A stretch of DNA of 64,000 nt from Thermoproteota archaeon (GCA_027491395.1 JAOZFI010000017.1:1-64000); one strand, 5' to 3'; shown: positions 1 through 64,000, numbered from the stretch's first letter. A program made the numbers and translations. The notes: generated by a model from the sequence alone, not told the origin.

Positions 1-3
1 AGG

Positions 4-1494
4 ATGGAGGGAATAGTGAAGAGGTTCCCCGGAGTCTTAGCGAACGATCACGTCAATTTTGAGCTACTTCCCGGGGAAATCCATGCCCTTTTGGGTGAGA
101 ACGGGGCCGGGAAAACAACTCTCATGAACATACTCTACGGCATATATCAGCCGGACGATGGGAAGATCTTCGTAAAGGGGAAGGAAGTTAGGATACGCAG
201 CCCTAGGGATGCGATAAGACTTGGAATAGGGATGGTGCATCAACACTTCCTTTTGGTGGACAAGCACACCGTGGCCGAGAATCTAGCCATGGGTTACGCT
301 AGGAGCTTCCTCAATCCCCTGAGAGAGGTAAAGGATAGGATAAGAGACTTCGCAGAAAAGTACGGGATCCAAGTGGATCCCGACGCTTACATTTGGCAGC
401 TCTCGGTGGGGGAGCAACAGAGAGTGGAGATAGTGAAGGCCCTCTATGCAGGGGCGGACATCCTCATCTTGGACGAGCCCACATCGGTTCTCACGCCCCA
501 GGAGGCTAGGGACCTCTTCAATGTGCTCAGGAGGATGAAGGAAGACGGAAAAGGCATTGTCTTCATCACGCACAAGCTCTCGGAGGTCTTCGAGGTGGCG
601 GACAGGGTTACGGTCATGAGGAGGGGAAGGGTAGTCGGCACGCTCAGAGTGGAGGAAGCAACCAAGGAATCGCTGGCTAGGATGATGGTGGGGAGGGATG
701 TGGTCTTCGAGCTGGAGAAGGTGCCTGGCAAGCCAGGAAGGCCGGTCCTCGAGGTTAGAGACCTAATTGTCCTCGGTGATAGGGGAAGAGAGGCCGTCAA
801 GGGTATCAGCTTCGAGGTGAGGGAGGGAGAGATATTCGGTGTCGCTGGAGTGGCGGGGAACGGGCAGAGAGAGCTGGTGCAAGCTATAGTGGGATTGAGG
901 AGGGTGAAATCTGGCTCCGTGAGTGTGATGGGGGTGGATGCTACCAATAAATCGCCTCGAGAGATCGCTGAGCTGGGTGTCGGACACATTCCGGAGGAGA
1001 GGCTCAAGTTCGGCATAGTCCCCGACATGAGCGTCGCGGAGAACTCCGTGCTGAAGAGCTACTACAGGCCACCCTACAGGAGGGGTCTGCTACTCGACTA
1101 CGGCGAGATAAGGAGGACCGCCGAGTCTCTCATAAACGAGTACGAGATAGCTGTCCCCTCACCTGACACGCAGGCCAGGCTCCTCTCAGGAGGTAACATG
1201 CAGAAGCTCATAGTGGGGAGGGAGATGAGGAGGGACCCCAAACTCATAGTGGCCTCCAACCCGACCTTTGGCTTGGATGTGGGAGCCACAGAGTACATAA
1301 GAAAACTCCTTCTCAAGAAAAGGGACGAGGGAAGGGCCATCCTCCTTGTATCGGGCGACTTGGATGAGGTGATCCAGCTCAGCGATCGCATAGCTGTGAT
1401 GTTCGAGGGTAGGTTTGTGGGAGTAGTCAGGCCGGAGGAAGTGGCGAGGGAGGAGATCGGCCTCATGATGTCCGGATCGGAGGTGCTCCGATGA
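4..1494 (+). CDS. ABC transporter ATPase, duplicated ATP-binding domains, BMP-family nucleoside/simple sugar importer (YufO/NupO-like)
   Basis: Two ABC domains: Walker A GENGAGKTT, signatures LSVGEQQR and LSGGNMQK; followed by two permeases and a BMP binding protein. Start may lie upstream of the window edge. Confidence 0.9.
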   Translation: MEGIVKRFPGVLANDHVNFELLPGEIHALLGENGAGKTTLMNILYGIYQPDDGKIFVKGKEVRIRSPRDAIRLGIGMVHQHFLLVDKHTVAENLAMGYARSFLNPLREVKDRIRDFAEKYGIQVDPDAYIWQLSVGEQQRVEIVKALYAGADILILDEPTSVLTPQEARDLFNVLRRMKEDGKGIVFITHKLSEVFEVADRVTVMRRGRVVGTLRVEEATKESLARMMVGRDVVFELEKVPGKPGRPVLEVRDLIVLGDRGREAVKGISFEVREGEIFGVAGVAGNGQRELVQAIVGLRRVKSGSVSVMGVDATNKSPREIAELGVGHIPEERLKFGIVPDMSVAENSVLKSYYRPPYRRGLLLDYGEIRRTAESLINEYEIAVPSPDTQARLLSGGNMQKLIVGREMRRDPKLIVASNPTFGLDVGATEYIRKLLLKKRDEGRAILLVSGDLDEVIQLSDRIAVMFEGRFVGVVRPEEVAREEIGLMMSGSEVLR

Positions 1495-2564
1495 GGTTGA
1501 GGGTTACCAAGAGAGTTGAGACGAGCAGGAAGATTATGATTCTCGTGAGGATATCATCGGTTTTCGCTGCCCTGATGACTGCCTCGATTGTCTTCTTGGT
1601 TTACGGCCTGAATCCCGTCGATGTATACTCCTCAATATTCTACAACGCGTTCGCTACTCGCATAGGCGTGATGGAATCTGTGGTTAGAATGATTCCCCTC
1701 CTCTTGGTGAGCTCAGGCCTCGCCTTGGTGTTCAGGACGGGGTTCTGGAATATAGGGGCAGAGGGCCAGCTGCTGGCGGGGGCGATGGCAGCTTACATGA
1801 TAGCGGTGAACTACGGGTCACTTCCGTCAGCGTTGCTCATTCCCATCCTCTTCTCCATCGGGTTCGCTGCGGGAGCCGCTTGGGGCATACCACCAGCGAT
1901 CCTGAAGGCCAAGCTCAACGTGAACGAGGTCATCTCCACCCTCATGCTGTACTACGTCTTGTATTGGATGTTCCAGCACCTCATCCACGGTCCTTGGAAG
2001 GCTAAGGAGAAGGTCGGACAGCTCACTTACGGCGGCTTCGCCCACACGGAGGTGATACCAGAAGCGTCTCACCTTCCCCTGATAGATGGCACGAGGATCC
2101 ACTGGCCCACCCTTCTGATAGCTGTGATCACCTCCATCTTGGCCTACCTGATCCTGAGGAAGACCCCTTGGGGGTTCGAGATGAGAGCCATGGGAAGCAA
2201 TCCAGATGCCGCCGCGGCGGCCGGCATGAGCTACATGAGGACCGTGGTTCTGGCCATGGTGGTGAGCGGTGGCTTGGCGGGGATCGCGGGAGTGGGGGAG
2301 CTTTGCGGTGTACAGAAGAGGTTCACCCCAGAGTTCCTCTCCGGATACGGGTTTTCCGGAATAATAACCGCTTGGCTGGGGGGTAACAATCCTCTAAGCC
2401 TGATCGTGACGAATTTCCTCTATGGAGGCCTTTTAGTCGGTGGAGAATACATAATGATAACGTACAGGCTTCCCATAGGGGTAGTGGACCTCTTCAATGG
2501 GATCATACTGTTCTTCGTCCTCGCTGGTGAGTTTCTAGTGAGGTACAGGGTGGTGAGGAGATGA
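1491..2564 (+). CDS. ABC transporter permease (YufP/NupP-like)
   Basis: Polytopic; FRTGFWNIGAEGQLLAGAMAA motif; overlaps the ATPase by 4 nt. Confidence 0.9.
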   Translation: MRLRVTKRVETSRKIMILVRISSVFAALMTASIVFLVYGLNPVDVYSSIFYNAFATRIGVMESVVRMIPLLLVSSGLALVFRTGFWNIGAEGQLLAGAMAAYMIAVNYGSLPSALLIPILFSIGFAAGAAWGIPPAILKAKLNVNEVISTLMLYYVLYWMFQHLIHGPWKAKEKVGQLTYGGFAHTEVIPEASHLPLIDGTRIHWPTLLIAVITSILAYLILRKTPWGFEMRAMGSNPDAAAAAGMSYMRTVVLAMVVSGGLAGIAGVGELCGVQKRFTPEFLSGYGFSGIITAWLGGNNPLSLIVTNFLYGGLLVGGEYIMITYRLPIGVVDLFNGIILFFVLAGEFLVRYRVVRR

Positions 2565-3496
2565 TCGAGGCCAAGCTAATCGAGAATATCCTCTGGATAG
2601 GTCTGAGGTCGGCGACGCCTCTCCTCCTCGCGGCACTAGGTGAGATATATGCAGAGAGATCCGGAATTCTGAACTTAGGTGTTGAGGGAATGATGGCCGT
2701 GGGTGCCCTGAGCTCTTTCGCGACCGCCCTAGTCACAGGGAACCCGTGGTTGGGAGTTCTGGTCGGGATGCTTTCCGGGGGCTCGCTATCGATGATACAT
2801 GGAGCCATAAGCATAGGACTCAAGGGAAATCAGGTGGTTTCGGGGCTTGCCCTGACCATGTTCGGCCTAGGACTCAGCAGCGTCCTCGGAAGGGTTTACG
2901 TGGGAAACCAGCTACCAGTGGAGGCGAGGTTCCTTCCGAAACCCGTGGAACCACTATCGTCCATCCCGGTACTGGGGAAGGTGCTCTTCGACCAAGATCC
3001 CCTCTTCTACGTCTCCCTGCTTCTGGCCCTGATCATGTGGTTCCTCCTATACAGGACGAAGTACGGGATAGTCATAAGGTCTACCGGGGAGAACCCAGCT
3101 GCCGTTGATGCGATGGGCATAAATGTGAACAAGGTCAGGTACTTGAGCACCCTCATTGGGGGGATACTTGCCGGGCTCGCCGGCGCCTACCTATCAGTCG
3201 CGTATAATCCGGCTTGGATAGAGAACATGACCGCCGGGAGGGGGTGGATAGCTCTGGCACTCGTGATATTCTCACTTTGGGACCCTCTCAGAGCCCTCTT
3301 GGGCTCGTACCTCTTTGGCGTCGTGGAGGCGAGCGGTTACACGCTTCAGGCCTATGGTTACAGCCAATGGCTTCTAAACGGACTTCCCTATCTTCTGACC
3401 ATAGTAATACTGACTCTAGGAGCCACTGAATCTATGAGGAGGAGGATGGGAGCCCCTGCAGCACTGGGCAAACCGTACGAAAGAGAAGAGAGGTAA
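2561..3496 (+). CDS. ABC transporter permease (YufQ/NupQ-like)
   Basis: YAERSGILNLGVEGMMAVGAL motif; 4-nt overlap with the previous gene. Confidence 0.9.
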   Translation: MIEAKLIENILWIGLRSATPLLLAALGEIYAERSGILNLGVEGMMAVGALSSFATALVTGNPWLGVLVGMLSGGSLSMIHGAISIGLKGNQVVSGLALTMFGLGLSSVLGRVYVGNQLPVEARFLPKPVEPLSSIPVLGKVLFDQDPLFYVSLLLALIMWFLLYRTKYGIVIRSTGENPAAVDAMGINVNKVRYLSTLIGGILAGLAGAYLSVAYNPAWIENMTAGRGWIALALVIFSLWDPLRALLGSYLFGVVEASGYTLQAYGYSQWLLNGLPYLLTIVILTLGATESMRRRMGAPAALGKPYEREER

Positions 3497-3498
3497 AT

Positions 3499-3554
3499 AG
3501 GAGAGGCTCGCGACCCCCCATGAGGTTCAAGCCCTCTACCCGCGGGCCTCTCCT
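3499..3554 (+). promoter_or_regulatory. Long leader stem-loop (14-bp stem) containing an inner GAGG...CCTC hairpin
   Basis: AGGAGAGGCTCGCG (3499-3512) pairs with CGCGGGCCTCTCCT (3541-3554), one G-U; the loop carries ACCCCCCATGAGGT, repeated at 3669-3682. Confidence 0.6.
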
Positions 3555-3689
3555 AGGCCGCCGCCCACGGCAGCCTCCTACTCCTTTCACCTCTTATTTG
3601 AAAACTTTTCGGTGCAGGTGAAACGGCTGGGTCATCTTTATGAAATGCCCGCTGGCCTCAGCCACAACACCCCCCATGAGGTAGTTAGT

Positions 3690-5015
3690 ATGACCTCTAC
3701 CCAGTGGGCCGCGATAGCGGTAATACTCCTTATTCTAGGCCTGATTGCGGGTTATTTTGCCGCTCCGAGTCGTGTCACCACGGTCACCCAGACCGTGACT
3801 GTAGGAGCTACAGGAGCACCCGCTAAGACCGTCACGGTCACCGAAACCAAGACCATCTCGCCTGAGGGCAGGAAGATAAAGGCCGCTTGGATATACGTGG
3901 GGCCGATAGGGGACATAGGATGGACCTACGCCCACCATCAAGCGAAGGAGATGGTGGATAAAAAGTACGACTGGCTTGAGACGACTCACGTAGAGTCAGT
4001 AGCTCCTGCCGATGCCGCTGGCGTGATAGAACAGCTCATCTCCCAAGGTTACGACGTGATCTTCACCACGAGTTTCGACTTCATGGATCCGACGCTGGAA
4101 GAGGCCCAGAAGCATCCTGACAAGATATTCTGGCACTGTTCAGGGTACAAGAGGGCTCCTAACATGGGTACATACTTCGCGGACTTCTACCAGGTCTACT
4201 ACCTGAACGGTCTCATGGCCGGAGCCCTGACCAAGACCAAGAAGATAGGCTATGTGGCGGCGCACCTGATACCCGAGGTCGTCAGGCACATAAACGCCTT
4301 CTCCTTGGGAGTTAAGGAGGTCTGCGGGGACTGCAAGGTATACGTCAGGGAGATAGGAGCTTGGTACGATCCCACAAAAGCCAGACAGGCAGCGGAGTCC
4401 TTGATATCTGAGGGAGTGGATGTGCTCGCATTCACAGAGGACTCGCCGACTGTCGTTCAGGTCGCAGAAGAGCACTTCCAGAGGGGAGAGCGCGTTCTCG
4501 CCTTCGGTCACTACAGCCCCATGGAGAAGTTTGGGAAGGATGTTTGCGTCAGCGGCCAGCTCGTCCATTGGGAGGTGATATACGACGACATCCTCAGCAA
4601 GATATACGCTGGCTCCTACACACCTAAGAACCTCCAAGATGTCGATTACTGGTGGAAACTGAAGGAAGGCGCAGTGGAACTCGGCTGCGCCTACAACCAA
4701 CCAATCAATCCTAAATTTGTGGGCGAGCTGAAGTCCGTTAAGGTGAATGAGAAGGTCCAGCTTCCGAACGGTACAGTGATAGAGAATCCAGACGTTTACA
4801 CGCTCGTCATGGCGAGGCTCGTACAGATGGGTGCCGTTTGGACCGGTAAGAAGTGGGTATTCGTTAACGACGAGACATTCGACCCGTTCACTGGACCGAT
4901 ATACGATAACGAGGGCAAGTTAAGGGTGCTCCCCGGACAGAGGATAGGCCACGATGAGCTCTGGTCCATGCAGTGGTGGGTAGATAACGTGGTAGGTCCA
5001 TCATTGGGAGGCTAA
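3690..5015 (+). CDS. BMP family ABC transporter substrate-binding protein
   Basis: N-terminal hydrophobic segment then KIKAAWIYVGPIGDIGWTYAHHQ, typical of BMP lipoproteins. GAGGT Shine-Dalgarno 7 nt before ATG 3690; the longer ORF from 3612 is unlikely. Confidence 0.9.
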   Translation: MTSTQWAAIAVILLILGLIAGYFAAPSRVTTVTQTVTVGATGAPAKTVTVTETKTISPEGRKIKAAWIYVGPIGDIGWTYAHHQAKEMVDKKYDWLETTHVESVAPADAAGVIEQLISQGYDVIFTTSFDFMDPTLEEAQKHPDKIFWHCSGYKRAPNMGTYFADFYQVYYLNGLMAGALTKTKKIGYVAAHLIPEVVRHINAFSLGVKEVCGDCKVYVREIGAWYDPTKARQAAESLISEGVDVLAFTEDSPTVVQVAEEHFQRGERVLAFGHYSPMEKFGKDVCVSGQLVHWEVIYDDILSKIYAGSYTPKNLQDVDYWWKLKEGAVELGCAYNQPINPKFVGELKSVKVNEKVQLPNGTVIENPDVYTLVMARLVQMGAVWTGKKWVFVNDETFDPFTGPIYDNEGKLRVLPGQRIGHDELWSMQWWVDNVVGPSLGG

Positions 5016-5058
5016 GCATCTTCTCCCTCCTTCCTTTCTTCTTCTTTTTTTAAAGGGA

Positions 5059-5931
5059 TTAGATCTCCTTCCTCATCCACTTGTACCTGCTTACTGGCTC
5101 GAAGCCAGCGGCCTCGAACGCTGCCCTATACCTGCACCAAGTCTGCGTAACTACCTTGGGCACGCCCATCTCATTGGCGAGGGTAACCGCCATCTCAGCA
5201 GAATCAAATATCTGACCAAGACTGGCCCTCTTCGGTCCCCATATCAGGGCGTAAAGGTGATCATCGTCCCTAGTAGGCTGGAACATCGCGAGGATGAGTT
5301 GCCACAGCCCCACCCTGACCTTCACGACTCTCGGCGAGGGAAGACCCACACTCTCCCTGTCCCACAGTAGCTCCCAAAGGAGGGATGAGGGCCTTGTCTG
5401 TCCAGCGATCATCTGGGCGGCAGCGGGGAATTCCTCCCTAGTGACATCCTCTAACTTGGGCTGCTCGGGTGCAGGCCTCGCCGGCGCCTCCATGAGCACC
5501 TGAGAATCGATCTCCCTGAATCCCAAGTTTTCGAAGAAGGGAAGGGCCTCGTTGGTCGGTATTGTGTCCAAGTGACGCATTCCCATTCCCCTAGCTAGAT
5601 CCATACACCTCTCAACGAGCTTCCTCCCTACGCCAGTCCTCCTCGCCTCCTCCTTGACCCAGACCATCTGCAGGTATGCGTGCTCGCCTACGGGGGTGAG
5701 GAACCTCTCCGGTACGACCTCAGCTTCACCGATTACCTTTCCATCAGACAGAGCGACCACTGCCTTGCCACCGGACGAGTAGAGGGCCTCCAAGTACCAC
5801 CCAAATACTTGGGGGTCTCCCCAGTAGCCGCACTCCTTGATCCGGAGATCGAAGGTCATATCCTTCCAGTTGGGGCAGTGAATCGAGACAACTTCATCCA
5901 ACAAATCATGCCTGAACTCAACTATCTCCAA
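5059..5931 (-). CDS. GNAT family N-acetyltransferase, tandem domains
   Basis: VWVKEEARRTGVGRKLVERCMDLARGMG acetyl-CoA binding motif; second degenerate domain. Confidence 0.8.
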   Translation of the reverse strand: MEIVEFRHDLLDEVVSIHCPNWKDMTFDLRIKECGYWGDPQVFGWYLEALYSSGGKAVVALSDGKVIGEAEVVPERFLTPVGEHAYLQMVWVKEEARRTGVGRKLVERCMDLARGMGMRHLDTIPTNEALPFFENLGFREIDSQVLMEAPARPAPEQPKLEDVTREEFPAAAQMIAGQTRPSSLLWELLWDRESVGLPSPRVVKVRVGLWQLILAMFQPTRDDDHLYALIWGPKRASLGQIFDSAEMAVTLANEMGVPKVVTQTWCRYRAAFEAAGFEPVSRYKWMRKEI

Positions 5932-6695
5932 GAGGGATCCTCCTCCACCAGCCGGGCGAGCTCTCTGAAGATTTCTCCCGCAGGCCCTCTCAACCTGATG
6001 TTCGCCAAGCTACTTAAATTAGTTTCCTCCGGATTCACTTCCACCAGTATCTTCCCTCGCCTCGCCGCGTTTATGGGTAACAGGGCTGCAGGCATGACCA
6101 CACCACTAGTTCCCACAACGAGGACGACCTCCGCCTCAGAGAACAAACTCTCTGCCCTCTCGAACTGGTCCATCGGAATGGGCTCCTCGAACCACACCAC
6201 ATCAGGCCTGAGAAGCCCACCACACTCTCTACACCTCGGTAAATCATCCTCTGGTATGTTCCCGAAACCTAGATTGAACCGCTTACCGCATGCAATGCAC
6301 CTAACCCTCCATATCGAACCGTGGAGCTCTACGACTAGTCTAGAGCCAGCTCTCTGGTGGAGCCCGTCGACGTTCTGGGTCACCACGCCCATGAGTATGC
6401 CCTTCCTCTCCCAGTCAGCCATTACCTTGTGGGCCCAAGTTGGCTCGGCCCTCGCGATTACGGACATTCTCCACTTATACCACTCCCAGACTCTCTTGGG
6501 GTTGGACTCGAACGCTCGGGGCGTGGCCAACTCCTCAGGCCTGTACCTGTTCCAGAGCCCATCCTTCCCCCTGAAGGTCGGGATACCTGCCTCAGCTGAG
6601 GTCCCAGCTCCTGTGAACGCCAGCACCTTTCCTGTATGCTCCTTGATCAAGCGGGCCGCTGAGGACAGGTCCTCGGAAGGGACGATCTCACTCAC
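5922..6695 (-). CDS. cobB: Sir2 family NAD-dependent protein deacylase
   Basis: GAGTSAEAGIPTFRG, TQNVDGLHQRAG, two CxxC zinc pairs, GTSGVVMPA. Confidence 0.93.
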   Translation of the reverse strand: MSEIVPSEDLSSAARLIKEHTGKVLAFTGAGTSAEAGIPTFRGKDGLWNRYRPEELATPRAFESNPKRVWEWYKWRMSVIARAEPTWAHKVMADWERKGILMGVVTQNVDGLHQRAGSRLVVELHGSIWRVRCIACGKRFNLGFGNIPEDDLPRCRECGGLLRPDVVWFEEPIPMDQFERAESLFSEAEVVLVVGTSGVVMPAALLPINAARRGKILVEVNPEETNLSSLANIRLRGPAGEIFRELARLVEEDPSWR

Positions 6696-7998
6696 CTAAC
6701 CTCACCTCCGGCGGAGAGCTGGGATACGGTCTCACCTCGGCCTCGAGGGGACACCCTCCCCTGCAGACTTGGAGCAGAGGGCAGGAGAAGCACGCTTCCC
6801 CCACGAAACGGAGTTCCCTGATCTTCAGGCACTCATCGTGATACCAGATCTTCTCCCAAGAATCCCTCAGGATGTGACCTAGAACCTTGTAATGACTCTG
6901 GCAAGGTATCACGGATCCATCGGGCTCTACCGCTAGGGTTATGCTGCACGCCGAGCAGAACTTCGGTCCCAGACCCTCGCTCATCGGGTCTAGCTCACAG
7001 TAACGGGTCACCCCGAACCACCTGAAGTCCAGATCTAGCTCCGTGGTGAGCTCCTTAGCCTCAGCCAGCACATATCTTATCTCATCAAAGGAGGGCTCCA
7101 GATCTCTCAGGTCCCTGCCCCTTCCGCTGTATATCAGCCTGTTCAGAGAGAATCCATCTACACCCAGATCTGCGGCGAACCGTATCAATGATTCCACTGT
7201 GCTCATGTTCCTCCTGAGGAGGGTCGCATTGACGCTCACGTAGATATCGAACTTGAGCAGGTTCTTGAGCCCCTCGACCGTCTCCTTCCAGCTTCCCCTC
7301 ACTTGGGTTATGGAATCGTGGACCTCTGGATCGCTGGACTCCAAGGTCACCTGAGCGAAATCCAATCCGGCCTCGATCAACCTCTCAACCAGCTCTCGGG
7401 TTAGAAGTCTCCCATTCGTCACTATTCCCGAGACCATCCCGAGCCTCTGGGCCTCGGCCACCAGCTCCGGAAGATCCCTCCTGAGCGTGGGCTCCCCACC
7501 GGTGAAAGTGACTTGAGGGACTCCCAGCTCATGGAACCTCCTTAACACGGCCTTCCACTCATTAGTGCTCAATTCCTTCCGCTCGTCGGGACTGGAGGAG
7601 TAGCAATGGATGCAGGCGTTATTACACCTGTACGTGAGGGCCAAGTCGACCCTGAAGGGGGCACCGAGGGTTGATGGGTCAGGAAAGGCCGGTTTAAACC
7701 CTAGATCGGTTACGGGGTCCTCATATCCCTCGATGAATCTCCTGAGCTTACTGACTACGTCCTCATAGTGCCTCCTCACCTCATCCTTTCTCATGCCCCT
7801 GTAAATCCTCTTCAACTCCCGATAAGCCTCATCCCATCCCTTACCTGAGAGGAAAGCCTTGGCGAATACTGCTGCTGTGTAGTTGAGGTAAGCGACCCTC
7901 TGAGCATCCACCACGAGGGCACCCATGGCTAGGGGATCTATACGGAGCTGGATCCTCCTACCATTCAATTTGAATGTCAGGAATTCCCTCTCGATCAA
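6688..7998 (-). CDS. Radical SAM/SPASM peptide-modifying-type enzyme with PqqD/RRE-like N-terminal region
   Basis: CNNACIHC (CxxxCxxC), TGGEPTLR, SPASM-type C-terminus CSAC...CQSHYK...CFSCPLLQVCRGGCP. Likely TTG start at 7998 overlapping the upstream stop (TTGA), preceded by GGAGGTGGGG. Confidence 0.85.
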   Translation of the reverse strand: MIEREFLTFKLNGRRIQLRIDPLAMGALVVDAQRVAYLNYTAAVFAKAFLSGKGWDEAYRELKRIYRGMRKDEVRRHYEDVVSKLRRFIEGYEDPVTDLGFKPAFPDPSTLGAPFRVDLALTYRCNNACIHCYSSSPDERKELSTNEWKAVLRRFHELGVPQVTFTGGEPTLRRDLPELVAEAQRLGMVSGIVTNGRLLTRELVERLIEAGLDFAQVTLESSDPEVHDSITQVRGSWKETVEGLKNLLKFDIYVSVNATLLRRNMSTVESLIRFAADLGVDGFSLNRLIYSGRGRDLRDLEPSFDEIRYVLAEAKELTTELDLDFRWFGVTRYCELDPMSEGLGPKFCSACSITLAVEPDGSVIPCQSHYKVLGHILRDSWEKIWYHDECLKIRELRFVGEACFSCPLLQVCRGGCPLEAEVRPYPSSPPEVRLGE

Positions 7999-9659
7999 CC
8001 AACCCCACCTCCAGCACAGGCACAAGCGCAACTCACACATGCGCAAGCACATGCGCAGCTGACACAGGCGCAGCTGACTGATGCCGTTCTCCTAGCTCGA
8101 GGTCTGGAGGGGACTATGACCTCAGCGACTCTGTTGGCGAAGTCCTCTATGTTTCTGACAATATTAGAGGAGACCTCCTCGACCGATCTGGCGATGATAT
8201 CGGCGGCTTTCTCTATGTCCGGGATGACTGGGACATCTACCTTGCCACTAGGCGTCCCAGACGTATCAGGAGCTCTGGGAATCCTCGGAGTGGGGGGAAT
8301 CGAGGTCCATCTACCCCTAGGCCACCATATCCACACATCGTCCAGCGGATAGGGATAGGAGGTAAAGACTACCTTCCCCTTAGGACTCTTCAATGCCTTT
8401 CTCAAACTTCTCTCGAAATCAGGATCTGTCAACAGCCATGCAAGATTACTCTTGACGAGATCGAGCTTCTCCTCCAAGGGAGCATCCTCGATCATCTCCC
8501 ATATTGATCTCACCTTGCTGTCGTAGAAAGCGAGGGTCTCCCTCCTCGAGTATCCAGATAGCTCTCTCTCCACCCTCCTGTGTATGAGCTTGATTACCTT
8601 AACTAGGCAATCTTGGTCTAGAGATCCGTCCTCCATCACACAGTCCAAGAACCTCTTCTCATAGATCCTCAGGTCCCTCCTCGATCCCTCTAACCTCCTA
8701 AGTTTAAGTGGATCTAGGCTATCCACCGCCAAGAACCCCTTCTCCACCAAGCTGGCTATGAGAACTGCTAAAATTCGCCCGTAACTGAACTTGGCTCCCT
8801 CCAACTTGCGGAGGTAGGCCACTTCCGTTGGACTCATGTTCTTGTTCGGTCCCAAACTCTCCGCGAAGATCTCAGGGGCTTGATAGGGGAGCTTCTCTAT
8901 CCATGACTTGAATAACTTGACTATGGCCACGATGGAGATTATTATCGCTCCCAGAAACACGATCCCTATAATGAAGCTGAGGTAGTCCGGAATTCCGCCG
9001 CCCGCAGGTACCACCTTATCGACGTAGTCCCTTGGAAACGACACCCCTATCTCGAACTTGTAGTTGGGGGGGAGGTCCCTCCTCTCCCAGTAGAGGTATA
9101 TCCTGCCGTCATCCAGCGTCTGCAAGTTGTCGTAATCGGGCTGGTTTCTCACCTCCTCCTTGGAAACCCCAGGAGGTAGTATCACGAATACTTGGAGCAG
9201 CTTTACGGGAGCATTGAACCAGGAGGGTGTGAACATGAGGCCCGCATTGCCGGGGTTAGTCTCGTCCTCATATATGAAGTCCCTAAGCTCGACCTCCACC
9301 ACGTAAGTCCTGCTCTCCCCCGGGTCTATAGGCTCGCTGGGTCTCATCTTCACCGCGTAATATGAGTCCTCCCTTACCTCTTGGGCATCGATCTCAACGG
9401 TTTTTCCATTGGGAAAGATTTCCTTAGTCTCTAGCACGCTGAAAGATGGTGAGGGCATCCCTACTGATACATAGCGGGCTACCGTCCCCGACTTCACCCT
9501 CAGAGTGAGGTTGTACCTCAAGTACACCGTTCCAGAACGCTGTATATCAAGAACGACCTTTTCCCTTTCTATTTCATACACTATCTGACCGCTCGTATTT
9601 ATTAGAGGAATTATGAGCGCGGAGATAACGAGGAATAGTAGAATAAGCCTGAACCTCAT
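7995..9659 (-). CDS. Membrane protein, DUF2207-like, with 9-Cys C-terminal tail (candidate modification substrate)
   Basis: Signal peptide, extracellular beta-rich region, TM YLSFIIGIVFLGAIIISIVAIVKLF, MSPTEVAYLRKLEGAKFSYGRILAVLIASLVEKGFL, tail SVSCACVSCACACACVSCACACAGGGVG. Confidence 0.85.
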   Translation of the reverse strand: MRFRLILLFLVISALIIPLINTSGQIVYEIEREKVVLDIQRSGTVYLRYNLTLRVKSGTVARYVSVGMPSPSFSVLETKEIFPNGKTVEIDAQEVREDSYYAVKMRPSEPIDPGESRTYVVEVELRDFIYEDETNPGNAGLMFTPSWFNAPVKLLQVFVILPPGVSKEEVRNQPDYDNLQTLDDGRIYLYWERRDLPPNYKFEIGVSFPRDYVDKVVPAGGGIPDYLSFIIGIVFLGAIIISIVAIVKLFKSWIEKLPYQAPEIFAESLGPNKNMSPTEVAYLRKLEGAKFSYGRILAVLIASLVEKGFLAVDSLDPLKLRRLEGSRRDLRIYEKRFLDCVMEDGSLDQDCLVKVIKLIHRRVERELSGYSRRETLAFYDSKVRSIWEMIEDAPLEEKLDLVKSNLAWLLTDPDFERSLRKALKSPKGKVVFTSYPYPLDDVWIWWPRGRWTSIPPTPRIPRAPDTSGTPSGKVDVPVIPDIEKAADIIARSVEEVSSNIVRNIEDFANRVAEVIVPSRPRARRTASVSCACVSCACACACVSCACACAGGGVG

Positions 9660-9721
9660 CCTGACTTTGGGAGGGTCCGGAATATTAACTTGGCTCAGGT
9701 CCCTATTCTTTGGGAGCGCTG

Positions 9722-10447
9722 ATGATGATAGCCCCGGGCGTCGAGTACAGGGAAGGTGAAGGTGAACTCTTAGTCCAAGGTGAGAAGGTTATCCCCAGCG
9801 TGAGGAGGTTCTTCGACCTCCTCACGGTCTTGGAGGATCCCAGTGCCCTCAAGGAGGATGGCGACGCGTACTTAATGTACAGGGACCTCCCCCCTCTGAG
9901 AGCGAGATGGGTCCGGTTCGATGTAACGATAATCCCGCCTTGGATGGTCGGAAGGGAGTACGCTAAGACGAAGGGCCACTATCATATGCCTCCCTCGGCG
10001 GGCAGGCCCTCCTACCCTGAGATCTATCAGGTGCACTCCGGAAATGCGATTTACCTCCTCCAGAGGGCAGGTCCCTCGCTCAAGGAGATAGTGGATTTCA
10101 TAGTGGTGAGGGCATCACCGGGAGATGTAGTGGTCATACCACCGAATTACGGACATGTAACAGTTAATCCAGGCGAAGAGACGCTCGTCATGAGTAATCT
10201 GATCTACAGAGGGGTGGAGTCAGATTATGAATCGTATGAGAGGCTCAGAGGAGCTGCCTACTACTACACGATCGACGGATTCATCAGGAACAGATGTTAT
10301 TCCTCGGTACCAGAAATAAGAGAGGGTAAGCCGCTCTGGAGGTCTCAATCAATCGCGATCGATTTCTTAGAGGACGAGAGTTCCTTCTCATGGTTGAAGG
10401 ACGTTGACAGGGCATGCGAGGAGGGATTCCTCGGTGTTCGGTGTTGA
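9722..10447 (+). CDS. pgiA: Archaeal cupin-type glucose-6-phosphate isomerase
   Basis: TKGHYHMPPSAGRPSYPEIYQVHSGNAIYLLQ...VVIPPNYGHVTVNPGEETLVMSNL. Confidence 0.9.
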   Translation: MMIAPGVEYREGEGELLVQGEKVIPSVRRFFDLLTVLEDPSALKEDGDAYLMYRDLPPLRARWVRFDVTIIPPWMVGREYAKTKGHYHMPPSAGRPSYPEIYQVHSGNAIYLLQRAGPSLKEIVDFIVVRASPGDVVVIPPNYGHVTVNPGEETLVMSNLIYRGVESDYESYERLRGAAYYYTIDGFIRNRCYSSVPEIREGKPLWRSQSIAIDFLEDESSFSWLKDVDRACEEGFLGVRC

Positions 10448-10508
10448 TCTCCGTGGAGAGGATCTAGTAACCTTCGTTTGGAATTTTCTAAATAGAGAAG
10501 GGGTGATC

Positions 10509-11069
10509 ATGGGGGAGAACGATGTCTTGGAGAGGGTAGCTGGTAAAGGGCTCCTGACATCCCAGAAGGTGACCACCTTCTCCTGCGAGGGACCCACCTA
10601 TGCAGTCCTGAAGTGCCCTTCCTGCGGTGCCAGCGACTTGGAAGAGATGGAGGCCTGGATTCACGTCCCCTGTGGATCGGTGACCTACGAGAAAGGTGTA
10701 TGCCCGAAATGCGGACCTGTTTCAGGTAAAGAACTGGTCTCAATAGGTCCCGTGTACAGGTGCAGATCCTGCGGGATGATAGTCACTTACCCCACGGTGG
10801 AGACCCCCTGCGGGCACCTCACCATTGACAGTTTCGTCATGTATAGATTGACCGAGGAGGGAAAGGACATCATAGGGAAGGTCAGGAGGGAGTTAGAGAG
10901 GCTGCCTGACCCCAAGATAGTCTTGGCTGACCTGAAGGTGACGAGAGTAGAAGCCCTCCTCCTAGATGGACCCACTGGCGTCATCTTGGGAACAAATGAC
11001 GAATATCAGAGGAGGAGAGAGCGGGAACTCTCCGAGCTTGGACTGAGGATCAGGATCTTGGAGATTTAG
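10509..11069 (+). CDS. Multi-zinc-ribbon protein of unknown function (possibly TackOD1-like)
   Basis: CPSC...PCG...CPKCG...CRSC...PCGHLTIDSF metal-binding pattern, helical C-terminus. ATG at 10509. Confidence 0.6.
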   Translation: MGENDVLERVAGKGLLTSQKVTTFSCEGPTYAVLKCPSCGASDLEEMEAWIHVPCGSVTYEKGVCPKCGPVSGKELVSIGPVYRCRSCGMIVTYPTVETPCGHLTIDSFVMYRLTEEGKDIIGKVRRELERLPDPKIVLADLKVTRVEALLLDGPTGVILGTNDEYQRRRERELSELGLRIRILEI

Positions 11070-12337
11070 GAGGATGGTCTGTACTCCCTTCCTCCTCTGA
11101 TGTGCCCGTACCCTATGAGCCTCCACCTGTTGCCTATCCTAGACGAGATAGCGACCCTCTGGTTGAGCTCAGCCGTGGCGGGTATCCTCAGTAGGAGAGT
11201 CATCTCATCCTCGGGAGTCATGTCCCTGAGCACGGCCGGCACGGTAGCCGTGCCGACGTTCAGCTGTATGAACTCACCCTTGCTGGGTTTCTTGACCTTC
11301 ATCTCCTCCCTAGTACCCACTATCTTCTCGAAGAACTTGGCCTCCACATCCAGCTCAACCCAAGTGGGCGGCAGCTCCCCAGGCATCCCAACTACGTTGC
11401 CCACCATGTTGTCGGCTTTAGTGAGTGCCGGGTCTAAAAGAGTCCCTACACCTATGAGCCCTCCTGGGTAGGCCTCCTCCAAGGGAGTGTTCTCGCTCCT
11501 CAGGCTCACTATCTTGGTCGTGAGCGGGATGAACTTACCGGCCCTGTAGGCTCCGGGCCTTATCTCTATCTCATCGTTCACCCTGAACCTTCCTTGGATG
11601 ATAGTGCCTCCGAGCACGCCACCCACCAGCTTGTCTGGCCTCGTTCCCGGCTTGTTCACATCGAAGGACCTAGCCACGTACATTCTGGGGGGCTTGGTGG
11701 GATCCCTGGGCGGAGGCGTGAATCTCCTCACCATTTCCCTTATCAGATAGCTGATGTTCACCCCATGGAGAGCGGAGACGGGGATTATGGGTGGGATCTC
11801 ATTCAAGTAGCTCCTCAGAAACTCCACAATCTGCTCGTAATTCTTCAGAGCTTCCTCATCACTGACAAGCTCTATCTTAGTCTGAACCACTATGATCTGC
11901 TTGACATCCATTATCTTCAGGGCAACTAAGTGCTCCCTGGTTTGGGGCTGAGGGGCTGGCTCATTGGCTGCGATGACCAGCAAGGCTGCATCCATTAACG
12001 TGGATCCTGCTAGCATAGTGGCCATTAAGGTGTCGTGACCGGGACAGTCCACGAAGGAGACCTTCCTGAGGAGGACCGTCTCCCCTCCGTCTATGGGACA
12101 TCTCTCCATGGTGGTGTAGCACTTGGCATCATCTCCTTCGCATGACTTGCACTTCCTCAGATCGGCGTTGGCGTATCCCAGCTTTATTGTGATACCCCTC
12201 CTCAGCTCCTCGCTGTGTCTCTCGGGCCATATGCCCGTCAGAGCTTGAACTAAGGTGGACTTGCCATGATCCACATGACCAGCAGTCCCTATGTTCATCT
12301 CAGGCTGCAAGACGATCCTGTCGACTTCATTTCCCAT
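11066..12337 (-). CDS. eif2g: Translation initiation factor aIF2 subunit gamma
   Basis: NIGTAGHVDHGKSTLVQALTGIW, zinc knuckle, DCPGHDTLMATMLAGSTLMDAALLVIAANEPAPQPQTREHL. Confidence 0.97.
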   Translation of the reverse strand: MGNEVDRIVLQPEMNIGTAGHVDHGKSTLVQALTGIWPERHSEELRRGITIKLGYANADLRKCKSCEGDDAKCYTTMERCPIDGGETVLLRKVSFVDCPGHDTLMATMLAGSTLMDAALLVIAANEPAPQPQTREHLVALKIMDVKQIIVVQTKIELVSDEEALKNYEQIVEFLRSYLNEIPPIIPVSALHGVNISYLIREMVRRFTPPPRDPTKPPRMYVARSFDVNKPGTRPDKLVGGVLGGTIIQGRFRVNDEIEIRPGAYRAGKFIPLTTKIVSLRSENTPLEEAYPGGLIGVGTLLDPALTKADNMVGNVVGMPGELPPTWVELDVEAKFFEKIVGTREEMKVKKPSKGEFIQLNVGTATVPAVLRDMTPEDEMTLLLRIPATAELNQRVAISSRIGNRWRLIGYGHIRGGREYRPSS

Positions 12338-12347
12338 TGGATCACCT

Positions 12348-12782
12348 TCAGGAGGCCTCGGCTTCCGCCTCCTCCTTCTTCAGCAATTCCTCTAAGGTTT
12401 TCTCCCCGATCTTAACGACTCTTAGGTTTATCTGCTTTATGGCATCGGAGATTATGGCGCCCCTCACTGTCTTAGCCCTCCTCTCTCCCCTCTTCCTAGG
12501 GTGGAACCCTGGTGGTGATGACAGAAGGACCTTCTTCTTTCCCGGTATCTGAAGCGAGGGATGCATCGGGAAGCCGTCCTTGTCGGTCCCACCGGTTATC
12601 TTGAACGTGTATCCTGGTAGGCCAAAGGCGTCTCCACTGATCTCCTCGCCTAGCCTTCTTCCCACGAAGAACCTGATATTATCCTTGGGCAGCTTAACGT
12701 GGAAGGTCTTACCAGTATTGGGATCGCCGATGTCGAGCACGAGGAACTCTTCCTCTACTCTTCTCCTTCTTCTCATCGCCAT
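12348..12782 (-). CDS. rps6e: 30S ribosomal protein eS6
   Basis: ITGGTDKDGFPMHPSLQIPGKKKVLLSSPPGFHPRKRGERRAKTVRG. Confidence 0.95.
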   Translation of the reverse strand: MAMRRRRRVEEEFLVLDIGDPNTGKTFHVKLPKDNIRFFVGRRLGEEISGDAFGLPGYTFKITGGTDKDGFPMHPSLQIPGKKKVLLSSPPGFHPRKRGERRAKTVRGAIISDAIKQINLRVVKIGEKTLEELLKKEEAEAEAS

Positions 12783-12832
12783 GGAATGGAATCACCTTCC
12801 CGAAACTGACCACTTCAGTTATATAAGTTGAA

Positions 12833-14653
12833 CTACTCCGGGGAGCTGGCTCCCCGGGAGTATCTGATCCAGAGGATCCGCCTGTATAGCTCCTTTTCGT
12901 CGTCGCTCATCTTACTGAAGTATATGGAGCGGGCCTTATCGTCCTCAAACTCGGACACCTCAGTGTAAAGCTTCCTGCCCTCCTTGACATTCCTACCTAT
13001 TACTCCGCCCTTTATTGAGATGGCTACCCTCTGCCCAGCCTTAGCTTCGGGTACCCTGTTCCCCTCGTACTGGATGTCCAGTATGGTTCCGACCCTCCTC
13101 CCATTCTCGTTCATCAGGGGATAGCCGGGTCTTATCCTACCTCTAAGGACCTCAACTCCAACGATGGCAGGGTCGCTCCTCCTGAAAATGAAGTCCGGTA
13201 GAACTAAGATTTCAGCCGGGAATACAGCCTGTGAAAGTACTCTCTCCTCCTCCCTCCTCTTTAGCTCCTCCAAGTACTCTTTGAAGCTCTCAATTAGCCT
13301 GTAGATGATGACATCGGTGAATATGGGGATCTTCCTGTCCCCCGCCTCTCTCCTTGCGTCCTCCTTTATCTTCACGTTGAATGCCAGTATCACCGCAAAC
13401 TTCTCCTCCTTCTGCTTTATCACAGCTGCCTCGAACACATCCACTTTGGAGACATCGCCTATGTCGGCCCTCCTTATTGGTACGCCTTCCTTCTGGAGCT
13501 GAGCTATCAAGGCCTCCAGCGTGCCCAACGTGTCTGCCTTGACTATCACACCGATCTTGTCCGTTTTTATGATGATACGCTCTACCTCCTCCTGAACCTC
13601 CTTCTTGACCTCCTCTATCCTCTCCCTATCTCTAACCACATATAGGGGAGATCCGGCGAGCACCTCATCCAAATTAGGTGCGGAGATCATCACTCCAGCA
13701 GCTGCTGAGACCTCATCAACTCTCCTGAACTTCTTCGTTGCCCTCATCTCCTGGAGAGGCTCTGGAACTAGGAGCGCCCTCACCTTCGTCACGACGGGTC
13801 CATTCACACCAGCCACCACTATGGTGTCGTCTTTCCTGAGGACTCCGTCGTAGATTATGGCTGTCAGCACTGTACCCAGTCCCTGCTGCTGCTTGACCTC
13901 AAGTACTGTACCCCTTCCCTCCTCAGTGGTTATCTCCAGCCTGTCCAGCATGAACCTCTGCACGAGTCCTATGAGCATCGTTAAGAGGTCCGGAATGCCC
14001 TCCCCCGTCACCGCACTGGTCGGTACGATGGCGAAGGTCTTAGTGAAGTCTTGGATCCTATCGTACCTGTCGGCGTAGATCCCCAAGGTGGCCAGCTGAT
14101 CCACCACCCTGTAGAGCCTCTTCTCCAACTCGGCCAAAACGGAGGGTGGCTGCTCTCTCTCAGCCAAGATGAAAGGCCTGCCCTCCTCAGACTTCCAGCC
14201 GTACAGAGTGTCTATCTTGTTGAGCGCTATGACGAAGGGAACTTTCCTCTCCTTGAGTATGTTTATGGACTCAATGGTCTGGGGCTGCACCCCCCCGTTT
14301 ATGTCTATCACTAGGATGGCTATGTCCGCTACAGAACCACCCCTCCTCCTCAGGTTGGAGAATACCTCGTGTCCGGGCAGGTCTATGAAGAGCAAACCTC
14401 CGGTCTTTATCTCGAACTTAAGGTTGAGGGCTCTCATCACGGGCTCGCATATCTCGTAGATCACATCGGTAGGTATCTCGGAAGCCCCCACATGCTGGGT
14501 TATCGAGCCCGGCTCCTTAGCCGCCACCCTGGTCCTCCTGATGTAGTCCAGAAGGGTGGTCTTACCCGAATCCACGTGGCCTAGAACAGATACTAGGGGC
14601 TGCCTGTACCTCTTCTCCTTATCCCCCTTATCCTTACCGTCCTTCTTGGGCAA
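12833..14653 (-). CDS. infB: Translation initiation factor aIF5B
   Basis: SVLGHVDSGKTTLLDYIR, FIDLPGHEVFSNLRRRGGSVADIAILVIDINGG. Confidence 0.97.
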   Translation of the reverse strand: MPKKDGKDKGDKEKRYRQPLVSVLGHVDSGKTTLLDYIRRTRVAAKEPGSITQHVGASEIPTDVIYEICEPVMRALNLKFEIKTGGLLFIDLPGHEVFSNLRRRGGSVADIAILVIDINGGVQPQTIESINILKERKVPFVIALNKIDTLYGWKSEEGRPFILAEREQPPSVLAELEKRLYRVVDQLATLGIYADRYDRIQDFTKTFAIVPTSAVTGEGIPDLLTMLIGLVQRFMLDRLEITTEEGRGTVLEVKQQQGLGTVLTAIIYDGVLRKDDTIVVAGVNGPVVTKVRALLVPEPLQEMRATKKFRRVDEVSAAAGVMISAPNLDEVLAGSPLYVVRDRERIEEVKKEVQEEVERIIIKTDKIGVIVKADTLGTLEALIAQLQKEGVPIRRADIGDVSKVDVFEAAVIKQKEEKFAVILAFNVKIKEDARREAGDRKIPIFTDVIIYRLIESFKEYLEELKRREEERVLSQAVFPAEILVLPDFIFRRSDPAIVGVEVLRGRIRPGYPLMNENGRRVGTILDIQYEGNRVPEAKAGQRVAISIKGGVIGRNVKEGRKLYTEVSEFEDDKARSIYFSKMSDDEKELYRRILWIRYSRGASSPE

Positions 14654-14683
14654 TTAGAGTCACCGTGGGATAGAAGGAGGGTT

Positions 14684-14878
14684 CTACTTCCCCTCCTTCT
14701 TGGGCTTCTTCCTGACCCACTTAACTTTCTTGGGGTTCCTACCCAGTTTGAGGTAGTTCTTGGCGCACTTGGAGGAACAGAAGTATAGGATGGTACCGTC
14801 GGCCTTCACGTACATCCAGCCGTGTCCGGGCTCGACATCGCTACCGCAGAACGCACACTTCTTCAGCAGTATGGACAT
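14684..14878 (-). CDS. rpl24e: 50S ribosomal protein eL24
   Basis: [47 protein letters not shown]. Confidence 0.95.
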
Positions 14879-14882
14879 TCTA

Positions 14883-15101
14883 TCACCTCGGCTTCAGCTT
14901 CCTAGCCTCCATCTCGGTCTCTCTAAGGATTAGTATGTCCCCTATCCTAACTGGGCCCTTGACGTTCCTAGTCAGTACCCTTCCCCTGTCCTTCCCGACG
15001 AGGATCTTGGCTCTGACCTGTATGACATCTCCAGCTACGCCCGTGCGGCCTATTATCTCGACTACCTCGGCCGGGTATCCCTTGTCCGCCTCTTGGGACA
15101 T
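14883..15101 (-). CDS. rps28e: 30S ribosomal protein eS28
   Basis: [25 protein letters not shown]...[29 protein letters not shown]. Confidence 0.95.
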
Positions 15102-15144
15102 TCAATCACCTTCAGAAAGGAGTGGGGTGAGCATGTTTTTTAAA

Positions 15145-15543
15145 CTACTCGGTTCCTCCAGTCCCCCTGACCTCCTTTATCTTCTCTATGAGTGCTTCCA
15201 AGAGGCTCTTGGCCTGCCCGGCATCCACCACAGCGACTGAGGATGCGGGAACTTCTATACCAGCGGCCTTTCCCAATTCCTCCTTGCTCGGGACGTAGGC
15301 GTAGGGGACCCCCTTGTCGTCGCACAGCAGCGGCAGGTGAGCCACTATCTCAGGGGGATTCACGTCCTCAGCTATGACCACGAAGAGGGCCTCACCCCTC
15401 TCCACAGCCTTAGTGGTCTCGTTGACGCCCTTCCTGACCTTACCACCAGTCTCCCTAGCGGTCTGAACTAACTCGAGTATCTTGGGAACGAGGTCATCAG
15501 GGACCTCAAACTTCACATAGAAGGGTTTGTCCTGAGCCGTCAT
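15145..15543 (-). CDS. rpl7ae: 50S ribosomal protein eL7Ae (L7Ae/15.5kD, also C/D sRNP core protein)
   Basis: [51 protein letters not shown]. Confidence 0.96.
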
Positions 15544-15573
15544 CCTTCATTCCCCAGAGGAGGCCGGGGAGTG

Positions 15574-16656
15574 TCATATAAAAATATGCCTCTCATTCGC
15601 TAGGGTCTTCAATGGACCCGTCAGCAGGTATTTCTTGGTCAATCTGAGCTGGTTTACTGTGAGAGACCCCGTGAGGAACGCGGCGAGCTTCATCTCGAAA
15701 ATAAATTTATTTAACTCGTCCCTGACGCCGTCACTCCCCTCCTCCACCGCGCGTATGAAGAAGGGACGGGCAGCACCAGCCATGTGGGCGCCCAAGGCCA
15801 AGCATTTGGCGGCATCCAGACCGGACCTGACCCCTCCGGAGCCTATGACTTTGACGCTGAGGGTGGAGACCTCCATTACCGCAAGAGGGGTGGGTAACCC
15901 CCAGTCAGCGAACCTCCTCGAGGCAACCCATCTAACGGATCCTTCAGGGGATCTCTCTCCCTCTATTAGAGACCAACTCGTCCCCCCCTGTCCGGCCACA
16001 TCTATTATCCTAACGCCGGCCCTCTTCAGGACTATCGCGGCCTCCTTGGATATCCCTGAACCAACCTCCTTCACTATAACCGGGACATCTAACTCCCTTG
16101 TCACATCCCTTATCGCCGCCAAAGATCCCGTGAAATCTACTGATCCCTCAGGTTGTATTACCTCCTGTAGGGGATTGAGGTGGATCGCTAGAGCATCGGC
16201 ATCTATCATATCGACCGCTCTCTTCGCGTTGTCCGGTCCCTCATCTCCTATGACGTGGGATATACCCAAGTTGGCTATGACGGGCACCTCTGTGGCCGTC
16301 TCCCTGACTATAGAGTAGGTCCTTACGAGGTCCTCATTTCTCAAAGCTGCTCTCTGACTGCCAACCCCTATGGCGACTCCCTCAGCTTGGGCTGCCTCAG
16401 CTAGAGCCCTATTTATAGATAAAGTCGCCTCGTGACCGCCAGTCATTCCCTCTATAAGTAGGGGAGCCTTCAGCTCGTATCCCAAGAACTTCCAGGAGAG
16501 ATCAACATCGTCAAAGGAGGCATCCGGTAAGGGATTGTGGAGGAGCCTCACATGCTCGAACCAAGAGCTGGTGGTACTAAGGTCGATGTCGTCCCTCTTA
16601 GCTATCATTATGTGCTCGATTTTACGCTGAGAGGTTTCCTCAGGATTATCAATCAT
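15574..16656 (-). CDS. fni: Type 2 isopentenyl-diphosphate delta-isomerase
   Basis: IEGMTGGHEATLSINRALAEAAQAEGVAIGVGSQRAAL, VIVKEVGSGISKEAA, VAGQGGTSW. Confidence 0.95.
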   Translation of the reverse strand: MIDNPEETSQRKIEHIMIAKRDDIDLSTTSSWFEHVRLLHNPLPDASFDDVDLSWKFLGYELKAPLLIEGMTGGHEATLSINRALAEAAQAEGVAIGVGSQRAALRNEDLVRTYSIVRETATEVPVIANLGISHVIGDEGPDNAKRAVDMIDADALAIHLNPLQEVIQPEGSVDFTGSLAAIRDVTRELDVPVIVKEVGSGISKEAAIVLKRAGVRIIDVAGQGGTSWSLIEGERSPEGSVRWVASRRFADWGLPTPLAVMEVSTLSVKVIGSGGVRSGLDAAKCLALGAHMAGAARPFFIRAVEEGSDGVRDELNKFIFEMKLAAFLTGSLTVNQLRLTKKYLLTGPLKTLANERHIFI

Positions 16657-17501
16657 CTCGCGAACACCACCGAAGCGTAGCCCACCACGAAGGACCTGTC
16701 GCCACTCGCCTCAGCGCTGGTGGAGTACCTCACGAGCTCGCCTTTCTCAACACCCTTCAACTTCGCGAAGGTTATGGCCACTGAGGCAGGTCCTGGACCA
16801 CACATGGAAACATCTAGCTCGAACAGAATCCTGAATAATCTCTCCACATCCATGTCCAAGATCGCCTCCAACGCGGCCATATCCCTTCTCCTCGCCTCCT
16901 CCTCTGGCAGATAATGGGACATGTCTGAAGAGGCTACCACCACGACATCCCTCTTCAGAAATTCGGAGGCGAGACCTATGGCCTTCCCTAGAGATGCAGC
17001 TGAGGAGGGATCTTGAATGCCCATAGCAATGGGGACTATCTTGGGCGAGCCGTATATCGCCTGTAAGAACGGTATCTGAACCTCTATGGAGTGCTCTGAC
17101 ATGTGAGCTAGGTCATCAAACTCCAGATCCTCGAAGTACTCTTTAATGGCTAGAGCGAGCTCCTTATCAACTTCAACTCTGCCCAAAGGTGTCTCCCAGT
17201 AATCTGCATTAGAAACGGAGAACGCGGCACCAAGTCCCGTGTGATTCGGGCCTAAAATGACAAATGTCTCGGGAACCCCGTCCCTAGCCAAGACTGAGTA
17301 TCCAGCAGCTGCCGTCCTCCCCGAGTATATGTATCCGGCGTGGGGCGATATCAGAGAGGCTATCCTCCTCTCCCCGGATGGATTCGGTGAGGGAATCCCG
17401 CTCTCTCCAATGCTCAGGAACAACTCCCTTAACAGGGAAAGGAGATCATACGGATCGGAGGGGTAAAAAGAGCCAGCGACGGCTGGCCTTCTGGCCTCCA
17501 A
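16653..17501 (-). CDS. MEMO1 family protein
   Basis: RRPAVAGSFYPSDP, SPHAGYIYSGRTAAAGY, VILGPNHTG, SSDMSHY. Confidence 0.93.
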   Translation of the reverse strand: MEARRPAVAGSFYPSDPYDLLSLLRELFLSIGESGIPSPNPSGERRIASLISPHAGYIYSGRTAAAGYSVLARDGVPETFVILGPNHTGLGAAFSVSNADYWETPLGRVEVDKELALAIKEYFEDLEFDDLAHMSEHSIEVQIPFLQAIYGSPKIVPIAMGIQDPSSAASLGKAIGLASEFLKRDVVVVASSDMSHYLPEEEARRRDMAALEAILDMDVERLFRILFELDVSMCGPGPASVAITFAKLKGVEKGELVRYSTSAEASGDRSFVVGYASVVFAR

Positions 17502-17507
17502 ATAGTT

Positions 17508-18161
17508 TCACCTGAGGCCCATTATCCTGGTGGCGAAGTCCTCGTAGCTCTCCTCGAGATCACCGTCGGGAGGTATGTCTCCCCTGTTCCTGAGGACCTC
17601 CCTTGTTAGGAGCCAGTAGACAAGGGCTAATGCCCTCCTTCCTTTATTGTTGGCGGGTATCGCCAAGTCTATGTTTTCTAGCGTATTGTCGGCGTCCACT
17701 AGGGCCACCACGGGTATGCCCAGCTTGACGGATTCGACGTGAATCTGCCTGTCCACCCTAGGATCGGACAGGAGCACGACATCGGGCTCCAAGTGGAGGG
17801 GCGCCTGGGGGTTGGTTAGGGTACCAGGGAGTATCCTCCCGGTTATGTAAGTGGCACCGGTATATTCGGCGAACTTTCTCACGGGCTTGAATCCATAGAT
17901 CCTAGCTGAAACGGCAAGTATCTTTTCTGGCTCGAACCTAGCCAAGAACTTACCCGCAACCCTAATCCTCTCGTCCAGCTTCTTTATGTCTATCATGCAC
18001 AGGCCGTCTGGTCTCACCTTGTAGATGAACTTCTCCATGTCCTTCGTCCGTATCCTAGTGCCCACGTGGACACCTGCAGACAGGTACTTCTGCTTCGGTA
18101 TCAGCAGATCCTTATCCTCCACTGGGGGTACATTGGAGAGACTCATATCATCATATCCCAT
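17508..18161 (-). CDS. rpsB: 30S ribosomal protein uS2
   Basis: [34 protein letters not shown]...; ATG at 18161 preferred over the longer ORF. Confidence 0.95.
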
Positions 18162-18165
18162 TTGA

Positions 18166-18369
18166 TCACCTCTCCATAACCGGGGTGAAGGACAGCTCCA
18201 GCTCGGCAAGATCTATGTGGCTTATGAACATCCTCCGGCAGCAGTATCGGGTCACACCTAGGGAGTCCAGCACCTTACTCGGATCCTCCCCGGACATGAC
18301 CCTCCGGGAGAACTCTTCCCACTTATCCCCTATCACGCTGCCGCAGGTGAAGCACCTCACCGGGAACAT
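18166..18369 (-). CDS. rpo10: DNA-directed RNA polymerase subunit N (Rpo10)
   Basis: [20 protein letters not shown]...[18 protein letters not shown]. Confidence 0.96.
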
Positions 18370-18464
18370 ATCCTGACCTCGGCTGGGTATGACCTACTGA
18401 GGTTATTAAATTATGCCGTTAGGGGAGTTCCTGAAGGGAATGTTCCTAGGGAGGTTGATGGGAA

Positions 18465-19451
18465 ATGGCGTTCGAGCTTTGGATAGAGAAGTACAGGCCG
18501 AGGACCCTGGATGACATAGTGGATCAGGAGGATGTCATCCGGGCCCTTAAAGGTTTTGTGGAGAAGAGGTCCATGCCGCACCTTCTCTTCGCAGGTCCTG
18601 CTGGGACTGGAAAGACCACTACCGCCTTGGCCCTAGCTCACGACATCTACGGTTCCGAAGAGCTCCTAAGGGCCAACTACATGGAGCTCAACGCGAGCGA
18701 TGAGAGGGGCATCGACACCATAAGGACGAAGATAAAGGACTTCGCCAAGACGGCGCCCTTTGGCGATGTCCCATTCAAAATAATACACCTTGATGAGGCG
18801 GACAGCCTCACGGCCGACGCTCAGCACGCCCTCAGAAGGATAATGGAGATGTATTCTGCCACCACGAGGTTCATTCTGGCCTGCAACTACTCCTCCAAGA
18901 TAATAGAGCCTATTCAGTCGAGATGCGCGGTCTTCAGATTCGGCCCTATACCGGAGGAGGCTGTCAGGGAGAGGCTCTTGATGATAGCTGAGAAGGAGGG
19001 TGTGAAGTACACCGAAGAGGGCATATCAGCCATTGTATATGTGGCAGAGGGAGACCTCAGGAGAGCCATCAACCTGCTGCAGACCGCTTCGGCTATGGCG
19101 GACGAGGTGGATGCCAAGGTCGTTTACAGGGTAGCGGGTCTCGCCCATCCCGAGGAGGTGAGAGGGATGATAAACGCTGCACTGAAGGGGAGGTTCATCG
19201 CCGCTAGGGACATGCTTAGGAACCTCATGATAAACTACGGGATGTCCGCTCAGGACGTTATCAAGCAGCTGAACAGGGAGATCATAGCCAGCAAGTCCAT
19301 TCCAGATAATATGAAGGCTCAGCTCATGGTGTTCCTCAGTGAGGTCGACTTTAGGGTGACCGAAGGCGCCCACGGGGATGTCCAGCTTGCGGCCATGTTA
19401 GCCAAGCTGGTAGAGCTAGGTGAGTCCCATGGCGGACCTTCCTTGGACTGA
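18465..19451 (+). CDS. rfcS: Replication factor C small subunit
   Basis: WIEKYRPRTLDDIVDQ, AGPAGTGKTTTALALA, LDEADSLTADAQHALRRIMEMYS. Confidence 0.97.
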   Translation: MAFELWIEKYRPRTLDDIVDQEDVIRALKGFVEKRSMPHLLFAGPAGTGKTTTALALAHDIYGSEELLRANYMELNASDERGIDTIRTKIKDFAKTAPFGDVPFKIIHLDEADSLTADAQHALRRIMEMYSATTRFILACNYSSKIIEPIQSRCAVFRFGPIPEEAVRERLLMIAEKEGVKYTEEGISAIVYVAEGDLRRAINLLQTASAMADEVDAKVVYRVAGLAHPEEVRGMINAALKGRFIAARDMLRNLMINYGMSAQDVIKQLNREIIASKSIPDNMKAQLMVFLSEVDFRVTEGAHGDVQLAAMLAKLVELGESHGGPSLD

Positions 19452-20673
19452 GAAGTACCGTCCTAAAAGCTTGGATGAGATAAAGGGGCAGAATAAGGCC
19501 ATTAGTGAGATAAGAGAGTGGATGAGAAGCGTCAGGGCCGGCAAGGTGAGCAAGGCCCTGTTACTGGTAGGTCCGCCTGGATCAGGTAAGACCTCGGCAG
19601 CTTACGCGATAGCGTACGAGCTGGGATACGATCCAGTGGAGGTCAACGCTAGCGATCTCAGGGACAGGACCCATCTCAAGTATGTGGTAGAGAGCGCAAA
19701 GGCAGTCAGTCTGCTCACCCTCAGCAGGAGACTGATAGTCTTGGATGAGGTAGATGCTCTTCCCAGTGAGGGAGGAGCTTTGGTGTCCTTAGTGAAGGAA
19801 CTGATAACAAAGGAAGGAGTTCCTGTTGTGATGACGGCAAACAATCCATATGAGAGACACCTCTACGAGATAAGATCGCTGTCAAAGGTAGTCAGATTTT
19901 ACAGGCTCAGGTGGACCACTGTCCTATCCGTACTCAAGGAGATATGCAGGAAAGAGGGCGTGAAGGTACCTGATAATATCCTGAGGCAAATTGCCGTAAA
20001 TTCACAAGGGGATCTCAGGGCAGCCATTAACGACCTCGAAAGCCTCGTTAAGGGCAGTCACAAACTTTCTGAGGTTATTGGAAAGAAGTTCGGCAAGAGA
20101 GATGTTGAAGCTGATGTATTCAAGGTACTTACAGCCGTGTTTTATGGAGAGAACTGTTATTCTGCTTATCTGACGTCCCTCAATACAGATGTGGATCCTG
20201 ACATGCTCTTCAGATGGGTCGAGGAGAACTTACCCTACGTTTACAAGGGAAGAGCCCTCTCCAAGGCCTATGACTATCTATCCTACGCTGATATCGTGAG
20301 GAGCCGCATAATAAAGACGAATAACTGGAAACTTTTGGTTTACTACACTCAATTAACGACCTACGCGGTATGCACGGCCAAGGAGGCCAAGCCTCAGGGG
20401 GTGAAGATGAAATTCCCTGAGATAATCAGAAAGCTCGCTACGACCAAGGAACTCAGGACTAAGACGAGAGAATTCCTGTCTAGGCTTGCCAAGGAACTTC
20501 ACTTACCGACGAAGACTGTAAGGATGGAGATAGTCCCCATACTCATCGCTGATGGCAAGAGAGAGGGCAGGATCATAAAGAGATTGGAGAGGGATCTAGG
20601 GCTGAGGGAAGAGGACATTAGGGAAATACTAGAGGACCTAGAGGAGAACTACAAGTTAGAGATTAGAGGCTAA
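19429..20673 (+). CDS. rfcL: Replication factor C large subunit
   Basis: LPWTEKYRPKSLDEIKGQ, VGPPGSGKTSAAYAIA, long C-terminal domain. Confidence 0.95.
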   Translation: MADLPWTEKYRPKSLDEIKGQNKAISEIREWMRSVRAGKVSKALLLVGPPGSGKTSAAYAIAYELGYDPVEVNASDLRDRTHLKYVVESAKAVSLLTLSRRLIVLDEVDALPSEGGALVSLVKELITKEGVPVVMTANNPYERHLYEIRSLSKVVRFYRLRWTTVLSVLKEICRKEGVKVPDNILRQIAVNSQGDLRAAINDLESLVKGSHKLSEVIGKKFGKRDVEADVFKVLTAVFYGENCYSAYLTSLNTDVDPDMLFRWVEENLPYVYKGRALSKAYDYLSYADIVRSRIIKTNNWKLLVYYTQLTTYAVCTAKEAKPQGVKMKFPEIIRKLATTKELRTKTREFLSRLAKELHLPTKTVRMEIVPILIADGKREGRIIKRLERDLGLREEDIREILEDLEENYKLEIRG

Positions 20674-21708
20674 GGGGCTCAATTCCTCTCTCAATATCTC
20701 CTTTAGCTTCTCTTGTAGCTTGTCCGCTGGTATAGAGCCGAGAGATATCAGGGTAGTCTGTCCCTTCATTCCCTCGCCCGACTTCTTTGCCTCCAAGAAC
20801 CCCATATTCTTGAGGTTCCTGACTCTCTTCCAGATGGCCGTGTACTTGTAGGGGAGAACTCCTACTTCTTCACACAAGAGCCTATATTCCTCCAATAGAT
20901 CGCCCATCTTTATCCAAGACCTCCCAGATGAGGCTAGCCTCTTAGACACCGCTAGGAGTAGTATCTTATCGTGGAGATCCAAGGGAGTCAGTGAGTCCTC
21001 CGTTATCCCGATGACCCCGATCCTCGAGGCCGCCTCGCTGACCATGTCCGGAGTTATCTTAGACAGATAAGCCTCTTCTGATAGCCTAGCTGCTAAATAC
21101 AGTATCTTCAGGGCCACTCTAGCGTTACCCATGTGTTCTGACAGCTCTACAACCTTACCCACGATCTCATCGTCGAAACTTCCCTCTTCCAAGGCTTCCT
21201 CAGCCCTGTACCTCACTATAGCCTCCAGCTGCTCTGGGGTGTACTTCTCTAAGGGGAGTCTGGTCACCATAAAGGACCTTATCGAGTCGTCCATCATATA
21301 AGGCGGATCCCACCTAGCGACCACCACGAGGGTCGGTGATTTGGGCGCATCTCCTTCATGAAGCCTCAGGAGGGTGTAGACTAGAGTATCTCCATCCCTG
21401 AGGTAGTCTACCTCGTCCAGAACTATTAGTAGATCTCTATCCTCTCCAGATAGCACCTTTTCAAGTATCAACACGACCTCCTCGTACGAGAGCCCCCTAT
21501 CCGGTACTCCGGGGAGGAGGGAGGAGACCACTCTCTGAACGACGGAAGTCGGCGTCCTGTAGGTCCTGCAGTTGATGTGGACGACATCTAGGGAATTCAG
21601 CTTCTCCTTCAATCTTGTAGATGATAACTTGGCTACCGACGTCTTACCCACTCCCGGCTCTCCTCGGATGAGTATGAGCCCCTCGGTCAGGCCATATCCG
21701 CTGGCCAA
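20656..21708 (-). CDS. Orc1/Cdc6-family replication initiator-like AAA+ ATPase (N-terminus probably extends to about 21801)
   Basis: RGEPGVGKTSVAKL, VLDEVDYL, C-terminal winged helix. Upstream in-frame codons encode IIKDPHKFSESYTPPKLPYREKEVDILVNTLASGYG, typical of Orc1/Cdc6 N-termini. Confidence 0.88.
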   Translation of the reverse strand: MASGYGLTEGLILIRGEPGVGKTSVAKLSSTRLKEKLNSLDVVHINCRTYRTPTSVVQRVVSSLLPGVPDRGLSYEEVVLILEKVLSGEDRDLLIVLDEVDYLRDGDTLVYTLLRLHEGDAPKSPTLVVVARWDPPYMMDDSIRSFMVTRLPLEKYTPEQLEAIVRYRAEEALEEGSFDDEIVGKVVELSEHMGNARVALKILYLAARLSEEAYLSKITPDMVSEAASRIGVIGITEDSLTPLDLHDKILLLAVSKRLASSGRSWIKMGDLLEEYRLLCEEVGVLPYKYTAIWKRVRNLKNMGFLEAKKSGEGMKGQTTLISLGSIPADKLQEKLKEILREELSPLASNL

Positions 21709-21853
21709 TGTATTAACTAAGATGTCAACCTCTTTCTCCCTATATGGCAGCTTGGGTGGAGTATATGACTCCGAAAACTTGTGAGGATCCTTTATTATCG
21801 GTATTTCACATCACCGAGTGTTATGTAGTGATGGGAAATAATTTCATTATGGT

Positions 21854-21871
21854 CCCCCATAGAGAGGGGGG
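21854..21871 (-). terminator. GC hairpin downstream of the 21885-22907 gene
   Basis: CCCCC-ATAGAGA-GGGGG inverted repeat followed (minus strand) by AT-rich sequence. Confidence 0.4.
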
Positions 21872-21884
21872 TTAAGTGAAAGTA

Positions 21885-22907
21885 TTAATTCCTCCTTAAG
21901 GACCTTCTGTAGAGGAGATAGCCAGCTACCTCGAGCACCACGATCCCTAAGGACATACCTGCCACGACTACATCGGGACTCACGGGGTAGATAGGTATCT
22001 CGTTGGCCAGCTTGAGGGCGTAGGTTAGGTTGGAGCCCGCCCTCCTAGGAGCTAATGTGGAGAACTTGTAATAGAGGTCGAAGAGCTCCTTAGCTTTCTT
22101 GGCCGCTTCCTCGTCTAACGAGAGGATAGGGGATCTCCTGATCTCCGCGATCTTACGCCTTATTTGCTCCAGCATCCGAATCTCCTCTTGGGTGTGATTG
22201 ACTATCCCTAGGAAGAACCACCCGCTGTATCCAGATGATTCTCTGGTGTCCACCGTAGGGCTCTTCAACACCCATGAGACCACTACTCTGAGCTCCTTGG
22301 ACACGTTAGCTAGGTAGATAGCGTTTGGAGACGGTCTGGAGATACTTACCACGTAATTCTTCGGCAAGATGACTGTTAGGTTGAGGAGATCTAATTCTTT
22401 CACGAATAGCTTCGTTATGTTGCTGTAATCCTCTCTAGTAGTGTATATTATACCTTTCCTCCCCTCTGACTCTTTCGGGGCCCCTTTCTTGGCTTCTAGA
22501 TCTATCGTGAGCAGCAGATCTATTCTCTTAGACTTATTGCGGTATATGCTCCTGTGGATCTCCGCTTTCAGGTCAGTGGGATAAAATTCCATGTCGCCCC
22601 CTATATAGGGCCCTTTTACCGTCTCTTTTATGCTCTTTAAGAAGTTCCTCGTGTAGTTCTGTTCACCACCGGTCCGATTAAGCAGTCTTTCTAGGTCGTT
22701 AGCCCAGAGCCCATACCAACTGTAATTGACCACTACCTTGGCTGTAAACTCATCCTTGAAGAAGAAAGTGGCTTGGGTGCTCACATAGTGGGGCTTCTCC
22801 GAGAGGATCTCCGCCTTGGATGCTTGAGCCATAGGAACGAGAATCGCAAGTATCAGAACTGCCACGAGCGCGCCTTTGCCTATTTTTGTGCCATTCATCG
22901 AACACAC
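21885..22907 (-). CDS. Secreted/membrane-anchored protein of unknown function
   Basis: Signal peptide (ALVAVLILAILVPMAQA), several N-x-S/T sequons, C-terminal TM VVVAGMSLGIVVLEVAGYLLY. Confidence 0.7.
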   Translation of the reverse strand: MCSMNGTKIGKGALVAVLILAILVPMAQASKAEILSEKPHYVSTQATFFFKDEFTAKVVVNYSWYGLWANDLERLLNRTGGEQNYTRNFLKSIKETVKGPYIGGDMEFYPTDLKAEIHRSIYRNKSKRIDLLLTIDLEAKKGAPKESEGRKGIIYTTREDYSNITKLFVKELDLLNLTVILPKNYVVSISRPSPNAIYLANVSKELRVVVSWVLKSPTVDTRESSGYSGWFFLGIVNHTQEEIRMLEQIRRKIAEIRRSPILSLDEEAAKKAKELFDLYYKFSTLAPRRAGSNLTYALKLANEIPIYPVSPDVVVAGMSLGIVVLEVAGYLLYRRSLRRN

Positions 22908-23002
22908 CTTAGTCTGGAGATATGCAACACTTTTTCATTGGGCTAGATTATATAAACGTAGTTGGGGCTTAGACGTAGCCTAGAAAAGTGAGGGTCCTAT
23001 GA

Positions 23003-24139
23003 ATGCCGGATGAAAGCGATGTCAGGGTAGTAGAAGCTGGTTACATGCGCTGGATGCTCAGAGCTAACCCCTTCGCCTACCTGAGCAGTGAGAGTTTGGA
23101 AGAAGTGAGGACTCTGCATGTCGACACGGATGTGGACGAAAGACTAGCTCAACTGCTTGATGAGGTCATAAAAGGTAAGGAGAAGCACCTTGTTTTTCTG
23201 GTCGGCGAATTTGGAACGGGTAAGACCCATAGGCTCAGACTGATCAGCGAGATTCTCCTCGATGTGCCGACCTTCTACGTGAAGATAGATGTGGACGACT
23301 ATGAAGCTTCCCTCTACAGGATAGCTACTACTGTCAAGAAGATGCCTCCTCTGAAACCTCTCCGAAGGAAGTTTCCGAGAGACCCGGACTCTCTCTTCTC
23401 TATAATAAAGGAGGAGCTCAACAGGTACGATGTCGCAATACTCATGCTGGACGAGGTGGAGAACATTGTGATCTCGGGGACCCGAAAAGATGCTGAACTA
23501 TTCTCCGAGTTCATAAAGCGACTGTACAGGGGAATGGAGCCCGGCCGAATGCTGATAATAGCCTGCATCCCCCCGGCCTACGATATAATGAAGAGGCTTC
23601 TTGGCAAGATACCCCACGATAAGATCGAAATGAGGACTATAAGTCCCGAAGAGGCTAGTAAAATACTGAAGAAGAGAATACAGCACTACAGGGACATATT
23701 AAACGAAGAAGCAAGAGGTCTCAACTTAGGTGAGCCTTTCACGGAAGATCTGGTCAGGAAAATGAATGAGCTTGCTGGAGGAAATCCGAGGAGGTTGATG
23801 AAGCTGGCCAGAAATCTACTAGCTATGCTAACTAGGGAACTCAAGGAAAGCGGGAAACTCAGCCAAGACAAGATACTCATCCTGATTTCCGAGGCCAGTG
23901 AGGAAAAGGAGATCCCTAGAGAGAAGGAAGAAGAGGAAGAGGAGGTGATTCCCGAGGATATAAGGCCAGAGATAGCTATACTGCGTAAGAAGTTCCCACC
24001 AGGAACTACTTTCTCGCTCATAGAGGCTTCTAAGGCCTTGGAGATGAAGCTGACTCAGACGAGAGAGCTACTGCAAGAGCTTATGGAAGAGGGGTTTATA
24101 GAAAAGGCTCCTGGAGGGAGGTTCCTTCTCAGGAGCTAG
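23003..24139 (+). CDS. AAA ATPase with acidic linker and C-terminal winged-helix-like domain
   Basis: VGEFGTGKTHRLRL, ILMLDEVENI; acidic linker EKEEEEEEVIPED; C-terminal helical LTQTRELLQELMEEGFIEKAPGGRFLL. TATA-like ATTATATAAACG upstream. Confidence 0.75.
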   Translation: MPDESDVRVVEAGYMRWMLRANPFAYLSSESLEEVRTLHVDTDVDERLAQLLDEVIKGKEKHLVFLVGEFGTGKTHRLRLISEILLDVPTFYVKIDVDDYEASLYRIATTVKKMPPLKPLRRKFPRDPDSLFSIIKEELNRYDVAILMLDEVENIVISGTRKDAELFSEFIKRLYRGMEPGRMLIIACIPPAYDIMKRLLGKIPHDKIEMRTISPEEASKILKKRIQHYRDILNEEARGLNLGEPFTEDLVRKMNELAGGNPRRLMKLARNLLAMLTRELKESGKLSQDKILILISEASEEKEIPREKEEEEEEVIPEDIRPEIAILRKKFPPGTTFSLIEASKALEMKLTQTRELLQELMEEGFIEKAPGGRFLLRS

Positions 24140-24524
24140 TTTCTCCATATGCTTCAGTATCGAGCCTCTCTAAAACCCTCTCGAGCGATTCCCTCCATAA
24201 CTGCAGGATGTCCTTCGTTTCCATTTCCTTGAACGGTTCCTCCCCAAGGAACCTGTCGATCGAATGAACGATCATGAGTAATTCGTCCTTGTCCATCCTG
24301 ATGCTTTTTCCCAACAGGCTCCTCTCTTCGAAGTTGCCCTCTCTTAAGCTCTTCACTACCACTTGCAGATGCTCACGTAGGGTCGAGCCCTCATCGTAGC
24401 TTGAGAGCGCGTTAGAGATCCTCTTCAAGAGATCATCCTCGACTGACCCCTTTTTCCTGTACTCTAGAAGTGCCTTTGACAGTAGTTCCGACAGTCCATC
24501 CACTACAGAGCTGTCCATACCCAC
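24129..24524 (-). CDS. Hypothetical helical protein
   Basis: 131-aa ORF, 3' end overlaps the preceding gene by 11 nt; no recognised domain. Confidence 0.5.
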   Translation of the reverse strand: MGMDSSVVDGLSELLSKALLEYRKKGSVEDDLLKRISNALSSYDEGSTLREHLQVVVKSLREGNFEERSLLGKSIRMDKDELLMIVHSIDRFLGEEPFKEMETKDILQLWRESLERVLERLDTEAYGETSS

Positions 24525-24578
24525 ACCTCCCAGAGGAAGGAGGAGGCATTAATTAATATCATCCTCTCCACGTATAAG

Positions 24579-24644
24579 CTGGGGGGATGATGTAAAAGGG
24601 CCCTCTGATTCGTGAAGACGATCTTGAGTCCTGACTCCCCCCAG
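24579..24644 (+). ncRNA. C/D box sRNA (2'-O-methylation guide)
   Basis: Terminal stem CTGGGGGG/CCCCCCAG; C box ATGATGT (24587-24593); D' CTGA (24605-24608); C' GTGAAGA (24612-24618); D CTGA (24631-24634); 11- and 12-nt guides. Confidence 0.75.
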
Positions 24645-24679
24645 AGAAATCCTCTATCGTTCTTAAACATCACTCCGTC

Positions 24680-24720
24680 TGTGGGAGGGATGAAAAACTT
24701 TATTTAAGGGACCTCCCACA
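24680..24720. repeat. 9-bp perfect inverted repeat flanking the tRNA-Val promoter
   Basis: TGTGGGAGG (24680-24688) and CCTCCCACA (24712-24720) around CTTTATTTAAG. Confidence 0.55.
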
Positions 24721-24727
24721 CCACAAG

Positions 24728-24803
24728 GGGCCGGTGGTCTAGCGGCTATGACGCCGCCTTGACGAGGCGGAGGTCGGGGGTTCGAGTCCCCCCCGGCCCA
24801 CCA
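24728..24803 (+). tRNA. tRNA-Val (GAC)
   Basis: Acceptor GGGCCGG/CCGGCCC, anticodon arm CCGCC-TTGACGA-GGCGG, T arm GGGGG-TTCGAGT-CCCCC, encoded CCA. Confidence 0.95.
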
Positions 24804-24825
24804 ATGAGAAAAGAGGGACAAGAAT

Positions 24826-25107
24826 ATGGCCAGATACTCGGTTTCTAGGCTCGCTGGTAAACCCATAATAACGGACAAGGGGCTCATGCTAGGAGAGGTT
24901 ACCGACTTGGTTGTAGATGAGATAACTGGTAAGATGATCTCTCTAGTGGTGAGGAGCAGCAGGGGAGCAGCTGATGCGTTGCTGCAGAAGCTGAAAAAGG
25001 ACAGAAAGGGCAACGTTCTTATCCCATACTCCACAGTGAAGTACATAAGGGAAATGATCGTTGTGGATGAGCGTCTCCTTAAGGTGTACATAGCTACTAA
25101 GGGTTAG
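24826..25107 (+). CDS. PRC-barrel domain protein
   Basis: SVSRLAGKPIITDKGLMLGEVTDLVVDEITGKMISLVV. Confidence 0.85.
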   Translation: MARYSVSRLAGKPIITDKGLMLGEVTDLVVDEITGKMISLVVRSSRGAADALLQKLKKDRKGNVLIPYSTVKYIREMIVVDERLLKVYIATKG

Positions 25108-25361
25108 TCAAAGGCAGCTTCCACAGCGAAGGACCTTAACTCCTCTGTTAAGAGGGTAAGTATTGCCTTAACCTTCAGGACGTTAGGAACATCTTCCTCG
25201 TTCCAATAGAGTGGTATATTATTCCTACCCATCAGATTCAGCAACTCCTCTACCCTCTCAACCAAATATTCTACTTCTAGAGGGCTGGGATCTGGGAGCG
25301 ACCCCCTAGCGAACCTCCTTATCTCCACATTCTTCTCTAATACTAGGGTTAGCGACGCCAT
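25104..25361 (-). CDS. Conserved-looking small helical protein, unknown function
   Basis: MASLTLVLEKNVEIRRFARGSLPDPSPLEVEYLVERVEELLNLMGRNN... 85 aa; the longer ORF to 25625 overlaps the opposite gene. Confidence 0.5.
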   Translation of the reverse strand: MASLTLVLEKNVEIRRFARGSLPDPSPLEVEYLVERVEELLNLMGRNNIPLYWNEEDVPNVLKVKAILTLLTEELRSFAVEAAFD

Positions 25362-25428
25362 TCCCTCCTCTGGGATGAGGGAAGATGTTTTTATTACGGA
25401 GGAGTGGCAACGAAGGGGTGAAAGTTTG

Positions 25429-25773
25429 ATGGGAATAGAAGCCACCCTAGAGACCTTAGAAAGGGATCCCGTGTTCGACATAGAGGTGGCTAGGTTCAAA
25501 TCCAAGGATGGAGCCATCACCCTATTACTGGAGCTACCTAAAGATCTAAGAGATCTAACCAACCTGAAAAAGGGATCTAAGGTCCTGATAGATCTGGGCG
25601 AGGAGGCTAACGGAGATCTGGTCATGAAGGGGATGGTCTATAAGGTAGATGAAGGAGAAAAGAGGATCGAGGTGTCCTTTCACGGTCTCTGGCTGAGGAT
25701 GTCTTATAAGAAGAATCCGTTCGACTTGGAGGAGGGAAAGGAGGTATACCTAGTTATGAAACTCCTCAAGTAA
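25429..25773 (+). CDS. Hypothetical protein
   Basis: 114-aa ORF from ATG 25429 (MGIEATLETLERDPVFDIEVARFKSKDG). Confidence 0.55.
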   Translation: MGIEATLETLERDPVFDIEVARFKSKDGAITLLLELPKDLRDLTNLKKGSKVLIDLGEEANGDLVMKGMVYKVDEGEKRIEVSFHGLWLRMSYKKNPFDLEEGKEVYLVMKLLK

Positions 25774-25858
25774 ATGGAGCGTCTCAATATTTATGAAAAT
25801 TTTATTTAATTCACACGCAAGAAATGATTAAAACTGTGAGAAATTCATGCTATAATGT

Positions 25859-26590
25859 ATGAGGAGATGTCCGTTATGCGGATCTCCCCTCTATGATGAG
25901 GGAGGATTGCTGGTCTGTGGGAATTGTGGATTCATAGCCGACGAAGACCTAGTGCCCAGCGTGTTTGATCGCAATGATTCTCCGATGATGAGTAGAAGCA
26001 GATCATTGGAGCATATAGGAAGGGAACTGGGTCTCCCAGATGAAGTTATTAAGCTAGCTGAAGAGCTCGTAAGGGCATATAACTCCTTACATGGCAGGAT
26101 TCACACATCTTCGATACTCTTAGCAGCCCTAGTAGTGGCTAGCAGGCTGCAAGGATCTCCTATACCCATAAAAGAGGCGATAAGACGTCTCTCTATTGGA
26201 GTATCACCTTCGAGAGTGGCTTTCTACGTGGGGAAGATCGATGAGCTGATACCTAGGAAGGGGGTCCCTTGGGAGGGTTACATAAACTACCTGATAGCCA
26301 AGATGTCTAGAGACGAGGAATTCATGAGGAAACTGGAAAAGGCTTCAGGTAAAGTGGACCCAAAGCTTCTCTTGGAGAGGCTCAGAATGAGAGCGTTGAA
26401 GGAAATGAAGGAACTGAGAAACAGAAAGAGATCCATCTTAGTAGGGAGGAACCCCGTATACATCGCTGCCGCAGTTGTGTATATGGCCGGAAGGAAGATA
26501 GGAATGAGATACCTCTCGCAAGGAATGATCGCTGATCTGCTAGGAGCCAACAGATCTACTATCTCCAAGGTCTTGGGCTTGGTGAAATGA
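25859..26590 (+). CDS. Divergent transcription factor B (TFIIB)-like protein
   Basis: Zinc ribbon CPLCGSPL...LVCGNCGFIADEDL, cyclin-like repeats, C-terminal GANRSTISKVLGLVK. Confidence 0.8.
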   Translation: MRRCPLCGSPLYDEGGLLVCGNCGFIADEDLVPSVFDRNDSPMMSRSRSLEHIGRELGLPDEVIKLAEELVRAYNSLHGRIHTSSILLAALVVASRLQGSPIPIKEAIRRLSIGVSPSRVAFYVGKIDELIPRKGVPWEGYINYLIAKMSRDEEFMRKLEKASGKVDPKLLLERLRMRALKEMKELRNRKRSILVGRNPVYIAAAVVYMAGRKIGMRYLSQGMIADLLGANRSTISKVLGLVK

Positions 26591-26730
26591 TGGAGGAGAA
26601 ACTGGAGCTTGAGTCCATAGAGCATCAGATAGAATACCTGTTCTTCAGATTGGACGACATAATCTCTAGGATACGTGAAATTGAATCTAGATTGGAGCTG
26701 CTGGAGAGGAAGGTCCTCCATGATGGCTGA
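26587..26730 (+). CDS. 47-aa coiled-coil micro-protein between TFB-like and HerA-like genes
   Basis: MMEEKLELESIEHQIEYLFFRLDDIISRIREIESRLELLERKVLHDG; overlaps the ends of both neighbours. Confidence 0.6.
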   Translation: MMEEKLELESIEHQIEYLFFRLDDIISRIREIESRLELLERKVLHDG

Positions 26731-28429
26731 TAGAGGAGATATGCTTGTCATAGCGACTTTCATCCTGCTAGCGGGCATTTTGGTGTACAAGAGAGGACAT
26801 CAGCTCCTATCCTCTCTGGATCTGCTATCCATCGCTAGGTATTTAACCCCTCTAACGTTGGTCCTCCCTCCTATAATCGTAGCTCTCAAGCTCAGAGGGG
26901 GTAGGAGAGGAAGTCCATCCATCAACGCCGCTCTCGTGAGCACAGATAGAGGGACATTCCTAGCAGCACCTCTGAGGATCGAGGTTAAGGGAAGCGAGTC
27001 CCAGCTCGATTTCAATTCACTGAGCAATATGCTTGAGGATTTGGGCGTGGGGATCACAGTAATCATCAACAGGTGGCCTGGGAGGACTTTCCTTTCTTGG
27101 AAGCAGGAGGGTAGCCTGTTCCTAAGTGGGCTGATATGGAGAAAGCTAGATAGCTTGGAGGAGACACAGAGCATGATAAAAGCGGCAATATCTGCCTTAA
27201 ACAGTTCTATGGATGGAATAAAGGTAGAGATCGACCAGAGAATCAAATTGGATCCTGAACTATTCTCCGAAATAATGAGTATGGGTTATGAGGGTGAGGA
27301 ACTCTCTGTCAGGGTGGGTAGAGGGGAGAGGACCGATATCTCTGTAATTGAGCTAGGAGAGAGTGCGGGCAGGACGTTCGGCATATCCCTCAGGGACCTC
27401 ACTAGACACATCCTCATAATCGGCCAAACCGGTTCTGGTAAGACCACCACCGCTAAGAGAATAATTTATGAGGCTTGGAACCTCGGCATACCCTCTCTAA
27501 TTCTCGATATTCACTGGGAATACAAGGGGTTCGTGTTTCAGCTGGGAGGCAGGATCTTCTCGACCAAGGAGGGATTGCCCCTCGCCTGCATAAACCCACT
27601 ATCGGACTTACACGAGGTGGGAGCAACATTCTTGATATCAGAAACTCTTTCCTCTATACTAGATCTAACCCCTTCTCAGTTTTACCTAATGAATCGGGCT
27701 CTCAAGATGCTGAGAGATCTATCCATGAGTGGCACAGTACCCAACCTCAAAGACCTTGTGGAGATGGTGCGGACCATGGAACCGACATCCCACGCCGAAG
27801 AAGAGAGCAGAGCATCACTCCTGAGGAAGATAGAGCCGATAGTCAGCTCGCCCGGTGCAGAGATCTTTGACTGCGACAACCTCAACGAGAGGATATTGGG
27901 GGAGACCATATCCCTCATAGAGATGGGAGATGTAGAGAGCGATATCTTGAAGCAGATAGCTGTCTTCTTCATCCTAAAGAGGTTAAAGGACCTGTTCACT
28001 CAGGAAGAAAGGAAATCCACCTACCCTAAACTGATCGTAGTAATCGAGGAGGCTGAGAAGGTCCTTCCCAGCTACAAGGATGCTACGGGCATGGATATTG
28101 TAGACAGACTGTTCTCAGAGCTCAGGAAGTTCGGCGTGTCCTTGGTGCTAGTATCCCAGAATATCTCCGAGATACCTGAGGGGGTCGTGAGGAACGCTGG
28201 CACTAAGATATTTCACAGGATAGACTCACCGTCCGATGTGAAGGGGATCAAATCCTTGATAAGCGACAGGGAAATTGTAGATAGGATAACCAGACTGTCT
28301 ACTGGGGAGTGCATTATCTCAACTCTAAAATACATCAATACGGTAAAGATCTCACCGCCAGAGGAGGAATTACTCGATCCCAAGTTCATAGAAGGAGTGG
28401 TATTGAGGGAGAGGTTCTACTTCCCGTGA
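26720..28429 (+). CDS. Membrane-anchored HerA/DUF87-like ATPase
   Basis: Two N-terminal hydrophobic segments; LIIGQTGSGKTTTAKRIIYEAWNLGIPSLILDIHWEY, LIVVIEEAEKVLPS, LVLVSQNISEIPEGVVRNAGTKIFHR. Confidence 0.85.
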   Translation: MMADRGDMLVIATFILLAGILVYKRGHQLLSSLDLLSIARYLTPLTLVLPPIIVALKLRGGRRGSPSINAALVSTDRGTFLAAPLRIEVKGSESQLDFNSLSNMLEDLGVGITVIINRWPGRTFLSWKQEGSLFLSGLIWRKLDSLEETQSMIKAAISALNSSMDGIKVEIDQRIKLDPELFSEIMSMGYEGEELSVRVGRGERTDISVIELGESAGRTFGISLRDLTRHILIIGQTGSGKTTTAKRIIYEAWNLGIPSLILDIHWEYKGFVFQLGGRIFSTKEGLPLACINPLSDLHEVGATFLISETLSSILDLTPSQFYLMNRALKMLRDLSMSGTVPNLKDLVEMVRTMEPTSHAEEESRASLLRKIEPIVSSPGAEIFDCDNLNERILGETISLIEMGDVESDILKQIAVFFILKRLKDLFTQEERKSTYPKLIVVIEEAEKVLPSYKDATGMDIVDRLFSELRKFGVSLVLVSQNISEIPEGVVRNAGTKIFHRIDSPSDVKGIKSLISDREIVDRITRLSTGECIISTLKYINTVKISPPEEELLDPKFIEGVVLRERFYFP

Positions 28430-29034
28430 TTCTCGCGAGTGAGGCGTTCCAGCAGAGACATAAAATCGTTAGTCCAATTGAATTTCCTACTCACACCTTT
28501 ACCCTCGAGCTTCATCAAGATATGCTCAACCTCGCGGTCGAGATCGCCGCTACAACCGTCAACCTGTACTATCCTACCCCACCCAGTGATCTCCAGTGCG
28601 TCCTGTAAGGGACCATCTATCGCCTCATACTCTACATTCTCCCTGATCTTAAGGAAACGATATCCTCTAGACTTCAGCCTCTCTAGGAGGACGGAGGGCC
28701 TACACCTGACGACCACCACCAAAATCGCGTTCTCTTGGGGAATGGCATAAGGAGAGATAGTCTCGACGACCAAGCATTTCTCTACCCCTAGAATCCTAGA
28801 AATTTCTTCTCGGATACTGTCCTCATCTAGGATTAGCGTGTCTCTCTCTTCATCCCTTCCTAAGATGTATCCCCTCTTCTTGGCTATGTCGCCTACATTT
28901 AAATGGCGGCACCCCAGCACCTCAGCTAGTCTCCGGCACAGGGTACTCTTGCCAGAAGCTGGAGCTCCTATAACTACTATTAGGCCCAGCGGTCTGGAGC
29001 GAGGGCCAGAAACATTTATATTTCCCATACACAT
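28417..29034 (-). CDS. Adenylate kinase-like P-loop kinase (AK6/Fap7-type)
   Basis: VIGAPASGKSTLCRRLAEVLGCRHLNVGDIAKKRG...LILDEDSI. Confidence 0.7.
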   Translation of the reverse strand: MCMGNINVSGPRSRPLGLIVVIGAPASGKSTLCRRLAEVLGCRHLNVGDIAKKRGYILGRDEERDTLILDEDSIREEISRILGVEKCLVVETISPYAIPQENAILVVVVRCRPSVLLERLKSRGYRFLKIRENVEYEAIDGPLQDALEITGWGRIVQVDGCSGDLDREVEHILMKLEGKGVSRKFNWTNDFMSLLERLTRENHGK

Positions 29035-29047
29035 CCCTTGGACGTGG

Positions 29048-29125
29048 GCTCCGGTGGTGTAGCCCGGTCAAGCATAGGGGCCTCTCGAGCCCCAGACCCG
29101 GGTTCAAATCCCGGCCGGAGCACCA
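29048..29125 (+). tRNA. tRNA-Glu (CTC)
   Basis: GCTCCGG/CCGGAGC acceptor, GGGGC-CTCTCGA-GCCCC anticodon arm, CCGGG-TTCAAAT-CCCGG T arm, encoded CCA. Confidence 0.93.
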
Positions 29126-29149
29126 TTTTCCTTTACCTATTTTGCCGCT

Positions 29150-29539
29150 TCAGTATGGGAGCTCTCCGAACATGGAAGTTATCGGGTGGAACACCGCGAC
29201 ACCTACTAGGATAGACCATATTAAGTAAGCTGTGAGAGCCGCCACCATCAGACGGACAGGTTGCTTATTGTAGGCAGGTATCAGCAGAAAAAGCGCTTGG
29301 ATCATCACCAACACCAAGTAGAAGTTCCCCATTATGACATCGTAAGGCTGCATCCACACTATCATTACCCACACTCCTAATTCCGCTATAAAGAGCGCGA
29401 CTGGAAAAGTGAACACCGCGAAGAGAACGCCGTATACTGCCTCCACTAACGTCTTCTTTATGGCGGGAGGTAGTCCTCTCCTCCTTCTCCTAGAGATAGC
29501 TGTTCTACCCCTTCTCCAACTCCTAGAGGATCTTAACAT
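29150..29539 (-). CDS. Small integral membrane protein, unknown function
   Basis: Several hydrophobic segments, basic N-terminus. Confidence 0.6.
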   Translation of the reverse strand: MLRSSRSWRRGRTAISRRRRRGLPPAIKKTLVEAVYGVLFAVFTFPVALFIAELGVWVMIVWMQPYDVIMGNFYLVLVMIQALFLLIPAYNKQPVRLMVAALTAYLIWSILVGVAVFHPITSMFGELPY

Positions 29540-29543
29540 GAGA

Positions 29544-30233
29544 TCACCTCGGTTTGACTAGGCTTCCCGTCCTCTTACCACTCACCAAGTCAAGTAGAGC
29601 CTCAGGTTCATCCCCACTTAAAATTATCGTTGAGATAGACGATCTCTTCAGTATCTTGATTGACAATGCGTCGAGAAGCTCGTACCTACCCGGATGATAC
29701 AGTTTGTCCCTCAAAATACGCTCCAAATCGTCGTAGGATAACTCCTCTATCTTTCTGGCGTCTTGATAACGGGTGGGGTCCTTATCATAAACCCCGTCCA
29801 CCCCGGTCATCTTCACTAAGAGGCCCAAGCCAAGCCTCTCGGCCATGAGCGCTGCAACAGCGTCCGTGGACTGCCCGGGCTGCATACCTCCAGATACAGG
29901 TATCTTGCCCAATTGAAAAGCGAGAGCAGCCTCATCGTAGTCCTCGATCACTCTTGGGAAGGCGCTCTTCCCCAGAGCTGCTATCATGACCAAGGCATGT
30001 AGCCTCGTGGCGAGTATCCCGGCCTGATCCTGCAGGAACTTACTCCCACCTAACGATCCGACGGCCTCTATGTACCTCCTAGCGGTATCGCTTCCGCCCG
30101 TGACTATAGCCAGTTTTCTGTCCTTGGAAAGGTCTCTAACAACTTTAGCCATTCTCTCGATCAGGGTGAAGTCCCCATTGGTGATGCCCTTGAACACGTG
30201 TCCTCCCAGAAGTAGGACGAATCCCTCAGTCAT
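29544..30233 (-). CDS. pyrH: UMP kinase (archaeal PyrH)
   Basis: VTGGSDTARRYIEAVGSLG...VSGGMQPGQSTDAVAALMAERLG...KMTGVDGVYDKDP. Confidence 0.9.
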   Translation of the reverse strand: MTEGFVLLLGGHVFKGITNGDFTLIERMAKVVRDLSKDRKLAIVTGGSDTARRYIEAVGSLGGSKFLQDQAGILATRLHALVMIAALGKSAFPRVIEDYDEAALAFQLGKIPVSGGMQPGQSTDAVAALMAERLGLGLLVKMTGVDGVYDKDPTRYQDARKIEELSYDDLERILRDKLYHPGRYELLDALSIKILKRSSISTIILSGDEPEALLDLVSGKRTGSLVKPR

Positions 30234-30242
30234 GAGATCACC

Positions 30243-31247
30243 TTAGTAGAATCTTATCGCCCTCTCCAATCTCGATAGGAGCACTATCCTACTATCAGGA
30301 GATTCATCTATGATGTTATAACCCGTCAGCTCCGCTATTTTGGATGCGAAAGCCCTGACCTCGTCATGGGTTGGCATGTTCTCCCTCCCTAGCCTCCTTC
30401 TAGAGTAGCCTACCCACATGTAAGCCTTGGGCTCCACATAAGTGGGCTGAGATTCCCTTATAATCCGAGAGAATTCTTCTATCACCTTATCATCCATATT
30501 AAACCCCTTTATCAAGGGTATCCTCATGACGGTTGGGGAGGAGAAGGACTGAAGCATCTCTAGGGTCTTCTGAAGCCTAGACCATGCGTCAGGCCACAAT
30601 GGACGGGTTATTTCCATGTAGAGCCTCTCGTTTGGCGCGGGGACGGTGACATATAGTTGAGTAGGCTCTCTTTCCAAGTTCTCCAGCCTCTCTGGGAGGG
30701 TACCATTCGTGACGATAAAGGTGGTCATCCCCCTCTTTGCGTACGCTTCCACGAGTCCACCTATGTGCGGGTAAAGTGTGGGCTCTCCCGTCAGGGATAT
30801 GGCTGCATGCTTTGGCTCCTCTGCCTCGTACACCCATTCCTTCCTAAACACCTTCACTCCCTTGTAGCCCTGTACTACCATCCTCTGCAATCTGATACTC
30901 TCATCAGCTATTTCCTCAGGATCATCCCATTTCGCCCCCTCTTCAGGTACCTCCTTCCACCTGAACTCAGCCGGTACATCGCTCACATTTAACCTCCAGC
31001 AGTAGAGGCACTGTAGGTTGCAGAAGGACGCTGTCGGGGTCATCTGGAGGCATCTCCACGAGGGAATGCCGTAGAACTTGTGCTTGTAGCAAGTTCTTCC
31101 CTCCATTAGAGCCTTTCTGAACCAGTAGCATGGCTTCATGGCAGAATGATTCAGAATAATTTTGTACCCCTGCTTCTCCATGAGTTTCCTTACGTGATCG
31201 GGTATCCTCACGAGACCGGTGGATAACATCTTTATCCATGCTGACAC
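30243..31247 (-). CDS. taw1: tRNA 4-demethylwyosine synthase TYW1 (radical SAM)
   Basis: WRCLQMTPTASFCNLQCLYCWR, HAAISLTGEPTLYPHIGGLVEAYAKRGMTTFIVTNGTLPE. Confidence 0.95.
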   Translation of the reverse strand: MSAWIKMLSTGLVRIPDHVRKLMEKQGYKIILNHSAMKPCYWFRKALMEGRTCYKHKFYGIPSWRCLQMTPTASFCNLQCLYCWRLNVSDVPAEFRWKEVPEEGAKWDDPEEIADESIRLQRMVVQGYKGVKVFRKEWVYEAEEPKHAAISLTGEPTLYPHIGGLVEAYAKRGMTTFIVTNGTLPERLENLEREPTQLYVTVPAPNERLYMEITRPLWPDAWSRLQKTLEMLQSFSSPTVMRIPLIKGFNMDDKVIEEFSRIIRESQPTYVEPKAYMWVGYSRRRLGRENMPTHDEVRAFASKIAELTGYNIIDESPDSRIVLLSRLERAIRFY

Positions 31248-31264
31248 CGAGTTCCCGATAAATA

Positions 31265-31879
31265 ATGATTCGCCCGAATAAGGTAACCGAACAGCTGAGG
31301 AGATCTCGACTCGAACTGGAGAAGCTTAATATCCTCAGAGAGAAGGCCATATCTCTCTCTAGAGGCTGGCTCACTAGGTGCAGGGAGCTTATATCGAGGG
31401 CGAGGGGCATGGAGGATCTGGACAGGGTCGAGAGGGAATTGACGGACATTCTAAAAGAGATAAGGGAATTCCTCTCAGAGTGTAAGGAGGAGTTGGGATA
31501 CTTGGATCCCACTCTGAGGAACATCGTCTCCGATCCCATACAAGAGGCGGTCGAAGGGATAGTTCTGTCGAGATTGCTTTCCGGAAAAGAAGTTCCGTTC
31601 CATAAAGATCTGGGAGTTGGTCCCAGAGAGTACGTGCTGGGCATCGGTGATTCGGTGGGCGAGCTCAGGAGGGTAGCTCTACATTTACTCTTGGAGGGGA
31701 GGATTGGCGAGGCTGAACGCCTCGCCGAGATGATGGAGGAGATATATGAAGGACTGAACCTCATAGTGCTTCCTGACTCACTAGTCCCGGCCAGGAGGAA
31801 GGCGGATGTCGCCAGATCCTTGGTCGAGAAGACCCTCTCGGAGATTCTCATGCTCAAGTCATCGGGTGGTGGGGGATGA
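31265..31879 (+). CDS. Translin family protein
   Basis: SREYVLGIGDSVGELRRVALHLLLEGRIGEAERLAEMMEEIYEGL. Confidence 0.85.
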   Translation: MIRPNKVTEQLRRSRLELEKLNILREKAISLSRGWLTRCRELISRARGMEDLDRVERELTDILKEIREFLSECKEELGYLDPTLRNIVSDPIQEAVEGIVLSRLLSGKEVPFHKDLGVGPREYVLGIGDSVGELRRVALHLLLEGRIGEAERLAEMMEEIYEGLNLIVLPDSLVPARRKADVARSLVEKTLSEILMLKSSGGGG

Positions 31880-32553
31880 GCAGGGACTTCAAGGAGCTGG
31901 ATCCCTACACATCACACCTGCTGCTGGCCGTTATCCTCTTGGGAGGATCGAAAAAACCAGTGAGAGCCTCCGATTTATGCGAATATCTCAACACCTCCAG
32001 AGCTACGATATCTAGGTGGATTTCTAGGGCGGAGGACCTAGGCTTCCTCAGGTCAACCATGGCTAGAAGGGTCAAGTACGTGATGGCCACTCAGAAGGCA
32101 TTGGAACTGGTCAGAACCCTTTATGAGATGACTCAGGGTATAAGCTGGGACGAAGAGGTACTTATGGCCGAGGTATTCTCGGGGATGAAGGAAGGAGCCT
32201 ATTACATGTCCAGACCAGGCTATGTGATGGGCTTCAAGGAGGTTCTGGGCTACATACCCTTCCCAGGCACGTTAAACCTCAGAGCGAGGGGAGAAGACAT
32301 CTCCAAGATAAGGGAATGGAGGAGGAGGGTGAGGCCTAAGGTGGTGCCTGGATTTGTGGAATCGGGCAGGACATTCGGGGATGTGGAGGTTCTACCCGTG
32401 GTTCTAAACGGATCTGTGGGGGCTCATGCGATTTTCCCGCTCAGGAGACATTACGGAGATGATGTACTGGAGATAATACACCCTGAAAGCCTGAGGATCA
32501 AATTGAACGTTAAAGACGGAGATATAGTAGCCATCACTTTGAAGAAGTGGTAG
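31876..32553 (+). CDS. ribK: CTP-dependent riboflavin kinase with N-terminal wHTH
   Basis: HTH N-terminus; GFKEVLGYIPFPGTLNLRARGEDISKIREW, GAHAIFPLRRHYGDDVLEIIHPESLRIKLNVKDGDIVAI. Confidence 0.92.
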   Translation: MSRDFKELDPYTSHLLLAVILLGGSKKPVRASDLCEYLNTSRATISRWISRAEDLGFLRSTMARRVKYVMATQKALELVRTLYEMTQGISWDEEVLMAEVFSGMKEGAYYMSRPGYVMGFKEVLGYIPFPGTLNLRARGEDISKIREWRRRVRPKVVPGFVESGRTFGDVEVLPVVLNGSVGAHAIFPLRRHYGDDVLEIIHPESLRIKLNVKDGDIVAITLKKW

Positions 32554-32626
32554 TGGGCCGGGGGGGACTCGAACCCCCGACCTCCGCCGTGTGAGGGCGG
32601 CGTCATAGCCGCTAGACCACCGGCCC
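32554..32626 (-). tRNA. tRNA-Val (CAC)
   Basis: Reverse complement GGGCCGG...CCGCC-CTCACAC-GGCGG...GGGGG-TTCGAGT-CCCCC-CCGGCCC-A; CCA not encoded. Confidence 0.95.
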
Positions 32627-32831
32627 CTTGAGTCCGACCGATCGCTCGATTTTAATCTTTATGTGGTCCTCTCCCCTAGGTGGATATACCATCGATTTTT
32701 TCAGGTAATTAAAATGATGATTAAGGCGATATAGGAAACTTAACAAAAATGACCTACGTTTTTTCATGCCATTAGATGGTAATGCCAAAGGAGTAAGGGC
32801 AGCTATTTTAATTAACAGGAGCAGGTAGCTG

Positions 32832-34127
32832 ATGGCTGAAATGATTAACGGAATCAGGGGGCTGGAAAGGGATCTGAAACTATTGCTCATAGCAAGCATA
32901 CCCACGGGGCTCTCTGGTGGGATGTTCTACGCCGTCTGGGGTTTATACTTCGAGACAGAAGGTATAAATGTTAGTCTACTGGGTCTCTACAGCTTCTTGG
33001 AAGGTCTATTGATGGCGGTGGTCTTCATTCCGGCCGGTCTCATCACCGATAAGATGGGAAGAAAGAAACCCGTCCTGATAGGGTACATGCTTTCCGCCGT
33101 GTCTCTAGCCATAGTATCGCTCTGGGATCTCAATCTACCGGCAATAATCTTGAGTGGAATCTTGGGAGGCTGTAGCTCCCTCGCCCTACCCGCTTTCCAA
33201 GCTTGGCTAGCCGACCTCGCTGGTAGCAGAATGGAAGAGGCCTCGAGCATCCAGATGTTCCTTTACAACGTCAGCTTCTCAGCTGGGAGTCTAATGGGAT
33301 GGATCCCAGAACTCATGGTCATGTCGTCCCAAGACCTGAACTACTCCCAGGCGTACCGGTTGATGATACTCCTCTCTACGCTCGCGACTCTGATCGCCAT
33401 ACCCTTCTTCCTAACCATTAAAGATAAGAAGATGGCATATTCAACGACTAATCACCCAATAACTTTTAAGGACATCCTGAGACCTCTGAACTCCTCTATG
33501 ATACGAAGGCTTACTTTCCTCTTGGTCCTATCCAGCTTGGCCACAGGATTCTTCTATCCTTTAACCAGCTATTACTTAGGAGAGAAGTATGGGGTCGAGT
33601 CCGGACCGGTTGGGACCGTTCTCTCCCTGATATACCTTATATCCTCATTCAGTTATCTAGTAGCTCCGGTGTTCTCCAAGCTCTTGGGACTCGTGAAATT
33701 CATCGTACTGTCCCAAGGCTTCGCCATACTCATGATGGCCCTGATCCCCCTAACTCATGACTTCCTGTTAACCTCTACTTTACTTATCCTTCAGGTTATG
33801 GGGACTTACGCGCCCTTCCCACTGATATGGGCACTTTTCATGGAGTACTCACCTCCTGACGAAAGAGGAATGGTTAACTCTCTCTATAACCTCTCGGTAG
33901 TGGGTCCTAGGGCCATTTCCTCGCTGGCAGGAGGAAATATGATGAGCATATCACTTGAGTACCCCATATTTGCCTTCATCCTTCTGTACTCCCTCTATAA
34001 CTTATTATTCGCCGCTCTCGTGAGGAGTTCCCGTTCCAAGAAGAGTTATCTGGCAAAGATGGCAGAGAACACGGGGGATGAGAATGGACTTGAGGGGCAG
34101 GATAGATGCAACACTACTGAGGCATGA
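32832..34127 (+). CDS. MFS transporter
   Basis: About 12 hydrophobic segments; PAGLITDKMGRKKPVLIGYMLSA loop motif. Confidence 0.88.
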   Translation: MAEMINGIRGLERDLKLLLIASIPTGLSGGMFYAVWGLYFETEGINVSLLGLYSFLEGLLMAVVFIPAGLITDKMGRKKPVLIGYMLSAVSLAIVSLWDLNLPAIILSGILGGCSSLALPAFQAWLADLAGSRMEEASSIQMFLYNVSFSAGSLMGWIPELMVMSSQDLNYSQAYRLMILLSTLATLIAIPFFLTIKDKKMAYSTTNHPITFKDILRPLNSSMIRRLTFLLVLSSLATGFFYPLTSYYLGEKYGVESGPVGTVLSLIYLISSFSYLVAPVFSKLLGLVKFIVLSQGFAILMMALIPLTHDFLLTSTLLILQVMGTYAPFPLIWALFMEYSPPDERGMVNSLYNLSVVGPRAISSLAGGNMMSISLEYPIFAFILLYSLYNLLFAALVRSSRSKKSYLAKMAENTGDENGLEGQDRCNTTEA

Positions 34128-34701
34128 TGTCCTCATATCTGCGGTCGTGGAATTCGCGGAAAGGGCGGCAAGGGAGGGGATGAGGTCTGTTGTGGTTTAC
34201 CCCTTCTATGCTCAGCGTCTGGCGGCGACAGATATGGGAATACCGATATGTACGGTAGTAGGCTTTCCTCACGGCTCTCAACTCAAGGAAGCGAAAGTGG
34301 GGGAGGCAAAACTGGCTCGAGAGATTGGCGTCTCCGAGATAGACTATGTGATCAGCATATCTGCGGTGAAGAACGGACTGTTCGATTACCTGAAGGAGGA
34401 AGCTGATCTCATAACTGCCGTCTTCTCAGGTACGGTTAAGGCCATTATTGAGGTACCCCTTCTCTCTGAAAATGAGCTGAAGAGCACATTAAGGGCCTTA
34501 GAGTCCACTGATGTGGATTACGTGAAGACATCCACAGGACTGTACAGGCCTGTGACATCCGACGATGTCAGGAGGATAAAAGAGCTCACTGACAAGAAAA
34601 TAAAAGCTTCCGGAGGAATAAGGACCAAGGAGCAGGCTATTGAGTTGGTTAGGTCGGGAGCCGATGTGTTAGGGACCAGTAAGCCTTTTGACATACTGTA
34701 G
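34084..34701 (+). CDS. deoC: Deoxyribose-phosphate aldolase
   Basis: RIDATLLRHD, CTVVGFPHG, DYVKTSTGLY, IKASGGIRT. Overlaps the MFS gene by about 44 nt. Confidence 0.9.
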   Translation: MDLRGRIDATLLRHDVLISAVVEFAERAAREGMRSVVVYPFYAQRLAATDMGIPICTVVGFPHGSQLKEAKVGEAKLAREIGVSEIDYVISISAVKNGLFDYLKEEADLITAVFSGTVKAIIEVPLLSENELKSTLRALESTDVDYVKTSTGLYRPVTSDDVRRIKELTDKKIKASGGIRTKEQAIELVRSGADVLGTSKPFDIL

Positions 34702-34706
34702 CGGGA

Positions 34707-35810
34707 TCAGGCTCCTATCACCCAGCGGGCAACGTAGCTCCTAGGGCACTGGACAGTACCCCTGTAATAGGGGCAGAAGGAACAAGTTGGACTGTTACCC
34801 CAACAGTCGAACTCATTGCTGTTGGCTATGTGACAGCCATCCCAGAGGAGGCAGTCGTTGCATGACGGGAAATCAGCGATCCTCACCTTAGCCCTGAACG
34901 ACACGTACTCGGGGGACCACCATATCTCCCTCAAGCTCCTCTCCTTCAGATCGCCGAAAACTAGCTGCTTTACCTCCACCTCCCTTCCATCGATCCAAGC
35001 CCTGTAGTCGTGAAGGGTGAAGAGGCATGGGACGACCTTCCCATCAAATGAGATGGCAAAGGCCCCCTCCTCAATGAAGGGACACCTCCTCTCAGTCTTG
35101 TAGTAGAAGAAGGGTTCTATCACCCTGATATGGTGGAGCATTGACAAGGTCCTGACCCTTTCCATGATTTTCGTGACGTTATCGGGATGCACCTTATCAT
35201 GTATCTGCTCACGAGCGAGGGCAGGGTGAGTAGCTATCAGATTGGACAGGAGGACGCCCCTAGCCCCTACCTCGGCTGCCCATTCTATTAGATCAGGTAG
35301 CTTGCTAACCGTGCTCTTCAGGAGGACGGTGGAGATCCACAGCTCCACTCCATCCCTGTTGGCTAGCTCCCTGATTCCTTCCTCAACTACATGAAAGCTC
35401 GATCCCACCCTAATCCTCCTGTACATCTCCGGATCCGTGACATCCACGCTGACGAAAACCCAAGAGAAATAGCGACTTATCGTATCGGCTTTCCTCAAGA
35501 GGGTGGTTCCGTTGGTAATCATCCCTAGATCAAATCTCTCCGCCGCTTTCCTCGCGAAGTCCTCAAACCTCGGGTGGATCGTGGGCTCTCCCCATCCGCT
35601 GAACCACAGATCTTGGACTCCCACATTGTTGAGCTCCCCAATCACCCGATCAAACAGCTCCTCACCCATGAATCCTATCCTCTCATTCCAGCTCTGCCTG
35701 TAACAGAATTTGCAGTTGAGGTTGCAGGAGGTCGTGAGCTCTACATGTGCCTCCTTTGGGGGATCAGGGTCCGGCAGATAAAAGCCTCCATGCACCCTTA
35801 TCTTCTCCAA
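34707..35810 (-). CDS. Radical SAM/SPASM protein resembling tungsten-oxidoreductase cofactor maturases
   Basis: LTTSCNLNCKFCYRQSW, FSGWGEPTIHP; C-terminal NDCLLWDGCHIANSNEFDCWGNSPTCSFCPYYRGTVQCP. Confidence 0.8.
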   Translation of the reverse strand: MEKIRVHGGFYLPDPDPPKEAHVELTTSCNLNCKFCYRQSWNERIGFMGEELFDRVIGELNNVGVQDLWFSGWGEPTIHPRFEDFARKAAERFDLGMITNGTTLLRKADTISRYFSWVFVSVDVTDPEMYRRIRVGSSFHVVEEGIRELANRDGVELWISTVLLKSTVSKLPDLIEWAAEVGARGVLLSNLIATHPALAREQIHDKVHPDNVTKIMERVRTLSMLHHIRVIEPFFYYKTERRCPFIEEGAFAISFDGKVVPCLFTLHDYRAWIDGREVEVKQLVFGDLKERSLREIWWSPEYVSFRAKVRIADFPSCNDCLLWDGCHIANSNEFDCWGNSPTCSFCPYYRGTVQCPRSYVARWVIGA

Positions 35811-35882
35811 TGCTCCTCGACCGCCCCTCCATCAAATCCGTATTAAATGATTGCTATAACTGTGTGTTTAAGGAAGGAACCA

Positions 35883-36650
35883 TCAGCCGAGGAAGGTACT
35901 AGCTGCACCTCTGGGGGACTTACCCCATACCTTTTCGACCTCCTCCACGGGCAGATCCAGCTGCTTGGCTACTAACTCCATAGAAATTTCCGGGTTCGTC
36001 CTCTTTATATCATCGACGGCGTGGATCAAGTAATCCTCATATGGAATGGCTTCCTCCCACAGCTTATCGAATCTCTCCTTGAAGATCTTCGCCAGACTCT
36101 CCGACTCCACCTTTATACCAGTTCTCGTGGGCTGTTCCACCCCTATCTTCTCCGGGAATCCCATGACCACGACTCTGTCGTCAACCACCATATGCCTGAG
36201 ATCGTACACTACGAGTCCTCCGTGGTACCTCACCTCGGCCCCGGCCTTCGAATACCTGTAGCCCACGTAGAGCTTCTCCCTTCCCTTGGGCATCATGTAC
36301 CTTATTTTCACACCCCTCGATGCGGCCGCTTCTATCTCCTTGACGATCTTGTCGAAGAATTCAGTAGAGTCCTTGGGCTTAGCGCCCGTCACAGACCCGA
36401 AGATCTCCTTAGTAGCTCCTCTCATGGCCTCCAGCACCGCGTTAAAGTACTGGGTTCTAGTGAGCATCTTGGTCACCTCCATGAGGTGCTCCACGAGCCT
36501 CTTCCTACCTTCGAGTTCGTGTCTGCTGAGGTAGAGCAGGATTATAGTGGCTATTAGCAGGGTGAGCTCCACTATCAGAAGAGCTAAGGCCACTAAGTCC
36601 TCCATATGGGGTCCCTCATATCTCATCCGCGCCGCCAGCCGGCGCCACAT
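35883..36650 (-). CDS. Membrane-anchored protein with TrmB/PLD-like domain
   Basis: N-terminal TM; AMRGATKEIFGSVTG...RGVKIRYMMPKG...VVYDLRHMVVDDRVVVMGFPE. Confidence 0.65.
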   Translation of the reverse strand: MWRRLAARMRYEGPHMEDLVALALLIVELTLLIATIILLYLSRHELEGRKRLVEHLMEVTKMLTRTQYFNAVLEAMRGATKEIFGSVTGAKPKDSTEFFDKIVKEIEAAASRGVKIRYMMPKGREKLYVGYRYSKAGAEVRYHGGLVVYDLRHMVVDDRVVVMGFPEKIGVEQPTRTGIKVESESLAKIFKERFDKLWEEAIPYEDYLIHAVDDIKRTNPEISMELVAKQLDLPVEEVEKVWGKSPRGAASTFLG

Positions 36651-37515
36651 TCATCACCGTTGCTGGTATACCTAGCCCTTTATAAGCCCGCCTCACCTCT
36701 TCGACAATTCGGTCGCACTCCTCGCATAGGAACAGCATGCTCGGTCCGGCTCCGCTGATGGACACACCTAGGGCCCCAGATTTCATAGCTATATCCTTAA
36801 CTTCCCTATATCCCGGGATGAGCTTGGATCGGGACTCGTCTATTAAGGAGTAGGACATCCCCTCGCCTGCTAATCTCAAATCGCCTGTAGCAAGTCCGAG
36901 CAGCAGGGAGGCCAAGTGGGAGTAGTGCCTGATCATCTCTTCAATATTCACTCTTCTTGGGACGAGGGACCTCATTTTCTCAGTCTTCCTCTCGGGAATA
37001 GGTGTCCAAGGAACGGATAAGACGAACCTAACATCAGGATCTAGCTTCACGATCCTCCTTCCTATGACGACCAATCCTCCGAACAAAGAGGGGGCGACGT
37101 TATCTGGGTGAGGAGAACCCGATGCCTCTCTCTCCCCTTCAGCCGCTGCTCTCACGAGATCCTCTTCCGATAGCACACCACCCAGCTCCAAGTCCACTGC
37201 CCTCACTGCTGCGGCCGAGGACGCGCCACTGCTTCCTAGACCCCTGCCTGGCGGAACTCCCTTCCAAAGCTTTATCCTAGCGGTTAAATGCTGCTCCGAA
37301 GCTTTCAATGCGGCTCTCGCGGCAGCGGCGGCACTGTTTCTTCTTCCGAGGGGTACGGACTTCGCATAGGGGCCCTTAACCTCAGTGACTACAGCGTCCG
37401 GGCCACCGCTAACAAGCTCGACCTCGACCGTGTCGGAGAACGCATTAATCGCTATCCCCATTATGTCATAACCGGGCCCCAAGTTGGCACTAGTGCTCCA
37501 GGCTCTGACCCTCAT
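36616..37515 (-). CDS. thrB: Homoserine kinase
   Basis: WSTSANLGPGYDIMGIA, GVPPGRGLGSSGASSAAAVRAV. Confidence 0.95.
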   Translation of the reverse strand: MRVRAWSTSANLGPGYDIMGIAINAFSDTVEVELVSGGPDAVVTEVKGPYAKSVPLGRRNSAAAAARAALKASEQHLTARIKLWKGVPPGRGLGSSGASSAAAVRAVDLELGGVLSEEDLVRAAAEGEREASGSPHPDNVAPSLFGGLVVIGRRIVKLDPDVRFVLSVPWTPIPERKTEKMRSLVPRRVNIEEMIRHYSHLASLLLGLATGDLRLAGEGMSYSLIDESRSKLIPGYREVKDIAMKSGALGVSISGAGPSMLFLCEECDRIVEEVRRAYKGLGIPATVMNVAPAGGADEI

Positions 37516-38693
37516 AGGGCTAGCCTCCTTATCTTATTCACGGCCTCATCAATGCTGGAAGCCCTCACCGGCTCGGGGAATGGAAAGGCATCCGGATCCT
37601 TCAGGGCGTGGCCGGTGGTCACAAGCACAACCCTGTCGTCTGGGAAGATCTCCCTTCCCAGTAACTTCAAGTAACCCGCATACGATGCGGCCGAAGCTGG
37701 TTCTACCCCTACGCCCATCTTCCCTAGCTTCCTCTGAGCCTCCAGAATCTCTTCATCTGTCACGATCTCGACGACGCCTCTGCTCTCCCTGAGGGCCTTG
37801 AAGGCCTTCGGCCAATTCACGGGCCTCCCTATTCTTATCGCGGTGGCCACGGTCTCGGGATTATCAGTAAAGATAGGCTCGCTCAGCCCCTCTTTGAGAG
37901 CTCTAGCTATTGGAGAGGCACCCGCTGCCTGTATGCCCGCCAACCTAGGCACCTTATCGATCAGACCAAGCTCCCTCATCTCTTTGAATCCCTTCCATAT
38001 CGCTGAAATGTTGCCAGCGTTTCCCACGGGCAGCACGACCCAGTCCGGCACGCCTATCTCATCGGCTATCTCGAAGGCGAGGGTCTTCTGACCCTCCAAC
38101 CTCCAGGGATTGATTGAATTGAGGGGATAAAGCCCGCTCTCCCTCCCAGATACTTTCATCACCACATCCAATGCGGCATCGAAGGGACCGTCTATCTCCA
38201 CGATGGTGGCACCGTGAAGCACCGCCTGAGCCAGCTTCCCCTTGGCTACCTTTTCCCTCGGCAGTACGACGAAGCTCCTCATGCCCGCTCTGGAGGCGTA
38301 AGCAGCGACGGAGGCAGAGGTGTTACCAGTGGATGCGCATATGACGCTCTTCACACCGGCTTCCTTGGCCAAGGACACTGCTACAGTCATTCCCCTATCT
38401 TTGAAGGATCCTGTTGGGTTGCTCCCCTCGAATTTCACCCAGAGTCCCTCGCCTATCTTTATGAGGGGGGTACCTCCCTCACCCATTGTTATGGGCCTCA
38501 CTCTGGGTAGAAGCTCCTTATACCTCCATACCCCGAACCTCCTCGTCCTGAAAAGAGCCCAAGATACGCCGAGGGGTTTCCTCCTGAAGACGGGCTCCAG
38601 CAGGCCTCCGCAGTGAGGGCAAACTATGGTCCAAGGGTCGGCTCTGTAGGTCCTGCCGCATTTGATGCAGCGAAGCTCGTATTCCCCGAGCAT
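37512..38693 (-). CDS. thrC: Threonine synthase
   Basis: Zinc-ribbon N-terminus CIKCGRTYRADPWTIVCPHCGG, FEGSNPTGSFKDRGMTVAVS. ATG at 38693 fits better than the ORF extension to 38792. Confidence 0.94.
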   Translation of the reverse strand: MLGEYELRCIKCGRTYRADPWTIVCPHCGGLLEPVFRRKPLGVSWALFRTRRFGVWRYKELLPRVRPITMGEGGTPLIKIGEGLWVKFEGSNPTGSFKDRGMTVAVSLAKEAGVKSVICASTGNTSASVAAYASRAGMRSFVVLPREKVAKGKLAQAVLHGATIVEIDGPFDAALDVVMKVSGRESGLYPLNSINPWRLEGQKTLAFEIADEIGVPDWVVLPVGNAGNISAIWKGFKEMRELGLIDKVPRLAGIQAAGASPIARALKEGLSEPIFTDNPETVATAIRIGRPVNWPKAFKALRESRGVVEIVTDEEILEAQRKLGKMGVGVEPASAASYAGYLKLLGREIFPDDRVVLVTTGHALKDPDAFPFPEPVRASSIDEAVNKIRRLAL

Positions 38694-38752
38694 CTCGGCT
38701 TTCTTCGACACACAGTTATAACTTCTCCCCTCGGTGGAAACTGGGTGGGTGT

Positions 38753-40057
38753 TTGGATCCGGAGGATGCTTACAGGAGAGTCCTATCCTCAATTGAGGAG
38801 CACCATAGGTGGTTCGACTCGTCTCTACCCATGATAGCCAGCGAGAATGTCGCTAGTCCTGCAGTTAGGAGGGCGATGACCAGCGATTTCGGTCACAGGT
38901 ACGCCGAGGGATGGGTGGGGGAGAGAGTCTACGCCGGGACAAAGTACATCGACTATGTCGAATCGCTTGCGATGGAGCTCATAAAGAAGCTGTACGGGGT
39001 GAAGTTCGCAGATGTACGTCCAATAAGCGGGGTAGTTGCTAACCTATCCGTATATACGGCCCTCACACAGCCAGGAGACGTCGTGATGGCGCTGCCCATA
39101 ACCAAGGGAGGGCACATCAGCATGGGACCCCTGAAGGGGTCCAAGGGACAGTTCATAGGGGGAACAGCAGGGGCCGTCAGGGGCTTGGATGTGAAGTACA
39201 TAGCCTTCGACGACGAGAACATGAACATAGATGTCGATAGAACCATCAACAGGATGGAAAAGTACAAGCCCAAACTGATAATGATGGGAGGCAGCGTGAT
39301 ACTCTTCCCTCAACCGGTGAAAGAGCTAGTGGAGGCGGCTAAGTCCATAGGAGCTGCGGTTAACTACGATGCCGCTCATGTCGCTGGTTTAATTGCGGGA
39401 GGTAAGTTCCAGCGTCCCTTGGAGGAAGGAGCCGATGTGATGACCTTCAGCACTCACAAGACCTTCTTCGGCCCCCAGCACGGTGCGGTGATAACTAACG
39501 ACGAGGAAAAATTCGAACTGATCAAACTGGCCAACTTCCCGGGTCTCTTGAGCAACCACCATCTCCATGCGGTGGCAGCGCTGGCAATAGCGGCCGCGGA
39601 ACTGCTCGCATTTGGTAAGGAGTACGCTGAAGCTGTTGTTAAGAACGCGAAAGCCCTGGCCCAGGCGTTGCACGACGAGGGATTCAAGGTGGTCGCAGAG
39701 CACTTGGGGTTCACCGAGAGCCATCAGGTCCTACTCGATGTTGACGATCTGGGTGGGGGATACAAGTGCGAGAAGCTGCTGGAGGAGGCCAACATAATTG
39801 TGAACAGGAATCTCCTTCCTTGGGACATAAAGAGGGGAAGGGGCTTCAAGGATCCGGGCGGCCTGAGGCTGGGGGTCTCCGAACTCACCAGGCTCGGCAT
39901 GGGACCGGACGAGATGAGGGAGGTGGCGAAGTTCTACAGGGAGGTCCTTATAGACGGAAAGGATCCAAAGGAAGTCGCTAGAGAGGTTTCAGAACTCAGG
40001 AAAGATTTCAAGACCGTTAAATATACGTTCGAGGAGGGCCCAGCCTACGAATACTGA
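38753..40057 (+). CDS. glyA: Serine hydroxymethyltransferase
   Basis: LPMIASENVASPAVRRAMTSDFGHRYAEG, DVMTFSTHKTFFGPQHGAVI. Confidence 0.95.
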   Translation: MDPEDAYRRVLSSIEEHHRWFDSSLPMIASENVASPAVRRAMTSDFGHRYAEGWVGERVYAGTKYIDYVESLAMELIKKLYGVKFADVRPISGVVANLSVYTALTQPGDVVMALPITKGGHISMGPLKGSKGQFIGGTAGAVRGLDVKYIAFDDENMNIDVDRTINRMEKYKPKLIMMGGSVILFPQPVKELVEAAKSIGAAVNYDAAHVAGLIAGGKFQRPLEEGADVMTFSTHKTFFGPQHGAVITNDEEKFELIKLANFPGLLSNHHLHAVAALAIAAAELLAFGKEYAEAVVKNAKALAQALHDEGFKVVAEHLGFTESHQVLLDVDDLGGGYKCEKLLEEANIIVNRNLLPWDIKRGRGFKDPGGLRLGVSELTRLGMGPDEMREVAKFYREVLIDGKDPKEVAREVSELRKDFKTVKYTFEEGPAYEY

Positions 40058-40184
40058 TATTCGCCGCCTGATAGAGGACAGGACGAGGGGCTCGCTGGAG
40101 ATATTCGAGGAGGCCCTGATCTTACTCAATAAGTCGAGAGATCCGTGCAAAGATGCTAGAGTCCTCAGAGAAGCTCATCCAGAG

Positions 40185-40865
40185 ATGACGGCCCTGGAAT
40201 ACTTGGAGATGGCAGCGTGCTCCGGCTCTCTGTTCAAGTTAAGGGAGTTCTACGGTAGATCCAAGGAGGAATTGGCTTCTACATGCTCTAACCTCCTATC
40301 TGAGCTGGGAATCGAAGTTATAGCTACCTTAAGCAGGAGCTCCGCAGTCATAAACTGTCTGAAGAGGTCCTCCGTGAGCGAGGTGATAGTCGGGGAATCT
40401 AGACCGGGAAGAGAGGGGCTAAGGACCGCAGAAATTCTCAGAGACGCGGGGTTCAAGGTGACTCTAGTGGTTGATGCCCTCCTCCCATGGTACTCCAAGA
40501 GGAAAGGGGCCGTGGGCTTGGTTGGCGCGGACAGGGTCACCCCATCCCATCTGATAAACAAGGCTGGTACCTTGCCACTCGCAACCCTGATCAAGACGAT
40601 AGCGGTTCCCGGACTTCTCAAGCTTCACAGGGATAGTTACACCATAGAGAGGAGGGATCCAAGGGAAGTGGCAGTGTTGGAGGGTGTGGAAGTGGTGAAC
40701 ATCTACTTCGACGAGACACCCCTGAATTCTCTCCACAGGCTGGTGTTCGAGGAACTCGTGCTTAAACCTAAAGAGATAGGAAAGGCCTTCGAAAAATTGG
40801 AGACGGTGCTGGGAATCAGAGCAGATGGAGGATCATTAGGAAGAAACCTATCACAGCCGAGATGA
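40185..40865 (+). CDS. eIF2B alpha/R15P isomerase-like protein (N-terminus probably extends to about 40059)
   Basis: ESRPGREGLRTAEILRDAGFKVTLVVDA...VGADRV; upstream in-frame DIRRLIEDRTRGSLEIFEEALILLNKS looks coding. Confidence 0.75.
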   Translation: MTALEYLEMAACSGSLFKLREFYGRSKEELASTCSNLLSELGIEVIATLSRSSAVINCLKRSSVSEVIVGESRPGREGLRTAEILRDAGFKVTLVVDALLPWYSKRKGAVGLVGADRVTPSHLINKAGTLPLATLIKTIAVPGLLKLHRDSYTIERRDPREVAVLEGVEVVNIYFDETPLNSLHRLVFEELVLKPKEIGKAFEKLETVLGIRADGGSLGRNLSQPR

Positions 40866-41172
40866 TCCAAGCGACTATCGAGATGGCCGCAGCAGTCAAC
40901 CACCCGACCCTAAACCACACCTTCAGCACCCAGATCCAGATCACTATGATTAAGATCTTCTCTAGTATCCACAGGGGGAGCAATACGAAGATGATCCCGA
41001 GCACAAAGTCTATCACTGACCAAACGAAGGCGAGGGCCAGAGCTGATAGGAAGGACCGCTCCTTCTTCTCGGGAAGCACTATCTTCTGAGCTAACCATAG
41101 GACGACGGCACTCACAACTAGGGTCACGAGGAACCTCACGAGGGAACCGAAGATACCTGTCATCGAGATCAT
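40816..41172 (-). CDS. Small integral membrane protein
   Basis: Four hydrophobic segments in 118 aa. Confidence 0.6.
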   Translation of the reverse strand: MISMTGIFGSLVRFLVTLVVSAVVLWLAQKIVLPEKKERSFLSALALAFVWSVIDFVLGIIFVLLPLWILEKILIIVIWIWVLKVWFRVGWLTAAAISIVAWIISAVIGFFLMILHLL

Positions 41173-41217
41173 GTAACTCCCAGAATTCCTCTCTAAGGAA
41201 GTTAAAAACGGAGGCGG

Positions 41218-43845
41218 TCAGCCGACCTCACCCCTTATAATTTTCTCTATCTCACTCTGGAACCTCCTCAAAGCTGCCATCTTATCCTCCATGAATATCA
41301 GGTCACTCAGACCCTCCAGAACTATGTTGTGGGCGAAGGGCGTGGGCACATCCACCATGCCTATGTCAACGACCCTTATCCTACCGCTCTCTATGCCGCC
41401 CACCACCTCCTCAGCCCTCTCAACATCCATGTAATCCTCCAATATCTCTCTATAAGCTTCCTTAAGCAGGGGAAATCCTTCTATCTTCTCGACTATCCTG
41501 AGGAGACTCTGAGCACTTATCTGCTGCTTGTTAACGCTGATCTCATATCCCTTGTAGTTTCTGAGGACCATCAATCCCCTAGCAGCTACGTGCCTGAACC
41601 TCCTCCTGAGGAGCTCCGTCTTCGCCAGAGCCTTCTCCAGTACATCCCTGAGGTCCCGTCCCACCAAATCCTCTATCGTTGCGACAGGCTTAACTCCCCT
41701 AGGATATATAATCGCGAATCCAGTATCTTTAACCGCTATCCCCAGGTTTCTCCTCACCTTCCTCCCAGCTATATAGGCTAGGGCTCTCGAGAGGGCGTCG
41801 TTGGTCCTCCGGCCGTAGAGGGAGTGGGTCACTTGGTGTATCCTCCCCTCCTCATCTACGTAGCTCTCAACCAAGATGACCTCGTGGGACGGCATATCCT
41901 CCACGCTCACGCCGAGAGACTTCAGGTAGAGGTACTGCTGTCTCAGGTAGTTGTATATGGCGAGGGCCGCCATCCTGTTCGCATTGCTCATCCTCATTAT
42001 CATGCTAACAAGCTCCCTCTTAGTGGCCCCCTCCTCGAGCATCTTGAAGAACTCGCCCCTGAACTTCCCAATCTCCAAGGCGAGCTCGTAGCTGAGAGGA
42101 AGCATCTCCGAGAACCACGCAGGCACTGTCGGCTTCTGATCGAAGGCTGGCCTGACCTTGACCCTCAGCCCTCTCGCCGATACGAACTCATAGACCTTTC
42201 CGCCCAGCACGAACCTGTCCCCAGGCATGAGCCTCTCTAGAAAGCCCTCTTCCAAGTTCCCCACGTACCTGCCCTCCGTGGTGTACACCTTGGCGGCGAC
42301 CTCGTCGGGTATCGTCCCTATGTTGGTGGCGTAGATCACCCTAGCGTACTTCCCCCTCCTACCGAATACCCCCTCCTCCGGGTCGTACCATATCTTCCCG
42401 TACACCTTCCTGCTCTCCAGCTGGGTGTACTCCCCGGCTAGGTACCTGAGGACGGACTCGAAGTCCTCCCAGCTCAGGTCCACGTAGGGATAGGCCGACC
42501 TCACGAGATTGTAGGCGTCCTCGACCCTCCACTTGCTCTCGACGGCCATTCCCACTATATGCTGCGCCAGCACGTCGAGGGGCCTCCTAGGAATGTGCAC
42601 CCTGTCCAGCCTGCCCGCTAACGCTTCACGGAGCATGACCGCAACCTCGACAGCATCGTCTCTATCCACGACAATGAACCTGCCCTTAGAGACCTCGTGG
42701 AGCCTGTGACCAGCCCTACCGATCCTCTGCAATGCCCTAGTCACTGATTTGGGACTGCCTATCTGCACCACCAGATCTATGTAGCCTATATCGATGCCGA
42801 GCTCCAAGCTAGTGGAGCTCACTATTGCCTTGAGCTCCCCTCTCTTCAGTCTCTCCTCCACCTCGCCCCTCACATCCCTAGAGAGGGAGCTGTGGTGAGC
42901 AGCTATCTTCTCGTCTATGTCCTCCACACTATCCTTCAGGACCTTCTTCAGGTGGAAGACGACCCTCTCGGTTCCGCTCCTCGTGTTGGTGAATATGAGG
43001 GTAGTGGTATGCTCCTTTATGAGCTTGGAAATGAGCTTGTACATCCTAGCCGAGACCACTTCCGTGGATGTGTTCACCAGATCGCTCACTGGTGATAGCA
43101 GAGCTAGATCGAGGGCCTTGGCCCAGTTGGTCTCGACTATCAAGCAGTCCCTAGCCCTGCCATTCTCGTAGCCCACCAAGAACTTGGCGACCTCATCGAG
43201 GGGATTTATCGTGGCCGATAGACCTATCCTGATGAAGTTCCTGCCTACCAGCCACCTCAACCTCTCTAGAGAGAGGGAGAGATGGGTACCCCTCTTGTTC
43301 TCCACTAAGCTGTGGATCTCATCCACTATGACCCACTTAACGGTCTTCAGCTTCTCCCTGAACTTGGGAGCCGTTAGAATGATGCCCAGCGTCTCGGGAG
43401 TCGTTATGAGTATGTGAGGCGGTTTTCTAAGCTGCTTGGCTTTTTCACTGGAAGGAGTATCACCAGTCCTTACTGCATGTCTTATCTCCGGTAGATTAGG
43501 CGAAAGCTCCCTTATCTCTCTGAGAGGGACCTCTAGGTTCCTGTATATGTCGTTGTTCAGCGCCCTCAGCGGGGAAATGTATATGGCGTAAACCGAGTCC
43601 TGGAGTTCCCCCCTCTCACCCATCTCCAAGAGCTCACTTATTATGGACAGGAAGGCCGTCAGGGTCTTGCCCGTGCCCGTGGGGCTGGTGACCAAGACAT
43701 TCCTACCCTCATGGATTGGAACCACAGCGTATCTCTGTGGAGGACTTAGATCGACGAACTTGGAGTCGAACCAGAGGGCTACAGCCGGGTGGAGCACCTC
43801 CAGCACTTCCGCTTTAGTGTACTCTCTGAGGGCCCTAGCTATCAT
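41218..43845 (-). CDS. lhr: Large ATP-dependent helicase, Lhr-like
   Basis: SPTGTGKTLTAFLSII, VDEIHSLVENKRGTHLSLSLERL, QRIGRAGHRLHEVSKGRFIV; 875 aa. Confidence 0.93.
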   Translation of the reverse strand: MIARALREYTKAEVLEVLHPAVALWFDSKFVDLSPPQRYAVVPIHEGRNVLVTSPTGTGKTLTAFLSIISELLEMGERGELQDSVYAIYISPLRALNNDIYRNLEVPLREIRELSPNLPEIRHAVRTGDTPSSEKAKQLRKPPHILITTPETLGIILTAPKFREKLKTVKWVIVDEIHSLVENKRGTHLSLSLERLRWLVGRNFIRIGLSATINPLDEVAKFLVGYENGRARDCLIVETNWAKALDLALLSPVSDLVNTSTEVVSARMYKLISKLIKEHTTTLIFTNTRSGTERVVFHLKKVLKDSVEDIDEKIAAHHSSLSRDVRGEVEERLKRGELKAIVSSTSLELGIDIGYIDLVVQIGSPKSVTRALQRIGRAGHRLHEVSKGRFIVVDRDDAVEVAVMLREALAGRLDRVHIPRRPLDVLAQHIVGMAVESKWRVEDAYNLVRSAYPYVDLSWEDFESVLRYLAGEYTQLESRKVYGKIWYDPEEGVFGRRGKYARVIYATNIGTIPDEVAAKVYTTEGRYVGNLEEGFLERLMPGDRFVLGGKVYEFVSARGLRVKVRPAFDQKPTVPAWFSEMLPLSYELALEIGKFRGEFFKMLEEGATKRELVSMIMRMSNANRMAALAIYNYLRQQYLYLKSLGVSVEDMPSHEVILVESYVDEEGRIHQVTHSLYGRRTNDALSRALAYIAGRKVRRNLGIAVKDTGFAIIYPRGVKPVATIEDLVGRDLRDVLEKALAKTELLRRRFRHVAARGLMVLRNYKGYEISVNKQQISAQSLLRIVEKIEGFPLLKEAYREILEDYMDVERAEEVVGGIESGRIRVVDIGMVDVPTPFAHNIVLEGLSDLIFMEDKMAALRRFQSEIEKIIRGEVG

Positions 43846-43921
43846 GAATACCGCGCTTCATACAGGGAGGGTTTGATAACCTTGGTGGGCACCGCTTCCG
43901 ATCTTAAACGAAAATGTAGAA

Positions 43922-43951
43922 CATTAAATGGTAATGGTAAACAATTTAATG
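43922..43951. repeat. 8-bp perfect inverted repeat upstream of lhr
   Basis: CATTAAAT-GGTAATGGTAAACA-ATTTAATG. Confidence 0.5.
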
Positions 43952-44108
43952 ATACTTATTTTAGCTTCCTTAAACGACATACTAATATCGTATAATTACC
44001 TAAATTGGTAACATTGTTCCGGAAAGGCAGGCCATCGCATGGTATCGGTGAGGAAAGTTGGAGGAGTCCCCTGCAAATGACCACTTAGCGTTGCAAGCTC
44101 GATGGGAT

Positions 44109-44615
44109 CTAATCTTTCCCAACTAGCATTTCGAAGGTTCCATCGGGCCTGTGCAGGAAGAGAAGAGCTTCGGGAAAGATCTTTCTAACCTCCAACAGCG
44201 TCTCCAAATCGTCATCGTGATACTCGACCACCTCGCAGCCCAGTTTCCTAACTAAGGAGGGTTTCAGTTCCCTATCCACTTGATAGTTGTCATTGGGCCT
44301 CATGACCAGCTCGTCGAAGGGAATGCCAGCGGCCATGAGCTGGAGGATGGTATCCCTTCTGAGCCACTCGTATCTCCCTGTAATCAAAACGACCCTCAAA
44401 CCTCTCTTCTTTGCATCGTGGACCATCTCTATAGCCCTGTATAACGGTCTATCCAGTTTCAGGAGGTTGGGATCCATGAAATCCCTCCAAAACTCCTTCT
44501 GAAGTTCGAACGGCAGCTCCCTCGGAGACCTCACTCCGAATCGGCTTATGGCCACCTCGAACCTGTTCCTAGCATCGAATAACGTGTTATCTATATCGAA
44601 CACCGCGCATCTCAT
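44109..44615 (-). CDS. HAD superfamily hydrolase
   Basis: MRCAVFDIDNTLFDARNRF, VVLITGRYEW. Confidence 0.85.
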   Translation of the reverse strand: MRCAVFDIDNTLFDARNRFEVAISRFGVRSPRELPFELQKEFWRDFMDPNLLKLDRPLYRAIEMVHDAKKRGLRVVLITGRYEWLRRDTILQLMAAGIPFDELVMRPNDNYQVDRELKPSLVRKLGCEVVEYHDDDLETLLEVRKIFPEALLFLHRPDGTFEMLVGKD

Positions 44616-45370
44616 TAGAGCACCCTAGCAGCCCTCTTCACCACGCCGAGGGGACCCAGCTCCTCTACACCCACCTCCTCGTCAACAATATAAACGATGA
44701 AATTTTCCAAGTCCACCCGCCTCAATAGGGGTGAGAGCAGATCGCTACTTCCCACCTTCAGCATATCCGTTCCAGGGGCTAGGGGGGAAAGGGCAGGCAG
44801 AACCAGAACCTCAATCCCCATGTAGTTCCCCCTGAGGAACACCTTGAACTTGTGTCCTCCACCCAGATCATCCCTAACCGATATAGCCGGATGCTCATGC
44901 CCCATCACTACGAGGTTCACCCCTTCTGGGATTGCCAGCAGTTCCTTGTGCCCATGAAAGTACATCACGCCGTCCAGAATGAGGTAGGGGTCCCTTATCT
45001 CAATACCCTCCTTGAGAAGGATGGGGATCAAATAGTTGTCGTGGTTCCCTCTGACGACTTCGATCCTCACTCTCTCTTCCCTTAAAGTCCTTATCAGGTC
45101 TAGGACCTCTCTCCACTCCTGACCGAGGGCCCCTCCGAACTCGTGCTTTACGTCACCGTTGAGAACCACCACTTCAGGATCTTTCTCCCTAATGTACCCT
45201 AGGATTTCCCTCTTTATCCACGGGTACTGCTCGTAAGGGAGCTCCACCCCCCTCTCCCTCAATGCATCCTCGTAGCCCAAGTGGAGATCCGCCACTACCA
45301 GCGTGCTGTTCACCATGGCTCCGTAGGGGAACACTTCGATACTGTTCGTGAGCAGGTATTTCCTCATCAC
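44615..45370 (-). CDS. Metallophosphoesterase, SbcD/Mre11-related archaeal type
   Basis: LVVADLHLGYEDALRERGVELPY, VVLNGDVKHEFG, RGNHDNYL, VMGHEHP. Confidence 0.88.
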   Translation of the reverse strand: MMRKYLLTNSIEVFPYGAMVNSTLVVADLHLGYEDALRERGVELPYEQYPWIKREILGYIREKDPEVVVLNGDVKHEFGGALGQEWREVLDLIRTLREERVRIEVVRGNHDNYLIPILLKEGIEIRDPYLILDGVMYFHGHKELLAIPEGVNLVVMGHEHPAISVRDDLGGGHKFKVFLRGNYMGIEVLVLPALSPLAPGTDMLKVGSSDLLSPLLRRVDLENFIVYIVDEEVGVEELGPLGVVKRAARVL

Positions 45371-45712
45371 GGGATAGTCTAGGAGACTGATTAATAAGCT
45401 CTAACCGAAAATGGATTGAGACCGAACTTTCCTTCTTGTCTTGTTGGCAAGGGAAAGGCGAAACACTTTCTTGAATGGCATAGATGTAGGGTGTCACACT
45501 AGTAAATGCTGTGGAATGAAGAAGGTAGAGCGAAAACGGATTAGTAATAATATCTTAACATAGCGAAGCACAGCGAATTATGTGGAAATGTCCCTGTTTA
45601 CGATCTAACGATGTCCAATAATATGATGTTCCAAAGTATATCGATTCCATCTTTCGTCAAAAATTGAAGAATATTTAAGTATGTAGCAATTCAAATATTT
45701 TGGTAGACATCA

Positions 45713-46444
45713 ATGATCTCGAAAAGTAGAGTAACCGTCTTGATAATATCCGCCTCTTTGTTAATCATTTTGTCAGTTATCCTATCGTTCGCGCTTAACC
45801 CTCCGGAATCAATGAGCCTTTCGATGGGACCCGTCTACTCCACTCCCATCTCAAAGGTCAAGAAGGACCTATTGGACAGCTTCATGAATGTCACATTAGA
45901 GAAATTAAAGGAAGACAGGGAATATAGTTTAAAGTATCTGAATTTCACGCGATGGTTAGGTGAAACATACGGCCTCGCTTACGATGAACTTTTCTGGACC
46001 AGAGAAGAGCTTGTCAAGATAATGGAGAAGGCCAAGCAATTAGACGAGGAGGCCGCCGACTGGCTCAAACAGGTGAACGCAACTCTCATCGTGGCCTTTA
46101 GCCTGCCGCCGGATACTAACCTGTCATATGCTAATATGATGGCGGATCTCATCTCCAAATATGCCCCAAACTTCAAGGCGGTCAAGGTGCAGGTCCTCTA
46201 TAGCATAGACAGGTACAAGGTGAAGTACAAGGAAGGGTCCATGGATCTGCACCTGAGCATCATCAGGGCGTTCCTCCAGAGGAACCTCAGTATTAGAGTA
46301 AAGACCATTGAGCCATACGGAATAGGAAGCGTGGAAATCACGCCAGCAGATCTGGACAAGCTCACACCACAATATCTGGAAAAGGCATTGGATGCGACCG
46401 AGGAAGCGGCAAAGGGCGGGAAACCTAAAGCTTACCGACTATAA
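45713..46444 (+). CDS. Secreted protein of unknown function (possible 5' part of a frameshifted gene)
   Basis: Signal peptide VLIISASLLIILSVILSFA; end overlaps by 53 nt with the +1-frame Cys-rich ORF at 46392. Confidence 0.6.
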   Translation: MISKSRVTVLIISASLLIILSVILSFALNPPESMSLSMGPVYSTPISKVKKDLLDSFMNVTLEKLKEDREYSLKYLNFTRWLGETYGLAYDELFWTREELVKIMEKAKQLDEEAADWLKQVNATLIVAFSLPPDTNLSYANMMADLISKYAPNFKAVKVQVLYSIDRYKVKYKEGSMDLHLSIIRAFLQRNLSIRVKTIEPYGIGSVEITPADLDKLTPQYLEKALDATEEAAKGGKPKAYRL

Positions 46445-46787
46445 GTCAGCTTGGGAATGTGGACAATGGTATCAGGGACCTGTAACGGTCTATAACGCGA
46501 ATTTTCACTGGAAGTGGTGGTTCTGGCATTTCTGCGGAGATTGGGGTGAATCAGGCTGTAAGATGTACGCACGTGAGGAGATCGAGGGGTGTGACATTCA
46601 TTACATTCGCCGGATGCATTTTCTTATGGAAGGAGATTATATCTTCGGCCTTATAGACTCTCCGGGGTGCGAATACGCAAGTAACTGTGGAGGAACCTGC
46701 GGGTCAGCTAATACTAAATTTCATGGTTTTTACTCCGTTACACACGCGAAAATGAGCCCCTACATAAGGTTTTACTCTTTATTATGA
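46392..46787 (+). CDS. Cys/Trp-rich domain, probably the C-terminal continuation of 45713-46444
   Basis: WECGQWYQGPVTVYNANFHWKWWFWHFCGDWGESGCK...GCD...GCEYASNCGGTCGS; no signal peptide of its own. Confidence 0.5.
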   Translation: MRPRKRQRAGNLKLTDYKSAWECGQWYQGPVTVYNANFHWKWWFWHFCGDWGESGCKMYAREEIEGCDIHYIRRMHFLMEGDYIFGLIDSPGCEYASNCGGTCGSANTKFHGFYSVTHAKMSPYIRFYSLL

Positions 46788-46808
46788 TAGCTGATTATAA
46801 ACTGACCT

Positions 46809-46847
46809 ATCACAGCACATTTAATGAACTATATACGTTGCTGTGAT
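46809..46847. repeat. 9-bp inverted repeat
   Basis: ATCACAGCA (46809-46817) / TGCTGTGAT (46839-46847). Confidence 0.6.
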
Positions 46848-46877
46848 GCTCCATGACTTATGCTATTGCTATTTTTA

Positions 46878-46906
46878 TTAAGTGGGGAGTGGTTACCCCC
46901 ACTTAA
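46878..46906. repeat. 10-bp perfect inverted repeat / hairpin
   Basis: TTAAGTGGGG-AGTGGTTAC-CCCCACTTAA. Confidence 0.65.
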
Positions 46907-47181
46907 GAGGTTCAGCCACCCAGGCTTGTCAAGTAAATTTGATACTATACCTCCTATCCCTTCCGATTAATTCTTCTCTTATCTTCAATAATTAATAATT
47001 TCCTCTTTCTTTTTAGTACGAGCAACGAACTTTTAATCGAACAACAGGGACAGCTGGGCGCAAAAGGAAGGGTCAATATACAACAAGGAGAAAAGGTTAG
47101 AGATCCCTTTAGATACATTTGTATATTTGATGCCAGTGTAGATACTAGGAAAAATGGAAAAATGAAAGGGGAAGAGAGCAT

Positions 47182-47583
47182 ATGTCCTCCCTCACAAATA
47201 GACTTAAGTTAATAGAGCGAAAATTGAAGAGGAGAGGTATAGTAGCGATTATACTCTTCGGTTCCTCGCTAAAAGGAAGAATTCATCCACTTAGCGATGT
47301 GGACATCGCTGTTCTCTTCAAAGATGAACCGCTAGAGCGTGATATCGAATGGCTATATCTGGAGCTTCAAAGATATCTCAGGAGAGAAGTAGATCTCATC
47401 ATCCTCAATAAGGCTCCTCCCAGAATAAGATTTTCTGCCTTGAAAGGTGAACTGCTTTACGTTGGAGACGAGAGAGAACTAATCCACTTCATGACTAAGG
47501 TTTACGACGAGTGGGCTGATTTGGAGTATCTCAGGAGAGTGATCTGGAATTACACGGAGAGGTGGCTGACCGTTGGAGGTTGA
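47182..47583 (+). CDS. MNT-type nucleotidyltransferase antitoxin (MntA-like)
   Basis: GSSLKGRIHPLSDVDIAVLF = GSx10DxD; followed by a HEPN gene. Confidence 0.9.
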   Translation: MSSLTNRLKLIERKLKRRGIVAIILFGSSLKGRIHPLSDVDIAVLFKDEPLERDIEWLYLELQRYLRREVDLIILNKAPPRIRFSALKGELLYVGDERELIHFMTKVYDEWADLEYLRRVIWNYTERWLTVGG

Positions 47584-47584
47584 C

Positions 47585-47995
47585 ATGGAAGCGGTCAAGT
47601 CCAGAATAGAGCTACTGAGGGGATATTTATCCTCCTTAGAGGAACTGAAATCGAACGAGGAAGAATTTTACAAATCCTTGGTATACCGAATGGCGGTGGA
47701 AAGGCTTTTGCATCTGTCTATTGAATGTCTTTTAGACATACCGCAGCACATAGCTGCGGCTAAGGGACATAGGCCTCCTGAGAGTTATGCTGATACCATC
47801 ACAGTGCTCGAGGAAGCCGGACTTGTACCTCCTGAGAAAGCAGACAATTATAGGAGAATTGCTAGGTTCCGAGATGTCCTAGTTCACGCGTACGTATCAA
47901 TAGACCCAGATAGAGTTTTTGAGGTTTGGATGAGAGAGTTGGAGGATCTCAGGGAAATGGCGAGGGACCTCATGAACGCCGCTACTGATCCCTAG
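47585..47995 (+). CDS. HEPN (DUF86) toxin, HepT-like
   Basis: RFRDVLVHAYVSID gives RX4HXY; GGAGG before ATG 47585. Confidence 0.88.
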   Translation: MEAVKSRIELLRGYLSSLEELKSNEEEFYKSLVYRMAVERLLHLSIECLLDIPQHIAAAKGHRPPESYADTITVLEEAGLVPPEKADNYRRIARFRDVLVHAYVSIDPDRVFEVWMRELEDLREMARDLMNAATDP

Positions 47996-48049
47996 TGCAT
48001 CGTGTTCCTCATGGGGAACCACTTTTACTGAGAGTAGAGGTTATGATCG

Positions 48050-49891
48050 ATGTCTTGGGAAGATGCCGTGGAGTACTTTCCCTACAAGCCCCGTAGATTT
48101 CAGAGGGAAGCCATAGCCTCCATAAGATCCACCGTGGAGGAAGGCAGGAGGTTCTGCCTCCATGCCCCAACTGGATTTGGGAAGACACCAGTGGTCCTCG
48201 CGGCATTGCTTCCGATAATAGAGGAGATGGATGGAGCCATTATATGGGCTGTCAGGACTGGGAACGAGACAGACAGACCTATAGAGGAGCTGAAACTGAT
48301 TAGCAGGAGGAAGTCCGTTTTCGGCCTATCCTTCAGGGGTAAAAGGGACATGTGTCCCCTCGCTAGGGATCTAGGAGTCACCAGCTACGAGGGAGTAGGG
48401 ACCCTCTGCAGGATGAGGAGGGACAAGTGCCCCTACCACAGGAACCTGAAGAGGTTGAAGGGCGAGGAAGTAGCCCCCCCTCCTAAGCCCCTCACGTTCT
48501 CTGAGACTTTCGAGCTCGCAAGGGAGATGAAGGTATGCCCTTACTTCCTCCAGATTGCCTTTCTAGAGTACTCCCACGTGATCTCACTCAGCTACAACTA
48601 CGTCCTCTCTCCCTTGGGATGGGTCATCAGGCATAAGGTACCCTTCAGGGAGTCCGTACTCGTCGTCGATGAGGCCCATAACATAGAGAGGGCCGCAATG
48701 GAGTTGAATAGCAAGAGTGTGACCTCGACAACCGTGGAGAGGTCCCTGAGGGAGGTTGAGAGGCACGATCCGGATGACGAGACCGGTTTAAGAGAGAAGC
48801 TCTCCTCAACCCTCACATTCATGTCCCAAGTAGCGGTCTCGGAGGACGGAGTGTTCGACCTGGATTCCTTCCTCGGGGAGACGGGTCTGGGTCCGGACGA
48901 CATAAAGGCCATGTACGCGATAGCGGAGGAGGTGTATCGGGACCAGATGAGGAGGGGCAAGGAACCGCGCTCCTACCTCAACTCCATGGCGGAGTTCCTC
49001 ATCGTGGCCTTGGAGAAGAGCGGGCAGGAGGGGGTGGCCTACCTCTACTCCAAGGAGAGGTCGGGTATCAAGCTGGAGGTGTGGGACATGAGGACCAAGG
49101 AGTCCTTGGCCCCGGTATGGGACGACTTCTACAGCGTCGTCTTCATGTCAGGCACGCTTGAGCCAATAGACGCATTCGCCGAAACCGCGGGCGTCGAGGA
49201 TTGCGCCAGGATGAGCATACCCTCGATGGCCGATCCCGAGAAAGTGAGGAGCCTTATAGTGAGCGGAGTAAGCACCAAGGGAGAGGAACTCTCGGCTGAG
49301 ATGGTCAGGAGATATCTAAGAGTTGTGGACGCGTTTCTATCGCTCCCAGGAAACTTAGCTATATTCACGGCCAGCTACAGGATTCAAGAGGAGGTACTCC
49401 CCGGAATAAAGGAGCTCGCAGAGGACCACGGGAGGCACATGTTCGTAGAGAGGAGAGATATGCCCGGTGATGAGGCGAGCTGGATACTCAGGGAGTTCAA
49501 GTCCCTACCTAAACTAGGGAAGGAAGGCCTTCTGGTGGCGCCTGCCGGGGGTAGATTCGCGGAGGGAGCCGATTTCCCCGGAGAGGAGTTGGAGGGGGTG
49601 ATGCTCTTGGGAATACCATTCGATCGCCTCACCACAAAGACCAGACTCTTCATCGAGTACAATCAGAGGATCTACGGGAAGAAGAGAGGAAGATACCTGT
49701 CATACGTGGTTCCAGCCCTCAGAAGAGCTTCCCAAGCGTTGGGAAGGGTCATCAGATCGGAAGAGGACGAAGGAGTCTTCGTTCTGGCGGATGAAAGATA
49801 TATGAGGCGCACTTACTTCAAACTACTCCCGGACTTCGTCAAACAAAATGTGAGCTTGGCCAGGTGGGATGAGATAAAACCCCCATACTGA
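48050..49891 (+). CDS. xpd: XPD/Rad3-like DNA helicase with Fe-S cluster cysteines
   Basis: HAPTGFGKTPVVLAALLP, Cys residues in DMCPLARDL...LCRMRRDKCPYH...VCPYF, VVDEAHNIE, QALGRVIRSEEDEGVFVLADERY. Confidence 0.9.
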   Translation: MSWEDAVEYFPYKPRRFQREAIASIRSTVEEGRRFCLHAPTGFGKTPVVLAALLPIIEEMDGAIIWAVRTGNETDRPIEELKLISRRKSVFGLSFRGKRDMCPLARDLGVTSYEGVGTLCRMRRDKCPYHRNLKRLKGEEVAPPPKPLTFSETFELAREMKVCPYFLQIAFLEYSHVISLSYNYVLSPLGWVIRHKVPFRESVLVVDEAHNIERAAMELNSKSVTSTTVERSLREVERHDPDDETGLREKLSSTLTFMSQVAVSEDGVFDLDSFLGETGLGPDDIKAMYAIAEEVYRDQMRRGKEPRSYLNSMAEFLIVALEKSGQEGVAYLYSKERSGIKLEVWDMRTKESLAPVWDDFYSVVFMSGTLEPIDAFAETAGVEDCARMSIPSMADPEKVRSLIVSGVSTKGEELSAEMVRRYLRVVDAFLSLPGNLAIFTASYRIQEEVLPGIKELAEDHGRHMFVERRDMPGDEASWILREFKSLPKLGKEGLLVAPAGGRFAEGADFPGEELEGVMLLGIPFDRLTTKTRLFIEYNQRIYGKKRGRYLSYVVPALRRASQALGRVIRSEEDEGVFVLADERYMRRTYFKLLPDFVKQNVSLARWDEIKPPY

Positions 49892-50006
49892 GGTCGAACA
49901 TGGAAACTCTAGGGAAGGATCGATCGTGGTCCTCTCCCATCCTGAGACTGCTTGTATTATCTGGATCGAACTCAAAAGTTATTATTGCGGGCAGCCGTAA
50001 CCTTGG

Positions 50007-50699
50007 ATGCTCGGAACCATCATTAACACGGTCACTGTGCTGGTTGGATCGTCTGCTGGTCTCCTCCTAGGTAAGAGGATGGGAGATTCGGGGAAGGAGA
50101 CGGTATTTCAGGTCGTAGGTCTTTTCACGTTCTATCTAGGGACAAGCATGGCGCTGGAAACGAGGAACCCCATTGGTCTGATCTTGGGGCTGCTTACAGG
50201 AACTCTGCTCGGTGAGAGTCTCGAACTGGAGGAGATCTTGGAGGGTGCGGCGGAGCGCCTGAGACAAAGGATAGGAGTAGACTCAAACTTCGTGGAAGGA
50301 CTCATGACAGCTTTCCTCACGTTTTGCGTAGGTCCCATGACTATTATCGGCTCCATAAGGGATGGAATGGGCGATCCATCCATAATAATGGCCAAATCCG
50401 TGATGGACGGCTTCGCCTCCATGGCCTACGCGACAGCCCTCGGTCCTGGTGTAGTGTTCTCCTCCATCCCGCTCTTCCTGTTCCAAGGATCGCTGTCCAT
50501 TGTGGGCTCTCTAATAGGTGCTTCCCTCCCAGAAGCGGCCATAGGTGACCTCACCGGAGCCGGTGGGGTGATATTACTGGGATTGGCGCTCAACCTCCTC
50601 AAGGTCAGGAGGATAAAGGTGGGAAACATGCTCCCCAGTCTTCTAATGGCTCCACTGATCTCCATCCTCTGGTCCGGCCTTCCCATTCCTACTCCCTAA
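50007..50699 (+). CDS. DUF554 family membrane protein
   Basis: MLGTIINTVTVLVGSSAGLLLGKRM...FCVGPMTIIGSIRDGMGDPSIIMAKSVMDGFASMAYAT. Confidence 0.9.
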   Translation: MLGTIINTVTVLVGSSAGLLLGKRMGDSGKETVFQVVGLFTFYLGTSMALETRNPIGLILGLLTGTLLGESLELEEILEGAAERLRQRIGVDSNFVEGLMTAFLTFCVGPMTIIGSIRDGMGDPSIIMAKSVMDGFASMAYATALGPGVVFSSIPLFLFQGSLSIVGSLIGASLPEAAIGDLTGAGGVILLGLALNLLKVRRIKVGNMLPSLLMAPLISILWSGLPIPTP

Positions 50700-51513
50700 T
50701 TCTCGCCCTCCTATTCGTGATCCTCCTCTTAATGACTCTTCCCAAGGCGAACCATGCCTCTTCTATCTCCTCACAGCTCTCACATACGGCCGCCATAGCC
50801 GGACCTGTACCGGACAGGCCCGCTCCCAATGCTCCGAGTCTCACCGCCTCCAGAGCTGGAGAAGGGTCATAACCTAATAGTAGTGAGTAAAGTAAGCCGT
50901 TCAGCGTCATGGCATCCCATATCCTTCTCGGGAGAAGAGAGAATATGGAATCAACAGTCCCAGCGTAGGATCTCAGGAGATCCCCATCGACCTCGATAGT
51001 GGACTTTGGAGCGTGACTCTCGGGCAGGAGCACTAGAACCTCCATCTCTTTTATAGGAGCCCTCATGAGCAGCTCATCCCTCGAGTTATCGGTCATAACG
51101 AAGCCTCCCAGCATGGAAGCGGCCGCGTCATCTAGAGCACCGGTGATGGTAACTCCCGCCGACCTGGCAGCTTTAACTGAAATTTTCAAGGCCTCAAAGA
51201 GGTCCCTCCTGCCGTGAAGAGCCATAATTGAGAGTACAACAGCGTTAGCCACGGCACTACTGCTCTTCAAACCCCAGCCCGCTGGGATCTCCGAGTCCAC
51301 CCGAACCCTTACCCCATCACCACCCACCTCTTTCAGGGCTAGGAGGGCCGCCTCTCTGACCAGAGGGTCCCCAGGTTCCACCTCCAATTCGTTGGAAGGT
51401 TCGGCTCGAGCCCTCACTTCGAAATCAATCGAGATAGCTGCCCCCTTCCAGCTGGCTATCGCATTAACGACGGTTATAGCTCCATTCACCCGAACCTCAA
51501 CCATTTCCACCAC
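50689..51513 (-). CDS. aroK: Archaeal (GHMP-type) shikimate kinase
   Basis: IPAGWGLKSSSAVANAVVLSIMALHG, TGALDDAAASMLGGFVMTDN. Confidence 0.93.
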   Translation of the reverse strand: MVEMVEVRVNGAITVVNAIASWKGAAISIDFEVRARAEPSNELEVEPGDPLVREAALLALKEVGGDGVRVRVDSEIPAGWGLKSSSAVANAVVLSIMALHGRRDLFEALKISVKAARSAGVTITGALDDAAASMLGGFVMTDNSRDELLMRAPIKEMEVLVLLPESHAPKSTIEVDGDLLRSYAGTVDSIFSLLPRRIWDAMTLNGLLYSLLLGYDPSPALEAVRLGALGAGLSGTGPAMAAVCESCEEIEEAWFALGRVIKRRITNRRARIRE

Positions 51514-52333
51514 CTAGGAGAGACTCAGCCACCTCCATCATCAGATTCTCATCTGGATCGATGCCGAACCATATCCTCTCAGCCTCGGCCGCCTGTCTCA
51601 CGAGCATGGGGAGACCACCGACAGCCTTGCAACCCCTCCTCTTGGCCTCCCTCACAAGTACAGTCTCAGGAGGATTGTACACGAGATCGAACACGTAACA
51701 ACCCGGCTTCAAGTAGTCGGGATCCAATGGAATCCCCTCACCTAGCGTGCCTAGAGGAGTGGCGTTGATCAGGAGGTCAGCTTTTTCAGCGACTCGAGAT
51801 CTCTCTTCCCATTCCACGGTCACCGCATCGAACCCAAGCTTATCGCATAGAGGGAGGACCCTCTTCACCCGCTCTATCCTCCTAGAGGTTACGTAGACCC
51901 TTTCAACCCTTCCAGAAAGCCCCACGAGGACGGAACGGGCAGCGCCACCGGCACCTAGAAGCAGCGCGTTCTCAATGCTGCGTATCCCTAGAATTTCTAG
52001 GCTATAGAGGACGCCGCTGACATCCGTGTTATAGCCCAATGCCTTCTCCTCGAATCTTATCGTGTTCACAGCACCTACTAGTTTGGCCTCATCGCTCAAC
52101 CAGTCAACGGAGTCGTGAGCCATCTCCTTATACGGGATCGTCACATTACAGCCAACGGTCCCCAGAGCCCTCAACCCATCCAAGGCCTTAGGGAAATCGA
52201 GCACATCGAAGGCCAAGTAGATGGCATTTATCCCCATCCTCTCATAGGAGGCGTTGTGGATGGCCGGTGAGATCGAGTGGTGCACCGGATGCCCGAGAAG
52301 GCATGTGAGCCTCGTACTCGAGTCTATCCTCAT
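51497..52333 (-). CDS. aroE: Shikimate dehydrogenase
   Basis: LLGHPVHHSISPAIHNASYERMGINAIYLAFDV, GCNVTIPYKE, NTDVSGVLYSL, GAGGAARSV. Confidence 0.95.
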   Translation of the reverse strand: MRIDSSTRLTCLLGHPVHHSISPAIHNASYERMGINAIYLAFDVLDFPKALDGLRALGTVGCNVTIPYKEMAHDSVDWLSDEAKLVGAVNTIRFEEKALGYNTDVSGVLYSLEILGIRSIENALLLGAGGAARSVLVGLSGRVERVYVTSRRIERVKRVLPLCDKLGFDAVTVEWEERSRVAEKADLLINATPLGTLGEGIPLDPDYLKPGCYVFDLVYNPPETVLVREAKRRGCKAVGGLPMLVRQAAEAERIWFGIDPDENLMMEVAESLLGGGNG

Positions 52334-52431
52334 CCCATCATAGAATCCGTCCCTCCTTTTAAGGGATGAGTGCGTCGCCGCCAGCAGATGAGAAGACTTA
52401 ATTCCTCAACTCACTCACTGGCTGGGTGTCT

Positions 52432-53385
52432 ATGAGGACCTCCCATGTGGGCAGCTACCCCTTGGACCACTCCCCGGATAATCTGAGAAGGGCGTTCCTC
52501 GACACGGTAGATGCAGGAATTACTGTCCCACCAGTTCCCCAGCTCAGACCCTTCACGGACATGTACTTGGAACCTTTGGCGGAGATGGGTCAACTCGAGC
52601 CCATAGGGGGCGGCAAGTATAGGCCCATCGACCTTCACGGCGAGCCTGAACTACCCAAGTTGGATGAGGTAGAATGGTTCCTCGAACTTGCCAACGAGAT
52701 GAACTTCGACTTGTCCACAGTCAGGCTCCCCCTAACGGGCCCCTTCACACTGGCGAGCAGGGTAGAGGTAGGGGATGGCGGGGTCTTTAACTCACTCTTG
52801 GCGGACAAGAAAGCTCTATTCGACTTCTTCGTCCCCTACGTGTCAAAGATAGCCGAGAGAATGGATTCCGTTGGGTTCGGATACATCTTCGTCGATGAGC
52901 CGGTCATAGGGCTCTTGGTGGGGAGGAGGATCCTCTTCGATTACAGGGAGGAGGACATAATAGAATCATATGAGCGGGTCTTCTCCAGCGTAAAGGCCGA
53001 GAAAGGCACCCATATATGCGGGAAATTATCTCCCAAGCTCTCGGAATTGCTGATGAAGGTTCCCGTGAGGTATCTGAGCCACGAGTTCTTCGACTCCAGA
53101 TCTAATCTCGAGAGGTTCTCCCGACAGAAGCTGGAGGATGCTGACAAGGTTATCTCCCCCGGTGTGGTGAGCGCGCAGAGCATGGAGGTGGAGGGGAGAG
53201 AGGTGGTAAGCGGTCTCCTCAAGGAGTTGATGGAGAGGTTCGGGGCTGAGAGAATAGACTTGATCAGCGGGGATTGTGGGTTCGGTGGATTGAAGGCCGC
53301 TGGACCCCGAGCGTATGAAGTGGCCATAAGTAAGCTCAGAGTAATAGTGGAGGTGGTCACATCCCTACAGAGCGAGTGCGGGTGA
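52432..53385 (+). CDS. MetE C-terminal-like (core-MetE) zinc methyltransferase
   Basis: SHVGSYPLDHS, THICGKLSP (H-x-C), SGDCGFGGLK. GTG 52426 is an alternative start. Confidence 0.75.
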   Translation: MRTSHVGSYPLDHSPDNLRRAFLDTVDAGITVPPVPQLRPFTDMYLEPLAEMGQLEPIGGGKYRPIDLHGEPELPKLDEVEWFLELANEMNFDLSTVRLPLTGPFTLASRVEVGDGGVFNSLLADKKALFDFFVPYVSKIAERMDSVGFGYIFVDEPVIGLLVGRRILFDYREEDIIESYERVFSSVKAEKGTHICGKLSPKLSELLMKVPVRYLSHEFFDSRSNLERFSRQKLEDADKVISPGVVSAQSMEVEGREVVSGLLKELMERFGAERIDLISGDCGFGGLKAAGPRAYEVAISKLRVIVEVVTSLQSECG

Positions 53386-54998
53386 AGATTCTACCCGCTG
53401 GCGTGGAGGTCGAGGCGGACAAGGGCGAGCTACTATCCAATATACTCAGCAGAACCGTATCATTCCCCCTGCCGTGTGGAGGCGCTGGGTACTGCGGAGG
53501 ATGCGCCGTGAGAGTGCTCGAGGGAAAGGTGACCCCTCCTACTAGGGAAGAGCGACTGACCGGTGTGATAGAGAGGGGGATGAGGCTAGCTTGCAGGACT
53601 AAAGTGATGGGGAGTGTAGTTGTCGAGGTCCCCAGAATAGCCCCCGTGGCCACAGTCTCGGGAATGATGCCCCGATTCGAGCTGAGCCCTCTGATCAGGA
53701 AATCCGGACTTGGAGATATGGCCCTCCCCAGGTCTCTCCCTCAACCCTCATTCAGCTTCAAAGGAATCGCCTTCCGCTCCGGAGGGGGAGAAATCGGACT
53801 TGCGGTGGATCTTGGGACTACCAACATATCCGGATCGCTGCTCGACCTGAGGAACGGGAGACCTCTGATTGAGGGTTTCGTGAGGAACCCCCAAGTGTCG
53901 AGGGGAGCTGATGTGATCACTAGGATGGAGAAGGCCTTGGAAGGTGAGAGGGAGGCGTTGAGGAACATGGCGATTCAAGGCATAGAGGATCTGTCCTCGA
54001 AACTCTGCAAAGCTGTAGATGTCAGGGAGGAGGATGTATCCATAGTCTCGGTAGTCGGAAACTCGGTGATGCATGCTCTCCTTCTTGGATTGCCCGTCGA
54101 TTCCCTATCTGCAGCGCCGTTCGAGCCCCCCCTCAAGATGTGGGTCTCAGGGCCAGCGGATGAGGCCGGATTTGAGAGGCTCTCCGAGAGCTGGCTCTTG
54201 GTTCCCCCGCCCTTGGCAGGCTTCGTTGGCTCCGACGCCTTATCCGACCTTGTAGTTGCGGAGATGCTTGAGCTGGAGAGGCCCTACCTCCTGATCGACT
54301 TGGGAACGAACACGGAGGTGATGCTGGTGACGGACGATGTGCTGGCGACCAGCGCACCAGCAGGCTCTGCCTTTGAATCTAACGTTCCGTCGGGGGTGGG
54401 TGGCGTTCGGGGGACAATAAACAGGGTGAGAATCACCGAGGAGGGAATCGAGGTGGAGGTAGAGGGTAGACCCGTGGGCCTGAGCGGCTCAGGACTCATC
54501 TCAGCCGTGGCTGAGATGCTGAGATGGGATCTTCTCTCAGAGAACGGGAGGATGTCTAGGGAGCTTGAGGGGAAGCTCAGGCTAGTGGACTCCCCGAGGA
54601 TAGAGGTGACGCAGAGGGATGTGAGAGAGGTCCAGAAGGCGGTGGCTGCGGTGTACTCGGCTTGGAGGATCCTCATGCGGAGGAAAGGCTTGAGCCATGA
54701 GGACTTAAAAGGGGTCTACCTCGCCGGTACCTTCGGGAGTCACGTGGATCCGTCGGATGCCATCGAGATAGGCCTCATCCCACCAGTTGATCCGGAAACG
54801 GTAGTCTCCCTAGGTAACACAGCGTTATCAGGGGCTAAACTCTTAATACTGAGTGAGGATGCGTTCACCAAGTTCAACGAGCTGTACTCCATGGTCACTT
54901 ATGTGGATCTGGCCAGAGACCCTGAATTTAGTGAAGCCTTCATAGAGGGAACGTACCTGAGGGGGCCCCCTCCTGATCCTTCATCCGGCAACCTTTAA
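53376..54998 (+). CDS. RACo/RamA-like corrinoid activation protein (2Fe-2S + ASKHA, DUF4445)
   Basis: CGGAGYCGGCAVRVLEGKV...LACRTKV 2Fe-2S cysteines; LAVDLGTTNISGSLLDL; LLIDLGTNTEVMLV; LSGSGLISAVAEML. Confidence 0.9.
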   Translation: MRVKILPAGVEVEADKGELLSNILSRTVSFPLPCGGAGYCGGCAVRVLEGKVTPPTREERLTGVIERGMRLACRTKVMGSVVVEVPRIAPVATVSGMMPRFELSPLIRKSGLGDMALPRSLPQPSFSFKGIAFRSGGGEIGLAVDLGTTNISGSLLDLRNGRPLIEGFVRNPQVSRGADVITRMEKALEGEREALRNMAIQGIEDLSSKLCKAVDVREEDVSIVSVVGNSVMHALLLGLPVDSLSAAPFEPPLKMWVSGPADEAGFERLSESWLLVPPPLAGFVGSDALSDLVVAEMLELERPYLLIDLGTNTEVMLVTDDVLATSAPAGSAFESNVPSGVGGVRGTINRVRITEEGIEVEVEGRPVGLSGSGLISAVAEMLRWDLLSENGRMSRELEGKLRLVDSPRIEVTQRDVREVQKAVAAVYSAWRILMRRKGLSHEDLKGVYLAGTFGSHVDPSDAIEIGLIPPVDPETVVSLGNTALSGAKLLILSEDAFTKFNELYSMVTYVDLARDPEFSEAFIEGTYLRGPPPDPSSGNL

Positions 54999-55000
54999 TA

Positions 55001-55036
55001 GTTCCGGGGCGGAACTAAGTTCCGGGGCGGAACTAA
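55001..55036. repeat. Two perfect tandem 18-bp repeats, each a 6-bp palindrome
   Basis: GTTCCGGGGCGGAACTAA at 55001-55018 and 55019-55036; ends on the A of ATG 55036. Confidence 0.9.
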
Positions 55037-56049
55037 TGCTATTCGACCTGAGGCCCAAGAAATCTAGGAAAGACCTCTTCGACAGGGAATGGGAGCTAGA
55101 GGAGCTGGAAAGGGCCTCTGGCAGATATCCTCTCATCCTACTACTGGGTATTAGGAGGATAGGTAAGACCAGCGTGGCTTGGTGCTTCTTAGAGGGGAAG
55201 AGGGGATTCTTAGTTGACATGAGAGGTGTCATCCGGCGGGCTGATCTCTACGAGAGGGTGGCTAGGGGACTTGAGGAATCATTAAGCAAGATGAGAAGGT
55301 TCCTGAGGGGTATAAGGGGCATTAAGATAGCAGGCGCTGAGGTTGAGATCCAGTGGAGAGGAATGGATTCCCTGAGCCTCGCAGGTCTTCTGACAGAATT
55401 GAACAAGCTGGACGAGTTCGTTGTGATCTTGGACGAGGTCCAGCATCTGAGGCAACCCCTCATGTCCGAGGTGAGGGAGATGATAGCCTACGCCTACGAC
55501 AATCTGGACAATGTGACCCTCATCCTCACGGGCTCGGAGATAGGCATGCTCAGAAGGTTCCTCAGACTCGAAGATCCATCTTCCCCCCTCTATGGGAGGT
55601 ACGCATATGAGGTCGAGGTGAGAAGGTTCACCAAGGAGCAATCTAAGGAGTTCTTGGTGAGGGGATTCAGAGAAGTAGGAATGGAACCGCCGATGGAGGA
55701 AGTGGAGAAGGCCGTGGAATTCTTCGACGGGATAGTGGGGTGGCTCGTCATTTTCGGTAAATCCTACTCAGAGGGTAAAGGGGGCTTCGAGGCCATAGCG
55801 GAGATGGCCATTGGGATGGCCATCACCGAATTGATGAAACTCGATCCTAGGGAGAAACTCGTCCTCAAGGCCGTTGCCAGGGGGGCGAGGAGCTGGAGCC
55901 AAGTAAGAGAGCTGATAGAGGAGAAGGAAGGAGCCGTAATACCTAAATCCTCCCTGTCCAGAACAATCAAGAGGCTGGAGAGGCTAAGCCTCATCAAGGA
56001 CTATGAGTTCTTGGATCCCGTTTACGAGAAGGCTGCACTGAGACTGTAG
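55036..56049 (+). CDS. Archaeal ATPase (ATPase_2/MoxR-unrelated AAA) with C-terminal wHTH-like domain
   Basis: LLLGIRRIGKTSVAWCFL, VVILDEVQHL, IPKSSLSRTIKRLERLSLIKDYEF. Confidence 0.85.
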   Translation: MLFDLRPKKSRKDLFDREWELEELERASGRYPLILLLGIRRIGKTSVAWCFLEGKRGFLVDMRGVIRRADLYERVARGLEESLSKMRRFLRGIRGIKIAGAEVEIQWRGMDSLSLAGLLTELNKLDEFVVILDEVQHLRQPLMSEVREMIAYAYDNLDNVTLILTGSEIGMLRRFLRLEDPSSPLYGRYAYEVEVRRFTKEQSKEFLVRGFREVGMEPPMEEVEKAVEFFDGIVGWLVIFGKSYSEGKGGFEAIAEMAIGMAITELMKLDPREKLVLKAVARGARSWSQVRELIEEKEGAVIPKSSLSRTIKRLERLSLIKDYEFLDPVYEKAALRL

Positions 56050-56117
56050 CTCCTACTCCATGATGTGCGGAGCGAATCGCACTTTAACTTAAATTAGTTG
56101 GATAGCCCCCTAGAGCA

Positions 56118-57131
56118 ATGCCAGCGAGCTCCAAGGAGTTCTTCCTATTGGCTGATGGTTCTCCGGATGACGTGATCAGGAAAGCTAGTGAGATGGGCTT
56201 TAAGATAGTTGCTCTATCCTCGGGAGCTAAGGAGAAGGTCAAAGACCTCGTGGATCCGGCGCACATCGTGAGAGTTGAGGAGTGGCCCTCTAAGGGAGAG
56301 ATCACCCTAGTGAGGATAAAGGGGCCCGAAGACATGTCGGTGGTCGAGGAGACAGCCTCTACAGGCAAGGTGCTTATAGATAGCGAGGGGTGGAAGATAA
56401 TCCCCCTAGAGAACCTGATAGCTAGTCTGGGGGGAGGCGACAGGATATACGCGATTGCTGAAACATTGGATGAGGCTAGATCCCTGCTGGGAGTGCTGGA
56501 AGTGGGAATAAAAGGCGTTGTGATGCCGCTGAAGGATCCCAGCGAGTTGAAAGACGTAAGGAGAATGTTGGAGGAAGCCTCTCCCCTTCAACTGGTCGTG
56601 GCCGAGGTCACAGAGGTCAAAGAGGTCGGGATGGGAGATAGAGTTTGCGTGGATACCACATCAATCCTCTCCAAGGGCGAAGGGATGCTTGTAGGGGGGT
56701 CAGCCTCCTTCTTCCTGCTGGTCCACAGTGAGAACGTAGAATCCCCGTTCACCTCACCTAGAGAATTCAGGGTGAACGCGGGAGCGGTCTCCAACTACAT
56801 CTTGGTGCCCGGCGGTAGGACCAAGTACCTGTCGGAGGTCAAGTCCGGGACTGAAGTGCTTGCCGTCACGAAGGACGGTAAGAGGAGGGCGGTGAGCGTC
56901 GGAAGGGCCAAGGTGGAGAGGAGGCCCTTGGTGCTGGTGCGAGCTAGGTCTCAGGATGCCGAGGGATGGGCAGTGCTGCAGCTTGCTGAAACGGTACCCC
57001 TCATGAAACCTGACGGGACCCCCATACCGGTCAGTGAGGTGAAGCCAGGGGATCAGGTCTTAGCGTACGTGGAGGAGAAGAAGGCGAGGCACTTTGGGAT
57101 GGCAGTGAACGAGTTCATAGAAGAGAGGTAA
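56118..57131 (+). CDS. aroB': 3-dehydroquinate synthase II
   Basis: GDRVCVDTTSILSKGEGMLVGGSASFFLLVHSENVESPFTSPREFRVNAGAVSNYILVPGGRTKYLSE. Confidence 0.95.
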   Translation: MPASSKEFFLLADGSPDDVIRKASEMGFKIVALSSGAKEKVKDLVDPAHIVRVEEWPSKGEITLVRIKGPEDMSVVEETASTGKVLIDSEGWKIIPLENLIASLGGGDRIYAIAETLDEARSLLGVLEVGIKGVVMPLKDPSELKDVRRMLEEASPLQLVVAEVTEVKEVGMGDRVCVDTTSILSKGEGMLVGGSASFFLLVHSENVESPFTSPREFRVNAGAVSNYILVPGGRTKYLSEVKSGTEVLAVTKDGKRRAVSVGRAKVERRPLVLVRARSQDAEGWAVLQLAETVPLMKPDGTPIPVSEVKPGDQVLAYVEEKKARHFGMAVNEFIEER

Positions 57132-57176
57132 AGAGAAACGAGGGGGCTTAAGAGGAGCTGACTAGATTAACACCGC

Positions 57177-57608
57177 TCAGGGCTCTATCCCGAACTTAGG
57201 AGCTATTTCCTGTCTGAAGTAGTCTATCGCGAAGACAACCGAGTTGAACTCGCTGGCGAAAATTTCTTTGTTCATTCCCGAGACAGGAATGGTCTTGCTG
57301 GATCCCAAGTTGCCCTCCTCATCCACATCGTACCTTACTTCCGCTAGCGTATAGTGGGCGTTGAGCAGGGCCCTGTAGAACTCCGCGCTTTCCGGTACCT
57401 TCTCACTCTCCAGTATGGTGGTCCTTATAGCCACCCAGTCGTCACCTACGAGGACGAACACCCAGTACTCACCGTCCCCGACCTTCCAGAGGGAGGCTAT
57501 GACACCCTCCTCCTTCTGATACTTCACACTCATTCCGTTGAGGAATTCCTCTATCTGGGATTCCACTTCTACAGACAGAAGATCACCACTATGACCCACA
57601 GTGAGCAA
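57177..57608 (-). CDS. YbjN-like small protein
   Basis: Fold-type pattern of a chaperone-like YbjN domain; [22 protein letters not shown]. Confidence 0.5.
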
Positions 57609-57642
57609 TAATAAGTATGCCTATACTGTCGGGGCGATAGAG

Positions 57643-58161
57643 ATGCTCGTGGCAGTGGGCTCGACCAATCCCGTGAAGATCGAAGCAGTTAGGAGGGCCT
57701 TCTCCTCGGTTTGGGAGGTCGAAGTGAGGGGCGTTGAAGTGAACAGCGGTGTCTCTCCAGAGCCAGTCGGTCAGGAGGCCATTATAGGTGCTATGAACAG
57801 AGCTAGAAAAGCGATGGCCACTCTGAACGCGGATTTCGGCGTGGGCATAGAGGGGGGCGTCTTTCACTTGGGTGGCTGGTACTACTGCGCCGGCTTCGTC
57901 TGGGTGGAGAGGAAGGATGGCGTTTACGGCACGGGCACCAGCGGGTGGTTCGAATGCCCAAAGAGTTTCACAGCTAGCTTGCTCACCGGAGTGGAGCTCG
58001 GGGACCTCATGGCAAGGATAAGCGGGAAGGCCGAGATAAAGAGGGAGGAGGGGGCGATAGGCTACTTCACCAAGGGCGTGGTGAGCAGGACCGACCTGTA
58101 CACACACGGCGTGCTTATGGCCCTAGCCAAGTTCATCGCAGGTGACAGGTGGCCGGGATGA
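57643..58161 (+). CDS. Inosine/xanthosine triphosphatase (YjjX/DUF84)
   Basis: [57 protein letters not shown]. Confidence 0.92.
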
Positions 58162-58165
58162 TAGC

Positions 58166-58681
58166 ATGATGATCGTGGCTCTCTTAGGAGGTAGGAGGGA
58201 TCTACTCTATAAACCGCTGGTCAACATGCTGGCCAGCTCCGGATACAGGGTCGCTGCGGCCGTTCAGCTGAGGAAGGTCGGACTCGCCAAGGACATGAGG
58301 GAGCTGGCTGAAGCAGGAGCCGGTCTGATAGTGGCACATTCAACCAACAGGGTGGTCCTATCGACGACGTACGTGCCAGACGCCTTGGATGAGATCAGCA
58401 AGATGGTGGGCTGCCTTGCACCTGTGGGTCCCGATGCCCTCATCCTACTCGGATTCCAGAAGTTGGTGCGAGACGATGAGAGGGTTCTAAAAGCCTTAGC
58501 TGTTTGGAGCGCCAAGGAAGCCGAGTCCCTACTTGCCGAGATCGCCCCTCCAGTAGTAGGAGTGTACTCCGAGAGAAGGGACTATCTTGGGGGGTACTCC
58601 ACACCGGATGAGCTGGCAAATGCTATAGTAGATGAGGGGATGAAAAGAAGACTAATCCAACCGAGAGTCAGGAAGGCCTGA
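58166..58681 (+). CDS. Hypothetical protein (intact parent copy of the downstream pseudogene)
   Basis: MMIVALLGGRRDLLYKPLVNMLASSGYRVAAAVQLRKVG... Confidence 0.65.
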   Translation: MMIVALLGGRRDLLYKPLVNMLASSGYRVAAAVQLRKVGLAKDMRELAEAGAGLIVAHSTNRVVLSTTYVPDALDEISKMVGCLAPVGPDALILLGFQKLVRDDERVLKALAVWSAKEAESLLAEIAPPVVGVYSERRDYLGGYSTPDELANAIVDEGMKRRLIQPRVRKA

Positions 58682-58704
58682 GCACTGATCAGGGGACCTT
58701 CCTG

Positions 58705-58887
58705 ATGAGGAGGACTCATCTAGTCTTCGCAGCGTTCGTCCTCTACTGGATCTCCCTGCTACTCAGGTGGAGGTTGGATTCGATCTTATCCTCTGTATGT
58801 CTGATAGCATTTCTTTTCCCAAATCTTGATTATTATCTGAGGAGCCTTCCCCTAGTTGAGCACAGGAAGACCCTCCACAACGTCTAG
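58705..58887 (+). pseudogene. Truncated DUF457/YdjM-like membrane hydrolase N-terminus
   Basis: FLFPNLDYYLRSLPLVEHRKTLHNV then stop; more of the family appears in the downstream remnant. Confidence 0.5.
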
Positions 58888-58939
58888 GTCCTATCGATCA
58901 CGACGTACATGCTCCATCTGTATAGGCTCCCAGCTCCTT

Positions 58940-59422
58940 GATGATTGCGCGCTGCTTTATAATTCACTGACAAACCTCCTCGCCAGCTCCGGGTATAGGG
59001 TTACCACTGCTATCCAGCTGAGAAAAGTAAGCATGATAGAGGAAATGATAGAGCTGGTCGAGGCCGGAGCAGGACTGATCATGGCCCATTCCATCAACAA
59101 AACTCCACTCTCCACTACCTACATTCCGAACACTTTGGAAGAAGTAAAAAGGATCATAAGCTGCTTAACTCCTGTTGATCCCGATGCCTTAATCCTGCTG
59201 GGATTTCATAAACTCGTAAATGGAGAGGAGAAGTACTCAAGGCGCTCGCCGTGTGGAGCTTGAATGAGGCGAAATCGCTCCCATAAGAGCTCTCCTCTCC
59301 CATTATGGGGGTGTACTCAGACAGGAGGGATTATGAGAGGGGTACAAGTCTCCTGAGGAACTCGCGAGGGCTATCGTCTAGGAGGGGATGATACTTCCTA
59401 GGATCCTCAGATTCAGATCCTA
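58940..59422 (+). pseudogene. Degraded copy of 58166-58681
   Basis: YNSLTNLLASSGYRVTTAIQLRKVSMIEEMIELVEAGAGLIMAHSINKTPLSTTYIPN... then frame change and stops through VLKALAVWSLNEAKSLP*ELSSPIMGVYSDRRDY. Confidence 0.85.
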
Positions 59423-59499
59423 ACACCGGCAAAGTGGAGGCGTAGGGTATCATCTCTTATTCGCAGACTTTTCATGTAAGTTGTCGTCATTCGCCTAGG

Positions 59500-59760
59500 A
59501 GCGCCTATCTATTGGGCTCTCTTTTCTTTTATCTTGTTATATTACATCTCCCCAAAACTTACTAGATTACTATCTAGAGAAGTTTGCTTTAATTAAGCAT
59601 AGAAAGGATATTTAGAGCGTTTGGGCTTCGCTGCTGATCTCTCTTCTTTTAACATATAAGGCTCTGTTATACAGCGAATTACCGAGTACACTGGGCGTCT
59701 ATTGCTCGATCCCCTCACTAAGTAGAGAGATAAAGGACCCTAAGCTATGGGTTAGTGGAT
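59500..59760 (+). pseudogene. Remnant of a second DUF457/YdjM-like gene copy
   Basis: In-frame FALIKHRKDI*SVWASLLISLLLTYKALLYSELPSTLGVYCS resembles the LPLVEHRKTLHNV copy and continues it. Confidence 0.5.
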
Positions 59761-59830
59761 GTGAAATTTCTAATTAGAATTTCTTTACGGAACAAAAACT
59801 TTATAAAACATAAAGTAGTTATATTAGACG

Positions 59831-60205
59831 GTGATAGCGTTGTTACATGAAGGAAACCGTGGAATATCATTTATGTTAGTTGCCTTAATAGCCGTGTTAG
59901 TTATAGCTATTCCCTCTGTTACTCAAGTAAAGGCATCGCCGAATAGCTACGATTTTGAACCCGAGACCATCTACTCGTGCTTTACCGATCACAGGCTTTT
60001 ACCACCTGGAGGGGGAGATGTGGTCAGATATAGGATAGAGTATCCTTACTCAGAACTTGTTAGTGTTAGAGTTATCTACGCATCTCATGATGATTACTAT
60101 TGGGGATGGCGATGGGATCACCACTATCTTAGGATAGTCATAATAAATTACTCTGAAGCGCTTCCACTATACATAAAATGGAGAATTTGTGTGATATATC
60201 ACTGA
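59831..60205 (+). CDS. Small secreted protein, unknown function
   Basis: Hydrophobic N-terminus FMLVALIAVLVIAIPSVTQVKA; TATA-like ACTTTATAAAAC upstream. Confidence 0.5.
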   Translation: MIALLHEGNRGISFMLVALIAVLVIAIPSVTQVKASPNSYDFEPETIYSCFTDHRLLPPGGGDVVRYRIEYPYSELVSVRVIYASHDDYYWGWRWDHHYLRIVIINYSEALPLYIKWRICVIYH

Positions 60206-60226
60206 GACTAGATAGGGGATGTTTTC

Positions 60227-60955
60227 ATGAAGAGAAAATTGAGCCTATCAATTATGACTTCCCTTTTAGTGATACTTCTGCTTATTCTTTCACTGCTGAA
60301 TCCAGCATGGGTATTTGGAAAGGGATACCCATACCTGATATCCACCTATAAGATGAATGACATTGATTCAATCCTCAAAAAGCTCGAAAAATACGGGATA
60401 CCCTATACAACTCTCTTAAGAGTGAAGGGGTCCCTCCCCAGCGAGGTACTCATGGCCACGGACGAAGGTGCTTTTATTGAATCGCTCCTATCTGGGAGTG
60501 GGAATATCCAGTCCAAGGTCGATTTAGAGAATTTCCATCTGGCAGTGGATGTGTTAGGCATGGACAGAGCGACCATGGCTATGCTATTCGGATATAATTA
60601 CCTGCTCAGCAGCCCACAGGACTGTATAGTATCAAAACCGCTTTTCGAGGCCCTAAAAAAAGCTTATGGGAAGAAGATGGGAGATTGGATAGAGGTCGAT
60701 GTTTACACGGGAGTATCCCACCTGAATCTCTCATGCAGGATGATAAGCACATTCCCCGAGAAGAATCTCATGCTATCCTATATTGTAGCTATGGATAGGG
60801 GATATCTGGAGAGCGCGGTTTATCCACTCAAAGACTCTCATTGGTTTAATCAGTTTGCTGATGAGGTCATTCTAGTCTATGTGGACGGCGTCGACGAGCT
60901 AAGAGAGGTAGAAAAGGCAGTAGGATGCAGCGATTGCTTAGTACCGATAGGATGA
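60227..60955 (+). CDS. Secreted protein, unknown function
   Basis: Signal peptide SIMTSLLVILLLILSLLNPAWVFG; 242 aa. Confidence 0.6.
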   Translation: MKRKLSLSIMTSLLVILLLILSLLNPAWVFGKGYPYLISTYKMNDIDSILKKLEKYGIPYTTLLRVKGSLPSEVLMATDEGAFIESLLSGSGNIQSKVDLENFHLAVDVLGMDRATMAMLFGYNYLLSSPQDCIVSKPLFEALKKAYGKKMGDWIEVDVYTGVSHLNLSCRMISTFPEKNLMLSYIVAMDRGYLESAVYPLKDSHWFNQFADEVILVYVDGVDELREVEKAVGCSDCLVPIG

Positions 60956-61108
60956 ATGAGACACTCGCCTAAGCCCCCTCTCTTTGTCCATCTTTTGATC
61001 ATGAAAACTCCTTTGTGGAGCCACCTCGGACCTAGTTTGCTATGCTACACTTAGCGCGATTCCTAAGCTAAACCTTAAGTAGGAGAGGAGATCGAATGGG
61101 TGATCCAA

Positions 61109-61435
61109 ATGCTGGAACTCTACTTGGAGGTGACCGAGGTCAGGAAGACTCCCTCTGGGATAGTCCTCTCCCTCAGCAGGCCTAGAGGCGTGGAGGAGGT
61201 CCCACCTCCGGAGAGCGAGGAGGAGGCTATGATGTTCCAGGTAGTCAGGGCCATGGAGAAGTACATGAAAATCCCCCTGCCCATGGGCCAAGTGCAGATG
61301 CCCACCGTTACAATAACCCTCACGATAGACGAGTACGAGACTCTCGGCAGACCTACCGTAGGAGATATGCTGAAGCTCACCATGAAGAAAGGGGAGGTCA
61401 GGACATTCTCCCCGGACAGCGGCATGGAGTACTGA
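61109..61435 (+). CDS. Hypothetical archaeal protein
   Basis: MLELYLEVTEVRKTPSGIVLSLSRPRG...; compact ORF preceded by GGTGATCC. Confidence 0.6.
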   Translation: MLELYLEVTEVRKTPSGIVLSLSRPRGVEEVPPPESEEEAMMFQVVRAMEKYMKIPLPMGQVQMPTVTITLTIDEYETLGRPTVGDMLKLTMKKGEVRTFSPDSGMEY

Positions 61436-61477
61436 TTAAAGGGAACTGTTTTAACGGATCACCGTCCAATCTAATCG

Positions 61478-61774
61478 ATGTCGATAGAGGAAGCTATAAC
61501 CGTAAGCAAGAAGGGTAAGAGGGAGATTAGGACAATCGTTTCTAGGGGGAGGTTCGCTCTGATAGAGTACAGGGATCCGATAACCAAGGAGAGAACGGAG
61601 GACAAGTACAAGCTTGTCCTCTACCACGACGACGGAAGAGTAGATGAGTACTTCATAATCCCAACTAGGACGCCACACCGTCAACTCCTGATAGAGCCCA
61701 AGGAGAAGAAGGGTATGAAGCTGAAGGTTTGGAACCCGAAGACGAATCAAATCGAGGACATGTTTCCCGAGTAA
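61478..61774 (+). CDS. Hypothetical protein
   Basis: 98-aa ORF MSIEEAITVSKKGKREIRTIVSRGRFALIEYRDP. Confidence 0.6.
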   Translation: MSIEEAITVSKKGKREIRTIVSRGRFALIEYRDPITKERTEDKYKLVLYHDDGRVDEYFIIPTRTPHRQLLIEPKEKKGMKLKVWNPKTNQIEDMFPE

Positions 61775-61784
61775 AAATAGAGAA

Positions 61785-62216
61785 TTAGGAGGGAGCGAGC
61801 ACCTCCAGCAGCAACCAAGCAACGTCTATTATATCTCTCATCGTGATCATGCCGATAGGCTTGCCTTCCCCGTCCACCACCGGTAGGTGCTTAATGTCAG
61901 CATCTCTCATCTTCTTCATGGCATCGATCACCAGATCGCTGGGCGAGATGGTTATTGGATTCTCGGTCATGAGCATATGAATTGGAAGTCCCTTCCCCAC
62001 CTTGCCCTCAGCCACGGCGAACCTCAGATCCCTGTCGGTGAATATGCCCACAAGCTTACCGTCCTTATCCACGACCATCACGCTGCTGATCCTGTTGTCG
62101 TCCATCACCTTAGCGGCCTGCTCTATAGGGGTTTCCTTATCCACCGTTATGGGAGGGGTGCTCATCACATCCTCCACCCTCAGGGGGAGGTGCCTCTTTC
62201 TCCTCAAGAGCGGCAA
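61785..62216 (-). CDS. CBS domain-pair protein
   Basis: VEDVMSTPPITVDKETPIEQAAKVMDDNRISSVMVVDKDGKLVGIFTDRDL, second CBS repeat. Confidence 0.93.
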   Translation of the reverse strand: MPLLRRKRHLPLRVEDVMSTPPITVDKETPIEQAAKVMDDNRISSVMVVDKDGKLVGIFTDRDLRFAVAEGKVGKGLPIHMLMTENPITISPSDLVIDAMKKMRDADIKHLPVVDGEGKPIGMITMRDIIDVAWLLLEVLAPS

Positions 62217-62279
62217 TATCCCACCTCCGCTAGAAATACTCTGTTCATAGCTAAAACCTTTTACAAGCGGGGGGAGCGC

Positions 62280-63323
62280 TCATGAGATGACCTCTCCCAC
62301 GTTATCGGGGATCCGGTAACCCCTCAGCTCAGAGGCCGACCTCCTCACATCTCCCGATTTGAGTCTGTGGAGGAACTCCTTTATAGAGGGTTTCTTGAAC
62401 GATTCTTTCCGTACGACGAAATCGTAACTCTCCCACATGACCCGCAGGAATCCCAAACCGAAAGATTCCGCCACCTCCCTTATGCCGAACCCAACGTCAG
62501 CCTCACCCTTGACTATTTTCTTCGCCACTCCCACGTGAGTTCTGACCTGAACATCGTATCCCTTCACTAACTTGGACGGGTCGGTCTCCTCGAGACCCAT
62601 CCTCCTCATCTCCATTATCAACATTCTATCTGCCAACAACCTAGTGGCTGATCCGGGAGACATGTTGATGTACCTTAACCCCCTCTCTATGATGTCGGAT
62701 ATGCACTCCAGTCCTGCATCCTCCCTGAACATTACCCCTAACTCCCTGTCGTACCCCCTAATTAATGCCACCGTTTTTGACAGCCAGAACCTGCCGATGA
62801 ACGGTTTGTTGAAGTCGCCGCTTTCGGGGTCGTAAAGGTGAACGGCCGCTATGTCTGCCTCACCCGTGATGAGTTTAGCTATTCCTCCGAGAGAACCGCT
62901 CCATGTGAGATCTATTTTATCCCTTAGGGTTTCCACGACCTTCTCCAACAGGGGATCATACCCTCCAGCTAAGGTGGACTCCTTCCTGGGTTCGGTCCTG
63001 CCTTCGGTCAGATTCTCCATGTAGAGGTCGAGGAGCTCCTTTCCTACATCTGTCAGGACGGCACCGCCACCCTTCGATCCCCCTCGCCTCACTGATATTA
63101 GCTTCTCCCCCAACAGTTCCTCTACCCTATTGATTTTGCTCCAGACCCAAGAATAGGATATACCTTGGGATCTAGCGGCAGCGAGAAGGGATCCCCTCCT
63201 CTCGACCTCTTCGAGTATCTTGACGAGTCTCGCATCCAAAATTACATGCCCTCTATATAGCAGCATCACATCTTTGCGAACCCTTATCTCCCTCAGCTTC
63301 TTTCTCAGTTCCGTTTCCATCAT
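62280..63323 (-). CDS. ModE-type wHTH regulator fused to a periplasmic-binding-protein-like domain
   Basis: SLLAAARSQGISYSWVWSKINRVEELLGEKLISVRRGGSKGGGAVLTDVGKELL; GSLGGIAKLITGEADIAAVHLYDPESGDFNKPFI. Confidence 0.85.
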   Translation of the reverse strand: MMETELRKKLREIRVRKDVMLLYRGHVILDARLVKILEEVERRGSLLAAARSQGISYSWVWSKINRVEELLGEKLISVRRGGSKGGGAVLTDVGKELLDLYMENLTEGRTEPRKESTLAGGYDPLLEKVVETLRDKIDLTWSGSLGGIAKLITGEADIAAVHLYDPESGDFNKPFIGRFWLSKTVALIRGYDRELGVMFREDAGLECISDIIERGLRYINMSPGSATRLLADRMLIMEMRRMGLEETDPSKLVKGYDVQVRTHVGVAKKIVKGEADVGFGIREVAESFGLGFLRVMWESYDFVVRKESFKKPSIKEFLHRLKSGDVRRSASELRGYRIPDNVGEVIS

Positions 63324-63379
63324 TATTCGGGACAGCCTACAGGGATTTCTAATAATTCTAGTGGTGAGGATAATGACAC

Positions 63380-63399
63380 GCGTGAAACGCTATTCACGC
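63380..63399. promoter_or_regulatory. Palindrome upstream of the ModE-like regulator, candidate operator
   Basis: GCGTGAA-ACGCTA-TTCACGC. Confidence 0.45.
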
Positions 63400-63424
63400 T
63401 ACCAATAACCACGGGATCTCTAAG

Positions 63425-64000
63425 CTAGGGACGACTGCTCCTAGAATTCGTACGTTCGAGTCTATCTAGGAGATCCTCAAACCTCAGCACGGGAGGATCG
63501 GCGGGGAAGATCATCCTAGAAACTGAAGGGACCAGTGGAGGCCTTATCCCAATCTCACGAAGCTCTTCCACTCTCACCAGCAGGTCGGAAGCTAAGCCAC
63601 TCATGACCAGCTCGCCATTCTTCAGAATGTGGACTGTATCGGAGATCTCGGCGGCCATGTCGGAGTTCTGGGAACTGATTACTACGATTCTATTCCTCTC
63701 CTTGAAGAGCTTTATAAGCTCGAGGAGATGCTCCGTTCCTTCTGCATCGAGAGAAGACCAAGGTTCATCCAGAAGAAGGACCTCGGGATCGTGGGCGAGG
63801 AGCCCCGCTAAGATCACCTTGGCGGCCTGTCCCCTGCTCAATCTCAGTGGAGATTTTGACGCTAGGTCCTCTATCCCGAAGAACCGGAGGGCCTCCTCGA
63901 CCCTGCTCATCACCTCTCCCTCATCCAATCCAAGCTGCTTAGGCGCCAGAGCGACATCCTCCCATACAGTTGGAGCTAGGAGCTGATCTCTAGGATCTTG
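63425..64000 (-). CDS. ABC transporter ATPase (5' end outside window)
   Basis: QDPRDQLLAPTVWEDVALAPKQLGLDEGEV, LSRGQAAKVILAGLLAHDPEVLLLDEPWSSLD; open frame to the window end. Confidence 0.85.
   Translation of the reverse strand, partial: QDPRDQLLAPTVWEDVALAPKQLGLDEGEVMSRVEEALRFFGIEDLASKSPLRLSRGQAAKVILAGLLAHDPEVLLLDEPWSSLDAEGTEHLLELIKLFKERNRIVVISSQNSDMAAEISDTVHILKNGELVMSGLASDLLVRVEELREIGIRPPLVPSVSRMIFPADPPVLRFEDLLDRLERTNSRSSRP

Follow-up and report, generated by a model that had tools for sequence, protein, structure and literature searches.

A Cys/Ala-tailed membrane protein and an RRE/radical SAM/SPASM enzyme form a gene pair in archaea and bacteria

In many archaea and bacteria the gene for a membrane protein with a C-terminal tail of cysteines and alanines is found together with the gene for an RRE/radical SAM/SPASM enzyme. 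One such pair is encoded in a window of 64,000 nucleotides, the whole stretch of DNA that was analysed (Thermoproteota archaeon, GCA_027491395.1, JAOZFI010000017.1:1-64000). The pairing is very likely real, widespread and functionally coupled. Its best explanation, to which we assign a probability of roughly 0.6, is a protein-maturation pair, in which the RRE would dock on the membrane protein and the tail would receive thioether-type cross-links.

The two genes and their products

Both genes lie on the minus strand, and the 554-aa protein, its Cys tail and the enzyme were all found where the initial annotation had placed them:

7995..9659, minus strand: gene of the Cys-tailed membrane protein, 554 aa (ORF), the presumed substrate of the enzyme
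9597..9656, minus strand: N-terminal signal/TM helix, residues 2-21 (model helix and hydrophobic sequence)
9033..9581, minus strand: all-beta extracytoplasmic domain, residues 27-209 (AlphaFold model, Foldseek)
8895..8987, minus strand: central transmembrane helix, residues 225-255 (AlphaFold model)
8391..8831, minus strand: helical cytoplasmic domain, residues 277-423 (alignment A1, model)
8103..8216, minus strand: candidate recognition ('leader') segment, residues 482-519 (conservation; putative role)
7998..8072, minus strand: Cys/Ala tail CACVSCACACACVSCACACAGGGVG, residues 530-554 (sequence; disordered in the model)
6688..7998, minus strand: gene of the RRE/radical SAM/SPASM enzyme, 436 aa (ORF, TTG start overlapping TGA)
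8003..8012, minus strand: ribosome-binding-like GGAGGTGGGG for the enzyme, within the Gly codons of the tail (sequence)
7729..7998, minus strand: RRE (PqqD-like) domain, enzyme residues 1-90 (model, PqqD matches in relatives)
7603..7626, minus strand: CX3CX2C of the radical SAM cluster, C125/C129/C132 (alignments A2/A4, invariant)
6751..6957, minus strand: SPASM-type auxiliary cluster region with C348, C366 and CX2CX5CX3C (Pfam SPASM, alignment)

The reading frame of the tail protein (9659-7995) yields the C-terminus SVSCACVSCACACACVSCACACAGGGVG, followed by a TGA stop. Nine Cys residues occur among the 26 residues of the tail CACVSCACACACVSCACACAGGGVG versus two in the other 528, an enrichment with a binomial P of ~2e-14 at the Cys rate of the protein body. 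Over the last 18 codons of 22 orthologues the amino acids are 97% identical and the codons 40%. Selection therefore acts on the protein, in line with the earlier proposal that the repeat is maintained at that level. Identity in the remainder of the protein goes down to 34% within the same phylum.

The AlphaFold model of the tail protein (pLDDT 81.9, alignment of 43 sequences) has, after the central TM, the cytoplasmic helical domain, a disordered linker, helices at residues 482-515 and a disordered tail. In this two-TM model the tail is predicted to lie on the cytoplasmic side, as had been claimed, and hence in the same compartment as the enzyme. Foldseek matches of the beta domain (residues 27-209) are ribophorin I/Ost1 and the M1 aminopeptidase N-domain, with E-values from 3.5e-11 to 1e-7 and a TM-score by query length of only ~0.26; a sequence search of the PDB with the tail-protein profile gave zero matches. 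The helical domain (residues 277-423) is kept from the archaea to the Chloroflexi, and is also the part that matches homologues with a second, CHSAC type of tail. Conservation returns after the variable linker in the pre-tail segment (residues 482-519), which consists of two helices and an invariant proline, P517, present in 43 of 43 sequences. This conserved segment is the best candidate for the docking site of the RRE.

The TTG start of the enzyme (7998-7996) has TG in common with the TGA stop of the tail protein, and both this overlap and the location of GGAGGTGGGG inside the Gly codons, as annotated initially, were confirmed in the sequence. With an alternative in-frame start, the ATG at 8052, the enzyme would be longer; the similarity of the orthologues begins at about the TTG, which favours this start weakly, as the search query itself started there. 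The enzyme matches Radical_SAM (PF04055, 1.1e-31), with C125, C129 and C132 invariant, and SPASM (PF13186, 2.3e-7), where CX12GX4C and CX2CX5CX3C account for six of the seven Cys positions. The proposed RRE/radical SAM/SPASM architecture was supported: all 39 enzyme relatives match Radical_SAM and SPASM in Pfam and 22 of the 39 match PqqD (best 7e-7). A small qualification concerns the SPASM region, where the seventh Cys is absent; the Clostridial enzymes are without the CX2CX5C part. By itself the window enzyme gives no PqqD match in Pfam, and its RRE segment alone found nothing useful among the PDB sequences. The AlphaFold model (pLDDT 90.7) contains N-terminal strands and three helices (the RRE), a radical SAM barrel and a SPASM-like region. 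This fold order, the PqqD matches of the relatives and the long alignments with the folds of SkfB and SuiB identify the N-terminus as a PqqD-like RRE. By sequence and fold the best solved relatives are SkfB, PqqE and SuiB, followed by CteB and anSME; the Foldseek list also includes the epimerase EpeE and BlsE.

Distribution and co-occurrence

The phylum of the source archaeon is small, and 29 of its genomes were surveyed. The tail protein is present in 25 of these and the enzyme in the same 25; four genomes, one of which is 98% complete, have neither (Fisher P 4e-5, which ignores genome relatedness). Two genomes (G001, G002) have kept both genes though these are no longer neighbours, and in one genus (g5) a diverged enzyme goes with a different tail, ACHSACVHDACHSAC. 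Almost every genome of the source genus has Sir2 and GNAT genes after the enzyme, which is not the case elsewhere.

A scan of GTDB DNA for sequence coding for CACACAGGG, blind to the enzyme, returned at least 117 stretches, with at least 111 in-frame tails near a C-terminus, in bacteria as well as archaea; at least one of the 111 (L087) looks like chance. The hosts include Chloroflexi, Lachnospiraceae and other Clostridia, Methanomassiliicoccales, Asgard archaea, Bathyarchaeota, Aminicenantes, Zixibacteria, Planctomycetes and others. Since the loci were picked by the motif, the invariance of the tail in them is by construction. Judged by a profile of the window's enzyme family, 89 of the 111 tails listed have the enzyme within 1.5 kb, 88 of them on the same strand; a neighbourhood survey of such tails and SPASM enzymes had been proposed as a check. 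Of the listed tails lacking an enzyme within this distance, 19 lie near the end of a locus or contig, and one of the other three has the enzyme 1.6 kb away. The enzyme is mostly found downstream of the tail gene in archaea and Chloroflexi and upstream in Clostridia; this reversal of gene order implies that adjacency outlasted rearrangement.

Two fairer tests, blind to the tail, covered the Chloroflexi and the Bathyarchaeia. For the Chloroflexi, a body profile without the tail (A1) and an enzyme profile (A4) were run against 149 Chloroflexi-class genomes. The body was found in 39 genomes and the enzyme in 41, including all 39; 108 genomes have neither. Each of the 30 fetched loci carries a Cys-rich C-terminus, either CACA-type ending in GGGR or of the second kind (ACHSACVHD). 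One of the two additional enzyme matches (G062) proved to be another radical SAM enzyme; in the other (G046) the enzyme and a methyltransferase are present and the tail gene was not detected. Among 120 Bathyarchaeia genomes the body occurs in 34, and the enzyme in 32 (E 1e-68 or better), all inside the 34; in both genomes without an enzyme match, the contig breaks off within or close to the gene. The tail was present in 29 of 30 fetched Bathyarchaeia loci, the remaining one being cut by the contig end. Positions held by Ala, Ser, Val or Gly vary among these tails, and one (L229) is without the first Cys. In 145 Clostridia genomes, searched with the enzyme, all six strong matches adjoin a Cys tail, two of the CACACA and four of the CHSAC type. 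Weak enzyme matches (E 1e-48 to 1e-63) without tails were set aside as other radical SAM enzymes, of which mostly or only the core aligned.

The other Fisher P values for co-occurrence are 3e-35 and 4e-27, genome relatedness being ignored. Since tail and enzyme are almost always found together in the three surveyed groups, we conclude that they are functionally coupled. An enzyme without a tail, or the reverse, had been named as evidence against the pairing; in ~100 genomes G046 is the one real exception, the others being contig-truncated or frameshifted. In G343, for instance, the tail stops short after RCVCA, possibly owing to a frameshift.

The second type of tail, built of CHSAC repeats, is paired with one clade of enzymes. 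In a quick tree of 116 labelled enzymes, in which long branches were noted, the tail type changes four times and the enzymes with CHSAC tails form a single clade (support 100). Such tracking of enzyme clade by tail type is expected of an enzyme that reads its tail. Over all loci the tails consist of 40% Cys and 33% Ala, followed by Ser, Gly, His and Val.

Other genes accompany the pair in part of the genomes. Upstream, 33 loci encode a small zinc-ribbon membrane protein ending in EEPKW, and at 30 loci a class I methyltransferase gene lies downstream, both in Chloroflexi, Bathyarchaeia and several other groups, and some loci, mainly of Chloroflexi, have an added radical-SAM-like protein without CX3CX2C. 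The zinc-ribbon protein found no convincing match in the source phylum and was rejected as a core member there, so that the core consists of two genes. The neighbours in the window are, by Pfam, a Sir2, a GNAT and a cupin-type phosphoglucose isomerase. An MNIO (DUF692) gene was seen neither among these nor among the identified recurrent neighbours at other loci, and no recurrent protease or exporter was seen beside the pair among the clusters examined.

A possible maturation of the tail

We propose that the membrane protein would be synthesised with its tail in the cytoplasm, that the RRE would dock on the conserved pre-tail segment, and that the radical SAM centre would abstract hydrogens from tail residues. 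Most likely the Cys sulphurs would then be linked to neighbours such as Ala, in sactionine-like thioethers, giving a compact domain, cross-linked or ready for metal, as a lasting part of the membrane protein. Some modification of the tail by the enzyme, whatever its chemistry, is highly probable; that it takes the form of thioethers, as the enzyme family suggests, is likely. The biological role is perhaps that of a cross-linked or metal-binding module on the membrane protein. As no protease or export gene recurs beside the pair in the clusters examined, the product is not an obvious secreted peptide.

Radical SAM/SPASM enzymes also perform epimerisation, C-C linkage and decarboxylation, which counts against this explanation, as do the enzyme of G046 without a detectable tail protein, the cut tail of G343 and the Clostridial enzymes without CX2CX5C. 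It is rather unlikely, yet to be taken seriously, that the tail is modified in another way (Ala epimerisation, C-C cross-links or another oxidation) and that its cysteines are free and bind metal. The chemical diversity of SPASM-type enzymes and the presence of EpeE and BlsE in the Foldseek list agree with this, and metal binding would fit the alternation of Cys and Ala and the His residues next to Cys in the CHSAC tails; the closest tails in the literature, those of the MNIO/TIGR04222 systems, are discussed alongside copper-chelating bufferins (PMC12452194). However, SkfB and CteB, which among the enzymes with Cys-rich peptide substrates are the nearest in sequence and fold, form thioethers, and Cys is the commonest residue over all tails.

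Alternatively, the tail could be a metal carrier and the enzyme might act on another partner. That the tail is unmodified, serving in metal or cluster binding or in redox sensing, while the target of the enzyme is a different component of the same membrane complex, is improbable. Many systems do hold candidates for such a component (the zinc-ribbon membrane protein, the pseudo-radical-SAM protein and the methyltransferase), but the tail protein and the enzyme are the sole constant members, the zinc-ribbon gene is not convincingly matched in the source phylum, and tail type follows enzyme clade. A classical RiPP, from which the tail would be cleaved and released as a modified peptide, is very improbable: although this class typically shows RRE/radical SAM/SPASM logic and a C-terminal core, the examined clusters have no recurrent protease or exporter beside the pair, and the near-invariant tail on a conserved 500-aa membrane protein contrasts with fast-evolving RiPP cores. 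Repeat slippage can yield low-complexity tails, and weak 15-nt repeats are present, but chance neighbours or a functionless Cys-rich expansion have a negligible probability and are ruled out in practice by the codon analysis (97% amino-acid versus 40% codon identity) and by co-occurrence (P 3e-35 and 4e-27, relatedness ignored).

Returning to maturation of the tail by the enzyme, the retention of the gene pair in many archaea and bacteria indicates that it probably represents a widespread, uncatalogued form of membrane-protein finishing. There is about an even chance that the system is a cross-domain and housekeeping-like one (not antibiotic), in which the RRE/radical SAM/SPASM enzyme would build a poly-cross-linked Cys/Ala module in place on an integral membrane protein, and two or more tail codes (CACACAGGG and CHSAC repeats) would each be read by their own clade of this one enzyme family. 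If so, radical SAM peptide chemistry would reach beyond small natural products and also be a conserved finishing step for membrane proteins, with Korarchaeota-like archaea, Bathyarchaeia, Asgard archaea, Methanomassiliicoccales, Chloroflexi and gut Clostridia as hosts. The system would have an exact searchable signature and cultured hosts for testing, such as Ornatilinea apprima P3M-1 and Gemmiger formicilis ATCC 27749, and would offer a first biochemical handle on the widespread DUF2207-type proteins.

Comparison with known systems

No family in Pfam or NCBIfam names the pair. The CACACA-tailed proteins tested fell below the cut-off of every NCBIfam equivalog and Pfam family, and the enzyme matched superfamily models only, or scored far under the NCBIfam equivalog cut-offs. 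The membrane protein had been called 'DUF2207-like', a label that holds in the sense of distant homology only. The window protein itself had no Pfam match, with none to DUF2207 (PF09972) at E 0.1, nor a match to TIGR04222 (NCBIfam cut-off 43 bits). Two CHSAC-tailed homologues (L192, L195) match PF09972 above the cut-off, and the best of such homologues reaches 39 bits (7e-10) against TIGR04222, under the 43-bit cut-off. The scaffolds are thus related. Like the DUF2207 proteins (PF09972/PF20990), the tail protein has an ecto-domain, a TM, a cytoplasmic domain and a low-complexity C-terminus; the description of ordinary DUF2207 proteins includes no enzyme partner (PMC10457818).

The enzyme shares the RRE, radical SAM and SPASM-like architecture of SkfB, CteB and SuiB, which are among its best PDB matches; the substrates of SkfB and CteB are short and contain Cys. 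These three systems modify a short precursor peptide from a local cluster, whereas here the candidate substrate is an integral membrane protein of 330-700 aa, conserved in archaea and bacteria. The short precursor with a cleaved leader of sactipeptides and ranthipeptides would have its place taken in the window by a 554-aa two-TM protein. A further likeness is offered by QhpD, a radical SAM enzyme that introduces several thioethers within the gamma subunit of quinohaemoprotein amine dehydrogenase, which is not a secreted peptide. There too a functional protein subunit is modified, but this subunit is small and soluble, and the enzyme family and the acceptor residues are different.

A literature search on the tail strings, on DUF2207 combined with radical SAM and on TIGR04222 gave one relevant paper (PMC12452194); most subscription papers lay outside the search and may hold an earlier mention. 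In that study TIGR04222 membrane proteins with Cys-rich C-termini adjoin MNIO enzymes, and modification in place was proposed (Antoine et al. 2025, PMC12452194); radical SAM partners and DUF2207 are not treated in it. The two systems have in common a related scaffold, a Cys-rich low-complexity C-terminus, a neighbouring peptide-modifying enzyme and the proposal of modification in place. The MNIO systems, mostly of Actinomycetota, use iron enzymes and have Ser/Gly-rich tails predicted to be periplasmic, whereas the pair described here has an RRE/radical SAM/SPASM enzyme and a tail predicted to be cytoplasmic. If the proposed modification holds, the parallel would suggest that two unrelated enzyme families have been recruited to the tails of one membrane scaffold.

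Genes adjoining the enzyme

In the window, the radical SAM gene is followed by two further genes that overlap end to end:

5059-6695 (-), Sir2-type deacylase and GNAT acetyltransferase genes

The order of the four genes that include this pair is conserved in nearly all genomes of the window's genus, and is not conserved outside it. At a locus of a Chloroflexi-class genome (L201 in G046) both the enzyme and the methyltransferase are present and the tail protein was not found; this enzyme is the sole clear orphan.

Accessory proteins

In many phyla the gene immediately upstream of the tail gene encodes a small zinc-ribbon membrane protein, the C-terminus of which is constant (mostly EEPKW). Some loci carry a second radical-SAM-like protein that has lost the CX3CX2C motif and retains PqqD-like or SPASM parts, possibly a pseudo-enzyme partner in substrate handling.

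L058:314-721, L073:2304-2747 and a further 31 loci, the zinc-ribbon protein
L054:4111-5316, L113:6219-7466 and L100:3677-5047, radical-SAM-like proteins without CX3CX2C

Variants of the tail and the ecto-domain

A second type of Cys tail consists of CHSAC/CVHDAC repeats and is even longer, with 10-13 Cys as well as His:

L191-L200, L205-L208 and L025, CHSAC/CVHDAC-tailed DUF2207-type proteins, adjoined by the same enzyme family

In the Clostridia the Cys tail is not strictly terminal, since a conserved AGC(S/T)xKDFY extension generally runs past its GGGR end. For one Clostridia member, L055, the whole sequence was read, and there the tail protein itself contains a zinc ribbon. The predicted ecto-domain of the window's tail protein (9033-9581) gave a model resembling ribophorin I/Ost1 and M1 aminopeptidase N-domains.
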